From: Acidobacteriaceae bacterium | GTDB lineage: Bacteria > Acidobacteriota > Terriglobia > Terriglobales > Acidobacteriaceae | Direction: 5' to 3' | Length of the DNA stretch: 42,825 bases | NCBI GenBank assembly: GCA_003134435.1 | Contig: PLBE01000220.1 | Span: 1-42,825 of the forward strand | Shown: positions 1 through 42,825 of the stretch, piece by piece | Position numbering within the stretch: position 1 is the stretch's first letter | Layout: each line of letters opens with the position of its first letter | Made by a program: the position numbers and the translations under genes | Notes under the pieces: generated by a model | What the model saw: the letters and a program-made list of their open reading frames with translations, nothing else | What the model was told of the DNA's origin: nothing | Databases searched by the model: none

Positions 1-30
1 TTTTTCCTTCGCCATTTGCTCTTTTCCTTT

Positions 31-57
31 GTAGCGCCGCCGTCCCGGCGGCTGTTT
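31..57. repeat. GC-rich intergenic hairpin
   Basis: The arms GCCGCC (36-41) and GGCGGC (47-52) pair perfectly around the five-base loop GTCCC. The hairpin lies just past the 3' end of the minus-strand gene at 87-419. Neither strand has a T-run after it, so a classical intrinsic terminator is unlikely. It resembles other short GC-rich palindromes between genes in this window (13257, 15674), which may belong to a dispersed element family. The remaining bases of 1-86 hold nothing I can name. Confidence 0.4.
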
Positions 58-86
58 CGCAAATCAATCGTCGTCCTGAGATCCAC

Positions 87-419
87 TCAGTAGTATTGAT
101 AAAGCTTGTGAAACTTCGCGCGCAGCGCCGGATCCACTTCTTCGATCTTCGAAAGATAAAACTCCCGCATCTGCGCCTGATCCGAAACCGGCAGCGAACC
201 GTACAACAACCGCGCCGTTCCAGCCTTGTCGCCCGCCGCCAGGTCGATCGCATCCGCCGCCAGCACGCCATCCAAATCGCGAACTCGAATCTTGCGGCCG
301 TCCAGCACTTTCAAATACTTCGCGACTCGGTCTGACGCAAACGACTTCTCCACCGCCGCTTTCAGATCGCCAAACTCTCGTTCTTTCTCAACCTTGATGA
401 CGCTCGGCTCGAAAATCAC
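87..419 (-). CDS. Conserved hypothetical protein, 110 aa
   Basis: I do not recognise this protein. It is 110 residues long, soluble and rich in charged and alanine residues, and has no signal peptide, membrane segment or cysteine. It looks mostly helical. A middle stretch reads KIRVRDLDGVLAADAIDLA, followed by an aspartate- and glutamate-containing C-terminal half ending FHKLYQYY. Codon use matches the neighbouring genes, which is why I accept it over the overlapping plus-strand frames. It lies 55 bases downstream of the tRNA-Gly gene on the same strand and could be read through from the tRNA cluster. In many bacteria tuf occupies the place after this set of tRNAs. Here it does not, and this protein is not an elongation factor. 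Confidence 0.6.
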   Translation of the reverse strand: MIFEPSVIKVEKEREFGDLKAAVEKSFASDRVAKYLKVLDGRKIRVRDLDGVLAADAIDLAAGDKAGTARLLYGSLPVSDQAQMREFYLSKIEEVDPALRAKFHKLYQYY

Positions 420-473
420 TGTTTCACCACTCCCCGCACAACATCCAAAACTCCAACCGCTACGCTCAAATTC

Positions 474-548
474 TGGAGCGGGAGACGGGGATCGAACCCG
501 CGACCAACAGCTTGGAAGGCTGTGACTCTACCACTGAGTTACTCCCGC
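474..548 (-). tRNA. tRNA-Gly (anticodon UCC)
   Basis: The reverse complement folds into a complete cloverleaf. The acceptor arms are GCGGGAG and CTCCCGC, the anticodon stem is ACAGC/GCTGT around CTTCCAA (anticodon TCC), and the T arm is GCGGG-TTCGATC-CCCGT. The discriminator is T and the CCA end is encoded at 474-476. It is the last of four co-directional tRNA genes. Confidence 0.96.
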
Positions 549-685
549 CACCCGTAAACCCTTTATTTCCAGCGCTAAGGTGTCCAACGGTGTCCAAAAT
601 CTAACCTTGCTTACTCCGTCTCATAACCAACAAAATGCACGGGGTCCAAGACTATGCTCGTCTTTGAAGTTCCGTCAGAAATCCA

Positions 686-761
<76 letters not shown>

Positions 762-846
762 CCGCGTAATTCCCAAAAGTCTTGCCATCCTGAACGAAGC
801 GAAGGACCTGCTGTTTCCTCCGCGCCGCCGCAGATTTCTCACCAAC

Positions 847-1071
847 TTAATCCGTCTGCTTCGCGCTTTCCCGCTCTTCCTCGATTCGGGTCCGCCAAAA
901 ATATAGCGCCGCGCGAAATGCAAACAGCCCCAGGATGATCAGCGTCCCGGTTCGCAGCTTCACGTTCGCGTCGAAAATTCGTATCGGCTCATCCGATAGC
1001 GTCGTCCAGGCCAAAATGCCCAGCACCACATACGCCACCAGAGCCAGCACGAACTTCTTCTTGATCGTCAA
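847..1071 (-). CDS. Small membrane protein, 74 aa
   Basis: The 74-residue product has two probable membrane segments, about residues 6-23 (LALVAYVVLGILAWTTL) and 42-58 (GTLIILGLFAFRAALYFW). A short polar loop lies between them and the C-terminal tail is charged (RTRIEEERESAKQTD). The lysine-rich N-terminus suggests that both ends face the cytoplasm. The start is a TTG with an AGGAAG-like purine stretch upstream. The family is unknown to me. The gene is embedded in the tRNA cluster between tRNA-Tyr and tRNA-Thr(GGU) on the same strand, so it is probably co-transcribed with them. The frame is short, but the clear hydropathy pattern supports a real gene. Confidence 0.6.
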   Translation of the reverse strand: MTIKKKFVLALVAYVVLGILAWTTLSDEPIRIFDANVKLRTGTLIILGLFAFRAALYFWRTRIEEERESAKQTD

Positions 1072-1154
1072 CGCTCAACCGCCAACTTCTTCCTGGCCGC
1101 TTCACGCTCGCCACTCGCTGAAGCTTTCGCCACTTCTCTTCACCACTCTCACTC

Positions 1155-1242
1155 TGGTGCACAGGGGAGGATTCGAACCTCCGTACCTCCTGAGAGGGAC
1201 AGATTTACAGTCTGTTGGCTTTAACCACTCACCCACCTGTGC
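1155..1242 (-). tRNA. tRNA-Tyr (anticodon GUA)
   Basis: This is an 88-base class II tRNA with a long variable arm. The acceptor stem is GCACAGG/CCTGTGC, and the anticodon stem ACAGA/TCTGT surrounds CTGTAAA (anticodon GTA). The variable arm CCCTCTCAGGAGGTAC precedes a TTCGAAT T loop. The discriminator is A and CCA is encoded at 1155-1157. It is the second gene of the tRNA cluster. Confidence 0.96.
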
Positions 1243-1436
1243 AAATCCGAAAAACCACCGGCCACGCAAACACCACACCGATTTTCCACCGCACTTCTCA
1301 GCTCGGGAAACGAAATGCGAGAACTCCCGCCGGACACCTGCGCTCGCCGGAAAATATCTTGAAGGAGTGCCTTAAAGCCCTGCTATCTGTGCGCGTCGCC
1401 GCGCTATACCTCTCTGTTTCCGGAATCTTGTTTTTC

Positions 1437-1512
1437 TGGAGCTGGCGAAGGGAATCGAACCCCCGACCCTCTGATTACAAATCAGATGCTCTACCGACTG
1501 AGCTACGCCAGC
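1437..1512 (-). tRNA. tRNA-Thr (anticodon UGU)
   Basis: The reverse complement gives a 76-base cloverleaf. The acceptor stem is GCTGGCG/CGCCAGC, the D arm is GCTC-AGTCGGTA-GAGC, and the anticodon stem is TCTGA/TCAGA around TTTGTAA (anticodon TGT). The T loop is TTCGATT and CCA is encoded. It is the promoter-proximal gene of the cluster. The 190 bases upstream, shared with the divergent gene at 1704, should hold the cluster promoter, but I cannot fix its -35 and -10 boxes with confidence. Confidence 0.96.
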
Positions 1513-1703
1513 AGGTGGAAGCAAGTCCGAGCGGGCACAATACTTCCCAGTTCCCTTCCTGAAGTCCGGGACAATTATTTAAGTTATCACAAGGCCTAAT
1601 CACGCGCAACCACTACCCTGACCACCAAGCGGACCGCCAACCGGTGCTATCATTGTCCGCTGGCCTCTGTTCGCAGCCCTAAGCCGAGCACCCGCCGAAA
1701 TCG

Positions 1704-2780
1704 ATGCGCATTCGACGCCGCCTCCCCATCCTCTTGGCCGTTGTTCTGATTGTCTCCGCCATTGCTCTGATCGTGACTCTGCGCAAGCACGCCCCGCCTG
1801 AGGCCGCTCGCCTTCTCCCGGGCGCGGATGGTTTCTTCTATATTAATCTCAAGTGGATTCGAACTTTCAATGCCACCGGCCAATTGCCGCCGGTTTCCCG
1901 CGAGCCCGAATACCAGAAATTCGTCGACGAGACTGGCTTTCAGTTCGAACGCGATCTCGACCAGGCCGCCTTCGCCATCCACTATCCGCAAAGTTGGGGC
2001 GGCACTGCTGGTTCCTCCTCGGAACCGCGCTTCTCCGAAGTCTTCGTCGGCAAGATCGACTCCAGCCGCCTGACCGCTTACCTCAAGAAGCTCTCCTCTT
2101 CGATCGACGATTACCGCGGCTTCGATGTCTACAACCTCCCGCTCCAGGGACGAACCGTGCGCGTCGCCGTTCTTTCCTACGACAGCGTCGCGGTTTCCAA
2201 TCATCCGAATCCCGAAGTCATTCGCGGCATCATCGACCGCTCCCGCAAACTCGCCTCGCCTTTTGGCGGACCCTGGTTGCTCCGCAAGTTCTACCGGAAG
2301 GTTCCTCTGGCAAGCGTCTCCTTTGCCATCCTTCGTGTCAAGCCCGACGAAATGAGCGCCCTCGGCGGACTCGGCAGTTGGAGCCTGCTCTTTCCCAAAC
2401 CCGCCGTCGCCGTCATTTCCGCCCGCTATCTTCGTGCCCTCCACCTCCGCGCCGAGGCCTTTACCGACAGTGATGCCGACGCCCAGGCCATCACCGAAAA
2501 AGCTACTACCTTTATCAGCCTCTTTCATGCCGCCGAAGGCGCCGTTGGCAGCCAGGGTACCGATGTCGATGTAAAAGCCTTCTTTAACAGTCTCAAGGTC
2601 GAACAGTCCGGAGATCGTGCCATCCTCACTGCCGTCGTGCCCCCGGGTTTCATCGACAAAGTCCTGTCCGAAGTCCCCTCCGAAGCGGTCGGGCCAGCAA
2701 AACCGCCGAAGGATCAGGAACCGTCTCCCCCTAAAACCAAACCAGACTCGCACCGCAATCCAGCAATACGCAGTCAATAA
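1704..2780 (+). CDS. Membrane-anchored hypothetical protein, 358 aa
   Basis: The product begins with an arginine-rich N-terminus (MRIRRRLP) and a hydrophobic segment at about residues 7-27, so it is probably an inner-membrane-anchored protein with a periplasmic body. The mature part opens with LLPGADGFFYINLKWIR. It contains several alternating strand-like stretches and ends in a proline/lysine-rich tail (KPPKDQEPSPPKTKPDSHR) that may be unstructured. It has no cysteines and no catalytic motif I recognise. It resembles the DUF3352-type proteins common in Acidobacteria, in which an opening phrase about a protein's 'P-A-D' stretch precedes a barrel-like fold, but this resemblance is weak. The gene is transcribed away from the tRNA cluster and followed by a 194-base gap before ccdA, so it is probably its own unit. 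Confidence 0.65.
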   Translation: MRIRRRLPILLAVVLIVSAIALIVTLRKHAPPEAARLLPGADGFFYINLKWIRTFNATGQLPPVSREPEYQKFVDETGFQFERDLDQAAFAIHYPQSWGGTAGSSSEPRFSEVFVGKIDSSRLTAYLKKLSSSIDDYRGFDVYNLPLQGRTVRVAVLSYDSVAVSNHPNPEVIRGIIDRSRKLASPFGGPWLLRKFYRKVPLASVSFAILRVKPDEMSALGGLGSWSLLFPKPAVAVISARYLRALHLRAEAFTDSDADAQAITEKATTFISLFHAAEGAVGSQGTDVDVKAFFNSLKVEQSGDRAILTAVVPPGFIDKVLSEVPSEAVGPAKPPKDQEPSPPKTKPDSHRNPAIRSQ

Positions 2781-2974
2781 GAGGTTGCCCAATGGAGCGC
2801 CGCGCATCCCCGCCCAGTCCGTCGAAATACTGTGACAATTCGATACTCCTCAGCGTCTTAATAGACTGGGTATGACTGCGTCAAAATAATCACGGCTCAA
2901 ATACACTAAGGGGCAAGCCTCTCCTCGGCCCGATACACGTCAGGTCGATACAATAGAGAACTACAATAGGATCT

Positions 2975-3697
2975 ATGACGAGTCTGCCATTACCGCTCGC
3001 TGCTTTCGTCGCCGGATTGATTTCGTTCCTTTCGCCCTGCGTGCTTCCGCTCGTGCCCGGATATGTTTCCCTGATCTCCGGTGTGGGCGTCGAGCAATTG
3101 AAGCTGAAAGAGGGTCAGCTCTTCCGCAAGGTGATGCTCAATTCCGCCGCTTTCATCATCGGCTTCAGCATCGTCTTCATTACCTTGGGCGCGATCTCCA
3201 CCGAGGTCGGCCAGGTCCTCGCACAATACAAATCTCTTCTCGCCCGCATCGCCGGAGCCATCATCATTCTCTTCGGCCTGCACCTGACCGGAATCTTTCA
3301 GATCAAGGCTCTGCTCGCCGACACCCGCCTGCACAGCCTCAAGGGCAGTTCCTCCGCCTGGGGAGCGTTCGTAATCGGTTTCGCCTTCGCCTTTGGATGG
3401 ACCCCCTGCGTCGGTCCCATCCTCGCGGTCGTCCTCGGCTTTGCCGCCGCCCAGGACACCGTCTGGAAAGGGATCTTCCTTCTTGCCATCTACTCGGCCG
3501 GACTGGCTGTCCCTTTCCTGTTGACATCGCTCGGCATCGAGCGCTTTCTGAAGTTCTACAACCGTTTCAAGTTCCACATGCACGCCGTGGAAGTAGCCAG
3601 CGGAGTGCTGCTCGTCGCCTTGGGTATCCTGCTGGTGATGGGACGCTTCACCCTCATCTCCGGCTATTTTTCGTTCTTGAATAGATTTGCGCTGTAG
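2975..3697 (+). CDS. ccdA: CcdA/DsbD-type membrane electron transporter
   Basis: CcdA passes reducing equivalents from cytoplasmic thioredoxin across the inner membrane to periplasmic thiol proteins. The 240-residue protein has about six hydrophobic segments. The two conserved redox cysteines lie in the family's proline-flanked motifs: FLSPCVLPLVPGY with Cys22 in helix 1, and GWTPCVGPILA with Cys145 in helix 4. Its length and lack of a periplasmic domain fit CcdA rather than full DsbD. The ATG is preceded by a weak AGGA only three bases away. Next come a TlpA-like thioredoxin (81 bases on) and a DsbD N-terminal-domain protein. Electrons therefore probably flow thioredoxin to CcdA to TlpA or the DsbD-alpha-like protein, for cytochrome c maturation or disulfide repair. 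Confidence 0.92.
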   Translation: MTSLPLPLAAFVAGLISFLSPCVLPLVPGYVSLISGVGVEQLKLKEGQLFRKVMLNSAAFIIGFSIVFITLGAISTEVGQVLAQYKSLLARIAGAIIILFGLHLTGIFQIKALLADTRLHSLKGSSSAWGAFVIGFAFAFGWTPCVGPILAVVLGFAAAQDTVWKGIFLLAIYSAGLAVPFLLTSLGIERFLKFYNRFKFHMHAVEVASGVLLVALGILLVMGRFTLISGYFSFLNRFAL

Positions 3698-3750
3698 TTG
3701 GCCGTTCCTAACATTTATTGACGTCAATCTACGCCGTCATACCGAGCGTA

Positions 3751-3772
3751 GCGGCTTTCGAGCCGCAAGAGG
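3751..3772 (+). promoter_or_regulatory. UUCG hairpin abutting the tlpA-like Shine-Dalgarno
   Basis: GCGGCT (3751-3756) and AGCCGC (3761-3766) form a perfect six-pair stem closed by a TTCG tetraloop. The Shine-Dalgarno AAGAGG (3767-3772) begins at the very next base, six bases before the GTG start at 3779. The hairpin could limit or position ribosome loading, or protect the downstream mRNA end. The preceding bases, GTCATACCGAGCGTAGCG, resemble the stretch CCATCCTGAACGAAGCGAAG at about 785-804, so the hairpin may be part of a dispersed intergenic element. Confidence 0.4.
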
Positions 3773-3778
3773 TTACTT

Positions 3779-4339
3779 GTGAGAAAAAATCCACTGATCC
3801 CATTCTTCATCGCCGCCATCGTCGCGGTCATGTTGTTCGCCGGCATTCGCATCGCCCATAATAACCGCGCCAACGATCCTGCCAAGGGGCAACTCATGGG
3901 CAATCTGGCGCCCGATTTTGAGTTGCCCACCCTCGACGGCAAGAACCTCAAGCTCTCCGATCTGCGCGGTAAGGCAGTTCTGCTTAATTTCTGGGCCACT
4001 TACTGCGGCCCCTGCAAGGTCGAGATGCCCTGGTTCGTCGAGCTGCAAAATGAATTCGGACCGCAGGGCTTCCAGATTGTGGGCGTCGCCATGGACGACG
4101 CCAGTAACGAAGACATCGCCAAGTTTGCCAAGCAAATGGGCGTCAACTACCCCATCCTGATCGGCAAGGAATCGGTGGGCCAGAGCTACGGCGGCGTCAG
4201 CGTCCTGCCGACTACGTTCTTCCTCGATCGCGACGGCCGGCTCATCGCCCGCGAATTCGGCTTGCGCAGCCGCAGCGATTTCGTCGACGATATCAAACGC
4301 GCCCTCAGCCAGGGCCATGCCGTGAAAGCTCAAAAGTAA
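3779..4339 (+). CDS. TlpA/ResA-family membrane-anchored thioredoxin
   Basis: This is a periplasm-facing thiol-disulfide oxidoreductase of 186 residues. An N-terminal anchor (about residues 7-26) precedes an AhpC/TSA-Redoxin-like thioredoxin fold. The active site is WATYCGPCK with Cys76 and Cys79, and the cis-proline loop reads SVLPTTFFLDRDG. The opening GNLAPDFELPTLDGKNLKLSDLRGK is typical of TlpA/ResA. The start is GTG at 3779, chosen because AAGAGG lies six bases upstream. Its neighbours, ccdA before it and a DsbD N-terminal-domain protein after it, indicate that CcdA reduces it. The client could be apocytochrome c or another periplasmic disulfide; the sequence does not decide. Confidence 0.9.
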   Translation: MRKNPLIPFFIAAIVAVMLFAGIRIAHNNRANDPAKGQLMGNLAPDFELPTLDGKNLKLSDLRGKAVLLNFWATYCGPCKVEMPWFVELQNEFGPQGFQIVGVAMDDASNEDIAKFAKQMGVNYPILIGKESVGQSYGGVSVLPTTFFLDRDGRLIAREFGLRSRSDFVDDIKRALSQGHAVKAQK

Positions 4340-4463
4340 CTGGAGTCGCCAGAGGTCAGCCTCATGAGGATCTCAGCCACGGATTTTCATAGGGTTTTGA
4401 AAGGGCGCGGCTTTCCGCGTTAAACTCGCCACACCAGCGGCCTTAGCCGCCGAGGTTTGCCAA

Positions 4464-5012
4464 TTGAAGATTCTTCTCGTTCTTCTCGTCGCCAGCGCGC
4501 TTTCCCTGTTCTCCGCCGGTGCCTGGTCGCAAGACGACCTTGGCCCCCAGGGTCCAGTCGTCAAGATGGCACCCGCTCCGGTCGTGACCGTCGTGCAGGG
4601 CAAGGCGACTACGATCCCGTTACTGTTCCGCGTTTCCAGCGGATACCACATCAACTCCAACAAGCCAAAGTCGGAGTTCCTCATCCCCACCGCCCTCAAG
4701 ATCGAGGCCACCACCGACATCGTCATCGGCAAAACCACTTACCCCGACGGCGTCGATACCAGTTTCCCCTTCGATCCCGATGAAAAACTCAACGTCTACA
4801 CCGGAGACTTCAAAGTGGAAGTGCTCGTGCGTCCCTTGCACTCCGTCCAACCCGGCAAGTATGTCATTCGGGGAACCCTCAAATATCAGGCCTGCGACAA
4901 TGCGGCCTGCTATCCACCCAAGCAGTTACCCGTTAGCTTCGATGTGAAGATCGCCAAAGCCGCCTCCATCCCCGGAAAAAATCCCGCCCAAAGTCCGCAC
5001 GCCCACCAGTGA
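4464..5012 (+). CDS. Stand-alone DsbD N-terminal (alpha) domain protein
   Basis: The 182-residue protein has a signal peptide (MKILLVLLVASALSLFSAGAWSQ) and a single immunoglobulin-like domain matching the periplasmic N-terminal domain of DsbD. The motif KYQACDNAACYPPKQLP carries Cys144 and Cys149. It corresponds to the cysteine pair of the E. coli DsbD alpha domain (pattern CxxxxxC-YPP there; CxxxxC-YPP here). An upstream YHINSNKP stretch is also typical. The family's role is to pass electrons from the membrane domain to DsbC/DsbG-like partners. The TTG start is supported by GAGG eight bases upstream (4452-4455). With ccdA and the TlpA-like gene just upstream, the three parts of DsbD appear here as separate polypeptides. 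The gap of 124 bases may contain its own promoter. Confidence 0.85.
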   Translation: MKILLVLLVASALSLFSAGAWSQDDLGPQGPVVKMAPAPVVTVVQGKATTIPLLFRVSSGYHINSNKPKSEFLIPTALKIEATTDIVIGKTTYPDGVDTSFPFDPDEKLNVYTGDFKVEVLVRPLHSVQPGKYVIRGTLKYQACDNAACYPPKQLPVSFDVKIAKAASIPGKNPAQSPHAHQ

Positions 5013-5051
5013 GGTTTCCAGACTCTCAAAACACGTTCGCAAAGCCCGTTC

Positions 5052-5471
5052 TCAAAGCACAACCGACCGCGCCTGATCCAATTGCAGCGTCAGCGTGTCA
5101 ATCCGCGCCTGCAGCACATTGCGTATCGAAAGCATCCCCAGCAATCTTCCATCATCCTCGACGATCGGCAAGTGCCGGTAATGGCGCTCCACCATCGTGG
5201 CCAGCGCTTCGGCCGCCGTCGTGTCCCGGGTCGCCATTTCCACCGGTGTCGTCATGACCTCCCGAACCGAAATCTTTCGCGGATCCCGTTCCCCCAGCGC
5301 CAATCGCCGCAGCACATCCCTCTCCGTAAAAATTCCCGCCACCCGTCGGTTCTCGTCCAGCACCGCAACCGCTCCCACGTGCCCGTCCAGCATCGCCCGG
5401 ATCGCCCGCTCCGCACTCGCTTCCACCGGAACCGAAGCCGCTTCCGCATCGCACATCTCCAGAATTTTCAT
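5052..5471 (-). CDS. CBS-domain-pair protein
   Basis: The 139-residue protein consists of two CBS domains forming one Bateman module. The first covers about residues 8-65 (SAERAIRAMLDGHVGAVAVL, then GIFTERDVLRRL) and the second about 70-130 (VREVMTTPVEMATRDTTAAEAL, then HLPIVEDDGRLLGMLSIRNVL). Such modules bind adenine nucleotides and act as energy or ligand sensors. With no fused enzyme or channel, its partner is unknown. I place the start at the ATG at 5471, where GGGGAG lies a few bases upstream. The frame stays open far upstream, but that extension is the out-of-frame shadow of the amidohydrolase gene. It lies 29 bases downstream of that gene and may share its transcript. Confidence 0.88.
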   Translation of the reverse strand: MKILEMCDAEAASVPVEASAERAIRAMLDGHVGAVAVLDENRRVAGIFTERDVLRRLALGERDPRKISVREVMTTPVEMATRDTTAAEALATMVERHYRHLPIVEDDGRLLGMLSIRNVLQARIDTLTLQLDQARSVVL

Positions 5472-5500
5472 CGCTCCCCTTCTCGCCGCCGTCTCATGAT

Positions 5501-6832
5501 TCAATGCTTCAATATTAGATCGTTCTTGAATACCTTGCCGTCCTTCATCACAAATCCGACATTCTCCAGAACCTTGATGTTCGCCAGCGGATCGCCCGAA
5601 ACCGCGACCACATCGGCATACGCGCCCGGCGCCACCACGCCCAACCGCCCCTTCATCTCCACCAGTTCCGCCGCCCGCGAGGTCGCCGCCTGGATCGCCT
5701 GCATCGGCGTCATCCCATACTCCACCATGTGCGGAAACTCCTGCGCGATCGGTTCGCTCCACGGAATTCCCCCAATATCCGTCCCAAAAGCTATCTTCAC
5801 TCCCGCCTTCACCGCCTTGCGAAACGACGCCTCGTGATCCGATGCCCGCTTGCGATCGTGCCGCCCTTCCTCCGTGTCGGCCGGAGACCAGCCATTCAGA
5901 TACGCGCTCAGCGTCGCGCACAACCACGTCCCCTGCCGGATCATCTGCGCAATCTGCGCATCCGTCAGCAACAGGCCATGTTCGATCGAGTCGCATCCGC
6001 CATCCAGCGCCCGCTGCAGCCCTTCTCCGTTGTAAGCGTGGCACGCTACCTTTTTTCCCCAGCCATGCGTCTCGTCCACAATCGCCCGCAGTTCCTCCAC
6101 CGTCAGCGTCGGCTGCGATACCAGGTCGCCATTCCCGTCCACCCACGACCGATGCGTCATATACACCTTGATCCAGTCCGCCCCGTGGTCAAGTTGCTGC
6201 CGTGCCGCTTTGCGCGCCTCAACCGGTCCGTCAATCACCTGCACCCCCTTCGGTACCTCGATCTCCGGCGCATAGCCTTCCAGCGGATACCCGCCGGTGG
6301 TCGAAATCGCGCGCGTCGACACAAACAGCCGCGGTCCCGGAATATATCCGCCTTCGATCGCCTCCTTGATCCCCACATCGCCGTAGCCCGCGCCTTCCGT
6401 TTCCATGTCGCGCAAGGTCGTGAACCCTTGTTCCAGCGCCCGCCGCACCGAAACCGTCGCCCGCGCCGCCCGAAACGCCAGCGGATACTTCAGCAACTGA
6501 ATGTCGTATCCCCCCTCGGCCGGATCTTCCCCTTGCAAAAAAATATGCGTGTGCGCGTCAATCAATCCCGGCAGCACTGTCGCCTGCGAAAGATCGATGA
6601 AGGTTGCGCCCGGAGGAAGGTTCTGGGGAAGAAATCCTCCCGCATCGGCGACGTTGCTAATCACATTTCCGCGAATCGTGATGATCTGATCGCGTCGTGC
6701 GCTGTTGGAGACGCCGTCAATCAGCACTCCCGCCCGAATCACTGTCACCGGTCCGGCCACCACCGCATTTTGCTGAGCCCAGCTCTCCGAAATCAGAAAC
6801 ACTACAATCAGCAGACCAATCCAATGCTTCAC
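5501..6832 (-). CDS. Secreted metal-dependent amidohydrolase
   Basis: This is an amidohydrolase-superfamily enzyme of 443 residues with a signal peptide ending near SESWAQ. The metal ligands are visible: HTH at His94/His96, Lys222 in DWIKVYMTHR (possibly carboxylated), His265 in VACHAYN, His285 in DSIEHGLLL, and Asp352 in FGTDIGG. The layout, with a small N-terminal beta-sandwich around VIRAGVLIDGVS and a TIM barrel, matches the imidazolonepropionase-like/Xaa-Pro dipeptidase branch, many of whose exported members cleave dipeptides or cyclic amides. The substrate cannot be assigned from sequence alone. The start is GTG at 6832, with GGGAGG six bases upstream. A CBS-pair gene follows 29 bases downstream. 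Confidence 0.88.
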   Translation of the reverse strand: MKHWIGLLIVVFLISESWAQQNAVVAGPVTVIRAGVLIDGVSNSARRDQIITIRGNVISNVADAGGFLPQNLPPGATFIDLSQATVLPGLIDAHTHIFLQGEDPAEGGYDIQLLKYPLAFRAARATVSVRRALEQGFTTLRDMETEGAGYGDVGIKEAIEGGYIPGPRLFVSTRAISTTGGYPLEGYAPEIEVPKGVQVIDGPVEARKAARQQLDHGADWIKVYMTHRSWVDGNGDLVSQPTLTVEELRAIVDETHGWGKKVACHAYNGEGLQRALDGGCDSIEHGLLLTDAQIAQMIRQGTWLCATLSAYLNGWSPADTEEGRHDRKRASDHEASFRKAVKAGVKIAFGTDIGGIPWSEPIAQEFPHMVEYGMTPMQAIQAATSRAAELVEMKGRLGVVAPGAYADVVAVSGDPLANIKVLENVGFVMKDGKVFKNDLILKH

Positions 6833-6969
6833 CGTTAACCTCCCGGAAAGGGTGGATTGTACTCCTTGCAGGCTGCGGAAAAACCAGTGCGCGACGGAGC
6901 TCTGCCCCGCTTGGGCGGCCTACAAACTTTTTCCCGCACCTGCAAAGGTCACCGACCAGGCTCAACGGC

Positions 6970-7692
6970 TCACCGCGGAATGCGCAAAACAAAGCCAGCG
7001 GCGCCCACTCCAGCTTGGCCGACGTCGCTCGACAACCCGTCGAACCTGCGATTGAACACCAGCGACGCCCCCGCATTTTCGAGTACTCGGCGCGCAATTG
7101 CAATCCTCACCCGGCGCAAGGTCGAAGCAGAATCGGAAGCCGGCGCCGCGCTCCGTTCACTTCCCCGGCGATCCGGTCCGCCTTCGGCCCGCAGCACCGT
7201 TCCGGCCGGACCCTCCCCGAGCAGGAGCATAACTCTCCCACCCCCCGGCTGCACGTCGACCACGGTTGCGATCAGGTATTGCAACGCCAACCGCAGCCGC
7301 GACTCCGGCAATTGCAGGTTCTCCGCGCACGTGCCCACCAGCCGCAACTCGACCCCACGCACCGCCGCGATCGATGCCAGCTCTTCCACCACACCCCGCA
7401 GCACCGGCGCCAGCGCCGACGAAAAATTTGCCTGCCCGGGTTGCTCGGCGTCCAGATACTCCCGCATCAAACGGACCATCCCAATCACTCTTTCCGTCTG
7501 CTGCAACGCAGCCGCAACGCTCTCCTGCTGCTGCTCGACAACCTCCTTGACCGGTAATTCAAGCGGCAGTTGCAGCGTGAGCTCCAGCGAACAGCGCAAC
7601 CCCGTCAGCGGCTGGCTCATGGAGTGCAACAACTCGCCAAGCACCGCCGAACTCCGCCGCCGCGGCCCAAAACAATGCCCGCTCGCGCTCAT
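6970..7692 (-). CDS. Degenerate soluble histidine kinase-like protein
   Basis: The 240-residue protein has no membrane segment or sensor domain. It starts close to a recognisable dimerisation/phosphoacceptor helix, LLHSMSQPLTGLR, with His23 in the H-box place. The ATPase half is eroded. The N-box region reads RLALQYLIATVVDVQPGG without the usual asparagines, the DxGxG motif is replaced by AEGGPDRRGS, and no GTGLGL lid remains. It ends FVLRIPR, like a kinase C-terminus. Its start overlaps the stop of the OmpR-type regulator by four bases (ATGA), so translation is coupled. It may be a phosphotransfer or phosphatase partner, or an anti-kinase, rather than an active kinase. Sequence inspection could miss a divergent ATP site. 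Confidence 0.72.
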   Translation of the reverse strand: MSASGHCFGPRRRSSAVLGELLHSMSQPLTGLRCSLELTLQLPLELPVKEVVEQQQESVAAALQQTERVIGMVRLMREYLDAEQPGQANFSSALAPVLRGVVEELASIAAVRGVELRLVGTCAENLQLPESRLRLALQYLIATVVDVQPGGGRVMLLLGEGPAGTVLRAEGGPDRRGSERSAAPASDSASTLRRVRIAIARRVLENAGASLVFNRRFDGLSSDVGQAGVGAAGFVLRIPR

Positions 7693-8378
7693 ACCGTTAC
7701 CGATGCCCCTTCTGGAATCATCTGATACCCCACTCCGCGCACCGTGTGTATCAACGAGGGCGAGAACCCGTCGTCCACCTTGCGCCGCAGATAGTTAATG
7801 TAAACATCCACCACGTTGGTAGTGGAATCGAAGGTCAAGTTCCACACGTGTTCAATGATCATCGCTCGCGTCAGCCGCCGTCCCGCATTCCGCATCAGGT
7901 ATTCCAGCAGCGCGAATTCCTTGGTCGTCAATTCAATCGCGCGCCCGCCTCGCGCCACCTTACGCTCCACCCGGTCTAAGCAGAGGTCGCGAACCGTAAG
8001 CACCGATTCCGACGGCAGGTGGCTGCGCCGCAACAACGCCCGTGCCCGCGCGGCCAGTTCCAGAAACGAAAACGGCTTCATCAGATAATCGTCCGCCCCC
8101 GCATCCAGGCACTGCACCCGGTCTTCCACCCGGGTTCGCGCCGTCAGTATCATCACTGGCAGATTCGCCTTGCGCTGCCGCACGCTCTTCAGCACCGACA
8201 ACCCGTCAACCCCGGGCAGATTCAGGTCCAGCACCACCAGGTCGTAATCAACCTCCATCGCCATCGCCCGGCCCTGGTTCCCCTCGTGGGCCATATCCAC
8301 CGCGTGATATTCCGCCTCCAGTCCCTTCCGTATGAAATTGGAAAGTGCCACATCGTCTTCCACAATGAGAATTCTCAT
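7689..8378 (-). CDS. OmpR/PhoB-family response regulator
   Basis: This is a 229-residue transcriptional regulator. An N-terminal receiver domain (about 1-118) has acidic pocket residues Glu7/Asp8/Asp9, phospho-acceptor Asp51 in VVLDLNLPG, Thr in ILTAR and Lys in YLMKPF. A winged-helix OmpR-type DNA-binding domain (about 127-223) contains ELTTKEFALLEYLMRNAGR, TRAMIIEHVWN, VDVYINYLRRKVD and HTVRGVGYQM. All signalling residues are present, so it should be phosphorylatable. The gene precedes a degenerate kinase-like gene with a four-base overlap. The true phosphodonor may therefore be encoded elsewhere. A 209-base gap upstream, after glmM, should hold its promoter. Confidence 0.93.
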   Translation of the reverse strand: MRILIVEDDVALSNFIRKGLEAEYHAVDMAHEGNQGRAMAMEVDYDLVVLDLNLPGVDGLSVLKSVRQRKANLPVMILTARTRVEDRVQCLDAGADDYLMKPFSFLELAARARALLRRSHLPSESVLTVRDLCLDRVERKVARGGRAIELTTKEFALLEYLMRNAGRRLTRAMIIEHVWNLTFDSTTNVVDVYINYLRRKVDDGFSPSLIHTVRGVGYQMIPEGASVTV

Positions 8379-8587
8379 GAGCTCTTTCTAAAGTCGGCTA
8401 ACTCTGAACCGATTCTCATTCTCGGCGCGCTCATGCCCGCACACAAGATAACCAGCCCGTACAACGGGACGTACTTGCCAAGCCAGTCCAAGGAATTGTC
8501 AAAGGGAGTTGCACAACAGGTCAGCCACGGCAACTTCAAAATGCCGCGGCCCGCGTCTCTGCGGAACTTCGACTGCGAACGCTTCCT

Positions 8588-9973
8588 CTACGCGCCCAGC
8601 GCCGACTGAATCGCCGCCACGATCGATTCCGCCAGCCGATTCATCTGCTCCTTCGACTCCGCTTCAATCATCACTCGCGCTAAAGCTTCCGTGCCGGAGT
8701 ACCGTACGACCACTCGCCCATTTCCGGCCAGTTCCCGCTCTGCCGCTGCAATCGCCGCTTGCACCGCTGGAATCTGCGCTAACGGAGTCTTTTGCCGCAC
8801 TCGCACATTCCGAATGATCTGCGGAAACACCTTGAGATCGCTCACCAGATCCGCGAGCGGCTTGCCCGTTCGCGCCATCACCTCCAGCACCCGCAGCGCC
8901 GTCAGCAATCCATCCCCGGTAGTCGCATCTCCATCGCGAAACAGAATGTGCCCCGACTGTTCGCCACCCAGCGTAGCTCCCACCCGCTGCATCTCTTCCA
9001 GCACGTACTTGTCTCCCACATTGGCGCGCAACATCTGAATGCCCGAACGCTTGAGCGCCAACTCCAATCCCATATTCGACATGGTCGTGGCCACCACCGC
9101 GCCCTTGGCCAGCGCGCCCCGCGACTGCATCTCACGCGCCGCCAGCAGCAGCACCGCGTCCCCGTTCACCACTCGCCCCTCGGCATCGCAAAAAAGCGCG
9201 CGGTCGGCATCGCCATCGAAAGTCACACCCACATCAAAACGCTTCTGCGCATTGGCCCGTCCTTCCGCCACAAAGCGCGCCAGCCTCTCCGGATGCAACG
9301 CCCCGCAATTTTCGTTGATATTTTGCCCATCCGGTTCTCTGTGCAAAATCGTCGCCTCGATCTTGAGCCCGCGGAAAAGTTCCGGAGCCTCAGCCGCCGC
9401 CGCACCATTGGCGCAATCGACCGCCACCCGAAGCTGGCTCAGATCGCTCGTAACCCCTCCCGCCAGCCAGCCCACATAAGCGTGCCGCAACCCCTCCTCG
9501 CCGGGAAGACTCGCCGCCTCCGATGTGGACTCCGGCGCCGGAACCTGATCAGAATCCAGCAACGCAAAAATTTCCTTTTCAATCGCCAACTCGCGCGCAT
9601 CGGGAAGTTTGTAACCATCGCGCGAAAAAATCTTGATCCCGTTATCGGTCCACGGATTGTGCGACGCCGAAATTACCACCCCGGCATCGAACCCTTGCGA
9701 ACGCGCCAGGAAGGCCACCCCCGGAGTCGTAATCACTCCCGCACTGCGCGTTTCCACCCCCACCGACATCACCCCCTGCAGAAATCGATCCGCGATCCAG
9801 CAACTGGAGTTGCGCGTATCCTGCCCAATTACTACCCGCGCCTTGGCATTCGCGCGCACTAGATCGTGCCCCAGTGCCCGCCCAATCCAATAGACGCTGT
9901 CCCGCGTCAGCGGAAATTCCCCCGCTACGCCACGAATCCCGTCCGTGCCAAAAAGTTGTCTGGTTTGCGTCAT
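8588..9973 (-). CDS. glmM: Phosphoglucosamine mutase
   Basis: GlmM interconverts glucosamine-6-phosphate and glucosamine-1-phosphate on the route to UDP-GlcNAc and peptidoglycan. The 461-residue protein opens with QLFGTDGIRGVAGEFPL. It carries the phosphoserine loop ISASHNPWTDNGIK (Ser104), the metal-binding loop FDGDADRALF, the sugar loop GGEQSGHILF and the phosphate loop RYSGTEALARVM. It is the third gene of the cdaA-cdaR-glmM order, 132 bases after cdaR. No Shine-Dalgarno is visible before the ATG at 9973. Instead the leader is filled with inverted GTCGTTGG/CCAACGAC repeats that may fold over the start. Conserved linkage with the diadenylate cyclase fits the known control of CdaA by GlmM in Firmicutes. 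Confidence 0.96.
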   Translation of the reverse strand: MTQTRQLFGTDGIRGVAGEFPLTRDSVYWIGRALGHDLVRANAKARVVIGQDTRNSSCWIADRFLQGVMSVGVETRSAGVITTPGVAFLARSQGFDAGVVISASHNPWTDNGIKIFSRDGYKLPDARELAIEKEIFALLDSDQVPAPESTSEAASLPGEEGLRHAYVGWLAGGVTSDLSQLRVAVDCANGAAAAEAPELFRGLKIEATILHREPDGQNINENCGALHPERLARFVAEGRANAQKRFDVGVTFDGDADRALFCDAEGRVVNGDAVLLLAAREMQSRGALAKGAVVATTMSNMGLELALKRSGIQMLRANVGDKYVLEEMQRVGATLGGEQSGHILFRDGDATTGDGLLTALRVLEVMARTGKPLADLVSDLKVFPQIIRNVRVRQKTPLAQIPAVQAAIAAAERELAGNGRVVVRYSGTEALARVMIEAESKEQMNRLAESIVAAIQSALGA

Positions 9974-9978
9974 GAATC

Positions 9979-10103
9979 AGTCGCTGGTCGTTGGCCGCCA
10001 GTCGTTGGCCGTCAGTCGCCGTTTCGCATTCTGTCGTCCTTTTACAATTCGCGAACGACGATCAACCAGCGACGATCAACCAACGACGATCGGCAAACGA
10101 CTG
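9979..10103 (-). repeat. Inverted repeat cluster in the cdaR-glmM leader
   Basis: The left arm (9979-10019) contains GTCGCTGG, GTCGTTGG, GTCGTTGG and GTCAGTCGCC. The right arm (10052-10103) contains AACGACGATCAACC, AGCGACGATCAACC and AACGACGATC, ending in AAACGACTG. The two arms are made of mutually complementary heptamers and octamers. In the minus-strand transcript they could form several alternative hairpins ending about five bases before the glmM ATG. The right arm also shows a direct repeat with a 14-base period. Confidence 0.6.
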
Positions 10104-10105
10104 CC

Positions 10106-10792
10106 TCACTCCTTCTCGTCTCTCGAACCTTCCATAATAACCGTCACCCGAATCGGAGTGGGGTGTACAACTTGGATCAGAGGATCGGGAACATACGCCT
10201 GAGTCAGAAACGCCGCTCGCGTCATCGCTCCGCTGACGTCCACCGGATCCGTGGTCGCCGCCTCCACCGCATCAACCCGGCGGCGTGGCCCGGTAATCTC
10301 CACATTCGGCGGATCGGCGACCACTCTCGCCACTCGCACGCCGCTGGCAAAATTCCCTGTCACCCGCGGCCGCACCTCCACCACCCGCGTCTCCCGGTTA
10401 TCGAAGGAAAGATGAAATTGCCCCGGTATGATCTGTACCACTTCCACTTCCTGCGGCACGTGCACCTGCCCGCTGTTCAAATCAAAGGTCCGCTCTCCCG
10501 GATGAACCCCCGCCAGATCAATCTCCGTTCGCACATCCGAAGCCTGCAGCCGGTGAATCACCCGCTCCGGCCCTCGTATCCGCACCTGCGCCTCCGTGAA
10601 GCTGGCCGAATCGATCTCCAGGTTGTCGGGAAGATTGCGAAACTCCAGCGGCACTTTCATTTCCACTTCGGCTGGTGGATCGTGCGCCACCACCTGCCAC
10701 AGTCCGATCGCAAGCAGCACTGAAACCACTTTCAGCCAGAAATTGTGCAGGAACGTGCGCTGGAAAAAACTGCGCTGCGCCAAACTCGCCAT
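10106..10792 (-). CDS. cdaR: YbbR-domain protein, CdaA regulator CdaR
   Basis: This 228-residue inner-membrane protein has an N-terminal anchor (about residues 12-36, FLHNFWLKVVSVLLAIGLW) followed by YbbR-type beta-domains facing the periplasm. Typical phrases are VPLEFRNLPDNLEI, VRIRGPERVI and VEITGPRRRVDAVEAATTDPVDVSGA. In Firmicutes CdaR binds and modulates the diadenylate cyclase CdaA. Most homologues have several YbbR repeats; here I can make out about two. The ATG at 10792 follows the cdaA stop (10796-10794) after one base (TGA-G-ATG), which favours this start over an upstream in-frame codon at 10858 that would overlap cdaA. It ends in an acidic tail. Confidence 0.88.
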   Translation of the reverse strand: MASLAQRSFFQRTFLHNFWLKVVSVLLAIGLWQVVAHDPPAEVEMKVPLEFRNLPDNLEIDSASFTEAQVRIRGPERVIHRLQASDVRTEIDLAGVHPGERTFDLNSGQVHVPQEVEVVQIIPGQFHLSFDNRETRVVEVRPRVTGNFASGVRVARVVADPPNVEITGPRRRVDAVEAATTDPVDVSGAMTRAAFLTQAYVPDPLIQVVHPTPIRVTVIMEGSRDEKE

Positions 10793-10793
10793 C

Positions 10794-11666
10794 TCAGCCG
10801 TCCCTTCCTGAATCCTGCCTGCGGGAAACCTGTGAACTGGGCGGTTCTTCTTCGACAAAACTCTCCTCGATCGGAGTCGGCAGCGTGGGCGCCGGAGCGT
10901 AGCGGCGCAGCAGCGCGCTTAGCCGTTCGCGCAGGCGCTCCACCGTCAAGTCGCGCTCGATGCTCCCCGCCACCGCCATGCTGATCGTGCCTGTCTCTTC
11001 GGAAACAATGACCGCCACCGCGTCCGTCTCTTCCGTGATTCCAATTCCCGCCCGGTGACGCGTCCCCAGTTGCGTCGAAAGCACCGGGTTCATCGACAGC
11101 GGCAGAAAACACGCCGCCGCCGCGATGCGATCTCGTTGCACAATCACCGCACCATCATGCAACGGAGCGCTCGGGCGAAACACCGTCGCCAGCAGGTCAT
11201 ACGACAGCCTCGCATCCAGCGACACCCCGCTTTCGATATAAGTGCGCAGCCCGATCTCCCGCTCGATCACGATCAGCGCGCCCGTCTGGTTCTGCGAAAA
11301 AAGGTTCGCGGCCAACACAATATCGTCGTAAACATCAGCCACCGAACTCGAAGAACGCATCAGCGAAACCCGGCTCCCCAGGTTGGCCAGCGCATGCCGG
11401 ATCTCCGACTGAAATACCACGATCAGCGCAAACACCACATACGGCAGCAGCGTGCTCAACAGCCAGTTCAGAGTCCGCAATTCGCCCAGTCGCGCGAAAT
11501 AGAACGCTAGCCCGAGCGTTGCCACTCCGACCAGCATCGGCGCCGCCCGCGTGCCCCTTACCAGCGTCAGAAACTGGTAAATCAGGAACCCGACCAGCAA
11601 AACATCGATCACCGAAATGACCGGGATGTATGGCCAGGCCAGAAATGCTGCCAGAGGCGCCGTCAC
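10794..11666 (-). CDS. cdaA: Diadenylate cyclase CdaA
   Basis: CdaA makes the second messenger cyclic di-AMP from two ATP. The 290-residue protein has three N-terminal membrane segments (about 13-35, 42-58 and 65-85) and a DAC domain. The catalytic motifs are LHDGAVIV (Asp171-Gly-Ala) and GTRHRAGIGITEETDAVAVIVSEETG (Arg203-His-Arg). The C-terminus adds a proline/glutamate-rich, probably disordered tail (APAPTLPTPIEESFVEEEPP). The start is GTG at 11666 with GAGGA four bases before it. cdaR and glmM follow on the same strand, the arrangement known in Firmicutes, where cyclic di-AMP controls potassium and osmolyte transport and cell-wall balance. Confidence 0.96.
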   Translation of the reverse strand: MTAPLAAFLAWPYIPVISVIDVLLVGFLIYQFLTLVRGTRAAPMLVGVATLGLAFYFARLGELRTLNWLLSTLLPYVVFALIVVFQSEIRHALANLGSRVSLMRSSSSVADVYDDIVLAANLFSQNQTGALIVIEREIGLRTYIESGVSLDARLSYDLLATVFRPSAPLHDGAVIVQRDRIAAAACFLPLSMNPVLSTQLGTRHRAGIGITEETDAVAVIVSEETGTISMAVAGSIERDLTVERLRERLSALLRRYAPAPTLPTPIEESFVEEEPPSSQVSRRQDSGRDG

Positions 11667-11702
11667 CGTATCCTCATGTCGGAAGTTGATTCCGCCTTCA
11701 TT

Positions 11703-11734
11703 CTAATGCAGGGTCGCCCTAATGCAGGGTCGCC
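11703..11734. repeat. 16-bp perfect tandem duplication
   Basis: The unit CTAATGCAGGGTCGCC occurs twice head to tail (11703-11718 and 11719-11734) in the 111-base gap between xseA and cdaA. It is followed by a second short repeat, GGATTC-CTTCC-GGATTC. Position suggests the cdaA promoter/leader region, about 37-68 bases upstream of the GTG. It could be a doubled operator or simple replication slippage. Confidence 0.6.
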
Positions 11735-11777
11735 GGATTCCTTCCGGATTCGCCCCCGAACCCGAATCGGCCTTGGA

Positions 11778-13214
11778 CTAGGGCTCGCCCCGTTCCGTCG
11801 CGGTCACGCGCCCGCGAACCTGTCCTCGAGCCAAACGCGCCGACATCTCATCCCCAGCTTCGAATTGCTCCGCATCTTTCACCAGTTGCCCGTGCCCATC
11901 AAACACCAGCGCGTACCCGCGATTCAGAATCGCCAGCGGCGAAAGCGCCTCCAAACTTGCCGTCTCCCGATCCAGCGCCCCGCGGTTCTCCAAAAGACGC
12001 TTGCCCGTGGCCGCCGCCAGGCTCGCAACCAGGGCCGCTAACTGCTGTCGTACCGCCCCTAAACGCCGCCGCGCATCATAGTGCCGCACCGCCGCCGAAA
12101 CACTCTCCCAGCGCCGGTGACAGCGTTCCAGAAGTTGCCGTTCCGCTTTTTCCATACGAAAGCATTGTTCATCCACCCGCTGCTGCCGCCGACCGATGCC
12201 GTCCATCATCCGCGCGAACGCTCCATGCTGCGCCCGCTCCGTCAATTCCTGTCGCGCCATCAGCAGTCGATAGCGGATTCCGCGTTCCAATCGTCGATAC
12301 AACTCCTCCGCCTGCGCTTCAATCTCCTGGCGCGACCGGATCACCAGTTCCGCCGCCGCCGACGGCGTCGGCGCCCGCAAATCCGCTACAAAATCCACGA
12401 TCGTGAAATCCGTCTCGTGCCCAATCGCCGAAATCACCGGAATCCTCGACTCCGCCACCGCCCGCGCCAGTCCCTCATCATTGAACGCCGCCAGATCCTC
12501 CGCCGAACCCCCGCCCCGCGCAATAATGATGACTTCAACTCCCCCACCCTGGCGCGTGTCCTTATTCCGTAACTCCTGTTGCTCCAATTCCTGCTGCGGC
12601 AAATCCTCCTGAAAATAACGCAGCCCCGCCATCACCTCGCCCGCCGCCGCCTCTCCCTGCACCTGCGCCGGATAAATCACCACGTTCGCCGAGTGGTGTC
12701 GCCGCGCCAGAATGTTCAGAATATCCCGCAAGGCCGCCCCCTGCGGCGAAGTAATAATGCCGATCTTCCTCGGCAATGGCGGAATCGGCTTCCTCCTCGA
12801 CGCCTCAAACAAGCCTTCCGCCTGCAATCGCGCCTTCAATTGCTCGAATGCCAACTGCAATGCGCCCGCACCCCGCGGCTCCATGAATTCCGCCGAGATT
12901 TGCAGTTCGCCGCGCTCCTCATAAACCGTGATACGCCCGCGCACCGTGACCTGCAGCCCATTCTCGGGACGAAACCGCAGCAGCTTTGCCGACGACCTGA
13001 ACATCACCACCCGAATCTGCGCCGACTCTTCCTTCAGCGTGAAATACAAATGCCCGGAATCCGGAATGCGAAGATTCGAAATTTCCCCTTCCACCCAGCA
13101 GTCCGAATACTCGCGCTCGATATGCGTCCGTACCGCCGAGACCAGCGCCCGCACCGTCCAGACGCGCCGCTCCAGAGCGCGAAACTGAAACCCGAGTTGG
13201 TCCACCGAATCCAT
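11778..13214 (-). CDS. xseA: Exodeoxyribonuclease VII large subunit
   Basis: XseA is the catalytic subunit of exonuclease VII, which with XseB degrades single-stranded DNA into oligonucleotides. The 478-residue protein has an N-terminal OB fold (about 20-120; VEGEISNLRIPDSGHLYFTL, VTVRGRITVYEERGELQI). The catalytic core includes PRKIGIITSPQGAALRDILN, IIIARGGGSAEDLAAFNDEG and SAIGHETDFTIVDFVADLRA. A long coiled-coil region follows (about 295-400), then a C-terminal segment LAILNRGYALVF. Length is normal. No xseB lies next to it. The gene ends 111 bases upstream of cdaA on the same strand, so read-through into cdaA is possible. Confidence 0.95.
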   Translation of the reverse strand: MDSVDQLGFQFRALERRVWTVRALVSAVRTHIEREYSDCWVEGEISNLRIPDSGHLYFTLKEESAQIRVVMFRSSAKLLRFRPENGLQVTVRGRITVYEERGELQISAEFMEPRGAGALQLAFEQLKARLQAEGLFEASRRKPIPPLPRKIGIITSPQGAALRDILNILARRHHSANVVIYPAQVQGEAAAGEVMAGLRYFQEDLPQQELEQQELRNKDTRQGGGVEVIIIARGGGSAEDLAAFNDEGLARAVAESRIPVISAIGHETDFTIVDFVADLRAPTPSAAAELVIRSRQEIEAQAEELYRRLERGIRYRLLMARQELTERAQHGAFARMMDGIGRRQQRVDEQCFRMEKAERQLLERCHRRWESVSAAVRHYDARRRLGAVRQQLAALVASLAAATGKRLLENRGALDRETASLEALSPLAILNRGYALVFDGHGQLVKDAEQFEAGDEMSARLARGQVRGRVTATERGEP

Positions 13215-13256
13215 GTACTTTGACCGACAAACTTCAGTTTACTCGACCCTCTCGTA

Positions 13257-13280
13257 GGGACGAACGCCCTCGTCCGTCCC
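13257..13280. repeat. Intergenic GGACGA/TCGTCC palindrome
   Basis: The stretch GGGACGA-ACGCCC-TCGTCC-GTCCC pairs GGACGA (13258-13263) with TCGTCC (13270-13275) around a six-base loop. It lies between the divergent genes xseA and the cupin gene. Its style matches the hairpin at 15674-15693 and the shorter one at 36-52, which suggests one family of dispersed intergenic palindromes. The rest of 13215-13468 holds a TTGACA (13396-13401) without a convincing -10, and AGGAG ahead of the cupin start. Confidence 0.45.
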
Positions 13281-13468
13281 GCCCCGCTCGGCAGCGCACT
13301 CACCCCGGCCCTGCCTGCCGCTTCACCCGCCCCATCCAGAAGAGAACAACAGACTGCGCCACTGCCTGACGAAATCCTTCTGACGATATCCTCGGTTGAC
13401 ATCAGCAACTTCGCTGGAGTAGCGTGAGATGCCTTTTCGACAAATCCACTACCACATAGGAGAAAAAC

Positions 13469-13873
13469 ATGCGATTGCCAAGGGCAGTTTATGGAGCAGC
13501 GTTGTGCGTCTGTTTCAGCTCCATCCTCTCAGCGCAAGATGCGGCCAAGGTCGATGCCAAGCACTACACCGTCTTAAGCGAGAACGCGGAGGTCCGGATT
13601 CTGAAAGTGCACTATGGCCCCCACGAGAAGTCCGTCATGCACCACCATCCCGCGGGAGTTGCCGTTTTTCTCACCGACTCCAAGGCCCGCTTCACCTTTC
13701 CGGATGGAAAAACCGAGGACGTCGCTTCCAAGGCGGGCGATGCGCAATACACTCCGGCCGTCACTCACTTGCCAGAAAATCTGGGCGATAGCGGCATGGA
13801 TGTAATCGTGATCGAATTGAAAGGCCACGCCGCTAAGGCCGTGAAAAGCGAGATGAAGTCGGAGATGAAATAA
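13469..13873 (+). CDS. Secreted cupin-domain protein
   Basis: The 134-residue protein has a signal peptide (MRLPRAVYGAALCVCFSSILSAQ) and one small cupin barrel. Likely metal ligands are in the first cupin motif, VHYGPHEKSVMHHHPAGVAVFL, where several histidines cluster. The second motif is reduced (GDAQYTPAVTHLPENLG, one histidine). The tail KSEMKSEMK is a short repeat of no clear meaning. Small exported cupins of this kind are common in Acidobacteria and have no agreed substrate; dioxygenase-like or sugar-binding roles are possible. An AGGAG six bases before the ATG supports the start. It is monocistronic and converges with the adenylate kinase gene. Confidence 0.8.
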   Translation: MRLPRAVYGAALCVCFSSILSAQDAAKVDAKHYTVLSENAEVRILKVHYGPHEKSVMHHHPAGVAVFLTDSKARFTFPDGKTEDVASKAGDAQYTPAVTHLPENLGDSGMDVIVIELKGHAAKAVKSEMKSEMK

Positions 13874-13946
13874 GTCTTCTGCCGCTTCATGGGCGTCCCG
13901 CCAGCGTCCGGTTCAATCATGATACGGTGCCGAACCATTCCGCACG

Positions 13947-13980
13947 CCCACTCGTTCGCCAAAGCTCGCGAATGAGTGGG
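13947..13980. terminator. 13-bp hairpin between convergent genes
   Basis: CCCACTCGTTCGC (13947-13959) pairs with GCGAATGAGTGGG (13968-13980) with a single G-T mismatch around an eight-base loop. It lies between the 3' ends of the cupin gene (plus) and the adenylate kinase gene (minus). Position and stability suggest a bidirectional transcription stop or mRNA 3'-end stabiliser. Neither side has a T-run, so a classical Rho-independent mechanism is not assured. It could also be another dispersed palindrome. Confidence 0.5.
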
Positions 13981-13990
13981 TGCCCGCTCT

Positions 13991-14767
13991 TCAAGCGGCG
14001 CCAGCCGACAGCCGATCGAGTTTGTCCATGGTTCGCGCCGCGATCTCATCGGGCGTTCCCTGGGCAATAATCGGCAGCAGCAGCCCGAGATTCTTATAGA
14101 ACTGGATGAGGGGCGCGGTACTCCGTTCGTATGCTTCCAGTCGCACAGTAATCGACTCGGGACGGTCGTCTTCCCGCTGAAAAAGCCGTCCTCCGCAGTG
14201 ATCGCAGACGGACTCAACTTTCGGCGGGCGTTCGGTAGCGTGGAAGACTGCCTTGCATTTTTCGCAGGTGCGGCGGCCACTGAGCCGGCGGACAATTTCG
14301 TTTAGCGGCAGCTCGTAATTGACCACCGCCGTGAGCGAAAGCTTTTCCTTCTCCATCAACTCCTTCAAAGACTCGGCTTGGCCGAGCGTCCGCGGAAATC
14401 CGTCGAGGATAAAACCATTGCAGTGCAGCAGGCAGTGGCTGCGCTCGCGCACCATCTCCCACACCGTCGCATCCGGCACCAACTCCCCCCGGCGCATATA
14501 TTGCATCGCCTCCTTCATCGCCGGGGATTGATCGCAGTCGTTTCGCTTGCCCGCCGCTCGAAAGACGTCTCCGGTCGAAAGATGACAGGCAAACAAACGC
14601 TCTCTCAGGAATTCCGCCTGCGTCCCTTTGCCGACGCCCGGCGCTCCCAAAAGAATCAGTCGCCACGGGTTCTTGCGCTCTTCGGGGACATTCGAGCACT
14701 TCGCGGCGCCATCGGCCCCAGGCCCTTGCAACCACGCTAAGCGATCGTTCTTCATTGGCGTACTCAT
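13991..14767 (-). CDS. adk: Adenylate kinase with zinc-finger lid
   Basis: The enzyme converts ATP and AMP to two ADP. The P-loop is LLGAPGVGKGTQ, the AMP-binding part reads HLSTGDVFRAA and GFILDGFPRTLGQA, and the lid carries a four-cysteine zinc site (CEKC and CDHC). The C-terminal region ERSTAPLIQFYKNLGLLLPI fits the family. From the ATG at 14767 it has 258 residues, with about 35 residues before the P-loop where ordinary Adk has five or six. An earlier in-frame GTG at 14815 is possible; neither has a good Shine-Dalgarno. It is not in the usual secY-adk-map context, so it may be a second, specialised copy; compare with the genome's other adk. Confidence 0.85.
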   Translation of the reverse strand: MSTPMKNDRLAWLQGPGADGAAKCSNVPEERKNPWRLILLGAPGVGKGTQAEFLRERLFACHLSTGDVFRAAGKRNDCDQSPAMKEAMQYMRRGELVPDATVWEMVRERSHCLLHCNGFILDGFPRTLGQAESLKELMEKEKLSLTAVVNYELPLNEIVRRLSGRRTCEKCKAVFHATERPPKVESVCDHCGGRLFQREDDRPESITVRLEAYERSTAPLIQFYKNLGLLLPIIAQGTPDEIAARTMDKLDRLSAGAA

Positions 14768-15034
14768 GCCTATGAATTTACGCACTCGCGCGCCACTTGC
14801 AGTGACCGTTATCACATCGCAAATCCATAAGACACACCTGCTTACGGTCCGGATCCTTTCGTGAATCGCGCCGGGGGGCGGATGCCCCGTCCGGCATTAG
14901 CTCGCATAGAAACTGACGCCCTCGTCCCTCCAGCCAAGCCAAGCTCGGCGCCCGCCCGCGCCCACCTGACCTCGACCTCGCAATCACAGCAAGTAGCCCG
15001 CGGACCAGACTTCGATCCGGACCGGGAATCGGCG

Positions 15035-15598
15035 TCAACGCTGCGGATTCTGCTTCGTCAGTCCTCGTGCGATGGCCGCAAACAGCGGCGCTCCCCACGC
15101 TCCGATGGCCAGCAGCGATCCGAATAGAACGACGGCATCGATGCTCGACCGGCCCTCGCGCACGAAGTAAACGTCTTTCAGGTTGAGCCAAAGGGCGAAT
15201 TCATCCAGCGTCAGCGCCGCGCCCACCCCGTAAAGAATCGACATCAAGCGGCTCGCAAAGATCGACGAAGAGTCGCTGCCGTTGCCGAATTCGCACAGCC
15301 AGCCATAACCGACAGCCAGCAGAATCAGAATTCCCGGCACCAGGTGGTGAATGTGTCGCCCCTGCATGATGATGTAGTGAAAGGGCGGTATCTGGTGCGT
15401 GATGCAAAACACCATTCCCCGCACAATGCCAAAAGTCAGAAAAAAACTGACCGATGCCAGAAAAAGCCGCCGCCGCGGCCGGTCGGCGAGGTGATCGCGG
15501 ACAAGTGAACCCAGGCGAGTGCGATGCAGCAGCAAGAGCAAAAGCGCGATCATCGCCAGCAGAGTTAGAAGAAGAATCGCAGCGTCGTTCCAGTGCAT
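15035..15598 (-). CDS. Polytopic membrane protein, unknown function
   Basis: The 187-residue product has about five hydrophobic segments: residues 7-24, 45-65, 84-101, 116-132 and 155-175. Distinctive stretches are FHYIIMQGRHIHHLVPGILILL, with several histidines near a membrane face, and GVGAALTLDEFALWLNL. The combination of a histidine-rich loop and the LDEFALWL stretch recurs in uncharacterised integral membrane proteins of Actinobacteria and Acidobacteria. No enzyme activity is known to me; metal or haem binding by the histidines is only a guess. The gene stands alone on the minus strand, with 219 bases of gene-free sequence before the adenylate kinase start and 230 bases upstream. Confidence 0.75.
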   Translation of the reverse strand: MHWNDAAILLLTLLAMIALLLLLLHRTRLGSLVRDHLADRPRRRLFLASVSFFLTFGIVRGMVFCITHQIPPFHYIIMQGRHIHHLVPGILILLAVGYGWLCEFGNGSDSSSIFASRLMSILYGVGAALTLDEFALWLNLKDVYFVREGRSSIDAVVLFGSLLAIGAWGAPLFAAIARGLTKQNPQR

Positions 15599-15673
15599 GA
15601 GACATTAAACAACGATGCCGATCGGCCCCGCAAATCTCGCAGGCGCACCCCTCCGGTGAAGCACTAAGTGTGG

Positions 15674-15693
15674 CGCGGACACTCTTGTCCGCG
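15674..15693. repeat. Intergenic CGCGGAC/GTCCGCG hairpin
   Basis: CGCGGAC (15674-15680) and GTCCGCG (15687-15693) form a perfect seven-pair stem with the loop ACTCTT. It sits in the divergent gap between the membrane protein (15598) and the propeller gene (15829). Just downstream (15709-15770) is an imperfect 15-base-period repeat (GATGTGGGTGATACC, GATTTGGGTGATCCT, GCTGCCCCTGATCCC). The hairpin resembles those at 13257 and 36. Confidence 0.5.
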
Positions 15694-15828
15694 AAACGCC
15701 CGCGCACTGATACTGATGTGGGTGATACCGATTTGGGTGATCCTGCTGCCCCTGATCCCGCTGCCCCATCCGGCGAACATTTGTTCAGAGGTCCCTCAGA
15801 GACTCAGGCATAATTAGCTGAACCATCG

Positions 15829-18800
15829 GTGATAACAAAAACGAGGGCCCGCCACTTGCCAGGATTCAGATTGCGTTTAGCGCGTCGTATTGCGAAGTTT
15901 GTTCCTCTACAGGTCGCCATGTTTTCGGTCGCCTTTCTATCTTTAGCCATCGCGGCCCTTGCCCAGTCCGTTCCCCCTGCGCTGCTCCATGGCCTCCAAT
16001 GGCGCTTGATTGGCCCGTTTCGCGGAGGCCGCGCCGTGGCCGTCGCCGGCGTGCCCGGCGACTCGACAACTTTTTACTTTGGCGCGGTCAATGGCGGCAT
16101 CTGGAAAACCACCGATGCCGGAATGGTCTGGACTCCTATTTTTGATGGCCAGCCCGTCGCCTCGATCGGCGCTCTGGCCGTAGCTCCTTCCGATCCTAAA
16201 ACTATCTACGCCGGAACCGGCGAGAGCGACATTCGCGAAGATCTGTCTTCCGGCAACGGCGTCTACAAGTCCACCGACGCGGGCGCGACCTGGACTCACC
16301 TCGGTCTGGAAGACACGCGCCAGATCAGCCGCGTTGTCATCGATCCGCAGAATCCCAACATCGTGTACGTCGGCGCCTTAGGCCACGCCTACGCCCCGAA
16401 CGACCAGCGCGGCGTTTACAAATCAGTCGATGGAGGCATGCACTGGACCCGCTCTCTCGCTCTCAGCCCGGATATCGGTATTTCGGATTTGGCCCTGTGT
16501 TCCGGCAACCCGCAGATCTTGTACGCCGGCGCTTGGCAAACCCGCCGCCCTCCGTGGACTTCGTACTCCACCATCGATGGCCCCGGTGGCGCCCTTTACC
16601 GTTCGCAAGATGCCGGCAAAACCTGGTCGCGTCTGGAAGCAAACGGCTTGCCCGGAGGCGATTGGGGACGCGTGGGCATCGACGTCGCGCCCGACGGCAA
16701 GCGGGTTTATGCCCTCGTCGAAGCCGCAAGAAATACGGCAAAATCCGATGCCGCTACATCCGGCCTCTACCGCTCGGATGACGCGGGCAACCACTGGGCG
16801 CTCGTCAACGCCGACCCTCGCCTGACCAGTCGCGCATGGTATTTCAGCCGCATCACCATCGATCCCCGGAATCCTGACGTAATCTACATTCCGAATGTCG
16901 CTCTCTACCGCTCGGTGGACGGCGGCAAGACAATCTCAATCGTTCGCGGCGCTCCCGGCGGAGATGACTATCACCAGCTTTGGATCGATCCCACGAACTC
17001 CTCCAGCATGGTTCTCGCCACCGACCAGGGAACCACCATCAGCCTCAATCGCGGCCAGACCTGGAGCTCCTGGTATAACCAGCCCACCGCCCAGCTCTAT
17101 CACGTGACCACTGACAACCAGTTTCCCTACACCGTCTACGGCACCCAGCAGGACAGCGGCAGCGTTGCCGTCCTTAGCCGCACCGATCACGGTCAGATCA
17201 CCCCGCGCGACTGGTTTCCCGCCGGTCCCAGCGAGAGCGGATACATGGTCGTCGATCCGCATGATCCCGACATCGTTTATCTCACTGGAACCTACGGCCC
17301 GATTTCCCGCTTTAACAAACGCACGAACCTGAGCCAGGACATCACTCCCTGGCCCGCATTTTCCTGGGACTCGGAGCTGCATGAGCGCAAGTATCGTGAG
17401 CCCTGGACGCCAGTCCTCGTGCTTTCTCCCACCGACCCATCCACGCTCTATCTCGGCACACAGTACGTGATGAAGACCGTCGACGGCGGCCTGCATTGGG
17501 AGACCATCAGCCCCGATCTCACCGGAGCGGTCCCTGACAATAACCCTGCCAGCGTTGGTCTGCCGGAGCCTAGAACGAACGCCAACAAACCGCCCGCTTC
17601 GCCCACAGATGACGAAGCGAAGCGCACTGGTTACGGAGTCGTCTTCACCATTGCTCCTTCTCCCCTCAGCCGCGATCTGATCTGGGCCGGTAGCGATACC
17701 GGCTTGATTCACATCACACGCGATGGTGGCAAGACCTGGAAAGATGTCACTCCCCTCGGACTGAGCGCCTGGAGCAAAATCTCGCTGATCGAAGCCTCGC
17801 ACTTCGACCCCGGCGCCGCTTATGCCGCCATCGATCGCGCTCGCCTTGACGATCAAACCCCATATATCTATCGCACGCGCGATTACGGAGCCACCTGGCA
17901 ACTGATTACCCACGGGATCGCCGCTCCCGCTTTCTTGCGCGCCGTTCGCGAAGACCCGCAGACCCCCGGCCTACTCTTCGCCGGAACCGAATTTGGAATC
18001 TACTTGTCCTTCGACAACGGCGATCGTTGGCAGTCCTTGCAGTTAAACCTCCCCATAACTGGCGTCCGCGATCTCATCATCCACGACGATGACTTGGTGA
18101 TGGCCACCTTCGGGCGCTCCTTCTGGATCCTCGATAACATCACGCCCTTGCGCCAGGCACTTGCTGCCGACAAAGCCAACACTCCTTGGCTCTACCGTCC
18201 CGCCACCGCCGTCCGCATGGATAGCGACTCCTTCTCCGGCACGCCCCTTCCGCCGGAAGAACCAACCGCTGAGAATCCTCCCAGCGGCGCCATGATCGAT
18301 TATTTCCTCCCGTCCCCCGCCGCCGCCGTGCGCCTCGAGATCCTTGACGCGCAACAGAATATCGTCCGAACGTTTTTCTCCGAAACCGATTCCACGCTGG
18401 GCCATCCCGGCCCAGGTCAGGCCACCTGGAAGCACCAACCACTCCCCGTCGCCGAGCGCTGGTTCCCGAAGCCCGAAGTCATCGAGAAATCCCCCGGCCT
18501 CCATCGCTTCGTCTGGAATCTCACCTGGGGCAGTTCCGGTGGCCCCAGCGCCGATGAAGAATCCGAGTACCGCAATCCCAGCGGGCCGAAAGTTGTACCT
18601 GGCACCTACCAGGTCCGCCTTTCCGTCGATGGAACAACCCAGCAGCAAGCCCTGCAAGTCGTCATGGACCCGCGCTCGACCGCCACTCCCGAAATTCTCG
18701 CGGAGCAATTGCACCTGGGCAAACAGATTTTTGCCGAAACCGTCGAAGCCCGCCGGGCCCAGGCCGAAATCTCATCGGTTCAGAAACAATTGGCTGACCT

Positions 18801-19179
18801 GCAATCCAAGATCGAGCAACAGAAGCCTATGTCCAATATCCCGCCGCTCCAATCCGCCCTGGCCGACGCTCAATCGGCCCTCGCCAGAATCATGACGAAC
18901 GGACACCCACCGGACGACGTTCCCGGCCTCCAGAATGCCTACACCGGCCTGGCATCCGCCCTGCGAGTTGTCGAAAGCGGAGACCGCGCCGTGCCCGCGC
19001 AGGCCATCGCGGTTTACCACCAGTCCAGCCAGCAAGTGAAGGCTCGCATCGCCGAGTGGTCGCAACTCAAGCAGTCAAAATTGCCGCAACTCAATCGGCT
19101 ATTGCGTGACGCCCACTTCGCCCCAATTGCAGTTTCTGAAATTGAGCGCCAGATCGATTTCCTGATCTCACGCTGGTAA
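15829..19179 (+). CDS. Secreted BNR/VPS10-type beta-propeller protein
   Basis: The 1116-residue protein is exported: an arginine-rich N-terminus precedes the hydrophobic stretch MFSVAFLSLAIAALAQS. Two tandem seven-bladed-type propellers follow, built from BNR/Asp-box repeats such as GGIWKTTDAGMVWTPI, GVYKSTDAGATWTHL, GVYKSVDGGMHWTRS, ALYRSQDAGKTWSRL and LIHITRDGGKTWKDV (about residues 50-790). A C-terminal region follows with beta-sandwich features and a coiled coil (about 960-1030, AQAEISSVQKQLADLQSKIEQQ). Such proteins are abundant in Acidobacteria and annotated as glycosyl hydrolase/sortilin-like, but no catalytic residues are evident; polymer binding is as likely. The GTG at 15829 lacks a Shine-Dalgarno; ATG 15919 is an alternative start. 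Confidence 0.85.
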   Translation: MITKTRARHLPGFRLRLARRIAKFVPLQVAMFSVAFLSLAIAALAQSVPPALLHGLQWRLIGPFRGGRAVAVAGVPGDSTTFYFGAVNGGIWKTTDAGMVWTPIFDGQPVASIGALAVAPSDPKTIYAGTGESDIREDLSSGNGVYKSTDAGATWTHLGLEDTRQISRVVIDPQNPNIVYVGALGHAYAPNDQRGVYKSVDGGMHWTRSLALSPDIGISDLALCSGNPQILYAGAWQTRRPPWTSYSTIDGPGGALYRSQDAGKTWSRLEANGLPGGDWGRVGIDVAPDGKRVYALVEAARNTAKSDAATSGLYRSDDAGNHWALVNADPRLTSRAWYFSRITIDPRNPDVIYIPNVALYRSVDGGKTISIVRGAPGGDDYHQLWIDPTNSSSMVLATDQGTTISLNRGQTWSSWYNQPTAQLYHVTTDNQFPYTVYGTQQDSGSVAVLSRTDHGQITPRDWFPAGPSESGYMVVDPHDPDIVYLTGTYGPISRFNKRTNLSQDITPWPAFSWDSELHERKYREPWTPVLVLSPTDPSTLYLGTQYVMKTVDGGLHWETISPDLTGAVPDNNPASVGLPEPRTNANKPPASPTDDEAKRTGYGVVFTIAPSPLSRDLIWAGSDTGLIHITRDGGKTWKDVTPLGLSAWSKISLIEASHFDPGAAYAAIDRARLDDQTPYIYRTRDYGATWQLITHGIAAPAFLRAVREDPQTPGLLFAGTEFGIYLSFDNGDRWQSLQLNLPITGVRDLIIHDDDLVMATFGRSFWILDNITPLRQALAADKANTPWLYRPATAVRMDSDSFSGTPLPPEEPTAENPPSGAMIDYFLPSPAAAVRLEILDAQQNIVRTFFSETDSTLGHPGPGQATWKHQPLPVAERWFPKPEVIEKSPGLHRFVWNLTWGSSGGPSADEESEYRNPSGPKVVPGTYQVRLSVDGTTQQQALQVVMDPRSTATPEILAEQLHLGKQIFAETVEARRAQAEISSVQKQLADLQSKIEQQKPMSNIPPLQSALADAQSALARIMTNGHPPDDVPGLQNAYTGLASALRVVESGDRAVPAQAIAVYHQSSQQVKARIAEWSQLKQSKLPQLNRLLRDAHFAPIAVSEIERQIDFLISRW

Positions 19180-19283
19180 AAACTCGTGTGGAAACAAAAC
19201 AAGGGCCCCGATCCTTGAGTACTGCCCACACCGACCCCAGTGACCCCCATCACAGCGCCCTGAGATAATCCGTTTCATGCTAG

Positions 19284-20339
19284 ATGAGGATGTATCCGTA
19301 TTGGGCAGATACGCGACTGCTGGGCAACCTATTATGCGGCTATTGGCCGAACTGGCATTCATTCTCAAAAACCCTCGACTTGCCGACAACACCCTACATC
19401 CTTCCCGCAACCTTCGTCGCGCTGGTAGTGATGTTCATGGTGTGGCGTATGCAGCGGGTCGAATGGGAGCGAACCTGTCGCGCCCTGAAGCAGGCGACCG
19501 AACTCAAAGTGCGGTTAGAACGTGAGCGCAATCAGGCCCAAGCCGAGATCTTTCGCCGCCTTCATGAAGACAGCGAGTTAAACAAGGAAAAGTTTCAGTT
19601 CCAGGCGCAGCTCGCCGAATACGAGAAATACTCCACCCTCGCGCAACTTGCTCTGGGCGCGGCCCACGGCATCAACAATCCACTGCTCGGCATCCTGTCC
19701 CACCTCGAACTCGAATTAAAAACGGTGCAGGACCCAGACCAGCGCTGGGAAATCGAGCAATGCATTGCCGGTACCAAGCGCATTGCCGCGACCTTACGCG
19801 GACTCGTAAACTACGCGCGCCCCGGCCCCTTGGTGTTGAGCAGCCTCAGCCTGCATCGCCTCGTTACCGACACCCTCAGTTTCCTCGAAGGCCAGCCCGC
19901 TCTGCGCGGCAAGCGCGCCGAGAATCACGTGCCCGAGGACTTGCCCCACATCCTCGTCGACTCCAATCAGCTTTCGCAGGTGCTGATGAATCTGCTCATC
20001 AATGCCGCCGAAGCCACGCCCGATGGCGGCTGCATCGCCATTGCCTCCAACAAGCTGGGCGCCGACAATCTCGAAATCCGCGTCAGCGACACCGGATGCG
20101 GCATCTCACCCGAGATTCTGCCTCACGTCTTTGAACCTTTCTTCACCACCAAACACGGCCGAGGCACCGGGCTCGGCCTCAGCATCAGCGCCACTTACGT
20201 GCGTAGAAACAAAGGTGAAATCAAAATCGACAGCGTTTTGAATCATGGCACCACCGTCACCATCACCCTACCCATTCGCCAGGAGGAGTCGCATAAAACC
20301 AAAGACAAGAACAGAGATCATGCCGAAGTCGTGGTTTGA
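19284..20339 (+). CDS. Membrane-anchored sensor histidine kinase
   Basis: The 351-residue kinase has one membrane segment (about 38-55), a coiled coil (60-115) and a complete transmitter. The H-box is ALGAAHGINNPLLGI (His128), the N-box QVLMNLLINAAEATPDGG, G1 VSDTGCGISPE, the F-box FEPFFTTK and G2 GRGTGLGLSI. The HGINNPLLGI form of the H-box is typical of NtrB/ZraS-type kinases that pair with NtrC-type regulators. It lacks a recognisable periplasmic or PAS sensor domain, so the signal is unclear. The NtrC-type gene begins 32 bases downstream, a clear cognate pair. No Shine-Dalgarno precedes the ATG at 19284. Confidence 0.9.
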   Translation: MRMYPYWADTRLLGNLLCGYWPNWHSFSKTLDLPTTPYILPATFVALVVMFMVWRMQRVEWERTCRALKQATELKVRLERERNQAQAEIFRRLHEDSELNKEKFQFQAQLAEYEKYSTLAQLALGAAHGINNPLLGILSHLELELKTVQDPDQRWEIEQCIAGTKRIAATLRGLVNYARPGPLVLSSLSLHRLVTDTLSFLEGQPALRGKRAENHVPEDLPHILVDSNQLSQVLMNLLINAAEATPDGGCIAIASNKLGADNLEIRVSDTGCGISPEILPHVFEPFFTTKHGRGTGLGLSISATYVRRNKGEIKIDSVLNHGTTVTITLPIRQEESHKTKDKNRDHAEVVV

Positions 20340-20371
20340 CAATAAGCCGCGCGCGACACCGCTGAATTAAC

Positions 20372-21754
20372 ATGCCCTACTCTGCCCTCATCATCGATGA
20401 CGAAGAACTCACCCTCCGCACCATCTCGCGCGGCCTGCGCTTGGAGGGATTCGAGGTCTTCACCGCTCTCTCCGGTGAAGATGGCCTCAAGCTCTTTCAT
20501 GAGGAGAAGCCCGACCTCATTCTGCTCGACATCGTTCTGCCCGGCATCGACGGCGTCGAAGTCTTGCGCCAGATCAAAGAGGCGAGCCCCACCGCCATCG
20601 TAATCATGATGAGTGCCTACCATCTGGTCGAGCGCGCCGTCGAAGCCATGAAGCTCGGCGCCTTTGACTATCTCGTCAAGCCCTTCCCGTTTGACGACAT
20701 GATGACCACTCTGCATCGCGCCGCCGAGGTGCTCACTCTCCGCGTGCGGGTCCGCGATTCGGTCGAGTCCGAAAAAGGCCGCTACGACTTTGGGCGCATC
20801 GTCACTCACAATCCAGCCACCATCAAAATGCTCGAGATCGCCCGCAAGGCCGCCGCTACTGACCGCACCACGATCCTCGTCCTCGGCGAAAGTGGCACCG
20901 GCAAAGGCGTGCTCGCCCGCGCCATCCATTACGCCAGCCCCCGCGCTGCCCTGCCCTTGCTCGAAATTAATTGCGCCGCCCTGCCCGACGCCCTCTTGGA
21001 GAGCGAGCTCTTCGGTTACGAGCCCGGAGCCTTTACCGATGCCCGCCGCCGCAAAGAGGGCTTGCTCGAGCGCGCCAGCGGTGGCACCGTTTTTCTGGAT
21101 GAAATCGGTAACATGTCCGCCAGCGTGCAAGCCAAAATCCTGCGCGTCCTCGAGGAAGGCACCTTCATGCGCCTCGGCGGCACCAGCACCATCAAAGTCA
21201 ATATCCGCTTGATCGCCGCCACCAATGACCAGCTCAAGAATGCCGTCAGCCAGGGCAGATTTCGCGAAGACCTCTATTACCGCATCAACGTCGTCCAACT
21301 CGAAATTCCTCCCCTGCGTGAGCGCAAGGAAGATATCGTGCCCCTCGCCCTGGAAATCCTGCAGGTCTTCAATCGTGAGTTGAAAAAGAATTTTACCGGC
21401 TTTACTCCCGCCGCCGGCGAGCTGCTGGAGCGTTATCCCTGGCCCGGCAACATACGCGAGTTAAGAAACGTAATCGAGCGCACCATGATTCTCAGCGCCC
21501 AGGGTGAGATTGACGCCGGCCATCTCCCGGAAGAAATTCGCGACCAGCATCACGAGAAAAAAGCCGGCGAAGCATTTTCTGAAGACGACATTTCTCCCAC
21601 CGGAGACCAGTTCCTGACTCTCCGCGCGCTCGAAGATAACTACATCGAGCAAGTCCTCGCCGCCACCGGCCACAATAAGACCCAGGCTGCCCGGATCCTT
21701 GGCATTCATCCTACTTCGTTACAGCGTCGCCTCAGAGGCAAGGCCGCCGACTAA
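20372..21754 (+). CDS. NtrC-family sigma-54-dependent response regulator
   Basis: The 460-residue activator has three domains. The receiver (about 1-120) has Asp9/Asp10, phospho-acceptor Asp53 and Lys103. The AAA+ sigma-54 interaction domain (about 138-370) has Walker A GESGTGKG (162-169), Walker B FLDEIG (231-236), RLIAATN and REDLYYRINV. The Fis-type DNA-binding C-terminus includes NKTQAARILGIHPTSLQRRL. The loop that contacts sigma-54, usually GAFTGA, here reads GAFTDA (209-214). This variant occurs in other family members, so loss of activity should not be assumed. With the kinase just upstream it forms a two-component system controlling sigma-54 promoters. I did not find a convincing -24/-12 site inside the window. 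Confidence 0.94.
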   Translation: MPYSALIIDDEELTLRTISRGLRLEGFEVFTALSGEDGLKLFHEEKPDLILLDIVLPGIDGVEVLRQIKEASPTAIVIMMSAYHLVERAVEAMKLGAFDYLVKPFPFDDMMTTLHRAAEVLTLRVRVRDSVESEKGRYDFGRIVTHNPATIKMLEIARKAAATDRTTILVLGESGTGKGVLARAIHYASPRAALPLLEINCAALPDALLESELFGYEPGAFTDARRRKEGLLERASGGTVFLDEIGNMSASVQAKILRVLEEGTFMRLGGTSTIKVNIRLIAATNDQLKNAVSQGRFREDLYYRINVVQLEIPPLRERKEDIVPLALEILQVFNRELKKNFTGFTPAAGELLERYPWPGNIRELRNVIERTMILSAQGEIDAGHLPEEIRDQHHEKKAGEAFSEDDISPTGDQFLTLRALEDNYIEQVLAATGHNKTQAARILGIHPTSLQRRLRGKAAD

Positions 21755-21809
21755 CGGGACTTATCCACCGTTGCCGCTTCGTGGATACCTATCGCCCCGC
21801 CTCGTCAGC

Positions 21810-23573
21810 TCAGCGCCCTCGCGACATCGCCTTCTGAAAGTCGCCCGCCGTGGTGCGATAACACGGCAACACCGCATTCAGATCGAAGGAATTCAGCGCC
21901 GCCGGCAGTTTTGCCGACTCGGGGACCGGACCGCTGGCCTCGGCGTGCGACTGCATCATCTGTCCCAGGGACTCGTCACAGCTCGGATCCGGGGTCACCC
22001 GCAGCTTGATGACCCGCGGCGGCAGGTTCCTCAGATCATATTCGGATAGCCGCTTTTGGTAAGGAAGAAACTCATAAACCAGCTTTATCAGTTCCATCTG
22101 CTCCTTATTCTTATCCTTATCCTTGCTCACCCGCCTCTTGGCAACGAAAACCTCGAAATTTGAAAAATAAGAAGTGCCTGGCGCAGCGAACACCACTCCA
22201 ATCAAACCGAGGGGTAACTCTTCGATGGTGGATTTGTCATCGCCGTTGACCGCCGGCGGCGAAGACTCGGGAACCGTCAGCGGATCCATTGGCTCCAGGA
22301 TTTTTCCCGTTCCACTCGCGCCGGAGTTGCCTGCACTCTCAACCGGCGGAGGCGGCGAGGCGGCATCAGGACTCGCCCCGGAAAGAGCTCCCAATCTTCC
22401 ACTGCCATCTGGGCCGCTCGAACTTTGAACCGATGGTGGTGGCGGGACGACTTGCGAATCCGCTGCCGTCATCGAACCCGATCGCGCCTCTCGATCGGCA
22501 TTGCCCAAAGCGCGAACCTGCGGCGGCGGGGGCACGACATCTGGCCCCGAACCGGAAAGCGATCCCAGCCTGCTCCCGCCCTCACGACCGCTGGAACTCG
22601 GAACCAACGCTGGAGGCGGTACCACTCGCGGCCCAGTACCCGCGCCCAATCGTGCATCTCTGGCAGTATGACCTGACCCCTGAACCAATGGCGGAGGCGG
22701 CACGACACTTGGCCCCGCGCCGGGCAACGAACGAAACCGCGCGTCTCCACTCGCACTGCCCGCACTCTGAACCGACGGTGGAGGGGGCACCACTCTCACC
22801 CCGCCCGTCGTGGATGCCGGCGCGTTCATGGCGCGTCCCGCGGAAGACACGCCAATCTCAGGAGCCGGAGCAACCGCCGAAGCCTGCGGCGCCTCCATGT
22901 GGCGTCCTGTGGCTTGTTCAACTCGAGGCGGAGGAGCCACCACTCCCGCCGTCGCCGCCAGCGCATTCCGCCGCATGCTTGCCGTCGCTGAGAACGGCAC
23001 CATGGGTGCCACGGCGCGGCCACCCGGTAAATTCGGCAGCTTCGCCGTAGCTTGCTTGATGTCCGGCGGCGTTACCAAACTCGGCTTCTGCTCTGGCGTC
23101 ACCGGCATCGCCCGTTGATGCGCCGGCGGCTTTGCGGAATGTGTCGAGGGCTGCTTCACTCGCGAGCTCGACTGGGCGCTCGACGTTCTGCCTTCAGCTG
23201 CTCGAAACGTCTGCTTCGGTGGATAGTACGTAATAGACTTATGGACCGCGGCTCGTCGCGGAAAGAGTTCAACTGACACCCATATTCTGGATTGCGCCCA
23301 TACCAGCAGAACGATAAGCAGCAAGTGCAAAAGTATGGACTCCAGGAACGAAGTCCAGGGGGCGCCGGTGGGAACGAATACATCGGCCCAGAAGCGAGCA
23401 GGCCGCGAGGTCAAAGCGACCTGCGGCACACGTGGCGCCCAGAGCAAGTCCGCCAGATTGCTCATGAACACACGATGGCGCGGCTCCAGCTCCGTCAGCA
23501 ACCGGAGCCGGGGCGCGGGCCCCGGGCGCTGAACTCGCGGGTTCGCAATCAAAACCCAGGGGGCTTTGTCCAT
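21810..23573 (-). CDS. TonB-like proline-rich repeat membrane protein
   Basis: The 587-residue protein has a cytoplasmic N-terminus of about 72 residues, one membrane segment (about 75-93, FLESILLHLLLIVLLVW) and a long proline/serine/glycine-rich periplasmic stretch (about 110-430). The C-terminal part, about 445-587, includes LGLIGVVFAAPGTSYFSNFEVFVAKRR and LRNLPPRVIKLRVTPDPSCDESL. Residues 261-423 are about six imperfect copies of a 29-residue unit opening VVPPPP. The layout resembles TonB-type energy transducers, whose proline-rich part spans the periplasm, but I see no clear TonB C-terminal motif. A cell-envelope linker role is an inference. It converges with the NtrC-type gene and diverges from the propeller gene at 23858. 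Confidence 0.75.
   Translation of the reverse strand: MDKAPWVLIANPRVQRPGPAPRLRLLTELEPRHRVFMSNLADLLWAPRVPQVALTSRPARFWADVFVPTGAPWTSFLESILLHLLLIVLLVWAQSRIWVSVELFPRRAAVHKSITYYPPKQTFRAAEGRTSSAQSSSRVKQPSTHSAKPPAHQRAMPVTPEQKPSLVTPPDIKQATAKLPNLPGGRAVAPMVPFSATASMRRNALAATAGVVAPPPRVEQATGRHMEAPQASAVAPAPEIGVSSAGRAMNAPASTTGGVRVVPPPPSVQSAGSASGDARFRSLPGAGPSVVPPPPLVQGSGHTARDARLGAGTGPRVVPPPALVPSSSGREGGSRLGSLSGSGPDVVPPPPQVRALGNADREARSGSMTAADSQVVPPPPSVQSSSGPDGSGRLGALSGASPDAASPPPPVESAGNSGASGTGKILEPMDPLTVPESSPPAVNGDDKSTIEELPLGLIGVVFAAPGTSYFSNFEVFVAKRRVSKDKDKNKEQMELIKLVYEFLPYQKRLSEYDLRNLPPRVIKLRVTPDPSCDESLGQMMQSHAEASGPVPESAKLPAALNSFDLNAVLPCYRTTAGDFQKAMSRGR
22305..22793 (-). repeat. 29-residue (87-bp) coding tandem repeat
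   Basis: Within the proline-rich gene, units begin at residues 261, 290, 317, 346, 375 and, degenerate, 404. Four are exactly 29 residues, one is 27 and the last is partial. The consensus opens VVPPPPxVQSSG, continues through a variable region with R-L-G-S-L, and ends GxGPD. The DNA copies have diverged, so the repeat is old and selected at protein level rather than a fresh slippage product. Confidence 0.8.
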
Positions 23574-23699
23574 GGATTCACGCTGGCGGGGGGGAGAAAA
23601 CTTATCCGATTATAGCCCCATTTCATATCCGCCCGCAGGTACCACGGTTACTCCATCGCAGCCGCGTTCCAATCCGAGCCTGCTTCCCCCGCCGCTTGA

Positions 23700-23760
23700 C
23701 TGCAAGCACTTACGACCGCAACTACTTGCAGCTTGACAGGGCAATACGCAGGACAATAAT
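23700..23760 (+). promoter_or_regulatory. Putative sigma-70 promoter with upstream inverted repeat
   Basis: TTGACA (23733-23738) is a perfect -35 box. It is followed by a 16-base spacer and AATAAT (23755-23760), a five-of-six match to the -10. It lies about 98 bases upstream of the GTG of the PQQ-like propeller gene and points at it. Directly upstream an inverted repeat, CTGCAAG (23700-23706) and CTTGCAG (23725-23731), could be an activator or repressor site. Confidence 0.5.
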
Positions 23761-23857
23761 CTGACGCATGTTCTGGGATTTAGCTTTCCCCTCGAGCCCC
23801 GAACTCCATGCTCCACCATCCCAACCCCATACGAGAGCTTTTTAAGGAGAATTAATA

Positions 23858-25537
23858 GTGAAGGCGATGAGCACGACAACGGACTGTAAATGGAATCCCA
23901 GTATCGCCCGCATTGCGATGCTTGCGGTCACCGCCTTTGTTTTCATGAACTCAGCCGAACTGCAGGCAGCTGCCCAGACCTCGGTTACCACCTATCACTA
24001 TGATAACTACCGCACAGGCTGGAATCAGAAAGAGTCCGTGCTCACGCCCTCGAACGTGGCCAGCCCCTCGTTCGGTCTGCTCCACCAGGTGCAACTCGAC
24101 GACCAGGTGGATGCCCAGCCCCTTGTCGTGCCCGGCGTGGCCATCGCCGGAGGCACGCACGATGTGGTCTATGTGGTGACAGAAAAAAATACCGTGTATG
24201 CCATCGACGTCCACACCGGGATGCCGCTGGTCAGCGTAAATCTGGGCACCGCAGTACCCCTTCCCCTCGGATGCAATAACAACGCGAACAACGTTGGGAT
24301 CACGTCGACCCCGGTCATCGATCCGAGCAGCAATACGATGTACGTCGTGGCTTATACCCTGGAGAATAACTCACAGGTCTACCGCCTGCACGCGCTCGAT
24401 CTGGGCACGTTGACCGACAAGTTACCCTCCGCAGTCGTTTCCGCGCAGCATACGCTGACCAATGGAACCGTTTTCAGCTTCAATGCCCAATATCAGCGGC
24501 AACGTCCGGCGCTCTTGCTCGCCAACGGCGGCATCTATGTCGGGTTCGGCAGCTTCTGCGATTTCAGTGCAAATCTCTCGCGGGGCTGGCTCCTGGGATG
24601 GACGGCCGCAACCCTGACACCGTTTCCGTCCAGTCAGCTCAACGACCAACAGGCTACCGACAGCGGCAACTTCTTTCTGTCGTCCATCTGGATGTCAGGC
24701 TACGGACCGGCCACCGATGACTCGGGCAACATCCTCTTCGTAACCGGCAACTCGGATGCTCGCACCTACGACGGCATCACCAACCTTCAGGAGAGCGTGG
24801 TCAAGATATCAAATACCCTGACTGCCGTGATTGACCTTTTCACTCCGCGTAACCAGGTTAGCCTGGATAACGCAGATGCGGATTTCGGCTCAGGCGGAGT
24901 CATGGTGCTGCCCGATCAGCCCGGTTCAACGCCTCATCTGGCGGTGGCCGCGGGTAAGAACGGAACCATGTTTCTATTGAACGAAGACAATCTGGGTCAT
25001 TATTCGCCCAAGAAAAATAATGTGCTGGCCAGCTACTCGATCGGTGGCTGCTGGTGTGGCGAGTCCTATTACATGGATCCCAAGGATGGACTGGGACGGG
25101 TAGTCAGCAGTGGCGGCAGCACAGTAGAAGTCTGGAAAGTCGAAACCAAGATCAAGCCTGCGTTAAAGAAGGCCGCCTCTTCCGCCTTCATTGGCGGCGG
25201 CCAGGATCCCGGATTTTTTACCTCCATCTCCTCCAACGGCTCTACCAACCCCATCATCTGGGCGCTTTCGCGCCCCTCCGGATCTGGGAACAACATCTCG
25301 CTCTTTGCCTTTGATCCGGAGACGGGCGGAAGCACACTGAAGCAACTGTTTCAGGCCTCTGCCGGCACATGGCCTTATCTCGGCGGCAATGCCAACCTGG
25401 TTCCCGTCGTGGCCAACGGCCAGGTCTTTGTGGCCAGCTATAAGCAGTTGTCGATCTTTGGCTTGACCAATGGCGTGACCAATGGTCTAAGTAGCGTGAC
25501 CAAGCCGAAGGCAACAAAAGCCGCGAACCAGCAGTAA
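23858..25537 (+). CDS. Secreted PQQ-like beta-propeller protein
   Basis: The 559-residue protein has a long N-terminus with a hydrophobic export segment (about 17-38, ending LQAAAQ). A PQQ-dehydrogenase-like eight-bladed propeller follows, shown by repeats such as VVYVVTEKNTVYAIDVHTG, NTMYVVAYT, LHALDLGT and HLAVAAGKNGTMFLLNEDN. Cysteines occur in pairs (GCNNNANN, SFCDF, GGCWCGES). I do not see the vicinal disulfide or calcium/PQQ ligands of true quinoprotein dehydrogenases, so binding or structural function is more likely than catalysis. The GTG start is supported by AAGGAG eight bases upstream (23844-23849) and by a strong candidate promoter. It converges with the NrfD gene. Confidence 0.82.
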   Translation: MKAMSTTTDCKWNPSIARIAMLAVTAFVFMNSAELQAAAQTSVTTYHYDNYRTGWNQKESVLTPSNVASPSFGLLHQVQLDDQVDAQPLVVPGVAIAGGTHDVVYVVTEKNTVYAIDVHTGMPLVSVNLGTAVPLPLGCNNNANNVGITSTPVIDPSSNTMYVVAYTLENNSQVYRLHALDLGTLTDKLPSAVVSAQHTLTNGTVFSFNAQYQRQRPALLLANGGIYVGFGSFCDFSANLSRGWLLGWTAATLTPFPSSQLNDQQATDSGNFFLSSIWMSGYGPATDDSGNILFVTGNSDARTYDGITNLQESVVKISNTLTAVIDLFTPRNQVSLDNADADFGSGGVMVLPDQPGSTPHLAVAAGKNGTMFLLNEDNLGHYSPKKNNVLASYSIGGCWCGESYYMDPKDGLGRVVSSGGSTVEVWKVETKIKPALKKAASSAFIGGGQDPGFFTSISSNGSTNPIIWALSRPSGSGNNISLFAFDPETGGSTLKQLFQASAGTWPYLGGNANLVPVVANGQVFVASYKQLSIFGLTNGVTNGLSSVTKPKATKAANQQ

Positions 25538-25580
25538 GCCCTGTGCTTAGGTGCCCCCGGAGACGAATCGTCATTGGCTG

Positions 25581-25609
25581 AAAAAGCCCCAGGCTCTTCG
25601 CCCGGGGCT
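25581..25609 (-). terminator. Intrinsic terminator of the NrfD operon
   Basis: Read on the minus strand, AGCCCCGGG, a seven-base loop and CCTGGGGCT form a nine-pair stem with one mismatch. It is followed immediately by TTTT and a C. It lies 23 bases past the stop codon at 25632, the right place to end the three-gene redox operon. On the plus strand there is no T-run, so it would stop the propeller transcript only weakly. Confidence 0.75.
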
Positions 25610-25631
25610 GTCAGTTGTACCTGTCGAGGGT

Positions 25632-26819
25632 TTACGCTTGCGCGGGAGCACTTGGAATCATCCACCGTTCCCGAGGTGGGTTCTTAGGCAGAATGTCGAG
25701 ATAGATAACCGCGTAACGGAAAGCCACTGCCGCCGCCGTAATCGTCGCCAGCGACGCCGCGAACTCTGTCCACTTCGGCACATAATACGCCGCGGAACTG
25801 GCTTGCAACGCTGTGATCGAGACATTCAAACGGTTGGTCATGAACCCCATCACGATGATGGCGCACGTCCAATACAGATACATCGGATTCTCCCGGACCT
25901 TCTTCAGATTCAACAGCACCAGAGGAATCACCACCAGCAGCGCGATCTCCAGCCAGAACAGTAGCGTAGCTTCGCGCCACATCCAGAGATACGACAGCGC
26001 ATCGCGGTTGATCAGATCGACCGCGCGAAATACGCCGTAGATTGCCAGCAGCGGCGCAATCACCCGGCTGACATCGCTCAGTATGTTCATATCTACTCGG
26101 GCGTTCAGCGAGCGCACGCAGAGATAGATGGCCATGATCGTCACCGCTAATCCGGCCGGGATCGCGGATAAATAGAACATCGTCGTAAGGTAAGGTGTGT
26201 ACCACAGCGGATCCAGCCGGCCCTTGGTAATCAGATAGAGTCCGCCTAAGAACGATTGGTGCATCGAGGAGAGCAGCGTGCCCGCCAGTACCAGCGCGAT
26301 CAGAATGCTATGATGCCACCGCAGATAAAGCTCGCGTACTCGAACAAAAGGCAGCTTCTCCACCAGCGACGGTGAGAATTCCAGCGCCAGCACGGTCGTG
26401 TAGAGCATCACGCACCATGAAACTTCAAACAACACCGAGTGCCGGTTCCACATCACGATCGGGTGCCAGATCCTCCACGGAATGCCGAGTTCATACAACA
26501 TGCCAACGCATACCGTGCAATATCCCAGGAATGAGATGAGCACCGAAGTACGCAGGATGGGCCGGTAGCGCTCCAGACCCAACAGATAGACGGCCGCCGC
26601 AATGGCAAACCCGCCCGCCGAAAGTCCAACGCCGCACAACGTGCCCAGTCCGACCCAAAGGCCCCAAGGCTGCGGATCGGTAAGGTTTGTCGCGAGTTTG
26701 AAGCCCAGTGCGAAACGCGCGTACATCGAATACAAACCAGCGGCGAAAATCAGCGCCACGATGGTACGCCAGAGAGTGATTTTCGGAAATCCTATGGCAG
26801 TCAGGCTCTTGGTAGACAT
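25632..26819 (-). CDS. NrfD/HybB-family quinone-reactive membrane subunit
   Basis: The 395-residue protein has about ten membrane segments and belongs to the NrfD/PsrC/HybB family. These proteins exchange electrons between periplasmic or cytoplasmic iron-sulfur partners and the quinone pool without haem. Indicative stretches are WGLWVGLGTLCGVGLSAGGFAIAAAVYLLG, LEFSPSLVEKLPF, LGGLYLITKGRLDPLWYTPYL and RLNVSITALQ. Overall it reads closest to HybB of NiFe hydrogenase 2. It starts three bases after the ferredoxin gene's stop, with AGGAAC as Shine-Dalgarno inside that gene's end. A terminator follows. No hydrogenase, molybdopterin or cytochrome catalytic subunit lies in this window, so the electron donor is unknown. 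Confidence 0.9.
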   Translation of the reverse strand: MSTKSLTAIGFPKITLWRTIVALIFAAGLYSMYARFALGFKLATNLTDPQPWGLWVGLGTLCGVGLSAGGFAIAAAVYLLGLERYRPILRTSVLISFLGYCTVCVGMLYELGIPWRIWHPIVMWNRHSVLFEVSWCVMLYTTVLALEFSPSLVEKLPFVRVRELYLRWHHSILIALVLAGTLLSSMHQSFLGGLYLITKGRLDPLWYTPYLTTMFYLSAIPAGLAVTIMAIYLCVRSLNARVDMNILSDVSRVIAPLLAIYGVFRAVDLINRDALSYLWMWREATLLFWLEIALLVVIPLVLLNLKKVRENPMYLYWTCAIIVMGFMTNRLNVSITALQASSAAYYVPKWTEFAASLATITAAAVAFRYAVIYLDILPKNPPRERWMIPSAPAQA

Positions 26820-26822
26820 GGC

Positions 26823-27590
26823 TCAGTTCCTTTCTGTGCTTCCACTAGCGGCGATGGACTTCTCGCGAGCTTCCGCAAGAGCAACCAGCGCCCGGCGTTG
26901 CGTGATCCAGTAGAGGCCGGAGAGTAGCGCGCCCCCGACCAGAATCACCGTGGGTCCGTCGCCCAGCGCAGTCGCCGTCAGTACCGGCATCGGCTGCTTG
27001 GGCGCGGCGGCAAAGCCCAGCTTCTCAAACGGCACGTCGGAGATGAAGAACACCGACGTTCCGCCCGCTTCCTCGCTTCCGTAAATGTGTTTCACATACT
27101 TCGAATCGTTGAGAATCCGGCGCTGCGCCTCTTCCAGGATGTCGTCCCGATTCCCCGCGATTGAAGCCTGCACCGGACACGCCTCCACGCACGCCGGCGG
27201 TTGGTCTTTCGCCTGCCTCGCCGCGCACATGTCGCACTTGGTCACGTACGGCACCAGCTTCGTCCACTCGTACCGCGGCACGCTGAAGGGACACGCTACC
27301 AGACAATACCTGCATCCAATACATTTCGCGCCGTCATAAGTCACCGGCCCCGCCGCCGTCTTCTTCAGGGCCCCTACCAGGCACGCCGACGCGCAGGCCG
27401 GGTCCTGGCAGTGCATGCACATTCGCCGCACGAAGCGGTCGCCGCGCTCTTCTACCACCGTCAGCGCTGTCGGCGAAAGCTTCGTCTCTGATTCCATCGG
27501 GAAGCCGTGCAGTTGTTTGCAAGCTTGCTCGCAACTCCGGCACCCGATGCACTTCGTGATATCGACCAGGATTGCTCTTGTGGTTGCCAT
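26823..27590 (-). CDS. HybA-like four-cluster ferredoxin subunit
   Basis: The 255-residue electron-transfer protein carries four [4Fe-4S] motifs: CIGCRSCEQAC (from Cys14), CMHCQDPACASAC, CIGCRYCLVAC and CDMC...CVEAC. It ends in one membrane helix (GPTVILVGGALLSGLYWITQ), as in HybA. No Tat signal is visible at the N-terminus (MATTRAILVDITK), so the clusters probably face the cytoplasm, unlike E. coli HybA. The ATG at 27590 has GGAG six bases upstream, which favours it over the adjoining GTG. It sits between an H-protein-like gene and the NrfD-type gene and should be their electron carrier. Confidence 0.93.
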   Translation of the reverse strand: MATTRAILVDITKCIGCRSCEQACKQLHGFPMESETKLSPTALTVVEERGDRFVRRMCMHCQDPACASACLVGALKKTAAGPVTYDGAKCIGCRYCLVACPFSVPRYEWTKLVPYVTKCDMCAARQAKDQPPACVEACPVQASIAGNRDDILEEAQRRILNDSKYVKHIYGSEEAGGTSVFFISDVPFEKLGFAAAPKQPMPVLTATALGDGPTVILVGGALLSGLYWITQRRALVALAEAREKSIAASGSTERN

Positions 27591-27644
27591 CACTTTCTCC
27601 TTTTTCCTTGGCAGACCTTTTGCGACAACTAATTACGAAGCTAC

Positions 27645-28304
27645 TTACATCAGGAAAAACTCTTTCACTACTTTCTGCCGCAGCTCCGGACTAAGCTGGG
27701 TCAGCACGCCCTTCACTGGACCGCCGCCATCCTGTGCCAGTCCTGGTGTCGGCGATATCATCGCGTTCAGCCGCGCCAGGTTGTTTTGCATCCACGGCGC
27801 TACCATCGTTCCCTGAATCAAGTTCCTCTGATTTACTTTGAGGTCGGGAGACTTCACCATCGCAATCCATCCGTTCTCGTAAGGATCGCTCGCCACCAGG
27901 CTCGGATCGCGCAACACATCGTCGTTGATCGCCGTGATTACGCCTTCCACTGGCGATAACAGATCCACTCTGGTGCTGCCCGTGGTCAGCGTGACAATCT
28001 TCTGTCCCTGCCGAACCCACTTGTTGGCTCCGCATACATCAATGTGCTCCACTTTCCCCATCAGATTGGTGACGAACTTGTCCGCCCCCACCCGCGCATC
28101 GTCCGCGCCTTCCTTCATCACCCACGTGTGTCCAAGGTGGAAGCAATAGTCCTGCGGAATCTCAAAACCAAATTCATTCTTCACCACCGGTGCTTGCGGA
28201 CGCGCCGCGATGACCGTCTCCATCCCAGGCTGATCTTTCGGTTCGATGAAATATCTGACGCTGATGATCAGCAGGAACATCAGCAACACAAACAGGATCG
28301 ACAT
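27645..28304 (-). CDS. Membrane-anchored H-protein-like domain lacking lipoyl lysine
   Basis: The 219-residue protein has an N-terminal anchor (residues 3-19) and a domain resembling glycine-cleavage H protein (about 50-155). The match is clear in LGHTWVMKEGADDARVGADKF, LMGKVEHIDV and LLSPVEGVITAIN, and in DPSLVASDPYENGWIAMVKSPD, which parallels NPELVNEDPYGEGW in GcvH. Where GcvH has ESVKAAS with the lipoylated lysine, this protein reads TGSTRVDLLSP. There is no lysine, only Arg112 nearby. It therefore cannot carry lipoate in the usual way. No glycine-cleavage P or T gene is near. AGGAGGG ahead of ATG 28304 fixes the start. It leads the operon with the ferredoxin and NrfD-like genes, so a structural role in that redox complex is inferred. 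Confidence 0.82.
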   Translation of the reverse strand: MSILFVLLMFLLIISVRYFIEPKDQPGMETVIAARPQAPVVKNEFGFEIPQDYCFHLGHTWVMKEGADDARVGADKFVTNLMGKVEHIDVCGANKWVRQGQKIVTLTTGSTRVDLLSPVEGVITAINDDVLRDPSLVASDPYENGWIAMVKSPDLKVNQRNLIQGTMVAPWMQNNLARLNAMISPTPGLAQDGGGPVKGVLTQLSPELRQKVVKEFFLM

Positions 28305-28472
28305 AAACCCTCCTCTTTCGGCGATCGCGCCTTTTCGTTCTGCGGCGTCTGTTTCGCGCCGGCTTCCATCCTCACTGAGTGCACGTCGGGGGCAAAAAGA
28401 GTTGATAACTTGATTTATTGCAGACAAAGGACTTATCGAAATGCCTCTCCCGCTCAGCACCACTAGGCCCAC

Positions 28473-28502
28473 TGCGTTTTGCAGCACCCTAATGCGTTTT
28501 GC
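28473..28502. repeat. Phased direct repeat TGCGTTTTGC
   Basis: Two perfect 10-base copies start 20 bases apart, about two helical turns, so both would face the same side of the DNA. They lie about 170-200 bases upstream of the redox operon's first ATG. This is a candidate binding site for a regulator acting as a tandem dimer, but the sequence alone cannot show binding. Confidence 0.45.
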
Positions 28503-28608
28503 TTGAGCCCTGTAATAAGACCCGCCTTACCAGAGATTACTTTTGGAGTAGCTCAAGCGCGTCCGTTCGTTTGCAGAAAAGCAGGAAGGTGTTGAAAAGA
28601 GGAAAACA

Positions 28609-28634
28609 TTGCATTCAGTAATTGCATTCAGTAA
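28609..28634. repeat. 13-bp perfect tandem repeat
   Basis: TTGCATTCAGTAA occurs twice head to tail (28609-28621 and 28622-28634), about 120 bases past the stop codon of the TonB receptor gene. A local slippage duplication is the simplest explanation; a doubled binding site is possible. Confidence 0.5.
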
Positions 28635-28750
28635 CGGTTGAGGTGCCCGGCCTCTCGCGCAACCCCAAGAATCCAGGCACCCCATCCCGCCACTCTCTTG
28701 TCGAACCATCAGGACGTCTACTCGCTGACGTCCTCTCATTCACCATGCAT

Positions 28751-31700
28751 TTAGAAGATAAATTTCATCCCGAATTGCCCGATCCGCGGATTATGCGCCC
28801 CCGAAGGATGCAGGAAGTTCGACGCCACTTCGCCATTTTGCGTGTTTCCTTGCACGCAGTCCGCGCTCCCCGAATTGGGAGTCAAACCGCAGGCTCCGTT
28901 GTTGACTCCGTTCCATTGCGGATGATTGAAGACGTTGAAGCCCTCGGCCCGGAACTCAAATGACTTCGACTCGCCTAGGGCGAAGCGCTTGAACAGCCCC
29001 ATGTCGAAGTTCGTTCGTCGCGGCATGTTCAGCGAGTCGCGCCCCGAATTTCCAAACGTCAGCCCCCTCGGTTGCTCGTATGCCGCCGGATTAAACAACA
29101 GCGGCCCGATCACTCCCACCGCATACCGGTCCGATGCCGGCACCGATGCGTGCGGATTACCCACGATATCCGCGTACGATCCCGAACCCGCGCCATTAGC
29201 GACCCCGGCGTTGTCGTAATACCAGCCGCTCACAATGCTGAACGGCTCTCCCGTCTGCATGGTGGTAATTCCCGAAAGCTGCCAGCCGCCTAGAAACGTC
29301 TTCGTCTTGCCCGTCGTATGCCGGAACAGAGGCAAGTCGTAAACGTAGCTGAAAGTCAGAATGTGACGCTGATCGAACGTCGAACTCGCCCGGCTCGACG
29401 GAATGTTATAGGAGTCGACAAAGCTGCTGTCGTAACGGTCGGAGGAATCGTCAATCGAGTGGCTGTACGTATAAGCCAGCGTGAATTCGAGGCCGCCAAT
29501 GGCGCGACGGCCGCTGATTTGCAGCGCATTGTAAGACGAGTTCGCGAAGAGATCGATCCGCTGAATCTGATCGTATCCCGGATAATTTGTCCGGACAGCA
29601 TCGACATTGACATTGCCGCACGCCACGTTGAGGTTAGTAACCGCCTGCCCCGTGACCGGCGTCCCATTCCCGAGGTAGTTATTGCCGTTGGATAGATTGT
29701 TGCAGTCCGGGCCCGTGATGTACTGCCCCGGACCATAGGGATTCTGCGCGTCCGGCACCGACGGCAGTTGGTTGATATCGCGCATCAGAGACAGGTGCGT
29801 GCCCTTGCTGCCCACGTAGGCGACCGTCAGCAACGTGCCGCGCGCCACCTCACGTTGTACGTCCAGGTGCCATTGCTGCACATAGGGCCAGATTGCCTTG
29901 TCGGGGATCGAATAAACCTGTATCGGAAAATACTCCGAGCCGGTTCCCGCCGAGCCGCCGATCGCCAGATACCCCGACGGTCCGTTCTGCGTCCCCGGAA
30001 TATTAGTCTGGTAGGAATTCAACACCAGCGGTGGTTGCGCTTCCAGCGATTCCGTATTCGCCTCATCCCCGTTCATGTGCTCGAAGAAAATTCCGTAGCC
30101 GCCGCGGACCGACGTCTTGCCATTGCCCCACGGATCAAACGCAAATCCGAGCCGGGGCGCGGGATTAAACAGATGCCCCTTCATGCAGCCGATCGGTACT
30201 CCCGTCGAGCCGCACTGCACCATCCCCGTCAGCGTGTTGATCGACTGCCCCGGCGGAAAGATCAGCGAGCCATCCGCGGAAGAAATTGTGGGTGCGTTCG
30301 CGGGGTTATAGAGCGGCGGGTCGAAGTTATAAGCCTGCAGATAGCGTTCCCGATACGTCCCATAAAGGCTGACCCGCAACCCCAGATTCAGAGTGAGTCT
30401 CTTGCTTACATGCCAATCATCCTGCAAAAACGGCTCGAAGATCTTATAGCGGAAGTAATATTTGATCTTCTGGCTCGCCTGCCCGAACGACTGGATCTGC
30501 CCGATCTGCATGTCCGCAAACGCATTGCCCGTGCTGGCATAGGCATTCTGTCCGCTCCCGGTATAGCTCGAAGACGGGTCGCCATAGAAATTCAGCCACC
30601 CCTGCGGCTCCACCGACGCATCCTCGTTCTTCTGCGCGGCCACAAAATATCCGCCAAATTGCAGGTTGTGCTTCCCCCATATCTTGGTGACGTTATCTTT
30701 ATACGTATACGTCGGGTTGGAGTTGAACCACGGCGCCGAAGAAGTATCGATGGTAAAACCACCGCCATACGCGTTCCCGTTGCTGATCACAAACTTGGGC
30801 AGCGCGCCGCCGAATCCGTTGGCGAAAATTCCCGTCATCGTCATGCTCGACGGCCGCTGCCACGCATTGCTGCCCTGCAACAGGCTCAGATGGTCCGTCG
30901 TATAGCTGGCCACGAATTCGTTCAGCAACGTCGGCGAAGCATTCGCCGTCAGATTCGCCACCATGCTCACTCCCGGCCCGATAATCGTCCCTCCAATCGC
31001 TGGCAACGAAGATCCCGACCAGGGCGATATGGGATAAAACTGCTGCCATGTGTCGTGAATAAAGCGGAAGCTGCCGTGAATCTTCGGCGTGAAGTTCTGG
31101 TCGATCTTGAACAGCTCCTCATGCCAGTGCGTGATCTGCGGCCAACTCTGTTGGAACAGGTTTCCGGGTTCGTTCGCCGCCACAATCAGGTTCATCAAGG
31201 GAGCGGAATTTGCCGTGTCGATCTGGCTCTGGCCTCCATTGACGCTACCGTTAATGCTGTTGTTGGCGAAGCCAACATAGGCGCCCGGGTAGTTCACCTG
31301 GTCCGGGTAGAGGGCGTATGCCGGACAGTCGGGATAGGGGGTTACGTTCGTCGGAGCAGTCGACGGGCGGAAAAAGGGCGCCCCCGCCGCCGGACAGACA
31401 TCGCTGAAGTCTCCGCCACGTTCCGCCGCCGAAGGAACACGCTGGCTATATACCGCAAAAGGCACATCCTCCCGCCGGAATTCCTGCGACCAGAAAAAGA
31501 AGGTCTTGTTCTTGATGATCGGACCGCCAAAAATATATCCAAAATCGTGCTTCTTATATGCCGGCTTGTCCGTGTCTGGAGGATCGAAATAATTGTGCGC
31601 GTTGAACAATTCATTGCGCAGAAATTCGAACGCTTCCCCGTGAAACTCGTTCGTTCCCGACTTGGTCACCGCCTCGATCGTGCCCGATCCGTTGCGGCCG

Positions 31701-32401
31701 TACTGCGCGCCATACGTCGACGTTATCACCCGCACTTCCGCCAGCGAATCGATGCTGGGGTAAACGTTCAGCGTGCCGTTGCTCCCGTTGTCCATGTTGT
31801 CGCCGCCGTCCAACTCCCAGTTGTTGTACTCCGTGCGGCCCCCGTTGATCGCGTAGAGAACGTTCCCCGCCACTCCCACCGTGCCTTCATCCTGTCCGCT
31901 CTGGTTGCTTACACCCGGAATTAGCGTGATCAGTTGCGTGAAGTTGCGGCCGTTCAGTTCGAGCTGGCTGATCTGCTTGCCGGTGATCGTGCCCGCCAGC
32001 TCGGAAGATTGCGTCTCCACTTGCCCCGCGGCATTTCCCTCCACCGTCATCGTGCTCGTCACTTTGCCCACCACCAGCGCCGTGTCCACACGAATCTTTT
32101 CCCCCACGCGCAGCACCACTCCTGTCGCCTGATACTTCGCGAACCCCGGGGCCGTCATCGAAACCTCGTAGATTCCCGCGCCCAGTCCTGCCACCAGATA
32201 ATCCCCGTCCGAGTTCGTCTTGGTGCGGCGGTGAATCCCCTTGTCGGCATCGCTCACCGTGACTTCAGCTCCCACCACTGCGGCCCCGGTATGGTCGCGA
32301 ACCGTACCGGTGATTACGCCGTTCACCTGTGCCCAAACCGGAGCTGCCGCCAGCAGAAGCCACACCGCAAACCAAAATCCACGTCGTGCTCTCACCGTCA
32401 T
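28751..32401 (-). CDS. Oar-type TonB-dependent outer-membrane receptor
   Basis: The 1216-residue protein has a signal peptide ending VWAQ and a carboxypeptidase-regulatory-like Ig domain (about 27-115; ITGTVRDHTGAAVVGAEVTV, DGDYLVAGLGAGIYEVSMTAPGF). A plug domain (about 125-250; ISQLELNGRNFTQLITLIPGVS, GGRTEYNNWELDGGDNMDNG) precedes a long beta-barrel ending in the aromatic C-terminal strand GQFGMKFIF. This is the Acidobacteria-expanded Oar/CarboxypepD_reg class, thought to import polymer fragments or large ligands with TonB energy; the ligand is unknown. GGAGG seven bases before the ATG supports the start. A LacI-family-type palindrome 50 bases upstream suggests sugar-responsive repression. 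A mannosidase gene lies about 7 kb away, but nothing shows co-regulation. Confidence 0.93.
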   Translation of the reverse strand: MTVRARRGFWFAVWLLLAAAPVWAQVNGVITGTVRDHTGAAVVGAEVTVSDADKGIHRRTKTNSDGDYLVAGLGAGIYEVSMTAPGFAKYQATGVVLRVGEKIRVDTALVVGKVTSTMTVEGNAAGQVETQSSELAGTITGKQISQLELNGRNFTQLITLIPGVSNQSGQDEGTVGVAGNVLYAINGGRTEYNNWELDGGDNMDNGSNGTLNVYPSIDSLAEVRVITSTYGAQYGRNGSGTIEAVTKSGTNEFHGEAFEFLRNELFNAHNYFDPPDTDKPAYKKHDFGYIFGGPIIKNKTFFFWSQEFRREDVPFAVYSQRVPSAAERGGDFSDVCPAAGAPFFRPSTAPTNVTPYPDCPAYALYPDQVNYPGAYVGFANNSINGSVNGGQSQIDTANSAPLMNLIVAANEPGNLFQQSWPQITHWHEELFKIDQNFTPKIHGSFRFIHDTWQQFYPISPWSGSSLPAIGGTIIGPGVSMVANLTANASPTLLNEFVASYTTDHLSLLQGSNAWQRPSSMTMTGIFANGFGGALPKFVISNGNAYGGGFTIDTSSAPWFNSNPTYTYKDNVTKIWGKHNLQFGGYFVAAQKNEDASVEPQGWLNFYGDPSSSYTGSGQNAYASTGNAFADMQIGQIQSFGQASQKIKYYFRYKIFEPFLQDDWHVSKRLTLNLGLRVSLYGTYRERYLQAYNFDPPLYNPANAPTISSADGSLIFPPGQSINTLTGMVQCGSTGVPIGCMKGHLFNPAPRLGFAFDPWGNGKTSVRGGYGIFFEHMNGDEANTESLEAQPPLVLNSYQTNIPGTQNGPSGYLAIGGSAGTGSEYFPIQVYSIPDKAIWPYVQQWHLDVQREVARGTLLTVAYVGSKGTHLSLMRDINQLPSVPDAQNPYGPGQYITGPDCNNLSNGNNYLGNGTPVTGQAVTNLNVACGNVNVDAVRTNYPGYDQIQRIDLFANSSYNALQISGRRAIGGLEFTLAYTYSHSIDDSSDRYDSSFVDSYNIPSSRASSTFDQRHILTFSYVYDLPLFRHTTGKTKTFLGGWQLSGITTMQTGEPFSIVSGWYYDNAGVANGAGSGSYADIVGNPHASVPASDRYAVGVIGPLLFNPAAYEQPRGLTFGNSGRDSLNMPRRTNFDMGLFKRFALGESKSFEFRAEGFNVFNHPQWNGVNNGACGLTPNSGSADCVQGNTQNGEVASNFLHPSGAHNPRIGQFGMKFIF

Positions 32402-32451
32402 AACTTAGCCTCCAAGGGAACTAACAGTGCAGAAAAGCCCGCGAAACCCTT

Positions 32452-32467
32452 ATTGAAACGATTCAAT
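32452..32467 (-). promoter_or_regulatory. LacI-family-type operator palindrome
   Basis: ATTGAA-ACGA-TTCAAT is a perfect 6-4-6 palindrome, with the central CG and TGAAACG/CGATTCA arms typical of LacI/GalR-family sites. On the minus strand a perfect -35 TTGACA lies at 32495-32490, so the palindrome would cover the -10/+1 region of a promoter reading into the TonB receptor gene, the classic place for a repressor. It could also affect the divergent pirin gene about 100 bases away. No LacI-family gene is in the window. Confidence 0.55.
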
Positions 32468-32566
32468 ATTCCGGCGATCCATGGTTCGCTGTCAAGCGCA
32501 AAGTGAATCGGTTAAGATTCCCCCATCGCTGTTGAAAAACATCGATCCTTTTGCCTGGAGTTCATG

Positions 32567-33481
32567 ATGTCGATCCGACCTGTGAAACGCCTTATCCAAT
32601 CCAAACCCGCTATCGAAGGTGCGGGCGTCCACCTCCGCCGCGCCTTTGGCTTCGGGAACACCAAAGAGTTCGATCCGTTCCTCCTCCTGGACGATTTCCG
32701 CAATGATGTGCCCGAAGACTATTTGGCGGGTTTCCCCTGGCACCCCCACCGCGGAATCGAAACCATCACCTACGTCCTCGCCGGAACCGTGGAACATGGC
32801 GACAGCATGGGAAACAACGGCATCATTTCGTCTGGCGATGTGCAGTGGATGACGGCTGGCAGCGGCATCATTCACCAGGAAATGCCCAAGGGCGACCACG
32901 CCGGCCGCATGCACGGATTTCAGCTCTGGGGCAATCTTCCCTCTGCCCTCAAGATGACCACGCCCCGTTACCAGGAAGTGAAGGCCGCCGAAATACCCGA
33001 GATCTCCGATGACGACGGCACTCATGTGCGAGTCGTCTGTGGAAGCTTCTGGGGAAAAACCGGCCCCGTCGTCGGAGTGGCCGCCGATCCCATCTATCTC
33101 GACGTGTCCGTTTCTCCCGGCAAGAGAAAATCCCTGCCGGTGGAGACGGTTCGTCACGCCTTCGCCTATGTTTTTTCAGGCAGCGGAAAATTCTGCAATG
33201 CCTCAGGCCCGCTCGCGGTGCCAACCGAGTCCATCCAGTGGTTAGACACCGCCCCTCCCGTCGAGGCCGATAATCGCTCCCTCGTCCTCTTTGACCGCGG
33301 CGACGAAGTCACAGTACAGGCAGGGGAAGACGGAATCCGTTTTCTCCTCGTGTCCGGACGCCCTCTCGAAGAGCCAGTCGCCTGGTACGGTCCGATCGTG
33401 ATGAACACCCAGGAGCAACTGCGCGAGGCATTCACCGAACTACGGGAGGGAACTTTCCTGAAGGAGGGCGATCGCCGGTGA
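32567..33481 (+). CDS. Pirin-family bicupin protein
   Basis: The 304-residue protein is a pirin. The N-terminal cupin holds the iron ligands HPHRG (His59, His61) and IIHQEMP (His103, Glu105), matching the human pirin pattern. The second cupin (about 180-285) has the usual degenerate form. Bacterial pirins are reported as quercetin dioxygenases or as redox-sensitive partners of metabolic enzymes and regulators; which applies here is open. Two adjacent ATGs exist. I prefer 32567, six bases after GGAG, over 32564 with only three. It heads the plus-strand block leading into egtB and egtD, after a gap of 152 bases, which suits a redox-related role. Confidence 0.9.
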   Translation: MSIRPVKRLIQSKPAIEGAGVHLRRAFGFGNTKEFDPFLLLDDFRNDVPEDYLAGFPWHPHRGIETITYVLAGTVEHGDSMGNNGIISSGDVQWMTAGSGIIHQEMPKGDHAGRMHGFQLWGNLPSALKMTTPRYQEVKAAEIPEISDDDGTHVRVVCGSFWGKTGPVVGVAADPIYLDVSVSPGKRKSLPVETVRHAFAYVFSGSGKFCNASGPLAVPTESIQWLDTAPPVEADNRSLVLFDRGDEVTVQAGEDGIRFLLVSGRPLEEPVAWYGPIVMNTQEQLREAFTELREGTFLKEGDRR

Positions 33482-33633
33482 CTGTCCGGGAGTGAGCGCG
33501 CTTCAGTTGGCTAAAGTTCTCCTGCGACCGCGCGAACCCACTTGTCATCTAACCAAACCTCGGAAGGTACAGTCGGGGTCGGCTGGCCTTCCCACGAATA
33601 CAATCATCGTCGCTGTCCCACCGGGAGCTCAGA

Positions 33634-34965
33634 GTGCTCGCTGCGGAAAAAAGCGTGGTAGCCCCTCAGGAAATCGTGCAGCGTTTGTTCGACGCCCGCC
33701 GTCGCAGCGACGCGCTTTTCAAGCTGGTCCGCGCTGCATCACTTTATGAACGGCCGATTCCCGAGCGGCACCGCATCGTCTTTTATGTCGGACATCTCGA
33801 AGCCTTTGATTGGAATTTGCTCAGCGAGCGCGCCTTTGGACTGCGGAGCGTCCACCCCGAATATGATCGTCTCTTTGCCTTCGGCATCGATCCGGTTGGC
33901 GGCCAGCTTCCAGCCGATCTGCCGTCTGACTGGCCCTCCCAGGACGCGGTCCGCAATTATGTAAGCGATGTCCGCGGTTCCCTCGACCATCAACTTCAAA
34001 GGATAGCTCTCGATCCCCGCGCAACCGCGAACGGCTTTCCGCTGTCCACTTTGCTCAACGTAGCGGTTGAACATCGGCTGATGCACGTTGAAACGCTCGC
34101 CTACATGCTGCATCACTTGCCGCTCGCTATGAAACTTCAGGAACGCCAGCCACCGACTCTCGACCGCCCGCCCGTCGCCCACGGGATGGCCGCTATTCCC
34201 GCTGGTGTCGCCATCCTCGGCCTCGCGCGCGGCGGCCCAAGTTTTGGTTGGGACAATGAATTTGAAGCCCACGCAGTCGAAGTTCCTGCATTTGAAATCG
34301 ATCGCTACAAAGTTACAAACCGGCAATATCTCGAGTTCATGTCGGACGGCGGCTATCAGACCCGGGAATTTTGGGACGACGAGCACTGGGAGTGGAAGAC
34401 CAGCCATGAAATTTCTCATCCGCTGTTCTGGAAGCGGAGCGGCGCGCACTGGTTTCTCCGCACGATGTTCAACGAAGTACCGCTGCCTGCTGACTGGCCT
34501 GTCTATGTCAGCCACGCCGAGGCCAGCGCTTACGCCCGCTGGGCAGGGAAGTCACTCCCTACCGAAGCGCAGTGGCATCGCGCCGCCTACGGCACCCTGG
34601 ACGGACGATCAAGACCGTACCCGTGGGGCAACCAGCCGCCGGACCCGAGCTTGGGCAACTTCGATTTTCAGCGCTGGGATCCGATGCCAGTGAATTCGTT
34701 TCCAGGCGGCCAGAGCGCTTTCGGCATTCACGATTTATTGGGGAACGGCTGGGAGTGGACGTCCACCGTATTCGCTCCGTTTCCCGGCTTCGAGCCTTTC
34801 CCGTTTTACCCGGGCTACTCCGCCGATTTCTTTGACGGTAAGCATTTCGTAATGCGAGGCGGTTCGCCGCGCACCGCTGCCTGCCTGCTGCGGCCAACCT
34901 TCCGCAACTGGTTTCAGGCCCATTACCAATATGTATACGCGGGTTTCCGCTGCGTAGACCGATGA
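33634..34965 (+). CDS. egtB: Ergothioneine sulfoxide synthase EgtB
   Basis: EgtB is the non-haem iron enzyme that joins a thiol donor to trimethylhistidine using oxygen. The 443-residue protein has an N-terminal DinB-like four-helix domain with iron ligands His54 (YVGHLEAFDW) and His147/His151 in HRLMHVE. A formylglycine-generating-enzyme-like domain follows (about 190-443; FEIDRYKVTNRQYLEF, SLPTEAQWHRAAYG, DLLGNGWEWT, VMRGGSPRT, RPTFRNWFQAHYQYVYAGFRC). The GTG start has GGGAG six bases upstream. egtD follows after 96 bases. No egtA, egtC or egtE is nearby, so the thiol donor may be free cysteine, as described for the Chloracidobacterium EgtB, rather than gamma-glutamylcysteine; this is an inference. 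Confidence 0.9.
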   Translation: MLAAEKSVVAPQEIVQRLFDARRRSDALFKLVRAASLYERPIPERHRIVFYVGHLEAFDWNLLSERAFGLRSVHPEYDRLFAFGIDPVGGQLPADLPSDWPSQDAVRNYVSDVRGSLDHQLQRIALDPRATANGFPLSTLLNVAVEHRLMHVETLAYMLHHLPLAMKLQERQPPTLDRPPVAHGMAAIPAGVAILGLARGGPSFGWDNEFEAHAVEVPAFEIDRYKVTNRQYLEFMSDGGYQTREFWDDEHWEWKTSHEISHPLFWKRSGAHWFLRTMFNEVPLPADWPVYVSHAEASAYARWAGKSLPTEAQWHRAAYGTLDGRSRPYPWGNQPPDPSLGNFDFQRWDPMPVNSFPGGQSAFGIHDLLGNGWEWTSTVFAPFPGFEPFPFYPGYSADFFDGKHFVMRGGSPRTAACLLRPTFRNWFQAHYQYVYAGFRCVDR

Positions 34966-35061
34966 TCATCGCAGGATGGTGATCCCAGGATGATCGTTCG
35001 AATGCCGGTTCGCCGATGACCTCCAAAATGGCGACCCAATGAGGAGCAAAGGAATTCAGCC

Positions 35062-36030
35062 ATGCCGATCCGAGCGCTTACCACCAGCCCCCTTTCCGGC
35101 TTCGCCTCCGACGTGCGCGCCGGACTCGCGCGGCCGGCGCAAAAAGAACTCCCCTCCAAGTACTTATACGATAACGTGGGCTCGGCGCTCTTTGAAGTCA
35201 TCAGCCATCTGCCCGAATACGGACTCACGCGAGCCGATGAGCGTTTGCTCCGGCGTCATGCTGGCGACATCGTCAATCGCCTGCCCTCTCCCGTCGCCGT
35301 CGTGGAACTCGGCAGCGGCAGCGGCAGAAAAACCCGCTGCATCCTGGAAGCACTCAGCCGCCGCCAGCTCACATTGTATTATCCGGTCGAAATCTCCCCC
35401 TCGGCACTTGCTGCCTGCGTGCGCGAACTCAGCGACATCAATGCCGTCAGTATCGTAGGTTTTGAGCGCGAATATCTGGATGGCTTGCTGGAGGTGTCCG
35501 CGCGCCGGCAACGCGGGCAACATTTCCTCGTGCTGTTTCTGGGAAGCACGATTGGGAATTTTGATCGCCACGCGAGCGTTGAATTCCTGGCCAAGGTTCG
35601 GCGTACTCTGCGCCCGGGTGACGCCCTCCTTCTGGGCACCGATCTGGAAAAACCAATCGCCCAGCTGCTCCGGGCATACGATGACGAACTGGGAGTGACC
35701 GCCGCTTTCGATCTCAACCTGCTCGCCCGCATCAATCGCGAACTCGACGCCGATTTCGACTTGAGCCAGTTCGCTCATGTCGCCCGCATCAACTACGACG
35801 CCCGCAGCGTCGAAATGCATCTGCGATCCATGCGGCGGCAGACCGTGCGCATTCCCGCTGCCGGCCTGTGTGTCGAGTTCTTGCAGGGAGAGACCATCTG
35901 GACCGAGAGCAGTCATAAGTACTTCGCGGAAGAAATTTTCCCCATGGCGCGCGCTGCCGGCTTCTGCTGCCAGACTCAGTGGATTGACGAGGAGTGGCCT
36001 TTCGCGGAAAATCTGCTGATCGCCGAATAG
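35062..36030 (+). CDS. egtD: L-histidine N-alpha-methyltransferase EgtD
   Basis: EgtD uses three S-adenosylmethionine molecules to make hercynine (trimethylhistidine), the EgtB substrate. The 322-residue protein shows the family's signature phrases in order: KYLYDNVGSALFEVISHLPEYGLTRAD, the SAM-binding VELGSGSGRKTR (about 81-92), LYYPVEISPSAL, LVLFLGSTIGNFDR, LRPGDALLLGTDLEK, YDARSVEMHL and IWTESSHKY. Length is normal. AAGGA eight bases upstream fixes the start. It follows egtB and is 40 bases from the UBP zinc-finger gene, so it probably shares a transcript with the redox-signalling genes downstream. Ergothioneine is a low-molecular-weight thiol protectant. Confidence 0.95.
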   Translation: MPIRALTTSPLSGFASDVRAGLARPAQKELPSKYLYDNVGSALFEVISHLPEYGLTRADERLLRRHAGDIVNRLPSPVAVVELGSGSGRKTRCILEALSRRQLTLYYPVEISPSALAACVRELSDINAVSIVGFEREYLDGLLEVSARRQRGQHFLVLFLGSTIGNFDRHASVEFLAKVRRTLRPGDALLLGTDLEKPIAQLLRAYDDELGVTAAFDLNLLARINRELDADFDLSQFAHVARINYDARSVEMHLRSMRRQTVRIPAAGLCVEFLQGETIWTESSHKYFAEEIFPMARAAGFCCQTQWIDEEWPFAENLLIAE

Positions 36031-36070
36031 TTCTGTGATCCCTTTACTTGCAAAACCGCCGGAGGAATCG

Positions 36071-36343
36071 ATGCCCGAACAATGCTCTCACCTCGATCAA
36101 ATCAAAGTACGGCAAACCAACAAACATGTCTGTGAAGAATGCGTCGAGCTTGGCGATACCTGGGTTCATCTCCGCATGTGCCTCGTCTGCGGCCAGGTTG
36201 GCTGTTGCGACTCCTCCAGGAACAAACACGCCACCAGGCATTTCCACCGCACCAAACATCCGCTGATGCGCTCCATCGAACCGGGAGAAAGCTGGATCTG
36301 GTGCTATGTCGATGAGATCGAGGCCGGCGAACTGGCCGCCTGA
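36071..36343 (+). CDS. UBP-type zinc-finger protein, 90 aa
   Basis: The 90-residue protein is a single ZnF-UBP domain. Its ligands are in the usual order: Cys5 and His7, CEEC (Cys21/Cys24), CLVC (Cys37/Cys40), Cys45, then the histidine series HATRHFHRTKH (His53, His57/59, His63). In eukaryotes the fold binds free ubiquitin C-termini. Bacteria lack ubiquitin, so here it must bind something else, perhaps a C-terminal tail or a nucleic acid. The ATG at 36071 has GGAGG close upstream, which favours it over a start 36 bases earlier. It stands between egtD and the receiver/thioredoxin-reductase-like fusion gene, 46 bases before the latter, and is likely part of that module. Confidence 0.88.
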   Translation: MPEQCSHLDQIKVRQTNKHVCEECVELGDTWVHLRMCLVCGQVGCCDSSRNKHATRHFHRTKHPLMRSIEPGESWIWCYVDEIEAGELAA

Positions 36344-36389
36344 AGGCGCACGTAGCCTTCAGCTTCCGAATCCAGACTGAGATCCAAAC

Positions 36390-38060
36390 ATGCCGAAACC
36401 TATTCTACTGAGTGTCGATGACGATTCCGATGTCTTGCGCGCCATCGAGCGCGACTTGCGCTCGCAGTACGGCGCGGAATACCGCGTCATCGGCAGCGAT
36501 TCTCCCGAGGCCGCGCTGGAGATTTTGAAGCAGCTCAAGTTGCGCAACGACAGCGTCGCCCTCTTGCTCGCCGACCAGCGCATGCCCCGCATGGATGGAG
36601 TCACATTCCTCCAGGAAGCGATGCACGTCTATCCCGAGGCGAAGCGCGCGCTGCTCACCGCATACGCCGACACCAATGCCGCTATCAGTGCCATCAATCA
36701 GGCCAACATCAACTATTTTTTCTTGAAGCCGTGGGACCCGCCCGCCGATCATCTTTATCCCCAACTCAACGACTTGCTCGACGACTGGCAAGCCTCCTAC
36801 CGTCCAGCCTTCCAGGGCATCCGCGTCCTCGGTACCCGCTGGTCGCCACGGTCCTATGAACTCCGCGACTTCCTGGCGCGCAATCGTGTCCCCTATCAAT
36901 GGATCGACGTGGAATCCTCCGCCAACGACTCCGAAACCAAGCGTCTCCTCGAGGCCCTGGGAGAAGAAGCCGCCAGTCTTCCCGTCGTGCTCTTTCCCGA
37001 CGGTACCAAGCTTCTGGAGAGCCTCCCCGCCGACGTCGCCCAAAAGGTCGGGTTGCGCACCCGCGCTCAAACCGACTTTTACGATTTGGCCATCGTGGGC
37101 GGTGGCCCCGCCGGTCTCGCCGCCGCCGTTTATGGCGCGTCCGAGGGGCTGCACACCGTCATGATCGAACGCGAAGCTCCGGGCGGCCAGGCGGGCATGA
37201 GTTCACGCATCGAGAACTATCTCGGATTTCCCGTCGGCCTCAGCGGTAACGATCTCGCCCGCCGAGCCGTGGCGCAGGCCCAGCGCTTCGGCGTCGAGAT
37301 TCTGTCTCCTCAGGAAGCCGTCGGCATTCGCACCGAAGGATCGTATCGCATGATCAAGTTGGCCGACGGCAATGAGATCTCCTGCCACGCGCTCATGATT
37401 GCCAGCGGCGTCCAGTGGCGCCGCCTCGATGCGCCCGGAATTGATCGACTCCAGGGCGCGGGAGTCTACTACGGCGGTGGCGCGACCGAAGCACTGGCCT
37501 GCAAGGGTGAAATCATCTACGTCATCGGTGGCGCAAATTCAGCCGGTCAAGCCGCCATGAACTTCGCCCGCTATGCCGAACGCGTTGTCATGGTCGTGCG
37601 CGGCGATTCTCTGGCCAGCACCATGTCGCAATATCTGATCGAACAGATCAAAGAGACCCCCAACATTCGCGTGTGGCCCCATGCCAGTGTGGTCGAAGTC
37701 CATGGCAATACCCGTCTGGAAGAAATTTCCGTGCTTTGTTCCGACACCAATACCGTCGAGCGCGTGCCCGCAAGTTCCATCTTCATTTTTATTGGGGCCT
37801 TGCCGCGCACGGACTGGCTCGGCGATCTCGTCGAGCGCGACGAACGGGGCTTTATTCTGACTGGATCCGACCTTATCCACGACGGGCAACGGCCTAAGGG
37901 CTGGACCCTCGACCGCGATCCCTTCCTCCTCGAAACCAATATTCCCGGCATCTTTGCCGTGGGCGATGTACGCCATGGTTCGGTGAAACGCGTGGCTTCA
38001 AGCGTGGGCGAAGGATCGGTCGCGGTCCAGTTCATCCATCAGTACTTGAGCAAGGTATAA
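36390..38060 (+). CDS. Receiver-glutaredoxin-thioredoxin reductase-like fusion lacking redox cysteines
   Basis: The 556-residue protein has three parts. Residues 1-130 are a receiver with Asp10-12, phospho-acceptor Asp62 (LLLADQRMPRMDG), Thr90 and Lys113. Residues 143-222 are a glutaredoxin-like fold whose CPxC is SPRS (152-155), with the cis-proline loop SLPVV kept. Residues 228-556 resemble thioredoxin reductase: FAD motif VGGGPAGLAAAVYGA, GGQAG...IENYLGFP, nucleotide motif VIGGANSAGQAAMNFA and the FAD-closing IFAVGDVRHG. The catalytic CATC position reads GGGA (362-365); a single Cys371 is nearby. It cannot run normal CxxC chemistry, so NAD(P)H/FAD sensing or another flavin reaction is inferred. 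Databases label relatives as fused response regulator/thioredoxin-disulfide reductase. The kinase gene starts nine bases on. Confidence 0.9.
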   Translation: MPKPILLSVDDDSDVLRAIERDLRSQYGAEYRVIGSDSPEAALEILKQLKLRNDSVALLLADQRMPRMDGVTFLQEAMHVYPEAKRALLTAYADTNAAISAINQANINYFFLKPWDPPADHLYPQLNDLLDDWQASYRPAFQGIRVLGTRWSPRSYELRDFLARNRVPYQWIDVESSANDSETKRLLEALGEEAASLPVVLFPDGTKLLESLPADVAQKVGLRTRAQTDFYDLAIVGGGPAGLAAAVYGASEGLHTVMIEREAPGGQAGMSSRIENYLGFPVGLSGNDLARRAVAQAQRFGVEILSPQEAVGIRTEGSYRMIKLADGNEISCHALMIASGVQWRRLDAPGIDRLQGAGVYYGGGATEALACKGEIIYVIGGANSAGQAAMNFARYAERVVMVVRGDSLASTMSQYLIEQIKETPNIRVWPHASVVEVHGNTRLEEISVLCSDTNTVERVPASSIFIFIGALPRTDWLGDLVERDERGFILTGSDLIHDGQRPKGWTLDRDPFLLETNIPGIFAVGDVRHGSVKRVASSVGEGSVAVQFIHQYLSKV

Positions 38061-38069
38061 ATGATATAA

Positions 38070-39449
38070 ATGGTCGACAATTCAGAACTGCTTCAAGTCC
38101 CGGTGTTCGCGGATCTGCCCGGCGATCAGATCGCCTGGTTCATCAGCCAAGCGCAGGAGTCTTTTTATAAGGCCGGCGACGTCTACTCCCGCCAGGGCGA
38201 TCCCGCCGACGCCATGTTCGTCATCCTCGCCGGTCAGATTGAGATGCGCGGGGAGTTGGGCGGCGAAACCATCGCCATTCCCTTGAAGGCCGGCGACGTC
38301 ACCGGAGCCCTCCCGTTTTCGCGCATGAAGAAGTTCACCGTCACCGGACGGGCCGTCACCGACAGCCACGTCTTGCGATTTCCAGCCGCTCTGTTTCCTG
38401 ATCTTGTCCAGAAGATGCCGGAGTTGGCTCAGCGCCTGGTCGGCCTCATGTCCGACCGGATTCGCGAAACCACTCGCATCGAGCAGCAGCGAGATCGCTT
38501 GGCCGCTTTGGGTAAACTTTCCGCCGGCCTCGCCCATGAGCTCAACAATCCTGCTTCGGCCGCCAAACGCGCCACCAGCCAGTTGCGCGATATCCTCAAG
38601 AAGATCAAGGACGCCAGTCTCGAACTCGGCCGGCGTGATCTCACTCCCGCCCAGAAAGCCGAAATCGAGAAACTCGAGACCACCCTCATCCAGCGCGACG
38701 ACCCCCCGCCGGACCCGCTCACCGTCAGCGACCTCGAGGAGCAGGTTGATTCCCTCTTGCGCAGTCACGGACAGAACGACTTATGGCAACTGGCCGCCGA
38801 CTTGGCGCGCAAGAACGCCAAGCCCGCTGTGCTGGAATCGTTGTTCGCCGCCCTCGACCCTGACACCGCCCGAGCCGCTCTCGTCCGCATCGGCGCCTCT
38901 CTTGAAATTGCCAGCCTGCTCGACGAAATCGAGAGTAGCACCTCGCGTATTTCCGATTTGGTCGGCGCCATCAAAGAGTACACCCACATGGACCAGGCAC
39001 CGGTGCTGAACGTCGATATCGTGAAGAGCCTTGAAACCACCCTGATCATACTGAACCACAAGCTCAAACGCGGCGTCGCCGTGCTGCGCGATTATCAGGG
39101 TATTCCGCTCCTCGTGAATTCCTTCGGCAGCGAACTCAATCAGGTCTGGACCAATATCATCGACAATGCCATCGACGCCATGGCCGGCAAGGGTGAGCTT
39201 CGGTTGCGAACCTACCGCGACAATGATTGCGCGGTCGTCGAGATCGGCGATAACGGCCCTGGAATTTCACCCGAGGTTAGGCCCCACATCTTCGAGCCAT
39301 TCTTCACCACCAAGGGCGTAGGCGAGGGCACCGGCCTGGGTTTGGACACGGTGCAGCGCATTGTGAAGAAACACCGAGGCAGTATTCAAGTCACTTCCAA
39401 ACCCGGCGACACCCGCTTTCAAATCTGGCTCCCGCTCGCGGAAGCCTAG
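38070..39449 (+). CDS. Histidine kinase with N-terminal cyclic-nucleotide-binding domain
   Basis: The 459-residue soluble kinase begins with a cNMP-binding/CRP-like barrel (about 8-125; FYKAGDVYSRQGDPADAMFVILAGQIEMRG). A linker helix precedes the H-box GLAHELNNPASAAKRA (His156). About 120 residues with predicted coiled-coil and helical character (170-290) separate the H-box from SSTSRISDLVGAIKEYTHMD, much more than in ordinary kinases. The ATPase is complete: NQVWTNIIDNAIDAM, IGDNGPGISPE, FEPFFTTK and GEGTGLGL. It lies nine bases after the receiver/flavoprotein gene, so its phosphoryl target is very likely that protein's Asp62. The barrel lacks an obvious RxA phosphate-binding cassette, so true cyclic-nucleotide binding is uncertain. 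Confidence 0.92.
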   Translation: MVDNSELLQVPVFADLPGDQIAWFISQAQESFYKAGDVYSRQGDPADAMFVILAGQIEMRGELGGETIAIPLKAGDVTGALPFSRMKKFTVTGRAVTDSHVLRFPAALFPDLVQKMPELAQRLVGLMSDRIRETTRIEQQRDRLAALGKLSAGLAHELNNPASAAKRATSQLRDILKKIKDASLELGRRDLTPAQKAEIEKLETTLIQRDDPPPDPLTVSDLEEQVDSLLRSHGQNDLWQLAADLARKNAKPAVLESLFAALDPDTARAALVRIGASLEIASLLDEIESSTSRISDLVGAIKEYTHMDQAPVLNVDIVKSLETTLIILNHKLKRGVAVLRDYQGIPLLVNSFGSELNQVWTNIIDNAIDAMAGKGELRLRTYRDNDCAVVEIGDNGPGISPEVRPHIFEPFFTTKGVGEGTGLGLDTVQRIVKKHRGSIQVTSKPGDTRFQIWLPLAEA

Positions 39450-39524
39450 CGCCTGCGCCCGCATTGACAACTGCCCCGGGCAACTTACTCGTCGACACCG
39501 GGCAAGACGGTTCACTTTCTACGC

Positions 39525-42140
39525 TTACTTCGCGACTGCATTTCGGTCAAACGCTTCGACCAGCGAAATCACCTTCAACCCGGAGCGCAAGGCGTCTTCG
39601 CTCGCCGTTGTCTTGATCGCAATCTCCACGCTCTGACCAGGTAGCAGGTCAAAGTAGTTGTCGGAGACATCCGCATCAACCTGGCCGAAGCTTACGTAAA
39701 CGCTCCGCGCCAATACCGGCGATGACACTCTGAGACGATACGACTCCGCGCTTTTCGTCAGCTCCGTCTGAAGTGTCGCAGCCGGCAGATGGATCTCCAC
39801 CGTCGGCGCCAGGTAGATCAGGTTCGACGAAACCACGCTTCCCGCTACTGTCAAATCCGCTGCCACTGCCACCTTCGTAGGGTCGATGTCTTTGGCAATC
39901 AGCGATTCGTCGATCGGCAGCTGCAAATAAATCTTGCTGGATAGCGCCGCGACCTGCACGTTCTCCTTTTTCTCGATCAACACCTTGCCGTCGAATGTCA
40001 TCACCCGCAGCCGTAGTTCGCCCGCCACGGGCGTGGTTTTGTCGGAAACAACGTAAACTGCCACTCCGCCATCCTGTTGATGCGGTGAAACGAGAAGATC
40101 GCTGTAGAAACGGCGGGCGTAATACTGCAGCGCCTTCCAGCGCCCGTAGTAATCGATGCTCGACCACGATGCCACCGGCCAGCAATCGTTCAGTTGCCAG
40201 TAGATCGCTCCCATGGTGCGCGGGCGATGGCGGCGCAGGTGCTCGGTTCCAATCTTGATCGCTTCCGCCTGCAGCACCTGACTCACATAAAGAAACGACG
40301 CGAAGTCCTTCGGTTCCGGATAGTCGCGCAACATGTAGTCCCGGATCTTGGCGTTGCCCGCGGCGTTCTTCTGGTGCGCCAGCATCACCGGCGTGAGAAT
40401 GCCGGCCCGATCTTCCGGCAGCGTGAACGCTTCCACCGTGCGCATTTCCGGGAACGACTGGAATCCGTATTCGGTCATGAAACGTGGAATCGATTTTTCG
40501 TAATCGCGCAAAGGCAGCATGCCGTGCCAGACACTCCAGTTATGCATGTCGCCCGACTGGTAGTTCTCGCTGATGTCCTCGTAGTCGGCGCTGGGGGAAC
40601 TGGGCCAATACGGAGTTTCCGGAGCGAACCGCTCCACCGCGCTGGCCAGCACGCCGCTGAAAATTGTCAAATAGTCCTGCCACATCCGCCGCGCGGCGTC
40701 GGCGCTGAGCCGACTGGTGATGTCGCGGTGCCAATCCCATGAGACTTCGGTTTCGTTGTTGCCGCAGTACAGCACGATGCTCGGGTGATCGCGCAGCCGT
40801 TTGATCTGGTATTCCGCCTCTTGCGCCACATTCTGCTTGAAGTCGTAAGTCCCGGGTTGCCACTCGTTCCCAAACATGAAGTCTTGCCAGACCATAATGC
40901 CGAGTTCGTCGCACAGAGCATAAAACTCGTCCGTCTCGTAATAACCACCGCCCCAGTGCCGGATCATGTTCATGTTCGCAGCCTTCGCCGACTCCAGGAC
41001 CCGGCGATACTGCGCCGTCGTGACCCGGGTCGGAAAACTGTCGAACGGAATGACGTCCGCCCCTTTGGCGAAGACCGGAATCCCGTTCACCACCAGTTCG
41101 AACGAGCGCCCCCACTGGTCTGTTTCGCGGCGTAAAAGAATCGAGCGCAGCCCCGTGCGGACCGTTCCCTCATCCTGAACGCGGCCCCCGGTCTTCACCT
41201 GGACGCGAAAAACGTACATCGCCTGGCGGCCGTATCCGTTCGGATACCACAGTTCGGGACGCGCGATGTCGATGGGCACCTCAATATGGTTCACCCCCGC
41301 ATGTAGGTCGACGTTGCGCGAACTGCTGACCTTCTTGCCCTCCTCGTACTCGTACTCGACACTCACCGCTGCCGCGCTCGCCTGGGCGGAAGTGATCTCG
41401 GTTTCCGCCACCGTATGAGCAATCTCGGAGTGGATGTCGAGCTGGCGGATATGTAAGTTCGAGATTTTCGCCTCGTCCCAGGCATCGAGTTTCGCCGGAC
41501 GCCATATCCCACTGAGTACGAACCGCGGCCCCCAATCCCATCCATACTCATAGGCCGCCTTCCGCAGATAGGACTTCTCCGGCGTCTGCGTCTGCTGCCG
41601 CCAGAAATCCCCCGCCGCAATTTTCCGCGCCTCCACGAGCGGTGAAGGAAATACAACCAGCAGTTGATTCGCTCCGGCTTTCAACTGCGACTTAACCTCA
41701 ACTCGCCACTCCCGAAACATATTATTGGCGCTGAGCACCAACTTGTCGTTGAGATAAACCTCGGCGGGACCATCCAGGCCTTCGAACACCAGCTCCACAT
41801 GGCTGTGCTTCAGCGTCTCCGGCGTCGCTTGAAATGTACTGCGATATTCCCAATCCGCATTTTCGATCCACTGCAACGTGGCTTCGTTGGAGCGGAAAAA
41901 CGGGTCCGGGACGAGCTTGTTGCGCAACAGGTCGGTGTCGACCACGCCCGGAACCTCGGCTGGATGCCAAGCCGTTTGGACGGCGCCACTATTCTCACCC
42001 CGCTGGCGAAATTCCCAGCCGCCGTTAAGAGACACGATCGTCCGCTCTGCGTTCGCCGCATGTGCGAAATACGTTACCCCGATCGCAATCAGTAACGCTC
42101 CTCGAAAACACGCCGTGACACCACGCCGACTGGAATACAT
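39525..42140 (-). CDS. Secreted GH2 beta-mannosidase
   Basis: The 871-residue enzyme is a glycoside hydrolase family 2 beta-mannosidase, which removes terminal beta-mannose from oligosaccharides. A signal peptide (about 1-31, ending AHAANA) is followed by a sugar-binding jelly-roll (LNGGWEFRQRG, VFEGLDGPAEVYLND), an Ig-like domain and the TIM barrel. The acid/base is Glu463 in CGNNETEVSW and the nucleophile Glu557 in FMTEYGFQSFPE. The phrases IRHWGGGYYE and LGIMVWQDFMFGN are typical of mannosidases in this family. I start at the ATG at 42140 because AGGAG lies eight bases upstream; an in-frame GTG nine bases earlier has no room for a ribosome site. It is monocistronic, converging with the kinase gene. 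Confidence 0.93.
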   Translation of the reverse strand: MYSSRRGVTACFRGALLIAIGVTYFAHAANAERTIVSLNGGWEFRQRGENSGAVQTAWHPAEVPGVVDTDLLRNKLVPDPFFRSNEATLQWIENADWEYRSTFQATPETLKHSHVELVFEGLDGPAEVYLNDKLVLSANNMFREWRVEVKSQLKAGANQLLVVFPSPLVEARKIAAGDFWRQQTQTPEKSYLRKAAYEYGWDWGPRFVLSGIWRPAKLDAWDEAKISNLHIRQLDIHSEIAHTVAETEITSAQASAAAVSVEYEYEEGKKVSSSRNVDLHAGVNHIEVPIDIARPELWYPNGYGRQAMYVFRVQVKTGGRVQDEGTVRTGLRSILLRRETDQWGRSFELVVNGIPVFAKGADVIPFDSFPTRVTTAQYRRVLESAKAANMNMIRHWGGGYYETDEFYALCDELGIMVWQDFMFGNEWQPGTYDFKQNVAQEAEYQIKRLRDHPSIVLYCGNNETEVSWDWHRDITSRLSADAARRMWQDYLTIFSGVLASAVERFAPETPYWPSSPSADYEDISENYQSGDMHNWSVWHGMLPLRDYEKSIPRFMTEYGFQSFPEMRTVEAFTLPEDRAGILTPVMLAHQKNAAGNAKIRDYMLRDYPEPKDFASFLYVSQVLQAEAIKIGTEHLRRHRPRTMGAIYWQLNDCWPVASWSSIDYYGRWKALQYYARRFYSDLLVSPHQQDGGVAVYVVSDKTTPVAGELRLRVMTFDGKVLIEKKENVQVAALSSKIYLQLPIDESLIAKDIDPTKVAVAADLTVAGSVVSSNLIYLAPTVEIHLPAATLQTELTKSAESYRLRVSSPVLARSVYVSFGQVDADVSDNYFDLLPGQSVEIAIKTTASEDALRSGLKVISLVEAFDRNAVAK

Positions 42141-42289
42141 GTATTGCACTCCTGCTCACAGATTAGCCAACGACTCTCGAATCTCGATGATCGCCCGAAC
42201 CCCGTCGTTCGGTCAACGAGTGCCTGGGTGAGTCGCAGAACCTGGGCTTCTTCACGAGACCATCCCCACTACCCACGAGCCAAGAAGAG

Positions 42290-42406
42290 ATGGAAGCGAA
42301 TGACTTTCGCGAGAAGACGGGGAAGGTCATCAGGGTGGGAGATGCTACCCCGCAACCTAACGTCACCGTCGGCACGGTGACTTTCGCGAGCAAACAGAAA
42401 GAGTGA
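42290..42406 (+). other. Possible gene remnant or small ORF, 38 codons
   Basis: From the ATG at 42290 a frame reads 38 codons, including TGKVIRVGDATPQPNVTVG and ending FASKQKE. Composition is protein-like, and the frame stays open upstream of the ATG to about 42190 without another good start. It stops three bases before the next ATG at 42410. It may be the tail of a decayed gene or a genuine small gene coupled to the one that follows. I do not recognise it. Confidence 0.25.
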
Positions 42407-42409
42407 CGA

Positions 42410-42825
42410 ATGGCAGATACAAGAATAGCGGTCGGCATTACTGTTCTGGCTCTGTTCTTAGGAACTGCAGAGGCAGGCGAGAAGATGCACGTCGAAGTCG
42501 TCGAAACGGCCGCGATGGTTACACTCGGTCCGGCACCCTTTATCACTGTCTTCGCCAAGGTCATTCTCCCCGATGGCTCACATGCGTCTTTGATATGCGG
42601 CGACAGGTCGAGTGACAAGAACTGTGCGAAAATCGAGCCAACCGCTCCTGAGAAGATGTCGCCCGACGCAAACATTCACTCGACCTGCCCTGAAACAAAT
42701 CTCCGTCTCTCCGCCACACCTCCAACGCGCCCCTTCTGCCCACGCTACTGTCTTCGCCAGCGTTGTTGCCGTACCACCACAACGCTACTTGACGCCTCGG
42801 CTCCGTCAAGGCTCTACCTTCAAAT
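42410..42825 (+). CDS. Secreted hypothetical protein, truncated at the window edge
   Basis: The frame opens at ATG 42410 and runs off the right end, so at least 138 codons are present and the C-terminus is unseen. It begins with a likely signal peptide (MADTRIAVGITVLALFLGTAEA). The mature part includes MHVEVVETAAMVTLGP, FAKVILPDGSHASLIC and NCAKIEPTAPEKMSP, with several cysteines. The first 90 or so residues look like a well-formed small secreted domain. After about residue 95 the frame turns into a proline-, arginine- and cysteine-rich stretch (PPTRPFCPRYCLRQRCC) unlike the rest, which may mark a frameshift or the true end of homology. An AAAGAG lies ahead of the start. Confidence 0.55.
   Translation, partial: MADTRIAVGITVLALFLGTAEAGEKMHVEVVETAAMVTLGPAPFITVFAKVILPDGSHASLICGDRSSDKNCAKIEPTAPEKMSPDANIHSTCPETNLRLSATPPTRPFCPRYCLRQRCCRTTTTLLDASAPSRLYLQ

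Follow-up and report, generated by a model that had tools for sequence, protein, structure and literature searches.

The targets of response regulators are mostly DNA, cyclic dinucleotides or partner proteins. Among flavoproteins of the thioredoxin-reductase fold, the ferredoxin-NADP reductase type and YpdA/Bdr have no CxxC, and bacillithiol disulfide reductase is thought to reduce without one, directly or via one Cys. No N-terminal regulator or pseudo-glutaredoxin domain is known in either type. AhpF, as treated in one passage of PMC8945050, keeps two Cys in each of its parts, and cyanobacterial DDOR and FFTR, in the relevant part of PMC9025218, keep their CxxC and are without an NADPH site. 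Finally, response regulators joining a receiver (REC) to a thioredoxin reductase are mentioned for unfinished archaeal metagenomes in a passage of PMC5847659, where it is also noted, for archaeal receivers, that the linked domains can act as input.

We analysed a stretch of 42,825 nucleotides (the window) from an Acidobacteriaceae bacterium, in which one gene encodes a receiver, a pseudo-glutaredoxin domain and a flavin domain (Table 1). The gene order is EgtB-like enzyme, EgtD, UBP zinc finger, REC-flavoprotein and kinase, all on the forward strand and with short gaps. In a PADLOC search neither the flavoprotein nor the zinc finger gave a match, and the kinase gave only weak ones, over its cNMP-like part.

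Table 1. Features of the locus, in nucleotide positions of the window.
Feature	Position	Strand	Remarks
EgtB/OvoA/SenA-type enzyme	33634-34965	+	NCBIfam OvoA_Nterm 276.5, EgtB 261.3, SenA 252.1 bits, each below its cut-off
EgtD-type histidine methyltransferase	35062-36030	+	upstream; NCBIfam TIGR03438 297.3 bits (cut-off 290.9)
Stand-alone UBP-type zinc-finger protein	36035-36343	+	102 aa; Pfam zf-UBP 53.7 bits
REC-flavoprotein ORF	36390-38060	+	556 aa, ATG start
Receiver (REC) domain	36390-36749	+	residues 1-120; Pfam Response_reg 7-117, 49.1 bits (cut-off 30.2)
Codon of phospho-acceptor D62	36573-36575	+	within the receiver domain
Pseudo-glutaredoxin (mycoredoxin-like) domain	36813-37055	+	residues 142-222; by hhalign, profile search and AF2 fold
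SPRS replacing CPxC	36843-36854	+	residues 152-155, within the motif WSPRS
FAD/NAD(P)H domain of the low-Mr thioredoxin-reductase fold	37074-38057	+	residues 229-556; Pfam Pyr_redox_2 231-542, 121.9 bits
GGGA at the CATC position	37473-37484	+	residues 362-365, within GVYYGGGATEALACKG
Cys371	37500-37502	+	C in 117/133 intact-receiver members
Family-specific insertion, ~20 aa	37869-37931	+	about residues 494-514, DLIHDGQRPKGWTLDRDPFLL; R509 and P511 conserved
Histidine kinase with N-terminal cNMP-binding-like domain	38070-39449	+	Pfam cNMP_binding 50.9, HATPase_c 92.9 bits

Homologues were taken from 80 loci of a contig search, from 149 Acidobacteriota genomes (28 of them matching at E <= 1e-60), from 246 Actinomycetota genomes, the phylum of a Rubrobacter genome (68 of them matching at E <= 1e-50), and from a cyanobacterial sample of 146 genomes, the phylum of a Chlorogloeopsis locus (9 with a match). 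Further ones came from the genomes or records behind some loci and from 5 of 136 matching plasmid records. Twelve identical ORFs and 4 fragments were dropped, and 203 of the 207 distinct ORFs, window copy included, are full length. The flavoprotein family is present in 27/149 Acidobacteriota (G015 being excluded because its match, L174, keeps CATC), in 51/246 Actinomycetota by score (E <= 1e-70, plus G370, the CATC site having been read in part of them) and in 9/146 genomes of the cyanobacterial sample. About one genome in five has the family among the sampled Acidobacteriota and Actinomycetota.

Loss of both CxxC sites is a family trait across the sampled family. In terms of the four CATC columns, 184 of the 203 full-length ORFs, including the window copy, have Cys at none, and the remaining 19 retain C[AS][TS]C. 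The motif NS[AV]GQ accompanies the Cys-free state in 183/184 ORFs (L151 has NAAGQ) and occurs in 0/19 CATC ORFs. A canonical receiver is found in 133 of the 184 Cys-free ORFs, here termed intact-receiver members, with 51 other Cys-free ORFs. In the former, residue 152, at the place of the glutaredoxin nucleophile, is S in 131/133, T once and D once, and never Cys; residue 155 is S in 106/133 and C in 9/133. The first-pass annotation of this DNA had read the glutaredoxin CPxC as SPRS and the thioredoxin-reductase CATC as GGGA, and both replacements were confirmed. It had also proposed scoring the two sites in homologues, with wide retention of CxxC as a refutation, and CxxC is not kept by the close ones. 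With these counts and the low dN/dS given below, we rejected the possibility that the dithiol loss is a quirk or pseudogene of a single genome.

As for other cysteines, Cys371 is missing in 16 of the 133 intact-receiver members, Cys332 is C in 99, and both are present in 92. The pair was considered as a conserved substitute for CxxC and rejected, as just these 92 have both. Some relatives are annotated “cyclic nucleotide-binding domain-containing thioredoxin-disulfide reductase”, a doubtful label, and some family members are named for an activity whose catalytic cysteines are absent from them. The earlier statement that the protein is not a disulfide reductase despite such labels holds under the CxxC definition of these enzymes, the site being absent in the close homologues too.

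In a Pfam scan of the window protein (E <= 0.001), the domain of about 85 residues between the receiver and Pyr_redox_2 is not recognised. Eleven CATC relatives have a glutaredoxin domain, and hhalign aligns the domain's profile to these with a probability of 99.8 (E 1.5e-29), and the four of those eleven that were scanned (L206, L174, L207 and L214) are all positive for Pfam Glutaredoxin. A profile search of the PDB placed 2lqo first (E 3e-8), a “putative glutaredoxin Rv3198.1” with the structure title “Mrx1 reduced”. A domain-only AF2 model (pLDDT 83.5) has a glutaredoxin at Foldseek rank 1 (TM 0.73). With the mycoredoxin model (cut-off 89.5), the CATC relative L207 scores 76.6 bits and the Cys-free receiver-type L154 scores 46.4 bits. 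By profile-profile comparison and predicted fold, the middle domain is thus of the glutaredoxin/mycoredoxin fold and kin. The nucleophilic Cys of these proteins (in CPxC or CxxS) is absent, with S152 in the window protein.

In the flavin domain, the FAD motifs GGGPAG (237-242), GGQ (265-267) and GDVR (525-528) and the NAD(P)H motif GGANSAGQ are intact in the window protein, as first annotated. Conserved positions were counted in 202 of the 203 cores (132 intact-receiver, 51 other Cys-free and 19 CATC), one short core being dropped. The FAD-site residues G237, G239, P240, G242, G265-Q267, G525 and D526 are identical in 183/183 Cys-free cores, and so are R404, G380, N383, G386 and Q387 of the nucleotide region. 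Furthermore, 19 positions set the family apart, each being the same in 93% or more of the 183 Cys-free cores while no more than 2 of the 19 CATC forms share it. R534 is present in 183/183 where the CATC forms have Q (19/19), Q387 in 183/183 where they have E (17/19), and A388 in 177/183 where they have E (19/19). Y415 is found in 183/183, S251 and H550 in 182/183 each, and W476 is also among the 19. Also within these 19 columns, the CATC forms have R for S251 (19/19), P for L278 (19/19) and D for E367 (18/19). Within the insertion, 174 of the 183 Cys-free cores have R509 and 172 have P511; the R509 column is gapped in all 19 CATC forms, of which L174 alone, among those shown, has part of the insertion. 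These newly conserved positions look like a changed active site rather than decay, and suggest a specific chemistry.

The full-length AF2 model (pLDDT 88.7, pTM 0.79) has a predicted thioredoxin-reductase fold over residues 227-556. In VIA-align it superposes on 5mh4, titled flavin-reducing (FR), over 301 residues (Z 35.0, rmsd 1.8), against an rmsd of 7.6 for 5mjk_A, the same enzyme titled as FO conformation. This predicted closeness to the FR state would fit the family, because an enzyme without CATC needs no flavin-oxidising state, though the choice of conformer by AF2 in this fold is weak evidence.

Turning to the regulator, the window receiver has D10, D11, D62, T90 and K113 all in place, in agreement with the earlier claim that every phosphorylation residue is retained. 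Among 102 homologues each of the five is retained in 97, the remainder being gaps or one change. Kinase adjacency was counted at the intact-receiver loci with at least 800 nt downstream (n=125), a same-strand kinase no more than 500 nt away being scored as adjacent. A kinase like that of the window adjoins 115 of these, 112 times downstream and 3 times upstream (L106, L107 and L108). It adjoins 3/50 loci without an intact receiver and 0/18 CATC-form loci. All of those three are copies of the receiver type: the contig end cuts into L088 and L151, whereas L093 lost its receiver mid-contig and retained the kinase. With longer flanks, 17/17 Acidobacteriota genomes, which overlap with the above loci, have the kinase adjacent, upstream in L244 and L245. 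Most kinase homologues above 150 bits (138/142) match through the N-terminal cNMP-like domain. The window kinase is the probable cognate kinase of the receiver, a pairing drawn from adjacency. By its receiver residues and neighbouring kinase the window protein classes as a two-component response regulator, whose output would be under phospho-control.

There are also 10/125 intact-receiver loci with no same-strand adjacent kinase, each of which is cyanobacterial or belongs to the cyanobacterial sample, and these sit less easily with control by a kinase.

The N-terminal regulator of the flavin core is exchangeable. In a Pfam scan of 10 relatives, 6 have cNMP_binding joined directly to the core of pseudo-glutaredoxin and flavin domains; of the other 4, L206 is a CATC form, L192 has no regulator match, and L123 and L187 have receiver matches below the cut-off. 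No kinase lies near the members of a 16-strong clade whose receivers have decayed, and a few family members are without any regulator. The same kind of input thus appears to reach the core by one of two routes, in trans via a phospho-receiver or in cis via a cNMP-like domain.

The reading that we favour, with a probability of roughly 60%, is that the protein is an NAD(P)H flavoenzyme gated by phosphorylation, with an acceptor other than a CxxC. The neighbouring histidine kinase would sense a ligand with its cNMP-like domain and then phosphorylate D62. The phosphorylated receiver would shift the seating of the pseudo-glutaredoxin domain against the flavin domain, and this shift would switch on or off the flow of hydride from NAD(P)H to FAD and directly to the acceptor, with no CxxC dithiol in between. 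From the context, the acceptor may be a low-molecular-weight thiol or thiohistidine product, or else the UBP zinc-finger protein may present it. We infer that the protein binds FAD and NAD(P)H, becomes phosphorylated, is gated and turns over, and the conserved motifs for both cofactors do not prove turnover.

The alternative that survives best, although we consider it unlikely, makes the core an input module, that is, a sensor of NAD(P)H or redox state in which the condition of the flavin or nucleotide alters phosphorylation of the receiver by the kinase. The lack of a conserved thiol exit site would suit such a sensor, and receiver-linked domains acting as input have their precedent in the passage on archaeal receivers (PMC5847659). 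However, the same core is also fused to cNMP-like domains, to decayed receivers with no kinase, or to nothing, which fits a regulated output better, and the conserved new residues suggest specific chemistry instead. The first-pass annotation had given sensor and output as options; we favour the output, because the N-terminal regulators are exchangeable and the kinase is adjacent, and these lean towards it without settling the choice.

Regarding the neighbourhood, we counted co-occurrence across genomes, with all counts uncorrected for phylogeny or genome size. In Actinomycetota, the zinc-finger family is found in 41/51 genomes with the flavoprotein vs 15/195 without it, and in 0/17 genomes with only lower-scoring (E > 1e-70), CATC-type matches. 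For Acidobacteriota the counts are 20/27 vs 8/122, and 8/14 vs 8/120 outside the window's own taxonomic family. EgtD, on the other hand, gives 25/27 vs 33/122 in Acidobacteriota (12/14 vs 33/120 outside the same taxonomic family) and a weak link in Actinomycetota, 25/51 vs 42/195. Taking EgtD as a control over the same 246 Actinomycetota genomes, the odds ratio is 49 for the zinc finger and 3.5 for EgtD. Locally, 19 of the 56 receiver-type loci with 2.5 kb on either side have the UBP zinc finger nearby, and 10 have EgtB/EgtD beside them. The cNMP-type loci L246 and L247 of Acidobacteriota have EgtB/EgtD adjacent, with the zinc finger between. The UBP zinc-finger protein is a candidate partner of the flavoprotein. 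On the role of the UBP-type bacterial zinc-finger family, literature searches that named it alongside other terms found no paper.

Ergothioneine as a general substrate was weakened as a candidate, the EgtD link being weak in Actinomycetota and EgtB/EgtD being near only 10/56 loci. In Streptomyces and Rhodococcus plasmids the order is cbpM-clpB-trxA-UBP-flavoprotein, the flavoprotein being cNMP-type, and two more cNMP-type loci have a TrxA-like neighbour. A trxA beside some cNMP-type members would suit a disulfide-linked role, which is not the one we favour.

These neighbours bear on a second alternative, no more probable than the sensor and perhaps a shade less so, in which the protein belongs to a thiol system and is a reductase without CxxC. 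The substrate of the flavin would be a thiohistidine product or a disulfide of low molecular weight, which would be bound by the pseudo-glutaredoxin domain and reduced either directly or via Cys371 or Cys332. Apparent descent from mycoredoxin-like and thioredoxin-reductase fusions is consistent with this, as are EgtB/EgtD at receiver-type loci and at cNMP-type loci of Acidobacteriota, trxA in the two actinobacterial plasmids and Cys371 itself, through which chemistry may proceed as far as the sequence tells, although it is missing in the 16 members noted above. Against it stand those 16, the joint presence of both cysteines in only 92/133, the complete lack of Cys at residue 152 (0/133) and the weak EgtD link in Actinomycetota.

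In terms of history, a maximum-likelihood tree of 97 cores thinned by identity, with its root drawn at the midpoint only, splits 78 Cys-free rows from the rest by a 100/100 branch. Two further clades are the eleven CATC glutaredoxin-reductase fusions (99/96) and eight plain thioredoxin reductases (100/100). The eleven fusions look like the ancestral state; therefore, a glutaredoxin was probably fused to a thioredoxin reductase first, and both dithiols were then probably lost on one family stem. As would be expected of an intermediate, L174 has WCPDC, CATC and part of the family insertion.

Rough dN/dS estimates, with dS near or above 1 and saturated in several pairs, are 0.03-0.05 in all three domains for the window gene vs L011 or L012, and 0.02-0.06 in four further comparisons where dS was computable. 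All three domains are thus under purifying selection relative to L011 and L012. A dead scaffold, that is, a pseudoenzyme with structural FAD making protein-protein contacts under phosphorylation control, would agree with the loss of both electron relays but is very improbable in view of the FAD-site and nucleotide-region residues identical in all 183 Cys-free cores and a flavin-domain dN/dS of 0.04-0.06 in six comparisons.

A wider reading of the family is more tentative than the favoured one, and we would give it somewhat less than an even chance. A mycoredoxin-thioredoxin reductase would have been stripped of both its dithiols on one stem and rewired to a new non-CxxC acceptor, giving rise to a widespread family of flavoenzymes under signal control. 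Their core could be combined with a kinase and receiver or, in cis, with a cNMP-like domain, and would form one redox signalling module with the UBP zinc finger and, in Acidobacteriota, with thiohistidine synthesis. If true, a receiver directly gating a pyridine-nucleotide flavoenzyme would mean one-step kinase control of redox metabolism. Since two dithiols in series were lost together and relatives with the cysteines are still extant, the family offers a clean test case for the re-purposing of an electron-transfer chain, and the zinc-finger link gives a testable partner for the bacterial UBP-type zinc-finger family.

Compared with known systems, the protein shares with TrxB (TIGR01292) the FAD/NAD(P)H fold over the whole core and the FAD and nucleotide motifs. 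It differs in having no CATC, in the changes E-E to Q-A and Q to R beside the cofactor motifs and in the insertion of about 20 aa. The redox-active CxxC of a thioredoxin-disulfide reductase is absent, and the TIGR01292 score is 209.3 bits against a cut-off of 343.45, with 204-222 bits for four Cys-free relatives. Like AhpF, it carries a domain of the thioredoxin fold N-terminal to a core that resembles thioredoxin reductase, but both Cys pairs are lost in the family (SPRS and GGGA), and the AhpF model TIGR03140 gives 170.9 bits against 502.9. The cysteines that define glutaredoxin, AhpF and thioredoxin reductase are thus what places the window protein outside all three. The fold is also that of the ferredoxin-NADP reductase and YpdA/Bdr types (8c16_B, Z 28.7; 7a7b_A, Z 27.1), while the YpdA/bacillithiol disulfide reductase model TIGR04018 scores 57.7 bits against a cut-off of 339.9.

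The open-access literature searched contained no paper on the flavoprotein family or its double dithiol loss. The earlier claim of a new kind of response-regulator output was overstated, because response regulators with REC and thioredoxin reductase are already in print and flavoproteins of this fold without CxxC are known. The archaeal passage is silent on CxxC, and the likeness there is one of architecture (PMC5847659). DDOR and FFTR are thioredoxin-reductase relatives with altered wiring, the reverse of that in the flavoprotein family. Lastly, the CATC fusions of a mycoredoxin/glutaredoxin with a thioredoxin reductase (L174, L206-L214 and L219) have no receiver, and have C-A-T/S-C in the reductase part and the glutaredoxin CxxC in 10/11 (CPDS in L214); they share the same two-domain core and are the nearest Cys-bearing relatives in our sample.

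The stand-alone bacterial UBP-type zinc-finger gene accompanies the flavoprotein family in two phyla. By raw counts, which ignore kinship and genome size, it is present in 41/51 genomes with the flavoprotein versus 15/195 without it in Actinomycetota, and in 20/27 versus 8/122 in Acidobacteriota. On actinobacterial plasmids, clusters of clpB, trxA, UBP zinc finger and cNMP flavoprotein resemble a stress-tolerance island. Also in the window, the EgtB/OvoA/SenA-like enzyme falls below all curated cut-offs, and the adjoining EgtD scores above its own; the product of the former would be a thio- or selenohistidine.

The usual cAMP-binding motif, R-S/T-A, is seemingly missing from the cNMP-like domain of the neighbouring kinase, and its ligand may therefore be other than cAMP. 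Judged by eye, the motif is likewise seemingly missing from cNMP-like domains fused to the flavoprotein.

The N-terminal part of the flavoprotein is variable. One clade of 16 Cys-free members has decayed receivers, and a kinase neighbour was found in none of them. A family member on a Gloeocapsa plasmid has no N-terminal regulator and adjoins two DsbA-like genes; L113, L163 and L172 likewise lack a regulator. Another copy, 86% like the window protein, lacks the receiver mid-contig and retains the neighbouring kinase. In two records, L067 and L068, the homologue is divided between two overlapping frames, either by a frameshift or by an assembly error.

Features and their locations
Feature	Location	Strand	Basis
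EgtB/OvoA/SenA-like enzyme and EgtD	window 33634-36030		curated model scores
UBP-type zinc-finger gene	window 36035-36343		presence follows flavoprotein family, two phyla
Kinase with cNMP-like domain	window 38070-39449	+	
Plasmid clusters	L225:174-5302; L226:186-5242		
Decayed-receiver clade	L123, L173, L184, L186, L188-L194, L196, L198, L201, L202, L204		
Regulator-free flavoprotein, Gloeocapsa plasmid	L114:3745-6281		
Receiver-less copy	L093/L231, about 6689-7936	-	
Split homologue	L067/L068:5845-7667		

Finally, 11 CATC-bearing proteins (L174, L206-L214, L219) carry a mycoredoxin-like domain fused to a low-Mr thioredoxin reductase, with CPDS in the glutaredoxin part of L214. These fusions are a small analogue of thioredoxin-glutathione reductase.
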